DNA of 23,375 nt, taken from positions 1 through 23,375 of IMG/VR virus record IMGVR_UViG_3300042350_001167. One strand, given 5' to 3'. The notes below the pieces were generated by a model that saw only the letters and a program-made list of their open reading frames with translations, ran no database searches and had not been told where the DNA came from. The position numbers and the translations under genes are program-made. Shown here piece by piece: positions 1 through 23,375 of the stretch. Within the stretch, counting starts at the first letter, position 1. The number at the start of each line of letters is the position of its first letter. The stretch comes from a virus.

Positions 1-1671
1 CTGCCGGCGACTGTGCCGGTGGTGCTCGGGCACGACTACTCGCTCGGGTCGATCCTCGGGCAGGGTCGCCCGTTCATCGAAGCCGGGCAGTTGATCGTTG
101 AGGGCGAGATCCTCGCCAGCAATGGCAACGCTGACCAGGTCGCCGCACTCGCTGCCGCTGGCTACCAGTTCCAAGCGAGCGTTGGTGCCGACGTTCGTAG
201 GCACCAGAAGATCGACGCTGAAGGCGTCACGCAAGTCAACGGAGCGGCTCACGTTGGGCCGGTTCGTGTAGTCAAAGCCTCATCGCTGCGTGAGGTTTCG
301 TTCGTCACCTTGGGCGCTGATGCAGCTACCAGCGTCGCCATTGCCGCCGAAGAGGTGGCAGAGGAGTCAGTCATGGCGGACCACGCCAGCGAGAAGCCTG
401 CCGACGTCGTCGAGACGCCGGTGGAAGTCACGGCGAGCGTCGCCGTGGTGGCCGAGAACGAAGTCAAGCAGGACGCCAACGAGGCTCTCCTGGCTCGGCT
501 CGCAACCTACGAAAAGAAAGTTTCCGACATGGAAAAGCTGATCGCCACCCGCGACGAGCGTCCTGCGGCTCCTGCCGTTCACATGGCGCAGCCGACCGCT
601 CGCACGCCCGAAGTCATCGAGGCAGCGTTCGCCCTCCAAGGCGGCCTGCCGAATGTCGAGAAGCAGTACGACGCCAAGACCCTCGAAGCCGCTGGCAAGA
701 TCCAGCGGACCACGAGCCTCGGCGAAGTGCTGCTCTCGGCTGCCGAGGAAGGCGGCTACACCGGCTCGCGTCGGATCTCCGCTGCGACTCTGCGTCCAAT
801 TCTCGCTGCGGCGTGGGCGACCCACAGCATCAGCGGCATCCTGTCCAGCACCGTCAACAAGTTCCTCCTCGCCGGCTTTAACGGCGTTGAAAGCTCGTGG
901 CGGTCGATCTCGTCGGTGCGTAGCGTGAACGACTTCAAGGCGCTGACGAGCTACCGGCTCAACGGCGGCATGAAGTTTGAGAAGGTCGCCCCTGGCGGCG
1001 AACTCAAGAACGCTGCCGTCAGCGACGAGTCGCGGACGATCTCGGCAGAGACCTACGGCATCATGACGAGCGTCACTCGCAATGACCTCATCAACGATGA
1101 CCTCGGTGCTCTGACTGCGGTTCCGCAGCGTATCGGTCGCGGTGGTGCTCTGAAGTTGAATGACGTTTTCTGGGCTTCGTTCCAAGACGACTCGGCGTTC
1201 TTCACCACGGGCCGTGGCAACAAGAAGACCACGGCTGGTGCTCTGAGCCTGTCGAACCTCAAGGCGATTGCCACGCTGTTCCGCAAGCTCAAGGATCCCG
1301 ATGGCAACCCGGTTGCCGTCGAGCCCCGCGTGCTGCTCGTGCCGTCCGACATTGAACTGTCGGCTGCGGAGATCATGGGCTCGGCGTTGCTGGTTGGCGG
1401 TTCGTCCGCTGGCCCCAACGTGAACGTGCTCGCCGGTCGGTATCAGGTCGTTTCGACCAGCTACCTGTCCAGCGCCGAGGATTACTACCTGCTTGCGTCG
1501 CCGGCTGACATGCCGGTGATGGAGGTTGCCTTCCTCAACGGCGTGCAGTCGCCCGTGGTGGAGACGGCGGAAGCCGACTTCAACACGCTGGGCGTGCAGA
1601 TGCGTGGCTACTTCGACTTTGGCGTTGCCAAGGCCGAGTACCTCGCCGGCGTGAAGGCTGACGCTTCTTGA
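1..1671 (+). CDS. Prohead protease / scaffold / major capsid fusion protein (5' end cut off)
   Basis: The frame is open to base 1, so the true start lies upstream; GTG 13 is only the first start-like codon seen. Numbering from GTG 13, residues 1-110 resemble an HK97-type (S78) prohead protease: a GHD motif (H7), a SVGA motif (S56) and REVSFVTLGADAATSV (E94 onwards) fit the family's His, Ser and acidic positions. Residues about 115-200 are Glu/Ala-rich with a short predicted coiled coil (about 155-180), as expected of a scaffold or delta region. Residues about 205-552 look like a major capsid protein, closest in my reading to the Mu gpT-like/HK97-fold group (NDFKALTSYRLNGG, about 306-319). Fusion of protease and capsid in one chain is a known arrangement. 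By inference the protease frees the capsid domain after procapsid assembly. Protease-capsid assignment is fairly firm; the exact capsid subfamily is not. Confidence 0.85.
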   Translation: MPATVPVVLGHDYSLGSILGQGRPFIEAGQLIVEGEILASNGNADQVAALAAAGYQFQASVGADVRRHQKIDAEGVTQVNGAAHVGPVRVVKASSLREVSFVTLGADAATSVAIAAEEVAEESVMADHASEKPADVVETPVEVTASVAVVAENEVKQDANEALLARLATYEKKVSDMEKLIATRDERPAAPAVHMAQPTARTPEVIEAAFALQGGLPNVEKQYDAKTLEAAGKIQRTTSLGEVLLSAAEEGGYTGSRRISAATLRPILAAAWATHSISGILSSTVNKFLLAGFNGVESSWRSISSVRSVNDFKALTSYRLNGGMKFEKVAPGGELKNAAVSDESRTISAETYGIMTSVTRNDLINDDLGALTAVPQRIGRGGALKLNDVFWASFQDDSAFFTTGRGNKKTTAGALSLSNLKAIATLFRKLKDPDGNPVAVEPRVLLVPSDIELSAAEIMGSALLVGGSSAGPNVNVLAGRYQVVSTSYLSSAEDYYLLASPADMPVMEVAFLNGVQSPVVETAEADFNTLGVQMRGYFDFGVAKAEYLAGVKADAS

Positions 1672-1689
1672 TCTGAACACAAACCGTGA

Positions 1690-1721
1690 CCGCCGGGCGG
1701 GAGCCCAAGCCCGCCCGGCGG
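1690..1721 (+). terminator. Perfect 12-bp GC hairpin after the capsid gene
   Basis: CCGCCGGGCGGG (1690-1701) and its exact reverse complement (1710-1721) flank an 8-nt loop. It starts 18 bases after the capsid stop. No T-run follows, so it is not a classical intrinsic terminator. It could be a leaky terminator, an RNA-stabilising 3' hairpin that raises capsid mRNA, or a processing site. The structure is certain at sequence level; the role is inferred. Confidence 0.6.
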
Positions 1722-1762
1722 CATGATTCCAACCAACTCCATTCCCAGAAAGTAGGTGATCT

Positions 1763-2086
1763 ATGGCTTCTTATTCTCAGGCTGGCTGTCTCATCGACTA
1801 CACGCCTTCGGCTGCTGTTGCCGCTGGCGATGTCGTCCTTCTCGCTGATCTCGTGACCGTGGCCCCTCGTGCAATCGCCGCCAACGCGCTGGGTGCGGTG
1901 TCGGTTGATGGCGTGTGGAGCATCGCCAAGGCTTCGGGTGCTGTCTCGCAGGGTGCGCTCCTTTACTGGGATGCCACCAACAGCGTCGTCACCACGACTG
2001 CCAGCACGCACAAGCGGGCCGGCAAGGCCGCTGCTGCGGCTGCGTCGGGCGATGCGTCGGTGATGGTCATCCTCAACGTCGGTTGA
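1763..2086 (+). CDS. Small capsid decoration-type protein (DUF2190-like)
   Basis: A 107-residue, Ala/Val-rich protein with a beta-strand pattern resembling DUF2190 capsid cement proteins: an N-terminal hydrophobic stretch, a central GDVVLLADLV segment, GAVSQGALLYWD (about residues 58-69) and a C-terminal VMVILNVG strand. ATG 1763 is preceded by AGGTGAT (1754-1760). The position directly after the major capsid gene is typical for a decoration or stabilisation protein bound to the outside of the capsid lattice. Hairpins lie on both sides, so this gene may be expressed as a separate high-dosage transcript segment with the capsid gene. The family call rests on size, pattern and position. Confidence 0.72.
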   Translation: MASYSQAGCLIDYTPSAAVAAGDVVLLADLVTVAPRAIAANALGAVSVDGVWSIAKASGAVSQGALLYWDATNSVVTTTASTHKRAGKAAAAAASGDASVMVILNVG

Positions 2087-2104
2087 TTCCCGTCCCACTG
2101 CAAG

Positions 2105-2144
2105 CCGCCGGCGGCAGCGTTCATCCTTTCCGCGCCGCCGGCGG
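2105..2144 (+). terminator. 11-bp GC hairpin after the decoration gene
   Basis: CCGCCGGCGGC (2105-2115) pairs exactly with GCCGCCGGCGG (2134-2144) around an 18-nt loop. Each arm is itself nearly palindromic. It sits 18 bases after the decoration stop and before the next ribosome binding site; no strong T-run follows. Together with the 1690-1721 hairpin it brackets the decoration gene. The role (attenuation or RNA stability) is inferred. Confidence 0.55.
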
Positions 2145-2164
2145 TCTTGTGGTTAGAGGTGCCT

Positions 2165-2854
2165 ATGTCCGATCTACTCGCCACCGGTGCAGCATGGCTC
2201 GCCGGCCAGTTGTCGGCGGGTGCGTCGCGGTCTGTCCGCTACTCTCGCGGCGCAGACTTTGGCAGTGTTCTCGCAACCATCGGCACCAGTCGCTTTGAGT
2301 CGCAAGGCACGAGCGGCGTTGTGGAGATGTGGGAATCTCGGGACTTCGTTATCAAGGCTGGCTCGCTGCCGTTTGGCGAACCACTGCGACACGACAAGAT
2401 TGTGGAGACGCTCAACGGCGTTGATGTCACCTACGAAGTGACCAGCCCGCGAGGCGTGCCGGTGTTTCATTGGGGCGACGCATTCCGGCAGACGGTGCGT
2501 GTTCACACGATTGCCACTGCCGAGGCGGCACAGGTCGCTCCGACGCTCAGGCGTCGCTTCTGGGGTTCGTTTGCTGCGACGACCATCACTGACGCTCAGA
2601 TCGTCGCCAGCCTCGCTAATGACCTGGGAGGCTCTCGGGCACAGTCGAGGACGATCACCGCACACACTGCGTATATCTACGTCGTCTTGCCGACGAGTTT
2701 CGGCGTACCGACGTTTGCCGTCAGCGGCTTGACGTCGTCTGCCTGGGAGACGACGACACGGACGATCACGTTTGCTGGGCAGGCTGCGGCAAGCTACGGC
2801 ATTCACCGCACAACGTATCCGATCACTGGCACCGTCAATCTCGTGGTGACATGA
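2165..2854 (+). CDS. Head-tail joining-like protein fused to a beta-rich virion domain
   Basis: 229 residues. ATG 2165 follows AGAGGTG (2154-2160); an upstream in-frame TTG at 2147 is less likely. Residues about 20-116 look like a small head-tail joining/head completion protein (strand-rich, VEMWESRDFVIKAG about 53-66, GDAFRQTVRVHTI about 104-116). Residues 131-229 form a second domain (FWGSFAATTITDAQI, SRAQSRTI, AYIYVVLPTSFG, then a SYGIHRTTYPITG ending). I recognise this as a recurring module of phage tail, fibre and neck proteins. A short Ala-rich linker (117-128) joins the two. The gene may place a surface module at the neck, physically linking head completion to the fibre genes that follow. 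The function is inferred from pattern and position. Confidence 0.6.
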   Translation: MSDLLATGAAWLAGQLSAGASRSVRYSRGADFGSVLATIGTSRFESQGTSGVVEMWESRDFVIKAGSLPFGEPLRHDKIVETLNGVDVTYEVTSPRGVPVFHWGDAFRQTVRVHTIATAEAAQVAPTLRRRFWGSFAATTITDAQIVASLANDLGGSRAQSRTITAHTAYIYVVLPTSFGVPTFAVSGLTSSAWETTTRTITFAGQAAASYGIHRTTYPITGTVNLVVT

Positions 2855-2857
2855 CGT

Positions 2858-3136
2858 ATGTCAAGCATCAAGGGCACCAACGTACTCGCGCCGGTCGTGC
2901 CATTCGACACGACAGATACGCACGCATCGCACGAGGCGCGCTACGGCAAGGGCGGCTACCGCAGCGTGGCCGACATCGCAGAGCGGGACGCTATCCCGGC
3001 TCTGAGGCGGGAGGCGGGCATGCTGGTCTGGGTGATCGACACGCAGAAGGCGTGGCGGCTCAACGACAACCTGACCACATGGACTGAAGTCACGGCAATC
3101 AACGAACCACAACTTGTAGACGGGGGCAACTTCTGA
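2858..3136 (+). CDS. Small virion protein of a recurring phage fibre-region family
   Basis: 92 residues, starting ATG 2858 three bases after the previous stop. The sequence pattern (APVVPFDTTD, ASHEARYGKGGYRSVAD, RDAIPALRREAGMLVWVI, then KAWRLNDNLTTW) is one I recognise from small proteins and modules found among phage tail-fibre genes; the ARDAIPAxRREAGM segment is characteristic. Its biochemical role is not established. The terminal VIDTQKAWRLNDNLTTWTEV part has the same layout as the short beta modules in the fibre genes downstream (display value, then a W), so it may be a small fibre-base or attachment subunit. Its stop overlaps the start of the next gene (TGATG), which suggests translational coupling. 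Confidence 0.6.
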   Translation: MSSIKGTNVLAPVVPFDTTDTHASHEARYGKGGYRSVADIAERDAIPALRREAGMLVWVIDTQKAWRLNDNLTTWTEVTAINEPQLVDGGNF

Positions 3137-3729
3137 TGAGCAACACCATTCGCATTAAGCGTTCCACTGGATCGTCAGCGCCGGCAACGCTGCAAAACGC
3201 AGAGATCGCATACAGCGAAGGCGTGGCCGGCGGTGGCACGCTGTGGATCGGCGTTGGGACAGGCGGTGCGGGTGGCTCTGCCACCCAGGTCGTCGCAATC
3301 GGCGGGCCTTCCACGTATGCCACGAAAAGCTACGTTGACTCGGCGGTCAATAACGCCAACTTGTCAAGCTACCTAACTACGTCTGCCGCTGCATCGACCT
3401 ACCTTTCACAAGCGACGGCGGCCAGCACATATGCAACGCAGAGCAGCGTAAGCACGGCGATCTCGAACGTGATCAATGCGGCTCCGGCTGCTCTCGACAC
3501 GCTCAAGGAACTGGCCGACGCTCTCGGGTCGGACGCTGCGTTCTCCACGACCGTCACAACGTCGCTCTCGGGCAAGATGGCAAAGGCCAGCAACCTAGCG
3601 GACGTGGTCGATGTTTCGGCGGCTCGCACGAATCTCGGGCTAGGGACGATGGCAACGCAGGCGGCGAGCAACGTGGCGATCACGGGCGGCTCGATTGCAG
3701 GCATCGACTTGAACGGCGGGACGTTCTAA
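3136..3729 (+). CDS. Tail fibre with Mtd_N-like anchor and coiled shaft
   Basis: 197 residues; ATG 3136 overlaps the preceding TGA. Residues 1-55 (SNTIRIKRST, then AEIAYSEG, TLWIGVGTG) match the small beta domain at the N terminus of major tropism determinant-type fibres, which attaches the fibre to the virion. Residues about 58-125 are Ala/Ser/Thr-rich and heptad-like (repeats of AASTYLSQ, AASTYATQ), then ALDTLKELADALG, a motif common in phage tail fibres. Residues about 150-197 (LADVVDVSAARTNLGLG) are also a standard fibre-shaft motif. No receptor-binding tip domain is visible, so this may be a short fibre or a shaft completed by another chain. It is the first of three Mtd_N-like proteins here. 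Confidence 0.75.
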   Translation: MSNTIRIKRSTGSSAPATLQNAEIAYSEGVAGGGTLWIGVGTGGAGGSATQVVAIGGPSTYATKSYVDSAVNNANLSSYLTTSAAASTYLSQATAASTYATQSSVSTAISNVINAAPAALDTLKELADALGSDAAFSTTVTTSLSGKMAKASNLADVVDVSAARTNLGLGTMATQAASNVAITGGSIAGIDLNGGTF

Positions 3730-3732
3730 GCG

Positions 3733-4077
3733 ATGTCGAACACCGTACGCATACTCCGAAGCACCACGGCAGGCAACGTGCCGTCGTCTCTCGTCAGCGG
3801 TCAGATCGCTGTCAATGAGGCAGACGGCAAGCTGTTCTACAGGGCGGCCAACGGAACGGTCACGCAGTTTGCGTCTGGCGGTGGATCGTCACTGTCAGTG
3901 CATGCGAGCACATCGGCGTTCCCTGCGACTGGGTCAGAAACGACGCTTTACCTAGACGAGAGTAACTCTCGACTATTTCAGTGGGAATCGCCCGTCTACG
4001 TAGAGATCGGAGTCTCTGGTGGCGGTAGTAGCGGTTCGTCTGCATCTAGCTACGGTCGCGTCCTCCTTTTTGGGTAA
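3733..4077 (+). CDS. Short fibre-base protein: Mtd_N-like domain plus LDES module
   Basis: 114 residues. Residues 1-48 (SNTVRILRST, GQIAVNEADGKLFY) repeat the Mtd_N-like anchor of the gene upstream. After a Gly linker, residues 51-98 form a small module, [15 protein letters not shown]...[18 protein letters not shown], here called the LDES module. The same module ends the collagen fibre at 10403-11284, with near-identical DNA, and a looser copy ends 8068-8370. The last 14 residues are a short Ser/Gly tail with a hydrophobic end. Known phage biology would make this an adaptor that docks to the virion and presents a partner adhesin. Which adhesin partners it is inference; the LamG protein two genes on is the obvious candidate. 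Confidence 0.68.
   Translation: MSNTVRILRSTTAGNVPSSLVSGQIAVNEADGKLFYRAANGTVTQFASGGGSSLSVHASTSAFPATGSETTLYLDESNSRLFQWESPVYVEIGVSGGGSSGSSASSYGRVLLFG
3966..4026 (+). repeat. Direct repeat L1, copy a (61 bp)
   Basis: Matches 11164-11224 at 58 of 61 positions by eye, including a 38-bp exact core that starts at TCGCCCGTCTACGTAGAG. Both copies sit in the same codon phase near the 3' end of a fibre-base gene. Conservation at synonymous positions indicates recent duplication, gene conversion or repeated exchange. Confidence 0.9.
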
Positions 4078-4083
4078 CACATT

Positions 4084-4455
4084 ATGGCCGCTCCAAATCT
4101 CGCAGCACCGACGACCATCACCGGCAAGGCGACGTACCTGACGCTGGCGAATACGACGGAGACGGACTTGCTCGTCAACGCTGCTTCCAGCGGGAAGGCT
4201 CTCCGGGTGACGCTGGTGACGCTCGCCAACATCGACGGCACGAGCAGTGTCGATGCCACGGTGAGAATCTACAACGCAGCATCCGGCGGCACAGGGTTCG
4301 CGTTGGCATCGACGGTGACGATCCCTGCGGACGCTACGGTCGTCCTGCTCGGTCGTGACTCTTCGGTGTGGCTGGAGGAGGATCGCAGGCTCACGGTGAC
4401 GGCAAGCGCGGGCGGCGACTTGGCGGTGGTCTGCTCCTACGAGGAGGCTAGCTAG
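4084..4455 (+). CDS. Beta-rich virion protein of the MAAPN type
   Basis: 123 residues. The opening MAAPNLAAPTTITGKATYL and the segment LLVNAASSGKALRVTLVTLA resemble small structural proteins that I know from cyanophage and other aquatic phage genomes, where they lie among neck and tail genes without an established function. The pattern is of alternating strands with no catalytic motif. It occupies the position between the fibre-base protein and the adhesin in this cassette, the same relative place held by the similar-looking protein at 11294-11677. Its TAG stop overlaps the GTG of the next gene (TAGTG), so the adhesin is probably translated by coupling to it. Confidence 0.65.
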   Translation: MAAPNLAAPTTITGKATYLTLANTTETDLLVNAASSGKALRVTLVTLANIDGTSSVDATVRIYNAASGGTGFALASTVTIPADATVVLLGRDSSVWLEEDRRLTVTASAGGDLAVVCSYEEAS

Positions 4456-5303
4456 TGGGGCTTCAGCGCGGCGGCGGATGCATTGGCAGGAGAGTCGTTC
4501 CGACTGCGACCAGCGCGAGCGGTGTGTGGAGTATTACGGAACTAGAGTCGGCTGCTCGCGATGGAATCTGGCCGCTAACAATCGCGTCTCCCTCTGCACT
4601 ACCCGGCCTGCAACTGTGGCTAGACGGTTCTGACGCCGGCACTTTGTACGACGCCACCTCTGGCGGCTCGCTGGTTGCTGCGGACGGCGCGGTTTTGCGA
4701 TGGGAGGATAAGTCAGGTAACGGAAGGCACTTCACGCAGGCGACCAGCGGAATACAGCCGCTGAGAAAAACGAACGTCAAGAACGGTCTGTCGGCCGTAG
4801 AGTTTACTGGCGACTGGATGAGCGGCACCTATACATACACAATCGGCACAATTTTTGTGGTGTGGAATCAACCGACTACAAGGTCCGATTTCACGTCAGT
4901 GGTAAGCGCTCGCACGTCTGGTTCTTCAAAGGTCGCAAACGGCTCGCTCAACTACAACCTTAACACGCCGTCCGTCGATACCGTGGCAGTGGACTCTAAT
5001 CCCGGTAGTGTCACGGCTGTGGCGTATAGGCTGAATAGAGTTGCGATTACCAGCGCAAACTTTGTCAACTTTGCTACTGGCGTGTCTGCGCGTACTTCGC
5101 CAGACAGGTGGCAACACACTAGCGCATCATTTACGGCAGTCACTGGAAGCAAGCCAATAGTCCTCGGTGCCGACTCGTTTGGCTCTACCGGCCGCACTAT
5201 GAATAACGGGCACATTGGCGAGGTGATTGCCTACTCGGGCACGCTCACGGCTGGGCAGGCGATAGCCGTGGAAACGTACCTAGTGAATAAATGGGGGCTG
5301 TGA
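4455..5303 (+). CDS. LamG/concanavalin A-like lectin adhesin
   Basis: 282 residues from GTG 4455, which overlaps the preceding TAG. Residues about 20-40 carry the GVWSITELESAARDGIWP motif, a short peptide that I often see before adhesin domains in phage proteins. From residue 50 (LPGLQLWLDGSDAGTLYDAT, WEDKSGNGRHFTQAT, GLSAVEFTGDWM) to the end (HIGEVIAYSGTLTAGQAIAVETYLVNKWGL, abbreviated) it follows the LamG/ConA-like jelly-roll pattern. Such domains usually bind glycans, so receptor recognition is the likely role. Two stretches within the gene are clearly less GC-rich than the surroundings (47% at 4801-4860 by hand count), consistent with an imported payload. Its stop overlaps the next ATG. 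Confidence 0.78.
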   Translation: MGLQRGGGCIGRRVVPTATSASGVWSITELESAARDGIWPLTIASPSALPGLQLWLDGSDAGTLYDATSGGSLVAADGAVLRWEDKSGNGRHFTQATSGIQPLRKTNVKNGLSAVEFTGDWMSGTYTYTIGTIFVVWNQPTTRSDFTSVVSARTSGSSKVANGSLNYNLNTPSVDTVAVDSNPGSVTAVAYRLNRVAITSANFVNFATGVSARTSPDRWQHTSASFTAVTGSKPIVLGADSFGSTGRTMNNGHIGEVIAYSGTLTAGQAIAVETYLVNKWGL

Positions 5304-5500
5304 TGATCTACCGCAATCTCTCCACGGGACGCATTGCACCGCTCCCGTGGCGTGTCCGCATGCCCGACGGCAGCACACGCACCGATCCCGATCAGTGGGC
5401 GAACAATCCAGAGGTTCTCGCCGCGTCCGGCTTTGTCGTCACCGAGCGGACGCCAGAGGATGATGAGCCGCTCGACGAGGCGACGGGAACGTGGGGCTAG
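5303..5500 (+). CDS. Small accessory protein with LDEATGTW tail
   Basis: 65 residues from ATG 5303, overlapping the TGA of the LamG gene (TGATG); an in-frame ATG at 5291 lies inside that gene and is less likely. The N terminus (MIYRNLSTGRIAPLPWRVRM, then DGSTRTDPDQW) is unlike other proteins here. The C-terminal LDEATGTWG and its DNA match the end of the MAHY-type gene at 12567-12833, but a GAG-to-TAG difference ends this copy two codons earlier. It follows the adhesin exactly as the MAHF and MAHY genes follow theirs, so by inference it is an adhesin accessory, chaperone or tip-associated protein. Confidence 0.62.
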   Translation: MIYRNLSTGRIAPLPWRVRMPDGSTRTDPDQWANNPEVLAASGFVVTERTPEDDEPLDEATGTWG

Positions 5501-5513
5501 GCATAGCCGGTCG
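5474..5513 (+). repeat. Direct repeat R1, copy a (40 bp)
   Basis: Matches 12801-12840 at 36 of 40 positions by eye. It runs across the 3' end of the small accessory gene and its stop codon into non-coding DNA (GGCATAGCCGGTCG), so protein selection alone does not explain the similarity. It marks the right edge of adhesin cassette 0. Confidence 0.85.
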
Positions 5514-5561
5514 TGCCTTCATGACGAGGCGTGACAATGCCACGCACGAGGAGCCTACGCA

Positions 5562-5930
5562 ATGCCGACGTTTTCCCAGCTGCCTGGCGATCTCACGATC
5601 ACCCATGTGATCGGCGATGAAATTAGCTTCACGATTGACCTTGATGTCAACGTGACCGGCTACACGTTCACGGCTGGCGTCTATGTGGTCAGCACGCAAG
5701 GCTTCCAGGGCGCAGGTGGTGGCACGTCTCCCGGCATAGGGTCAACGGCTTTTACCCCCGTCATCACTGTCGCAAACGCTGCCAACGGGGTTCTGACGTG
5801 GGGTGCTGGTGAGACGCAGACTGGCGCCCTGTCTGCTGGTGTTCGCTATCGGCACTACGTTCGCTGGGTGGCGCCGGGCGGCATCACTCGCACGATTATT
5901 TCTGGCGACTTCATACCAGTGGCTCCATGA
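5562..5930 (+). CDS. BppU N-terminal-like baseplate/fibre adaptor, copy a
   Basis: 122 residues from ATG 5562, with GAGGAG at 5548-5553. The pattern (FSQLPGDLTITHVIGDEISF, then VTGYTFTAGVYV, later LSAGVRYRHYVRW and IISGDFIPV) is that of a single immunoglobulin-like beta sandwich, as in the N-terminal domain of phage baseplate upper proteins (BppU type). Such domains act as adaptors between tail and receptor-binding proteins. A paralogue with the same opening ([12 protein letters not shown]) lies at 10056-10406. In both places the stop overlaps the start of an MSDI-type fibre gene within the same 18-bp sequence. The adaptor role is inferred. Confidence 0.66.
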   Translation: MPTFSQLPGDLTITHVIGDEISFTIDLDVNVTGYTFTAGVYVVSTQGFQGAGGGTSPGIGSTAFTPVITVANAANGVLTWGAGETQTGALSAGVRYRHYVRWVAPGGITRTIISGDFIPVAP

Positions 5931-5938
5931 GCGACATC
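5921..5938 (+). repeat. 18-bp junction repeat, copy a
   Basis: GGCTCCATGAGCGACATC occurs here and, identically, at 10397-10414. In both places it contains the ATGA overlap joining a BppU-like gene to an MSDI-type fibre gene. Confidence 0.85.
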
Positions 5939-8068
5939 ACAGTCAACGTCACAAACTCCGGCGCGGCGAACGTGTCGGTATCGTCAGCGGCGACCGTCAA
6001 CACGACGGTCGGCAGCGGGGGCGATGTCAGCGTTGCTATTGGCGCGATCTCGCCGGGCGACGCCACAGTCGTCTCTGGGACCGTTCAGGTCGGCAAGGTG
6101 ACGACGCTGGCCCCCGGCAGCAATGTCACGATCAACAACTCAGGCACTGCGTTTTCTGCCGTGCTTGATTTTGGGATTCCAGGCGCGACAGCGGACGCCA
6201 GCCTGCTTTCGTCTGGGATCGTTCCAGACGCTCGCCTTGGGAGCAACATTCCTAGGCTGGTCAACAATCTTGTGCAGGCCGTGAATCTGCCCAGCTACGT
6301 TGACGATGTCGTGGACGTTGGCGGCACGTTGCCCGAAAGCGGCGACACGGGAAAAATCTACGTTGTGTCCACTGGCGCGAACGCCAATAAGATCTACCGA
6401 TGGTCTGGCAGCACGTTCATCGAGATCTCGCCATCTCCTGGCACGACGGATGCCGTGCCGGAAGGGTCAGCAAACCTCTACTTTACAAACGTCCGTGCCG
6501 CAGCCGCAGCCCCGGTGCAGAGCGTGGCGGGCCGCACTGGTGCCGTGACTCTTGCGGCGTCTGACGTTGGGCTTGGCAGCGTCGATAACACGTCAGACGC
6601 AAACAAACCTGTAAGCACCGCTCAAGCGTCTGCTGACTCTGCCGTGCAGTCATTCGCCGTACAAAGAGCCAACCACACCGGCACGCAGACGGCATCGACG
6701 ATCAGCGACTTTGCAACTGAGTCGGCGAAGTACGGGCCGGTCGTGTCCGTTGCTGGAAGAACTGGCGCGGTAGAAGTCGCTCCAGGCACGAACATCTCAA
6801 TCACGGCATCCGGGCAGACGATCACTGTCGCAAGTACTGCGATTGGGAAAAACGATGCCATTGACTGCGGGTTCTTCTACGGCGTCTCCACGCCAACAAT
6901 TGTCATCACGCAACATCCTGCAAACCAGACCTCCAGCAGCGGCGCAGCGTCGTTCAGCGTTTCCGCATACGTGACGCACGACGGCACGCCTTCGTACCAG
7001 TGGCAGAAAAAAGATTCCAGCGGCATGACGTGGACGCAGCGTACGTTGCCAAGTGCTGAATGGACTTCCGTAGCCTACGGCAATGGCGTGTTTGTGGCCG
7101 TCTCCAATGGCGAGGGAACAGGAAACGGAAACATTGCCGCTACTAGCACAGACGGCACGACATGGACGCAGCGCACGCTGCCATCTAATCAGGAGTGGGA
7201 AAGCGTAGCCTACGGAGGCGGCACGTTTGTTGCCGTAACTGCGGGTGCGGTTGCCGCCACTAGTTCAGATGGCATAACGTGGACGCAACGCACTCTGCCA
7301 ACTGGCGTTAGGTACTCTAGCGTGACCTACGGAAACGGTACGTTCGTCGCAGTCAGTAGCGGCGCGTTTTCCAGCGGCGCGAATGTAGCAGCGACTAGCG
7401 CGGACGGAAGTTCTTGGACGCAGCAAACTCTGCCGGCCAGCGCGAGGTGGTCGAGCGTGACCTACGGAAACGGTAAGTTCGTCGCAGTATCGTCTTCCAG
7501 TAGCGACATCGCCGCCACTAGTCCAGATGGCGTTACGTGGACGCAGCGCACTCTGCCTAATTCCCGCGATTGGCAGAGTGTGGCGTATGGCAATGGCGTG
7601 TTTGTTGCGATTAACTCGTCTGGTTCTTTTGCCGCCACTAGTGCTGATGGCATCAATTGGACGGAAGCCGCAATGCCTTTTGCGGGGTGGAGTCACGTTT
7701 CCTTTGGTGATGATGCGTTTTTTGCTGTAGCAAGAACTGGCGCAGGTGCCGCGAACACAGTAGCTAAAAGCACGGACGGCATTGTGTGGGTGCAGCGGTC
7801 GCTGCCTGCCAGCGCTCGGTGGTGTGGTGTCGCGTACGGTGGCGGCGTGTTCGTCGCTATAGCCGGGAACGGTGCAGGCACCAGCACAATCGCTGCCAGT
7901 TCTGTCGGCTCGTCCGTCTTCACGAATATCGCCAACGCCACGGCATCCGTTCTCTCGTTGAGCGGATTGAGCAAGGCGGCCGACGACGGCGACCAGTACC
8001 GCGTTGTCGTTTCGTCAGCTATCGCCGCAAGCGTGACTAGCAACGCCGCAACCCTTACGGTGCCGTAA
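5927..8068 (+). CDS. Large tail fibre: shaft plus Ig-like domain split by a seven-repeat beta-propeller
   Basis: 713 residues, ATG 5927 in an ATGA overlap. Residues 1-85 are a beta-rich MSDI-type base. Residues about 130-170 contain a short display module (GDTGKIYVV, IYRWSGSTFIEI) like the LDES module. Residues about 195-300 carry two QSVAGRTGAVTL-type fibre-shaft motifs and GLGSVDNTSDANKP. An Ig-like domain begins at about 323 and reaches PSYQWQKKDSS (355-365). Seven repeats of 38-45 residues then follow (about 366-660), each of the form TWTQRTLP...W..VAYGNGVFVAV...AATS.DG, with Asp-box-like S-x-DG-xx-W turns. The Ig pattern resumes at 664 (VFTNIANATASVLSLSGLSKAADDGDQYRVVV, shortened) to the end. 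The propeller is the probable receptor-binding head; no sialidase catalytic residues can be assigned, so binding rather than cleavage is favoured. Confidence 0.83.
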   Translation: MSDITVNVTNSGAANVSVSSAATVNTTVGSGGDVSVAIGAISPGDATVVSGTVQVGKVTTLAPGSNVTINNSGTAFSAVLDFGIPGATADASLLSSGIVPDARLGSNIPRLVNNLVQAVNLPSYVDDVVDVGGTLPESGDTGKIYVVSTGANANKIYRWSGSTFIEISPSPGTTDAVPEGSANLYFTNVRAAAAAPVQSVAGRTGAVTLAASDVGLGSVDNTSDANKPVSTAQASADSAVQSFAVQRANHTGTQTASTISDFATESAKYGPVVSVAGRTGAVEVAPGTNISITASGQTITVASTAIGKNDAIDCGFFYGVSTPTIVITQHPANQTSSSGAASFSVSAYVTHDGTPSYQWQKKDSSGMTWTQRTLPSAEWTSVAYGNGVFVAVSNGEGTGNGNIAATSTDGTTWTQRTLPSNQEWESVAYGGGTFVAVTAGAVAATSSDGITWTQRTLPTGVRYSSVTYGNGTFVAVSSGAFSSGANVAATSADGSSWTQQTLPASARWSSVTYGNGKFVAVSSSSSDIAATSPDGVTWTQRTLPNSRDWQSVAYGNGVFVAINSSGSFAATSADGINWTEAAMPFAGWSHVSFGDDAFFAVARTGAGAANTVAKSTDGIVWVQRSLPASARWCGVAYGGGVFVAIAGNGAGTSTIAASSVGSSVFTNIANATASVLSLSGLSKAADDGDQYRVVVSSAIAASVTSNAATLTVP
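7022..7909 (+). repeat. Seven tandem propeller-blade repeats (coding)
   Basis: Seven units of roughly 115-135 bp encode the WTQRTLP...VAYGNGVFVAV...AATSxDG repeat. Several units share runs such as ACGTGGACGCAGCGCAC and AGCGTGACCTACGGAAACGG, so the array is open to recombination between blades. Units 6 and 7 are the most diverged (WTEAAMP, WVQRSLP). Confidence 0.88.
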
Positions 8069-8370
8069 TGCCAAATAAGGTACAACCACGGCGAAGCTAC
8101 ACGTCTGGCGTGACGCCAGCAGCGTCAGAGCTTGAGACACACGAAATGGCTGTGTCGTGGGCCGACGCCAAGCTCTTCACGAAGGACGCCAGCGGCAACC
8201 TCGTCACGTTGACGCTCGGCGGCGGCTCCGGCGCCACTGAGATTTTCGAGGCGGCGACCACCGCAGGCTTTCCCGCCACTGGTTCGGCGGGCGTGCTGTA
8301 TGTAAGTCGTGATGCCTCTCGCGTGTTTCGCTGGGATTCGTCTGGCGTTTACATCGAACTAGGGAACTAA
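8068..8370 (+). CDS. Short fibre-base protein: Mtd_N-like domain plus LDES-like module
   Basis: 100 residues; ATG 8068 overlaps the TAA of the large fibre (TAATG). Residues 1-50 (MPNKVQPRRSYTSGVTP, ELETHEMAVSWADAKLFTKD) give the third Mtd_N-like anchor of the window. After GGGSG, residues 55-100 (FEAATTAGFPATGSAGVLYV, RVFRWDSSGVYIELGN) form a looser copy of the LDES module, similar in protein but not in DNA to those at 3733 and 10403. It has the same two-part design as the gene at 3733-4077 and precedes an adhesin gene in the same way, so it probably docks the glycine-rich adhesin that follows. The partner assignment is inference. Confidence 0.68.
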   Translation: MPNKVQPRRSYTSGVTPAASELETHEMAVSWADAKLFTKDASGNLVTLTLGGGSGATEIFEAATTAGFPATGSAGVLYVSRDASRVFRWDSSGVYIELGN

Positions 8371-8374
8371 CACC

Positions 8375-9577
8375 ATGCCATTCTCATTTCCATCATCGCC
8401 CACCGTGGGCCAGACCTCCACGCAAAACGGAAGAAGCTACACATACGCTGGCGGCTCGGTGTGGGAACTGACGCCAGCTTCCGGCGGCGGCTCTGATGCT
8501 CGCTGGGATTTGTTTTTGCCGCCTGCGCCGACAAGCGTGACGGCGACGGCTGGCAATGCGCAGGTGGTGGTGGCGTGGACTGCGCCTACGGGCGTTCTTT
8601 CTCAGACACCAATCGTAGATTACACGGTGCAATATCAGCCAAGCGGCGGATCGTGGACAACCTTCACGCGATCTGTCTCGACCGCAACGAGCGCGACGGT
8701 GACGGGGCTTCAAAACGGCACGGACTACACGTTTCGCGTGGCAGCGGTGAATGGCGTCGGCACGGGGGCGTATTCGGCGGCGAGCAGCGCGGCTACGCCA
8801 AGCAGCGGGGTGTCAGTCGCTTACCTTGTTGTCGCTGGCGGTGGCAGCGGCGGCAAAACCTATGGTGGCGGCGGCGGCGCTGGTGGAATGCTGACCGGCA
8901 CAGCAACGCTAGATGTTGGCTCTACCAACGTGGTCACTGTCGGTGCTGGAGCGTCTGGCGTCACCGGCAATTGGGTGCCGGGGAGCCAAGGCTCCAACTC
9001 CTCTCTTGGATCGTCGCTGACGGCGGTTGGCGGCGGATACGGTGGCGGCAACGCTGCCAACGGCGGGCCGAATGCTGGCGGCAACGGCGGCTCGGGCGGC
9101 GGTGTGGGTGGAGGCTACCCCAAGCAGTCGCCGGGGACCGGCACGGCTGGGCAAGGCAACGCAGGTGGCACATGCACAGACGCCCCCGGCGGCGGTGGCG
9201 GCGGTGCTGGCTCTGTGGGAGGTAACGGCACCAACGTGGCTGCTGGCAGCGGCGGCAACGGTCAATCGTGGCTCAACGGCGTTACCTATGCGGGCGGCGG
9301 AGGCGGCGGAATACACCCCGGCTCTGCCTCCGGTGGTTCCGGCGGCGGCGGCGCTGGTTCGTATGCCGGTGACGCTGGCGCGACGAACACTGGCGGCGGT
9401 GGTGGCGGCGCGAGCGACAGCGCCTCTTGGGCTGCACCTTCCGGTGCCGGTGGCTCTGGCGTAGTGATCATCCGCACTACAGTTGCCGCATCGGCAACCA
9501 CCGGCTCGCCAACCGTGACGCAGGCAGGCGGTTACAACTGGTACACGTTCACTGGCACCGGGAGCATCACGTTCTGA
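8375..9577 (+). CDS. Adhesin with fibronectin III and glycine-rich domains
   Basis: 400 residues. Residues 1-35 (FPSSPTVGQTSTQNGRSYTY, WELT) are a short virion-attachment motif common in phage structural proteins. Residues about 50-142 form a fibronectin type III domain (APTSVTATAGNAQVVVAWTA, NGTDYTFRVAAVNGVGTG). Residues about 148-375 (AYLVVAGGGSGG, many GGGG runs, GSGVVIIR) are the glycine-rich domain seen in phage tail-tip adhesins, whose polyglycine-II sandwich is known from T-even-type gp38-like tips. Residues 380-400 (GGYNWYTFTGTGSITF) close with a small strand pair. Likely a receptor-binding protein. Its stop overlaps the MAHF gene. It is paralogous in its Gly-rich part to 11674-12564. 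Confidence 0.8.
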   Translation: MPFSFPSSPTVGQTSTQNGRSYTYAGGSVWELTPASGGGSDARWDLFLPPAPTSVTATAGNAQVVVAWTAPTGVLSQTPIVDYTVQYQPSGGSWTTFTRSVSTATSATVTGLQNGTDYTFRVAAVNGVGTGAYSAASSAATPSSGVSVAYLVVAGGGSGGKTYGGGGGAGGMLTGTATLDVGSTNVVTVGAGASGVTGNWVPGSQGSNSSLGSSLTAVGGGYGGGNAANGGPNAGGNGGSGGGVGGGYPKQSPGTGTAGQGNAGGTCTDAPGGGGGGAGSVGGNGTNVAAGSGGNGQSWLNGVTYAGGGGGGIHPGSASGGSGGGGAGSYAGDAGATNTGGGGGGASDSASWAAPSGAGGSGVVIIRTTVAASATTGSPTVTQAGGYNWYTFTGTGSITF

Positions 9578-9930
9578 TGGCACACTTCGCACAACTCAAC
9601 GACGAAAACGTGGTGACACAGGTGATCGTTGTCGCCAACGCGGAACTGCTCGACAACGGCGTCGAAAGCGAGTCCAAGGGGATCGCGTTTTGTCAGTCTT
9701 TGCTTGGTGGTCGCTGGGTGCAGACGAGCTACAACAACAGCATCCGCAGGCGATTCGCTGGCATCGGCTTTACCTACGACTCGTCGGCCGACGTGTTCGT
9801 CTCACCGCAGCCGTTTCCGTCGTGGACGCTTGACGAGAACCACGACTGGCAGGCACCGACGCCGAAGCCGGAAGGCAGACACTATTGGGACGAGACTACG
9901 CTGGCGTGGGTGGAGGTTCCCGGTGCGTGA
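9577..9930 (+). CDS. MAHF-type adhesin-associated protein, copy a
   Basis: 117 residues from ATG 9577, which overlaps the preceding TGA. The pattern MAHFAQLNDENVVTQVIVV, FCQSLLGGRWVQTSYN, RRRFAGIGFTYDSSADVFV, FPSWTLDENHDWQAP is a family I recognise from cyanophages and other aquatic phages. It is usually listed as hypothetical and lies beside fibre genes. There is no signal peptide or membrane segment. A shorter paralogue (12567-12833) follows the second glycine-rich adhesin. The fixed pairing suggests a specific chaperone, a tip cap or a co-adhesin. The C-terminal part (WDETTLAWVEVPGA) repeats the LDE...W ending seen in the other copies. Confidence 0.72.
   Translation: MAHFAQLNDENVVTQVIVVANAELLDNGVESESKGIAFCQSLLGGRWVQTSYNNSIRRRFAGIGFTYDSSADVFVSPQPFPSWTLDENHDWQAPTPKPEGRHYWDETTLAWVEVPGA
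9912..9916 (+). promoter_or_regulatory. Shine-Dalgarno GGAGG for the 42-residue membrane peptide
   Basis: GGAGG lies six bases before GTG 9923, inside the last codons of the MAHF gene. It supports this small gene but could also arise by chance from the codons for WVEV. Confidence 0.5.
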
Positions 9931-10051
9931 CTCCATCTACCTCGCCGCGATCCTAACAGCCGCAGCTTCCGCGCTGCTGCTCTCGGCTCGCGCGGGGCAG
10001 GCCGCGATGCGGTGGGTGATTGGTCGGGCGATACAAAACACTCTCGGGTGA
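9923..10051 (+). CDS. Small single-span membrane peptide (42 aa)
   Basis: Starts at GTG 9923, overlaps the previous stop (GTGCGTGA) and ends four bases before the next gene's ATG, so it fills the gap exactly. The peptide begins MRDS and has one hydrophobic segment, IYLAAILTAAASALLLSA (residues 5-22), followed by a positively charged C-terminal half (ARAGQAAMRWVIGRA). With Arg residues mostly after the membrane span, the N terminus would sit outside if it inserts. It could be a holin-like, superinfection-exclusion or virion-membrane peptide; none can be chosen from sequence. Absence of another lysis gene nearby weakens the holin idea. Confidence 0.45.
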   Translation: MRDSIYLAAILTAAASALLLSARAGQAAMRWVIGRAIQNTLG

Positions 10052-10055
10052 CACT

Positions 10056-10406
10056 ATGAGTTCCACATATACGCAGCTACCCGGCACGCTCAACGTTGTC
10101 GTCGCCCACACTGACGGCGTGACCATCGCTGGGTCGCTCGGGTTCTCCACGACTGGAGACACGCTGACGGCCGTGATCTACGAAGACACAGCTGCCGGGT
10201 ATGCAGCCGCGATCGCAGCAACACCAGCCCCTGCTGCGACTTGGTCCATTGCTCGCGTCGATAACTCAATCGGCGCCATCACGCTCTCGCTGGCGGCGTC
10301 AACCGTCAAGGGTCTGTCGCTGGCAAAAAGCTATCGCTGGTTCCTGCGTTCGTCCGCTCTTGATCGCGCAGTGACGTCTGGGACGTTTACGTTGAGGGCT
10401 CCATGA
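10056..10406 (+). CDS. BppU N-terminal-like baseplate/fibre adaptor, copy b
   Basis: 116 residues from ATG 10056, with a weak GGGTGA before it. It repeats the layout of 5562-5930: [12 protein letters not shown] opening, LTAVIYED strand, a central Ala-rich stretch, [12 protein letters not shown], then [10 protein letters not shown] and [11 protein letters not shown]. Protein identity to copy a is low except at the start and end, so the duplication is old or the two were acquired separately. It ends within the 18-bp junction repeat, overlapping the MSDI-type collagen fibre by four bases (ATGA). The adaptor role is inferred as for copy a. Confidence 0.63.
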
Positions 10407-10414
10407 GCGACATC
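10397..10414 (+). repeat. 18-bp junction repeat, copy b
   Basis: Identical to 5921-5938 (GGCTCCATGAGCGACATC); spans the BppU-like/fibre gene overlap. Confidence 0.85.
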
Positions 10415-11284
10415 CGCGTCAGCGTCACCGGCGCCGCTCCGTTTACCGTGACCGTCACTGGTGCTACCGGCGTATCGCCGGTTATCACAAACGGACAGAC
10501 GTTCAGCGTGCAGCTGGCCGGCGTCGGGCCGACGGGGCCGTCTGGCCCGCGCGGCGAAACTGGCGCTCGCGGCGAGGTCGGAGCCACTGGGGCCACTGGC
10601 GATGCGTCAACAGTGACCGGCCCCACCGGCGCGGCATCCACGGTCGCCGGCCCGACCGGTTCTGCATCAACCGTGACGGGACCGACGGGGGCAGCCTCGA
10701 CCGTACCAGGCCCCACAGGCGCAGCGTCGACGGTCACTGGGCCTACGGGCGCTGCGTCAACTGTCCCAGGCCCAGTCGGCCCGACCGGTGCATCTGGTCA
10801 GTCGATCGTCGGGCCGACAGGCCCTGCGGGCGCGCGTGGCAGCGACGGTTCGGCCGGAAGCACTGGAAGCACGGGGCCTCGAGGAAGCGATGGCGTTGCA
10901 GGCGCCACTGGAAGTACGGGAGCACGAGGCAGCGACGGCAGTACCGGCGCCACTGGTGCGCGTGGCAGCGACGGCGAAGTCGGGCCTACCGGAAGCCCTG
11001 GCGCCGCATCAACTGTGACTGGGCCGACAGGCGCTGCGTCAACTGTGACGGGACCGACTGGACCGGCCGGAAGCAGCGGAGGCTCTTCGCTCTCGGTGCA
11101 CTCGTCGGTGGCAAACTTCCCGGCGACCGGCTCATCGACAACGCTGTACCTGGACGAATCCACCTCTCGACTGTTTCAGTGGGAGTCGCCCGTCTACGTA
11201 GAGATCGGAGTCTCTGGTGGCGGCGGTGGTGCCTCGACGCCTTCGGCGGCTGACAATCTCTATCTCTGGGCCAACTTTCGATAA
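10403..11284 (+). CDS. Collagen-like tail fibre ending in an LDES module
   Basis: 293 residues. Residues 1-40 are an MSDI-type base like that of the 713-residue fibre. Residues 42-65 and 143-200 are uninterrupted Gly-X-Y triplets (for example [19 protein letters not shown]). Residues 71-130 are six decapeptide repeats of the type [10 protein letters not shown], in which STVT breaks the triplet register; two further copies lie at 201-220. Residues 228-275 are the LDES module ([22 protein letters not shown]), nearly identical to that of 3733-4077. The end is [11 protein letters not shown]. Collagen-like segments in phage fibres form trimeric shafts. The interruptions would give flexible or kinked points. 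The protein likely presents the adhesin encoded two genes downstream. Confidence 0.84.
10613..10792 (+). repeat. Six 30-bp tandem coding repeats
   Basis: Six in-frame units encode [50 protein letters not shown] and [10 protein letters not shown]. Units differ mainly at third positions, and V(T/A/P)GP varies at residue 2. Two more partial copies lie near 11003-11062. Slippage or unequal recombination could change shaft length. Confidence 0.88.
11164..11224 (+). repeat. Direct repeat L1, copy b (61 bp)
   Basis: Partner of 3966-4026, with three mismatches and a 38-bp exact core. It lies at the 3' end of the collagen-like fibre gene, in the codons for the LDES module. Confidence 0.9.
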
Positions 11285-11293
11285 GGAAACCAC

Positions 11294-11677
11294 ATGGCTA
11301 CATCACCAGCATTCGCCGTGACGCCTCGCATCGGTGCCGTCAGCATCGCCACGGCAGAATCTAGCTACACCGCGCCGACAAACGTGGGCACGCTCATCAC
11401 AGGTGCAAGCACGGGCACTCGCATTGCTGAAATCGTTGTGAAGCTGGCGGCGACGAGCGCGGCGGCTATCGTCCGCGTGTTTCTGTATGACGGCACAACG
11501 TACTGGCATTTCGACGAAATCACTGTGGCGGCTGCGACCGGCTCTAGCACTGTGCAGCAGACCCGCGTCAGCACTAGCTACAACAACCTCATCCTGCCGT
11601 CCGCGTCTTGGTCGATCCGCGTGACGACCAGCGTGGCACAGACCACGCACGTCACGGCCCTAGGGGCCGACCTGTGA
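11294..11677 (+). CDS. Beta-rich virion protein resembling the MAAPN type
   Basis: 127 residues from ATG 11294 with AAGGAAA just before it. The layout parallels 4084-4455: MATSPAFAV opening, TPRIGAVSIATA, TLITGASTGTRIAEIVVKLA, VFLYDGTTYWHFDEITV, then LILPSASWSIRVTTSVAQ. Similarity to the earlier protein is at pattern level rather than clear identity. It again stands between a fibre-base gene and an adhesin gene. Known relatives are structural proteins of unknown function in tail and neck regions. Its TGA overlaps the GTG start of the next gene, suggesting coupled translation with the adhesin. Confidence 0.62.
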   Translation: MATSPAFAVTPRIGAVSIATAESSYTAPTNVGTLITGASTGTRIAEIVVKLAATSAAAIVRVFLYDGTTYWHFDEITVAAATGSSTVQQTRVSTSYNNLILPSASWSIRVTTSVAQTTHVTALGADL

Positions 11678-12564
11678 ACCAAGGCATATACGGGTTAGGT
11701 GGGCAGATTGTCACGCCGGTGCAGGGGCCGTTTAGTGGCACTGCCGATGCGAGGAAGTTGCTGGCCGTGCAGGCACTTATCGTCGCTGGTGGTGGCGGTG
11801 CGGCTAGGCGCAACGAGAGGGCTGCCGGCGGCGGCGGTGGTGGCGGCTTTGTTGAGCAAAGCATCGGCATCACGCTTATGACGAACTACTCTGTACAGAT
11901 CGGTGCAGGTGGAGCAGGTGCCACAGCCGTAAACAACTCAGGGGCCAACGGCGGACTATCAGTGTTTGGCTCAATCGTTGCGCTCGGTGGCAGCGGTTCA
12001 AACACGGGTGGAGCTATCACCGCCACTGGTGCTTCTGGTGCTGGCAATTCCTTCCTTACTCGGATGTCGTCATTGATCTCGCTCCAAGGCAACACCGGAG
12101 GTCAGGGCGTCAGTGCTGCAACCTCTTCCGGTGGTGGCGGCGGTGCGGGTGCCGCCGGCGCAGACTCCACGGCGTCGGCGTCTGGTAACGGTGGAATCGG
12201 CAGATCGTCCGCGATCACCGGCACAACCATTTTCTACGGAGCAGGTGGTGGCGGCGGTGGATACGTTGGCACATCGACGGCTGGCTCAGGCGGGCTGACA
12301 GGCGGCGGCGCAGGTTCCTCTGACCTTGCTGTCGCAGGGACGGCTGGCGCGGCGGGTACTGGCGGCGGCGGCGGCGGGGCAGCTTGCAATGGAACCGCGT
12401 CCAGCAATGGCGGAAACGGCGGCAGCGGTGTCGTCATCCTGCGATGGAACGCCTCGCAGGCAGTCGCCACGCTCTCGGCTGGATTGACGTTTACTCGCAA
12501 CACAGTCGGCACAGACACGGTAATTCAGATCACAGCAGGCACGGGCACCGTCACCTGGAGTTAG
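11674..12564 (+). CDS. Glycine-rich tail-tip adhesin, copy b
   Basis: 296 residues. I chose GTG 11674 (overlap GTGA with the previous stop, AGGGG at 11662-11666) because the longer frame from 11608 only shadows the previous gene. The start MNQGIYGLGGQIVTPVQGP leads to LAVQALIVAGGGG and then a long glycine-rich domain with VQIGAGGAG, GGLSVFGSIVALGGSGS, several GGGGG runs and GSGVVILRWN. It ends TVIQITAGTGTVTWS. This is the same adhesin domain as in 8375-9577 but without the fibronectin III domain, and with different loop sequences. Gly-rich loops of such tips are the known sites of host-range variation. Likely receptor binding. Confidence 0.78.
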   Translation: MNQGIYGLGGQIVTPVQGPFSGTADARKLLAVQALIVAGGGGAARRNERAAGGGGGGGFVEQSIGITLMTNYSVQIGAGGAGATAVNNSGANGGLSVFGSIVALGGSGSNTGGAITATGASGAGNSFLTRMSSLISLQGNTGGQGVSAATSSGGGGGAGAAGADSTASASGNGGIGRSSAITGTTIFYGAGGGGGGYVGTSTAGSGGLTGGGAGSSDLAVAGTAGAAGTGGGGGGAACNGTASSNGGNGGSGVVILRWNASQAVATLSAGLTFTRNTVGTDTVIQITAGTGTVTWS

Positions 12565-12566
12565 CT

Positions 12567-12833
12567 ATGGCGCACTACGCTTTTCTCAACGACCAGAACA
12601 TTGTTACCGAAGTGATCGTCGGCCGCGACGAAACCGAGGGCGTCGACTGGGAGGCCCACTACGCAGCCGTTCGCGGGCAACGTTGCGTCCGCACTTCCTA
12701 CAACGGACGCATTCGCGGCGTCTACGCGGGCATTGGATACCGCTACGACGAGCAGCTCGACGTGTTCATCCCGCCATGCCCCGGCGAGGGATTTGTGTTG
12801 GACGAGGCGACGGGGACGTGGGTTGAGGCATAG
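12567..12833 (+). CDS. MAHY-type adhesin-associated protein, copy b
   Basis: 88 residues from ATG 12567, two bases after the adhesin stop. MAHYAFLNDQNIVTEVIVG, VRGQRCVRTSYN, RGVYAGIGYRYDEQLDVFIPP, GEGFVLDEATGTWVEA places it in the same family as 9577-9930, with a shorter middle and no extra C-terminal repeat. It follows the second glycine-rich adhesin exactly as the first copy follows the first. Its last codons and the non-coding DNA after the stop form repeat R1, shared with 5474-5513. Role inferred: adhesin assembly or tip-associated factor. Confidence 0.72.
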   Translation: MAHYAFLNDQNIVTEVIVGRDETEGVDWEAHYAAVRGQRCVRTSYNGRIRGVYAGIGYRYDEQLDVFIPPCPGEGFVLDEATGTWVEA

Positions 12834-12840
12834 CCGGTCG
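12801..12840 (+). repeat. Direct repeat R1, copy b (40 bp)
   Basis: Partner of 5474-5513, 36 of 40 identical by eye, crossing the stop codon of the MAHY gene. It marks the right edge of adhesin cassette 2. Confidence 0.85.
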
Positions 12841-12893
12841 GCGCTATTTGCCCGCCGTAGCGATTGTGGCACAACAAATCCGAGGTGACATTC

Positions 12894-13541
12894 ATGCCAT
12901 TCTTTTCACTACCAGCAACGCTCAGCGGCAACGCCACGCAGCTGCAGGGCCGCGCTGTGTCAGCTACTGCCCCGGCCGCCAACCAGGTGCTCTCGTGGAG
13001 CGGCTCCGCTTGGCTTCCAGCCACCGGAGTGACCGGCCCGACCGGCTCGGATGGCTCGCAGTTCTACGGCGGCTCTGGGGCACCTTCTGCTGGGTTCGGC
13101 AAGAGCCGAGACTTCTGGCTCGATACGACAAACGGCCGGCTCTACGGGCCAAAGGCTGACGGCTCGTGGGGATCTCCGCTGCAACTGCAGACCGGGGCGC
13201 AGGGGCCGACTGGCGTCACTGGCGCGACAGGGCCTGCTGGCCAGAGCTACACCGGGCCGACTGGCAGCGGCGGCGTCACGGGGCCAAGCGGCGCGGACGG
13301 CGCGTCGATTGTCGCTGTTGGCGGAACGCCAAACACGAACGTGGGCCGAAACGGCGACCTCGCGTTCGACATCAGCGGCAAGCAGTTTTTCGGACCAAAA
13401 GCGAACGACCAGTGGCCGGCAGCGGTGTCGATCGTCGGCCCTACAGGGCCGACAGGATCACTGACGATCAACGACGTGATCGCTGCCGTAGGCAGCAACG
13501 CCACGCTGCGGGCCGCGATCAAGGCCGCCGCCACCTCGTGA
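12894..13541 (+). CDS. Collagen-like fibre with two duplicated display modules
   Basis: 215 residues from ATG 12894, with GAGGTGA at 12882-12888; an upstream in-frame start at 12864 has weaker support. Residues 1-45 (SLPATLSGNATQLQGR, QVLSWSGSAWLPA) are a base common to phage fibres. Residues 46-54, 101-137 and 182-189 are Gly-X-Y runs. Between them lie two related modules: 55-95 (SQFYGGSGAPSAGFGKSRDF, WLDTTNGRLYGPKADGSW) and 138-177 (GGTPNTNVGRNGDLAF, FFGPKANDQWP). The end is a short helix (TINDVIAAVG, LRAAIKAAA), perhaps for trimerisation. This is the last fibre gene of the island and has no adhesin of its own, so it may be a separate short fibre. Confidence 0.78.
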   Translation: MPFFSLPATLSGNATQLQGRAVSATAPAANQVLSWSGSAWLPATGVTGPTGSDGSQFYGGSGAPSAGFGKSRDFWLDTTNGRLYGPKADGSWGSPLQLQTGAQGPTGVTGATGPAGQSYTGPTGSGGVTGPSGADGASIVAVGGTPNTNVGRNGDLAFDISGKQFFGPKANDQWPAAVSIVGPTGPTGSLTINDVIAAVGSNATLRAAIKAAATS

Positions 13542-13551
13542 GGCACGCCCG

Positions 13552-14619
13552 ATGCTCGAGCACCTCCACCAACTGGCCGCGCACGCGTACTACGCTGGCG
13601 AGCTCGACGCTGGCCGCAGGGCGTGCGAGCGGTTGCTCGAAATGGAACTGACTCCGGAGAAGGAGCGGCTGGTGCGACGCAACCGCAGCTGGTACACGCA
13701 GACGCTCGACGAGCTCGTCGCGTGCCGGTTTCACAGGTTTGACATTGAGCCAGCATCGGACGGTTGGTCGACGTTCAATCCAACGATCATCGCGCACGAC
13801 GATGGCTTCCTGGCGATCGTGCGGTCGAGCAACTATCGGATCGTTGACGGCCGGTATGTAATTCCGCCGGAGGATGGCGATAAGATTCGCACTATCAACG
13901 TGCTGTGTGCGATTGACGCCGACCTGGCCGCTGTGTCGCAGCCGTCCGCTATAACCGATCCGATCTACCCAAAATCCGACTTTCCCGTGCAAGGGTTTGA
14001 GGACTGCCGGCTGAATGCGGTCGATGGCGGGCTTGTGGTGAGTGCCACGGTTCGCAACTGGGCCGGCCGAGACGGCACGTGCCGGATCGCAACGGCCACC
14101 CTTCTGCCGTACATGGCAAACGTCATCGATCCAGCCATGCTTGACGAACCGCACGCAGGCAGGCATGAGAAGAACTGGATGCCGATCTCCGGCACGGCTG
14201 GATTCCTCTACTCGTGCTGCGATGAAGGACGCGTGTCGACGGTCCGCCGCGACGGCTGGAGGTGGCTGATTGAGCATCACGCCGAATCCCCGGCGATCGC
14301 CCGCGGCTGGCGCGGCGGCTCGCAGCTTGTGGACCTCGGCGACGGCCGCTGGCTGGCCTTGGTCCACGAGGTGGCCGACGACACTGGCGGCCGGATCTAC
14401 GAACACAGGTTCGTCCTGTTCCGCGAAGACGGCTGGCGAATCGCCGGCTGGTCGCCGGCTTTCGCGTTTCGCGAAACGCGGGCGATTGAGTTTGCGGCCG
14501 GGCTCGCTCGCCGCGGTGACAAACTAGTGGCAACCTTTGGCGTGCGTGACGCCGAGGCGTGGATGGCTGAAATGAGTGTGGCAGAAGTTCTTTCCATGAT
14601 CGGGGGCAGCAATGGGTGA
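13552..14619 (+). CDS. GH130-like beta-propeller protein with N-terminal TPR-like helices
   Basis: 355 residues from ATG 13552, with TGAGG eight bases before. Residues 1-55 form two helices with a TPR look (LAAHAYYAGELDAGRRACERL). Residues about 65-335 resemble the five-bladed propeller of GH130 mannoside phosphorylases and relatives: NPTII (76-80), GFEDCRL (148-154), EKNWMPI (206-212), LYS (219-221) and RGGSQLVDLGDGRWLALVHE (254-273), the last being a characteristic pattern. The GFED acid may match the catalytic position, but I cannot confirm a phosphate-binding set. It starts the glycan cassette and overlaps the methyltransferase by eight bases. It may act on, or only bind, mannose-type glycans. 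Finding this in a virion module is unusual. Confidence 0.68.
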   Translation: MLEHLHQLAAHAYYAGELDAGRRACERLLEMELTPEKERLVRRNRSWYTQTLDELVACRFHRFDIEPASDGWSTFNPTIIAHDDGFLAIVRSSNYRIVDGRYVIPPEDGDKIRTINVLCAIDADLAAVSQPSAITDPIYPKSDFPVQGFEDCRLNAVDGGLVVSATVRNWAGRDGTCRIATATLLPYMANVIDPAMLDEPHAGRHEKNWMPISGTAGFLYSCCDEGRVSTVRRDGWRWLIEHHAESPAIARGWRGGSQLVDLGDGRWLALVHEVADDTGGRIYEHRFVLFREDGWRIAGWSPAFAFRETRAIEFAAGLARRGDKLVATFGVRDAEAWMAEMSVAEVLSMIGGSNG

Positions 14620-15166
14620 CGAGCTCGAGGACCAGGTTGGCGGCCGGCTGCGGATTCACTGGATGCCAGGAGACTGGTTTCCGTGTTCGCCGGAGGCCGT
14701 TGGCCACTACGCGGCCAAGGCCCGCGTGTGCCGCGAGCACAAGCCGTCGAGCGTGATTGAGATCGGCACGCGGTGCGGCTACTCGCTTGCGTCGTTTCAC
14801 ATTGTGGCGCCTGACGCGAAGTTTCTGTGCGTGGACGGTGCCCTCGACGCCGACAGTCCTGCTTGCCTGCAGCACTGGCAGAGCGTGGTCGACTCGCTCG
14901 GCATCGACGCCCAGCTGATCGTCGCCAACAGCCACGACTTGCAGCAGCTGCCCCCGGCGGACTTCGCCCACGTGGACGGCGACCACTCCTATTCTGGGGC
15001 ACTGGCCGATCTGCGGCTGGTGGCTCACGTGCCGGTGATCCTGGCCGACGACTGCGACAATCCGGACGTGGAGAGGGCTGTTGAAGAGTTTTGCGAAGAG
15101 ACGGGCCGCGAGCCTGTCTATTTCCACGACGGGCTGCGGAAGGCCGCCGTGCTTGTGGAGGCTTGA
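14612..15166 (+). CDS. Class I SAM-dependent methyltransferase (Methyltransf_24-like)
   Basis: 184 residues; ATG 14612 lies inside the end of the previous gene. The SAM-binding motif I is VIEIGTRCGYS (48-58), followed by FLCVDG (71-76, the acidic post-II position), FAHVDGDHSYSGALADL (118-134) and VPVILADD (140-147). This set is typical of Methyltransf_24 and cephalosporin hydroxylase-like enzymes, which often modify sugars or small molecules. The HVDGDHSY element suggests a metal-supported O-methyltransferase. The N-terminal HWMPGDWF (16-23) is unusual. Flanking GH130-like and glycosyltransferase genes make a sugar O-methylation role plausible by inference. The next gene starts in the stop (TGATG). 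Confidence 0.8.
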   Translation: MGDELEDQVGGRLRIHWMPGDWFPCSPEAVGHYAAKARVCREHKPSSVIEIGTRCGYSLASFHIVAPDAKFLCVDGALDADSPACLQHWQSVVDSLGIDAQLIVANSHDLQQLPPADFAHVDGDHSYSGALADLRLVAHVPVILADDCDNPDVERAVEEFCEETGREPVYFHDGLRKAAVLVEA

Positions 15167-16224
15167 TGATCGTCGGCATCTACGCACTCGCCAAGAACGA
15201 AGCCGGAAACGTCGCGGCATGGGAGGCTTCGTGCCGCGACGCGGACGTGCGGGTGGTCACCGACACGGGCTCAACCGACGACACGGTGCAGCTGCTCGAG
15301 GCCGAAGACGTGACCGTGGCTCGCGGCAACGTCGTTCCGTGGCGGTGGGACGACGCCCACAACCTGTCTATGCAACACCTGCCGAGCCACGTCGACGTGG
15401 CAATCCGGCTCGACCTCGACGAGGTGCTTGAGCCGGGTTGGCGGGACGCCCTGGAGGCTGCGTGGAAGCCGGAAACAACGAAGCTGCGGTATTGGTATCA
15501 GTGGAGCGATGCCCTGCGGTTTAAGAGCGACAGGATGCACCTCCGGTCTGGCTACCGGTGGACGGGTGCCACGCACGAGGGGCTGGTGCGGTGGGCTGGT
15601 GGCGAGGTGCAATCGCACTGCGAGCAGACTCTGATCCGGCACCACAGGCAGCCAGGGAAACAGCACAAGTCCGACCTGACGCTCCTCCAGCAGGCCGTCA
15701 AAGAGGCTCCGCATGATGCCCGAATGTCCTGGTATCTTGCCCGCGAGCTCGACTACCACGACCAGCCCGGGATTGTGGAGGCGTTTGAGCACTACCTCAC
15801 GCTCCCCGGCGGGGCCGCGTGCGAGCGGGCCTACGCGTATCGTGTGCTCGCCCGCCGGCAGCCTGAGAAGGCCGGCAACTGGCTCCTGCGGACCATCGAT
15901 GAGTCGCCCCACGAGCCAGAGGGTTACCTAGCCCTCGGCGAGGCGTGCTGGGATGCCGGCGACGCCGTCGGCGCCCTGCACTGGGCCAGGCGGGCATCGA
16001 TGGCTCCCCCTGACAGACAGTCGCACACCAGCGATCCAGTGGCCTATGGGCACCGAGCCCCGGAGATGGCCGCTACTGCTGCCTATAGCCTCGGGCTGAA
16101 GCAGGAGGCCCTAGAGCACGCCCGCGAGGCGTTCCGCCGGCACTCGTCGCAGGAGACGGCCGCAGCGGTGGCCAAGCTGGAGCTCGAGCTCACGTCGCAC
16201 ATTCCCGGCCCGCAAGAAAGGTGA
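15166..16224 (+). CDS. GT2-family glycosyltransferase with C-terminal helical repeats
   Basis: 352 residues from ATG 15166, which overlaps the previous TGA; a longer frame from 15091 is a shadow. The fold is GT-A: MIVGIYALAKNEAGNV (1-16), VVTDTGSTDDTVQLLE (30-45), VVPWRWDDAHNLSM (56-69) and the metal-site RLDLDE (81-86), then GYRWTGATHEGL (129-140). These fit retaining or inverting GT2 enzymes of the WaaE/SunS-like type. Residues about 175-345 are paired helices of TPR type (SWYLARELDYHD, AYRVLARRQPEKAGNWLL, EGYLALGEACWDAGDAVGAL), which often hold protein acceptors. By inference it glycosylates a virion protein, perhaps the Ser/Thr-rich fibres next door. Local GC is high (68-72% in two 60-base lines counted). 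Confidence 0.83.
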   Translation: MIVGIYALAKNEAGNVAAWEASCRDADVRVVTDTGSTDDTVQLLEAEDVTVARGNVVPWRWDDAHNLSMQHLPSHVDVAIRLDLDEVLEPGWRDALEAAWKPETTKLRYWYQWSDALRFKSDRMHLRSGYRWTGATHEGLVRWAGGEVQSHCEQTLIRHHRQPGKQHKSDLTLLQQAVKEAPHDARMSWYLARELDYHDQPGIVEAFEHYLTLPGGAACERAYAYRVLARRQPEKAGNWLLRTIDESPHEPEGYLALGEACWDAGDAVGALHWARRASMAPPDRQSHTSDPVAYGHRAPEMAATAAYSLGLKQEALEHAREAFRRHSSQETAAAVAKLELELTSHIPGPQER

Positions 16225-16227
16225 TCC

Positions 16228-16737
16228 ATGCCAACGCTACTGCCACACATTTCCAGAAACCTCGCCACGCGGCTCGCGGCGTCGCTCTCAGCGTTCACCT
16301 GGGGTAGCGTGCCTGGCGGCGCGATCTCAGTGAGCATGCAGCGGAAGCCGGACTACGGCCTAGAGGATCTCGGATCCCTCCGTGTGTCGGTCGTACCCGG
16401 CCCGTACACGATGAAAACAGAGACACGTGGCATGGAGGTGGCCGACGTGACGGTCGGCATCGTCGTGGCCAAGCACGTCGGGAGCGAATCCGACATTGAG
16501 GCACTGGAGGACCTGTGCCAGGAGATCGTCGACGCTATTCGCTCAAATTACATCCAGCCCGCGGGGTTACCGGAGAACAGTGACTGGACAGAGGTCGGCA
16601 ATCCGCTTCCCTACGATCCGGAGCTCCTCGAGGCCCGCAACGTGTTCATGGCACAGATCGCCGTGCAGTGGGACGTGCCCGTGGATAAGTGGGTGCCGGT
16701 GGCACCCACCGGCCCGACAGGAGCTACCGGCGCATGA
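16228..16737 (+). CDS. Tail terminator/tail completion-like protein with collagen-like stub
   Basis: 169 residues from ATG 16228 with AAGGTGA just before. A helix (LATRLAASLSAF) is followed by strands (LRVSVVPGPYTMKTETRG, MEVADVTVGIVVAKH), a helix (DIEALEDLCQEIVDAIRSNY), then a closing strand (ARNVFMAQIAVQWDVP). This order fits the tail terminator fold that caps the tail tube at the head-tail interface. The protein ends VPVAPTGPTGATGA, a short Gly-X-Y run like those of the collagen fibres upstream; this is not expected in the family. Location before a gp10-like and tail-tube genes supports the call. The next gene overlaps by four bases (ATGA). Confidence 0.65.
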   Translation: MPTLLPHISRNLATRLAASLSAFTWGSVPGGAISVSMQRKPDYGLEDLGSLRVSVVPGPYTMKTETRGMEVADVTVGIVVAKHVGSESDIEALEDLCQEIVDAIRSNYIQPAGLPENSDWTEVGNPLPYDPELLEARNVFMAQIAVQWDVPVDKWVPVAPTGPTGATGA

Positions 16738-17453
16738 GCATGCTTGACGCTGGCCGGAATCCGCTCGGCTCTGGTCTGTCGGGATCGATGGGGATCCCGA
16801 TGCGGATCAACTTTGAGATGTTCTTCGACAGGGCGAGCGTACAGAAGTCGCTGGATAAAGCGATTTACTGGGGCCTGTTTGGCGCTGGTTCTGTTGTAAT
16901 GCAGATCAGTCGCCGGTCGATCAAGAAGATGGGCATGACCAAGCCGCAGCTGAAGGTCATGCGATCAAATCCTGGCGTTCCGCTGCGGCAGCTAATGTCA
17001 CGCAGTGACGTCAATGATCGTACAAAACGCAAAATTGAGAGGCGGCTGTACGAAATCAAATTTAAGCCAGCTAGCATCGCCCCGCACCAGCCTCACACGC
17101 ACGCAGGAACGCTTCGCAAGTCCATCGTGTTTGGATACGACAAATCGACAGAGTCGATGCTGATCGGCTCTTTCATGGATGGTGCGCCGTACATCGCATC
17201 GCTCCACGAGCACGGCGGAACGCAGCAGATGGCGGCATGGGCTTGGATTCCGCGGTATGATCGTGGATACAAGGGCATCCTGTCGTGGTATCGCGTTGGC
17301 AAGGGGCCAAAGCACAGAAACAACTGGCAGATCACCAGTTTCCGCAAGACGTTCCCGTACCCGCAGCGTGCGTTCATGTTCCCGGCCATGATGGAGGGCA
17401 TCCGTCGCGGCCGCATCCCGAAGGAGTTCGCCGGCCGGTTCCGCAGTGGGTGA
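16734..17453 (+). CDS. HK97 gp10-like head-tail/tail completion protein
   Basis: 239 residues from ATG 16734 (ATGA overlap); ATG 16740 is an alternative two codons on. A helix AIYWGLFGAGSVVMQISRRSI (about 43-62, shortened core) is followed by a basic segment, then HQPHTHAGTLRKSIVFGYD, SMLIGSFMDGAPYIASLHEHGG and finally YPQRAFMFPAMMEGIR. The ordering R-x-S, IG, YA-LHE-GG, then PxR-FMxPA is the pattern of HK97 gp10-type proteins, which join or stabilise the tail at the connector. It is longer than most members (about 110-150 residues) owing to a basic insertion at about residues 60-110. Context before tail-tube genes agrees. Confidence 0.78.
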   Translation: MSMLDAGRNPLGSGLSGSMGIPMRINFEMFFDRASVQKSLDKAIYWGLFGAGSVVMQISRRSIKKMGMTKPQLKVMRSNPGVPLRQLMSRSDVNDRTKRKIERRLYEIKFKPASIAPHQPHTHAGTLRKSIVFGYDKSTESMLIGSFMDGAPYIASLHEHGGTQQMAAWAWIPRYDRGYKGILSWYRVGKGPKHRNNWQITSFRKTFPYPQRAFMFPAMMEGIRRGRIPKEFAGRFRSG

Positions 17454-17504
17454 TCAACCGTTCAGGTATACTGGCAATAGGTGCCCACCCCACGTGAGGA
17501 AGCT

Positions 17505-17870
17505 ATGGCAACCACGATTCTGCTCGGCAAAGACACGACGATCTCCGGCCTGACGGGCGTGCAAGACGTCTCAATGACGATCGAAGCCGAAAAGGTCGAC
17601 GCCACGACAAAGGGCTCTTCTGGGGTCTACAAGCGTACCGTCGCCGGCCTGCAGGCTCGCACGCTCGAGGCCACGGTTCTGGGTGACTCGTCTCAGACTT
17701 ACGGCAAGGCCGTGGCCGTCACCGTCACGCCCGGCGGCGGCACTGCTTTCGCCATCACTGGCGTGATCACCAGCGCAAAGCGGACTCAGCCGATCGGCGG
17801 CGCGGAAGCCGTCTCGATCACGATCAAGCCTGGCGTCGCCCTCGACGCCGGCGACCAGGTCACCGTCTAA
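17505..17870 (+). CDS. Tail-tube-like protein, paralogue A
   Basis: 121 residues from ATG 17505, with TGAGGA at 17495-17500. Strands alternate through ISGLTGVQDVSMTIEAEKVD, TVAGLQARTLEATVLGD, a Gly-rich turn and GAEAVSITIKPG. The GVQDV...AEKVDATTKGS...GLQxxTLEAT layout recurs in the next two genes and fits a small beta-barrel of the tail-tube type. A short run of non-coding DNA (51 bp) separates it from the gp10-like gene. Position ahead of the G/T chaperones is where the major tail protein is normally found. I cannot tell which of the three is the abundant tube subunit. Confidence 0.58.
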   Translation: MATTILLGKDTTISGLTGVQDVSMTIEAEKVDATTKGSSGVYKRTVAGLQARTLEATVLGDSSQTYGKAVAVTVTPGGGTAFAITGVITSAKRTQPIGGAEAVSITIKPGVALDAGDQVTV

Positions 17871-17888
17871 CAACCACGCGAGGGTCAC

Positions 17889-18215
17889 ATGGCCAAATAC
17901 AGACTCGGAAAGAATGCGCTCGTCACAGCACCTGGTGTCGCGCTTGATAATGTGGTCGACGTCGATCTGAACGCCAGCGGCGACGAGGTCGATATCACCG
18001 TGTTTGGCGACACTGAAAAGCAGATCGGATGCGGTCTGCTTGACGTCACCCTTGAGGTGACTGCCACGCAGCACTCGGCCACCGTCGGGGCCACCGGCCC
18101 GATCACGGTCGGCGGCATGACTGCCGTCGGGTGCGTTGTGCTCGACGTCAAGAACAAGGTCAGCCCGAAGGGGCGGAACGAGTACACCATCAGCTACGCA
18201 CCGACTGTGTCCTGA
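17889..18215 (+). CDS. Tail-tube-like protein, paralogue B
   Basis: 108 residues from ATG 17889, with GAGGGTC before it. Pattern: VALDNVVDVDLNASGDEVDI, TVFGDTEKQIGCGLLDVTLEV, GPITVGGMTAVGCVVLDVKN and NEYTISYAP. The NVVDVDLNASGDEVDITVFGD part aligns by eye with GVQDVSMTIEAEKVDATTKGS in A and GVRDFDIDLDLDTVDVTRWDS in C. All strand, no catalytic motif. Either a tail tube protein or a tube-related ring/spacer. A duplication within the tail gene cluster explains the three neighbours. Confidence 0.55.
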   Translation: MAKYRLGKNALVTAPGVALDNVVDVDLNASGDEVDITVFGDTEKQIGCGLLDVTLEVTATQHSATVGATGPITVGGMTAVGCVVLDVKNKVSPKGRNEYTISYAPTVS

Positions 18216-18229
18216 CGCAGAGGTGACCT

Positions 18230-18586
18230 GTGCCAAAGGTCCGCCTCGCCAGAGCTCAGTCTGTCAAAGCCGACGGCGTTGTGCTGCTGGGCGTTCGCGA
18301 TTTTGACATCGACCTGGATCTCGACACGGTCGACGTTACTCGCTGGGACTCGGAATTTCGCGGTGAGCTCACGCTCACCGAGATGAACACGATCACGCTG
18401 CAGATTTACGACGTCGAAGACGTGCGTAGGTTTATGAAGAAGTGGAACAAGTTTCCTCCGCAGCCGGTCACGATAGAAATCGACGGCGCGTCGGCGAGCT
18501 TCTTGGTGCATAAGGTAAAGGTGTCGGGCCAGTTCAGTGGCGTGCTGGCGTATGAGGTTGTCCTCAAGCTCTGGCCCTACAACTAA
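18230..18586 (+). CDS. Tail-tube-like protein, paralogue C
   Basis: 118 residues from GTG 18230, with AGAGGTGA before it. Strands: VRLARAQSVKADGVVLLGVR, DFDIDLDLDTVDVTRWDSEF, LTLTEMNTITLQIYD, a helix DVRRFMKKWNKF, VTIEIDGASASFLVHKVKV and VLAYEVVLKLWPYN. The helix inserted after the first strands is typical of tail-tube and tube-like tail proteins, so of the three this looks most like the classic tube fold. It overlaps the chaperone start by one base (TAATG), as tube-chaperone pairs often do. The assignment is by pattern and order. Confidence 0.57.
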   Translation: MPKVRLARAQSVKADGVVLLGVRDFDIDLDLDTVDVTRWDSEFRGELTLTEMNTITLQIYDVEDVRRFMKKWNKFPPQPVTIEIDGASASFLVHKVKVSGQFSGVLAYEVVLKLWPYN

Positions 18587-19143
18587 TGGCAAAGTTCAAA
18601 ACACTCGACGGCAAAGAATGGGTGATCCAGGTCACCTATCTGACTGTCAAGCGCGTCCGCGATCTGTGCGGCGTCAACGTGCTCGACATCTGCAACCTCG
18701 ACAAGGAATCGCTCTCGGGCTGGGTGGCGGACGACCTCAAGGTGCTCGAGGTCGTGTGCGCTGTGGTGCGTCCGCAGCTGGCTGCCGTCGACATGGCGGA
18801 CGACGAGTTCTTCGCCGCGTGCGACGGCCAAGTGCTCAAGGATGCGGTCGAGCGGCTGGTGGATGAGGTGTCCGATTTTTTCCAAGAGCCCAGGAAGGGG
18901 CTGGTCAAGAAGGTAATCAAGAAGCTGCGGGAGACAGAGCGGAAGATGGAGGCGCAGGCAGGGAAGGCGATCGACGCGGCGCTGAGCCAGTGCGACTTCG
19001 AGGCAGCCCTCAAGACGCATGGGAGCTCGGGTTCCACCTCGCCGGCATCATCGGCGTCGAGCCTTGGGGATTCACCCTCCGGCAACTCTGCTGGATGGCG
19101 GAAGGACGGCAGCACGAAAACTGGACGCACACGGCGTCGCTGA
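18586..19143 (+). CDS. Tail assembly chaperone, G-like
   Basis: 185 residues from ATG 18586. Residues 1-145 look like a real helical chaperone (WVIQVTYLTVKRVRDLCGVN, DLKVLEVVCAVVRPQLAAVD, VLKDAVERLVDEVSDFF, then basic helix GLVKKVIKKLRETERKMEAQ). Residues about 146-185 are Ser/Gly/Thr-rich with an Arg end and read as the shadow of the overlapping T-like frame. In lambda-like phages a few per cent of ribosomes slip by -1 to make a G-T fusion that loads tube protein on the tape measure. The T-like frame here is in the -1 register, as required. The gene sits between tube-like and tape-measure genes, exactly where G is expected. Confidence 0.75.
   Translation: MAKFKTLDGKEWVIQVTYLTVKRVRDLCGVNVLDICNLDKESLSGWVADDLKVLEVVCAVVRPQLAAVDMADDEFFAACDGQVLKDAVERLVDEVSDFFQEPRKGLVKKVIKKLRETERKMEAQAGKAIDAALSQCDFEAALKTHGSSGSTSPASSASSLGDSPSGNSAGWRKDGSTKTGRTRRR
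18876..18882 (+). promoter_or_regulatory. Candidate -1 slippery heptamer T TTT TTC
   Basis: TTTTTTC is in the X XXY YYZ register of the G-like frame (codons TTT 18877, TTC 18880). The -1 frame is open from 18867 to 19319. However, T-like homology starts only near 19020, some 140 bases on, so slipping here would replace the basic helix with a shadow-like linker. The true site may be a less canonical one near 19010-19025. Confidence 0.35.
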
Positions 19144-19319
19144 TGGCCCTGTTTGCGCAGATTCACCACGATTCCGAGAGCAGCGAGCCGGCCCCCACCA
19201 TGTACAACTTCCACCCCTTCTACGAAACGCCGAAGCCGCAGCTGCCTGAGGCCACTCCCGACCTGTTGCTGGCATTCGGATTTCGCCCTGTGAAGCCGGA
19301 GGTGCCAGATGGCGGCTAG
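18990..19319 (+). CDS. Tail assembly chaperone, T-like (probably made by -1 frameshift)
   Basis: The T-like frame reads, after an unreliable start, DAWELGFHLAGIIGVEPWGF, TLRQLCWMAEGRQHENWTHT, ASLMALFAQIHHDS, FHPFYETPKP and LLLAFGFRPVKPE. The L..LLWMAEGR..E.W..TA.LMAL pattern is the usual C-terminal T-type signature. GTG 18990 is only the first start-like codon, and there is no good ribosome site before it; the frame has no stop back to 18867, so fusion to the G-like protein by frameshift is the more probable route. The stop overlaps the tape measure start by eleven bases. Confidence 0.72.
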   Translation: MRLRGSPQDAWELGFHLAGIIGVEPWGFTLRQLCWMAEGRQHENWTHTASLMALFAQIHHDSESSEPAPTMYNFHPFYETPKPQLPEATPDLLLAFGFRPVKPEVPDGG

Positions 19320-21861
19320 CGCAGGGGCGATTCGTGCCGGCTCGGCATACGTTGAAATCTTCGCCCGCGATGGGCAGTTCCAGCAGGCGATGAGCCGGAT
19401 CCGCGCCCGCATGATGACGCTCGGCACGCAGCTGCGGCAGGCCGGCACGGGCATGACGATCGCCGGCACGGCGCTGGGGGCTCCGTTCGTGTTTGCGGCC
19501 CGCACGGCGGCAGCGTACTCGCTCGAGATGGCTCGCGTGCGGGCGAATACCGGCGCGACAGACCAGCAGTTCTCGCAGCTGAACGCATCTGCAAAGAATT
19601 TCGCCGTTCAGTTTGGCCGTGCGCCTGAAGAGGTGGCTGTCGCCATGAGCGAACTTGCCAAGGCAGGGCTAGACGCCGAGGGGGTGATGAAGGCTATCAG
19701 TCCAATCCTCTCGGTGGCAGCAGCCGACAACATGGAGCTCGCCAGGGCCGTTGAGGTGGTCGTTAGCACGATGGCGCAGTTCCGCATGGGCACGGACGAT
19801 TTCGGAACGATTGCCGACAAGCTGCAGGCGACTGCAAACGCCTCGACAACCAGCGTCGACTCGCTCGGCGAAGCCCTCACATATGTTGGCCCAAAGGCGT
19901 TCGCTGCTGGCCAGTCTCTCGACGATGTGCTTGCGTCGCTCGCCACGCTCGGTGACGCGGGTCTTCGCGGGTCGCTCGGAGGCACGGGGCTTGCGAGAAT
20001 CATTGAATCAATTGCCAACGAAGAGGACAAGCTCGCTGCCCTTGGCGTCAGCACTCGCGACGCTACTGGAAACATGCTGCCGTTCATGGACGTGATGGAG
20101 CAGCTTGGGACGAAAGCTCCTGATGCGAACATTGACTCGCTTCGCGTAATGACGGAAATCTTTGAGATTCGCGGCGCTAACGCGGCCACATCACTTTCGC
20201 AGATGCGTGAAAAGTTCGACCAAGTCATGCAGGCGATTGGCAACTCTGGCGGATCTGCGCTGGGGAAAGCCAAGGCAGTGATGGGCTCGTTCGGCGGTGC
20301 AGTCAAGCAGCTTGGCGCCCAGTTTGGCGTGTTCCAAATCCAAGTCATTGAGTCGATGGGTCCGCTCGCCACGCAGGCCGTGCAAGCGTTCACAAAGCTG
20401 ATGGCTGTCGTCGGCGGGTTCATCAGCCGCAACGGCACGCTCGTCGCGATCGTGGCCGGCAGTGCAGCAGCCCTCTTCGGCCTCGGCATAGCCTCTCTGG
20501 CGGCTGGCATCGCCCTCCAGGGACTCGCCACGGGCCTCCGTGTCATCCAGGCCGTGCTGCCGTTGATCCCGGCCCTGTTCTCGCCGATCGCGTTGTCGAT
20601 CGCTGCGATGGCCGCGGCGATCGGCGGCGGCGTGATCATCGCCCGCACGCTCTCTCCTGCATTCAAGCAAGAGACTGACGCGATCGCCGCCGCCCTCATG
20701 CGGCTGGACTTCGGCGCCGCGTGGTCCGTGATGAACATCAATCTGGCGATTGCCCTCGTGCAAATGCACCAGGCGTTTGCTCAGGCGTTTGACCTGGTGA
20801 AGAACACGGTGATTTCTGCCAGCAGCTTCATCGGCGACATGCTGATCCAAGGGCTCGACCGGTTCATGGGGCTATTCGGGGCCGACATCCTCACGCTGCA
20901 GGCCGGCTTTGAGAAACTGGGCGTGTATTTCCGTGCCGCGTTCGACTGGGACTTTGCCGTGAACGGTATGTCGGACGCACTCAAGAAGGTCGAGGCCCGC
21001 GTCGAGGAGGCCCGCCAGCGAGCCCCGACGGCAGACGCTCGAGCAGAGCAGCGGCGGCAGGAACGAGAGAAGCAGGCAGAAGGACGCAACGAAGAGATCA
21101 AGCGGCGCGACGCCGGCTTTGAGGACACGATCAAGGAACTCCGGAAGGACGCTGCCCGGGCGCGTGAGCGTGGCCTCGGCAAGACCGACAAGGTGCCAGC
21201 CGAGGAAAAGGTTGACGAGAAGGGGAAACCGGTGAAGCCGAAGCTGCCGGCGGCCCCCCCGGGTGCATTCATGCCGCCACCGGAAGGCGGGAAGGCTGAG
21301 AAGGACAAGGGCATCGCCGGTGCCGGCAACTGGAGCGGCGTCGGTCTGGATATCGGCCCAGAGATCAACAGGCTGGAGGATCCCGCCAACCGGACCGCCG
21401 ATGCCACCGAGCGAACGGCGGAAGCAGTCGGCGCAATCGCCGGCAAAGGCGGCGGTGAGGCGGCTGGCGTTGCGCCGATGGCGGCGGCGGCCGGCATGGC
21501 CCCCGGAGAGTTCCAGGCCCAGCTGGACGCAATCGCACTGATGGCCGCCGACCCCAACTCAAACGCCGGCGACCTTCTGGCCCTCGGAGGCAATGCGGCG
21601 ATGGCAGGCCAGGCGGCCCAGGCGGCAGCACCACCAGCCATCGCGATGGACGCAGTCGCACCTCGAGCTCCTGGCGTGCAGCAGGCCGCCGCTCAGGGCA
21701 TGCAGGCCGCCGTCGAGACGTCGCAGATCGGGATCGCATTCCAGAAAGTCGGCAGCGAGATCGTGGCTGCCATTACAGCCGGCACTGAGGTTTCCAAGCA
21801 GATGCTCAGCGCGCTCACCAAGATTGCAGACAAAAAGCCAACCGAGGCAGTGTTCTCATGA
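19309..21861 (+). CDS. Tape measure protein
   Basis: 850 residues from ATG 19309, with GGAGG about six bases before. Residues about 10-340 follow the TP901-type tape measure core (AGTGMTIAGTALGAPF, EVAVAMSELAKAGLDAEGVM, LRGSLGGTGLARII, MTEIFEIRGANAATSLSQM). Residues 365-450 hold hydrophobic segments (TLVAIVAGSAAALFGLGIAS, LPLIPALFSPIALSIAAMAA) that could insert in the host membrane during DNA delivery. Residues about 556-622 are a charged coiled coil. Residues about 630-830 are Pro/Ala/Gly-rich and low complexity. At about 0.15 nm per residue, a typical ratio, the tail would be near 130 nm. No lytic transglycosylase or peptidase domain is visible. Confidence 0.92.
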   Translation: MAASAGAIRAGSAYVEIFARDGQFQQAMSRIRARMMTLGTQLRQAGTGMTIAGTALGAPFVFAARTAAAYSLEMARVRANTGATDQQFSQLNASAKNFAVQFGRAPEEVAVAMSELAKAGLDAEGVMKAISPILSVAAADNMELARAVEVVVSTMAQFRMGTDDFGTIADKLQATANASTTSVDSLGEALTYVGPKAFAAGQSLDDVLASLATLGDAGLRGSLGGTGLARIIESIANEEDKLAALGVSTRDATGNMLPFMDVMEQLGTKAPDANIDSLRVMTEIFEIRGANAATSLSQMREKFDQVMQAIGNSGGSALGKAKAVMGSFGGAVKQLGAQFGVFQIQVIESMGPLATQAVQAFTKLMAVVGGFISRNGTLVAIVAGSAAALFGLGIASLAAGIALQGLATGLRVIQAVLPLIPALFSPIALSIAAMAAAIGGGVIIARTLSPAFKQETDAIAAALMRLDFGAAWSVMNINLAIALVQMHQAFAQAFDLVKNTVISASSFIGDMLIQGLDRFMGLFGADILTLQAGFEKLGVYFRAAFDWDFAVNGMSDALKKVEARVEEARQRAPTADARAEQRRQEREKQAEGRNEEIKRRDAGFEDTIKELRKDAARARERGLGKTDKVPAEEKVDEKGKPVKPKLPAAPPGAFMPPPEGGKAEKDKGIAGAGNWSGVGLDIGPEINRLEDPANRTADATERTAEAVGAIAGKGGGEAAGVAPMAAAAGMAPGEFQAQLDAIALMAADPNSNAGDLLALGGNAAMAGQAAQAAAPPAIAMDAVAPRAPGVQQAAAQGMQAAVETSQIGIAFQKVGSEIVAAITAGTEVSKQMLSALTKIADKKPTEAVFS

Positions 21862-22811
21862 GCAGCTACACGGTTTATGAACTCCGCGACTCAGAGAGCG
21901 GCAGCGTCGACAGTGAAGACCTCGAGGCTGGCGAGGTGTGGAACGTCACTAAGAAATACCTGATCGGGCAGTGCCCGGACGGTATGGGCGAGGTCAAGGA
22001 TGCCATCCTGGGCTACTTGCCTCGATACTGGCAGACCGCGACAGGATACTGGAGGCGCAAGAGCTTAAGCATCAAGGGAGTTGGGAAGCAGTGTTTTGAA
22101 GTCACTGGCGAGTACACGACGCTCGTGCCGTCCACCGCCGCCGCAGACGGCGGCGGCGGCGACAGCGGTGATTCAAACCACCAATTCGCCCCTGGATCGA
22201 TAGCGTGGGACACGACTGGCTCAACGGAGCACGTCACAAGCGGTCTAAGCGAGCGCGTCATTGGCGGCGATGGCACTGAGGACTTCGGCGGCGCCATTAA
22301 CGTCCAGGGCACAAGCGTGCAGGGCGTCGATAAAGTTGTGCCCGCGATGAAATACACGGAAACGTGGATCATGCCGGCCCAGACCGGCATGTCCGAGACT
22401 TTCGTGAAAGCCGTCTACTCGCTGACAGGCACGGTGAACGAATCGAAATTCCGCGCGTTTGAGCCAGGCGAAGCCCTCTTCATGGGCGCTCGGGCGCAGT
22501 GGAGCGGCGACCAGCCATACACGACGGTCACCTTTGACTGGGTTTGCCGCGCGAACGATCCGACGTTTTACGTGAAGGGGCTCCCGCAAACTACCAAGGA
22601 GGGCTGGGAGTTCGCGTGGGTCATCTATCGCCAAAACTCCACGGCGAGTGGATTCATCGTTCAACAGCCTAAGCTTCTGGTCATCGACCAGATATACAAA
22701 AAGAAGAATTGGGCATCTCTCGGCATAGCAACCGCTCCCGGCGCGAAGCAGACCGGAACGACAGCCACGGCTGCGTCTACTGCCGCTGCGGTCGGCGCGT
22801 TCCTCAACTAG
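21858..22811 (+). CDS. Distal tail candidate, function unknown
   Basis: 317 residues, ATG 21858 overlapping the tape measure stop (ATGA). I do not recognise a named family. The N-terminal half is beta-rich with a GDSGDSNHQF break after a GGGG turn (about 95-105); VTKKYLIGQCPDGMGEVKDA and YWRRKSLSIKGVGKQCFEV precede it. The central part (MKYTETWIMPAQTGMSETFV, VNESKFRAFEPGEALFMGAR, TVTFDWVCRANDPTFYVKGL) is strand-rich with aromatic turns. The C terminus is Ala/Thr-rich. The place directly after the tape measure is that of distal tail or hub proteins, so a role in the tail tip ring is the main inference. Similar genes occur, in my reading, in planctomycete prophages. Confidence 0.5.
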   Translation: MSSYTVYELRDSESGSVDSEDLEAGEVWNVTKKYLIGQCPDGMGEVKDAILGYLPRYWQTATGYWRRKSLSIKGVGKQCFEVTGEYTTLVPSTAAADGGGGDSGDSNHQFAPGSIAWDTTGSTEHVTSGLSERVIGGDGTEDFGGAINVQGTSVQGVDKVVPAMKYTETWIMPAQTGMSETFVKAVYSLTGTVNESKFRAFEPGEALFMGARAQWSGDQPYTTVTFDWVCRANDPTFYVKGLPQTTKEGWEFAWVIYRQNSTASGFIVQQPKLLVIDQIYKKKNWASLGIATAPGAKQTGTTATAASTAAAVGAFLN

Positions 22812-22812
22812 C

Positions 22813-23375
22813 ATGGACCCACGCAGCCACGTCAGCCCTGGCGATCCGATCCGTCTGGCGGCAAGCCAGATCAACGGGTTGAATCGCCTTCTGTCGGTAG
22901 ACCCCGGGTTCGTGTCGCCGGCCGCCGGAGAACCGCCCACGCCCTACACGTGGGTGATGGCGAAGAACAACACTGGGTCGACGGTCGCCCGCTGGGGCGT
23001 GCTCGCGATCACCGGCATGGCCATCGCGCCGGGCAGCAGCAACGCCACGGCGCAGTTTGAGCAGCTGCCCGTCGTCGCCGGTGGCACGCCGTCTGCGACC
23101 ACGACGGCTTGGTGCGTGGCTGTCGAGCCGATAGCGGCGAACGCTGTTGGCAGGGTGGCGGTGGGTGGCGTGGTGCAGCTGAAGGCGGCAGACCTCGGCA
23201 AGGCGTCTGGGGCTCATGTCCTCTGGAAGGATTCCAACTGGGCGCTGATTCGCATGCAGGCCGGCGTCATTCGTGGCACGTTCACCGGGACGTGGACGAA
23301 AGGCAGCACGACAACCGTCACGGATGCCGTCGTCTCTGGTGCGACCTACACGGCGAAGAACTACATCGCCACGCT
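22813..23375 (+). CDS. Tail-module structural protein, 3' end cut off
   Basis: ATG 22813 follows the previous TAG by one base, and the frame stays open to the window end (187 codons seen). It begins MDPRSHVSPGDPIRLAASQI, then PPTPYTWVMAKNNTGSTVAR and WGVLAITGMAIAP. The central VAVGGVVQLKAADLGKASGA, HVLWKDSNWALIRM resembles the bead-like strands of decoration (DUF2190-type) proteins and may be a small surface domain. The rest, TGTWTKGSTTTVTDAVVSGA, reads as beta. Function is not known; it likely belongs to the tail tip. Coding bias is continuous across the end, so it is a truncated gene, not a broken one. Confidence 0.6.
   Translation, partial: MDPRSHVSPGDPIRLAASQINGLNRLLSVDPGFVSPAAGEPPTPYTWVMAKNNTGSTVARWGVLAITGMAIAPGSSNATAQFEQLPVVAGGTPSATTTAWCVAVEPIAANAVGRVAVGGVVQLKAADLGKASGAHVLWKDSNWALIRMQAGVIRGTFTGTWTKGSTTTVTDAVVSGATYTAKNYIAT

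Follow-up and report, generated by a model that had tools for sequence, protein, structure and literature searches.

The nearest tested precedent for the locus described here is C. difficile SgtA, a GT2 enzyme with TPR of 358 amino acids, which is encoded beside bclA3 and adds beta-O-GlcNAc to Thr of the BclA3 collagen repeats in vitro (PMC7157674). Mycobacteriophages modify capsid and tail-tube proteins with glycosyltransferases of their own (PMC12363180, PMC11652166); those of Che8 (gp110), Corndog (gp38) and Myrna decorate virion proteins, and the accessible text describes no link to a propeller or to collagen (PMC12363180). Two further groups are relevant by fold: the glycocin S-glycosyltransferases ThuS and SunS, whose acceptors are small bacteriocin peptides, and the GH130 mannoside phosphorylases together with the GT108-type MPT enzymes of Leishmania, which share a five-bladed propeller and a catalytic Asp with a protein of the present locus. 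The three-gene cassette analysed here resembles each of these systems in part. It is likened to SgtA-BclA3 by architecture and neighbourhood, as a GT2 enzyme with C-terminal TPR (352 versus 358 amino acids) is encoded, in the window and in near relatives, near a collagen-like gene; SgtA, however, is a single enzyme that transfers GlcNAc, acts on the spore coat rather than a virion and has no reported propeller partner. The likeness to the mycobacteriophage enzymes is one of proposed function, and their targets differ.

The window, that is, the whole stretch of DNA that was analysed, is a full IMG/VR virus record (23,375 bases) that probably represents part of a genome, and comprises the head-tail part of a tailed freshwater phage. 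The features on which the argument rests are as follows.

13-1671: capsid-protease gene, first in the head-tail part
10403..11284, + strand: second collagen-like fibre, candidate acceptor, with GPTGAASTV repeats, GXY runs and tail-fibre PHROG matches
12894..13541, + strand: collagen-like fibre, candidate acceptor, directly upstream of the cassette (mechanical ORF start 12864)
13552..14619, + strand: GH130/GT108-type five-bladed propeller of 355 aa; residues 1-55 form a short helical part at the N terminus
14612..15166, + strand: class I SAM-dependent methyltransferase, Methyltransf_24, 184 aa
15166..16224, + strand: GT2 glycosyltransferase of 352 aa that ends in a TPR tail and has its DLDE motif at residues 83-86
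16228..16737, + strand: small tail gene, presumed tail terminator by position and conservation
19309..21861, + strand: tape measure protein (PHROG 28, E=1.6e-56)

The capsid-protease gene is thus followed by a series of fibre genes; behind these lie the cassette, then small tail genes and finally the tape measure gene. An earlier note on this DNA had described an overlapping three-gene operon between fibres and tail terminator, and its ORFs were recovered exactly at 13552-16224, with overlaps of 8 bp and 1 bp and only 3 bp before the next tail gene. The label of that tail gene is a presumption, its product having no Pfam or PHROG match. For the glycosyltransferase we rejected the mechanical ORF start (TTG 15091) in favor of ATG 15166, where the alignments of homologues begin. 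The tape measure protein served to locate relatives with and without the cassette. Among isolated phages the nearest relatives of the tape measure and capsid proteins were all below 30% identity and mixed, and a host name drawn from them was therefore rejected.

The earlier assignments of the three products (GH130-like, methyltransferase, GT2 with TPR) are backed by fold, PF13578, PHROG 13126 and structural models. The glycosyltransferase matches PHROG 13126 ('beta-1,4-glycosyltransferase', E=2.4e-59), and its layout, a GT2 domain followed by TPR over about 355 amino acids, is that of SgtA-like peptide O-glycosyltransferases. The TPR tail is weak by sequence and clear in the predicted model (pLDDT 90), to which ThuS and SunS are the closest structures along the GT-A and the helical parts, both in Foldseek (E 2e-14 versus 5e-7 for the next class) and in VIA-align (Z 20-21 versus 17.6 for others); ThuS is also the best hmmsearch match. 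Identity to these enzymes is nevertheless 13-15%, and the glycosyltransferase of the window falls short of the curated SunS model TIGR04195 (cut-off 350 bits), against which bacterial relatives reach 21-36 bits. A match of the TPR part to the peptide-binding domain of collagen prolyl-4-hydroxylase (2v5f, Z 13.6) was dropped as evidence because TPR matches that strong are common. Phage glycosyltransferases can protect DNA, a role suggested for freshwater actinophages (PMC10202952); that the present enzyme modifies bases of the phage DNA in the manner of T-even phages is nonetheless hardly credible in view of its position in a tail operon, its ThuS/SunS-like fold with TPR, and bacterial relatives that lie beside collagen genes. 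The methyltransferase scores 35.5 bits against PF13578 (Methyltransf_24, cut-off 26.3), carries a nearly invariant EIGTRCGYS and an invariant DGDHS motif, and shows weak and distant similarity to COMT and rhamnosyl O-methyltransferase.

For the propeller, single-sequence searches against PDB and Pfam gave no match, and profile and fold searches were required. It falls below the Pfam gathering score of GH130 (PF04041), to which 6 of 35 aligned propeller members show weak matches (best E=1.3e-4). The best PDB profile match, with a non-significant E of 0.05, was Lin0857, a beta-1,2-mannobiose phosphorylase according to the fold search, whose G-I-E-D-A-R motif pairs with G148-F-E-D151-C-R153 of the propeller. 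The AlphaFold2 model (pLDDT 93) has the five-bladed propeller fold; the top Foldseek ranks are all GH130 enzymes (E 9e-12), and VIA-align gives Z 20-23 against GH130 structures (best 22.9, 264-284 residues aligned). The GT108 fold of the GDP-Man-dependent MPT enzymes is matched as well, the Leishmania structures 6q4x and 6q4z coming next (Z about 18, ~272 residues in VIA-align); the Leishmania MPT enzymes comprise GDP-Man-dependent transferases and a phosphorylase. Identity to the GH130 and GT108 proteins is 12-17%, and the phage and bacterial propellers differ from them in being linked or fused to a presumed protein glycosyltransferase.

Two lines of evidence bear on whether the propeller still acts as an enzyme. 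First, N76, R91, E150, D151, E206, N208-P211, H272, Y283, H285 and D333 are invariant among phage, cyanophage and bacterial members down to 24% identity, and the motif E206-KNWMP-211 is invariant or nearly so. Aligned by motif and by profile with true GH130 proteins, the propeller retains the catalytic Asp of the E-D-x-R motif, the sugar-binding Asn and the C-terminal Asp as D151, N76 and D333. The equivalent residues of BT3780 (Asn, Arg, Glu-Asp and the C-terminal Asp) have roles in sugar binding or catalysis (PMC4599007). A comparison at profile level for the phosphate-binding basic residues of phosphorylases or the Glu pair of hydrolases showed H272, R254 and K207 to be conserved. Secondly, several bacterial lineages have the propeller fused to a glycosyltransferase, and its dN/dS is 0.15-0.19. 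Since the catalytic Asp and the site motifs are invariant over such distances, the propeller is probably an enzyme rather than a binding protein, and its donor may be either phosphate-activated or nucleotide-activated mannose. The contrary proposal, in line with the binding protein suggested in the earlier note, that it has lost catalysis and now serves as a sugar-binding virion or chaperone protein, draws on +1 and phosphate sites that are unmapped residue by residue and on the conceivable existence of GH130-like folds with other roles; the invariant motifs and the fusions disfavor it, and we consider it very unlikely.

Comparison with other viruses shows that the cassette is maintained and has a fixed place. 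IMG/VR contains at least 148 candidate stretches with the propeller and 226 with the glycosyltransferase. Among 65 distinct cassettes, 53 have the order propeller-methyltransferase-glycosyltransferase, eight carry an extra gene between the last two, two have other sequence in place of the methyltransferase and two consist of propeller and glycosyltransferase only; the extra genes examined were FkbM methyltransferases or further GT2-like genes. From these variants, the propeller and glycosyltransferase form the core and the middle position is swappable, a pattern expected of a glycan pathway. In the cyanophage DSL-LC02, for which a Synechococcus host is on record, the propeller adjoins a collagen-like fibre and FkbM methyltransferases. 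A terminator-like gene follows the cassette directly in 60 of the 65, defining the slot fibre - propeller - methyltransferase - glycosyltransferase - terminator. The presence/absence comparison proposed earlier showed the cassette to be missing from seven relatives that have homologous tail genes, the fibre gene in several of them running directly into the terminator. The cassette is thus an accessory insertion in a fixed slot. Its genes are under purifying selection (dN/dS 0.05-0.20), and between distant relatives they mostly retain 52-68% identity versus about 25-40% for terminator and tape measure, which points to stronger constraint or to spread between phages.

Base composition does not set the cassette apart. 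The earlier note had called the cassette clearly more GC-rich than neighbours of about 47-55% GC and had read this as a sign of separate origin. The cassette has 65.4% GC against 62.5% in the rest of the window, which places it at the 93rd percentile of equal-length windows (SD 2%; 7.5% of such windows are richer), and no 600-base stretch anywhere in the window falls below 55%. Lines of sixty bases with at least 68% GC are common (104 of 389 in the window, 17 of the 104 inside the cassette), and third-position GC of the cassette genes (0.76-0.82) is similar to that of capsid, terminator and tape measure (0.76-0.78). The difference is normal variation within the window, and a foreign origin inferred from GC was rejected. 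Alignment to two near relatives (L009 and L036) places a sharp recombination joint within the propeller gene: identity is 99-100% from ~14,450 to beyond 16,600 and only 67-91% upstream of ~14,450. The larger part of the propeller gene thus moves together with the fibre genes, and its remainder with the methyltransferase, glycosyltransferase and terminator genes.

The fibre genes in front of the cassette supply candidate acceptors. The adjacent fibre (12894-13541) contains 17 GXY triplets with Thr in 8 Y positions, including GVTGPTG, GAQGPTGVTGATG and GPTGPTG; it has tail-fibre PHROG matches and is conserved alongside the cassette in near relatives. The fibre at 10403-11284 has 38 GXY triplets, 14 of them with Thr at Y. 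Of 49 cassette loci, 22 have Thr-bearing collagen (GXT) runs in the 6 kb upstream, versus none of the seven cassette-less relatives; such runs are present in all seven tested loci whose propeller is at least 70% identical to that of the window. The association should be interpreted with some reserve, since the Fisher test (p=0.035) ignores shared ancestry and includes only seven negatives, some of them near-duplicates. A collagen-like gene adjoins the glycosyltransferase in the window, in near relatives and in many bacterial relatives; the other 27 of the 49 loci have no Thr-bearing collagen-like run within 6 kb upstream and carry fibres of another type. Either the acceptor differs in these phages or collagen is incidental, and collagen cannot be the sole acceptor; we rejected it as a universal one. 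In some collagen-less phages a small protein encoded downstream of the tape measure gene has short GVTGTTGTTGVT tracts, which were no convincing collagen.

That about half of the tested cassette loci lack collagen fibres nearby could also mean that the enzymes glycosylate other virion proteins, such as capsid, tail tube or small tail proteins. Mycobacteriophage glycosyltransferases act on capsid and tail tube (PMC12363180, PMC11652166), and the operon runs on into tail genes. The position of the cassette directly after the last fibre gene is fixed, however, and its bacterial relatives adjoin collagen genes, near which phage structural genes were not noted. We therefore regard targets other than fibres as rather unlikely.

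A scan of 84,980 genomes yielded 46 bacterial loci. Fusions in which a GT2-TPR part precedes the propeller occur in Mesorhizobium, Bradyrhizobium, Devosia, Acetobacteraceae and some Actinobacteria. Coding tracts for (Gly-X-Thr)5 were found in 23 of the 46 loci (17 Mesorhizobium orthologues, two from Bradyrhizobium, and one each from Devosia, Acetobacteraceae, another alphaproteobacterium and an actinobacterial MAG) and a reversed control pattern in none; the loci of Ignavibacteria and Acidimicrobia have collagen genes with mixed Y positions. In rhizobia the neighbouring proteins reach lengths of about 1,800 amino acids; they have DUF4347 at the head and contain as many as several hundred Gly-X-Thr triplets, the giant DUF4347-collagen protein matching PF01391 with E=3.9e-157. 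These loci resemble the phage cassette in their homologous propeller and GT2-TPR (30-39% identity) and in a Methyltransf_24-like part nearby; they differ in being bacterial, in encoding a long and probably secreted Gly-X-Thr protein, and, in some cases, in having type I secretion genes next to them. Of 249 evenly sampled Hyphomicrobiales genomes, eight had the propeller, 20 a (GXT)5 tract and three both (p=0.019), and all three encode the fused enzyme with the collagen tract close by on the same contig. The predominance of Mesorhizobium orthologues among the 23 loci and the overlap in only three of the eight propeller genomes weaken the case for a collagen link. Two GXT-collagen genomes of this order that lack the propeller encode, near collagen, a GT2 of the phage-cassette kind, adjoining ABC-transporter and HlyD genes, which are typical of type I secretion. 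We found no published report on glycosylation or function of the rhizobial DUF4347-collagen loci, most subscription journals lying outside the coverage of our search.

This distribution also bears on a host target. Glycosyltransferases in the host-recognition regions of aquatic phages are usually read as altering the host surface (PMC7029224), and the GT2 and GH130 families mostly act on polysaccharides or oligosaccharides; the cassette might accordingly change host surface polysaccharide during infection, by way of superinfection exclusion or receptor masking. Its enzymes have no hydrophobic segments, though (peak 19-residue hydropathy 0.8-1.3), no flippase or membrane glycosyltransferase was recognised among the scanned adjoining genes, the operon is a late tail operon, and the closest folds of the glycosyltransferase are peptide glycosyltransferases. 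The earlier note had held that homologues confined to host polysaccharide loci would speak against a role in the virion; phage homologues lie at the fibres and many bacterial ones beside collagen-like protein genes. Taken together, these soluble-looking, tail-operon enzymes with peptide-glycosyltransferase-like and collagen-linked relatives make modification of the host surface improbable.

Synteny and homology give good support to a real, conserved, fibre-linked glycosylation cassette, in which the propeller is an unusual partner, and to this extent the earlier idea that fibres or tail are decorated with a methylated sugar is partly supported; the decoration itself is a prediction. The following reading builds on gene order, homology, fold, conserved catalytic residues, purifying selection and recurrent neighbourhood; what the enzymes do, which donor and sugar they use, what they act on, in which order and to what benefit is inferred. 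The cassette would be a late, cytoplasmic O-glycosylation pathway for virion proteins of the phage itself, most likely the fibres encoded upstream. The GT2-TPR enzyme would add the first sugar to Ser/Thr of a fibre, in the phage of the window probably to Thr of the Gly-X-Thr collagen-like runs, with the TPR superhelix holding the acceptor chain. The propeller would then extend this sugar with a mannose-type residue from mannose-1-phosphate or GDP-mannose, and the methyltransferase would O-methylate the glycan as a cap. Fibre stability, adhesion or receptor tuning may be the benefit. We put the probability that the cassette is an O-glycosylation pathway for virion fibres, collagen-like where present, at roughly one half. 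A broader proposal, which we offer only tentatively, is that of a mobile module common to phage fibres and bacterial collagen-like proteins, in which GT2-TPR starts an O-glycan at Thr within triple-helical Gly-X-Thr repeats, the propeller extends it on the protein and swappable methyltransferases cap it.

In conclusion, the presented data describe a compact putative pathway that is retained in a large group of uncultured phages and whose gene neighbourhood points to a testable acceptor. To our knowledge, virion glycans made by the phage itself are known in few phages and their assembly hardly at all, and GH130/GT108-type propellers have so far been found to act on free oligosaccharides and polysaccharides; building a protein-bound glycan would possibly be a new role for them. 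The proposal also predicts modification of the giant Gly-X-Thr collagens in rhizobia and other bacteria, where cultured strains allow testing. If true, the mobile module would represent a prokaryotic counterpart of collagen glycosylation, used in building virus fibres.

Identity comparison of the window with two near relatives (L009 and L036) places a sharp recombination joint at 14,400-14,500, inside the propeller gene, identity being 67-91% upstream of the joint and 99-100% downstream. The closest relative among the bacterial propellers found is that of an Ignavibacteria MAG, whose tandem copies are 44-48% identical to the phage propeller.

L159:1-8994, Ignavibacteria MAG, double propeller in tandem

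This double propeller has both a collagen gene and a SunS-like GT2 within 7 kb. A distant homologue is encoded by a cyanophage.

L157:5195-11639, cyanophage DSL-LC02, distant propeller homologue with its flanks

Here the propeller gene is flanked by a collagen-like fibre with GTQGTTG repeats on one side and by two FkbM methyltransferase genes on the other; this is a separate, independent case of the association between propeller, collagen-like fibre and methyltransferase.

In cassette phages without collagen fibres, a protein of 112 aa carries a conserved GVTGTTGTTGVT tract and is a candidate that could serve as an alternative acceptor.

L220:3129-3464, 112-aa protein, downstream of the tape measure
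L221:3174-3509, the same
L223:4877-5212, the same

Two glycine-rich fibre ORFs of the window match one and the same domain, PHROG 2295, and are possibly duplicated or alternative fibre tips.

Window 8375-9577, glycine-rich fibre ORF
Window 11608-12564, glycine-rich fibre ORF

Three records titled Bifidobacterium breve (L163, L168, L191) resemble freshwater actinobacterial MAGs, and the organism name looks wrong, judging by isolate names alone.

In Mesorhizobium and Bradyrhizobium loci (among them L185:1035-5624, L188, L203 and L193), GT2-TPR-propeller fusions adjoin giant DUF4347 proteins carrying Gly-Ala/Ser-Thr triplets by the hundreds, accompanied in some genomes by type I secretion genes. 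These loci would represent a putative glycoprotein system, apparently not described before.
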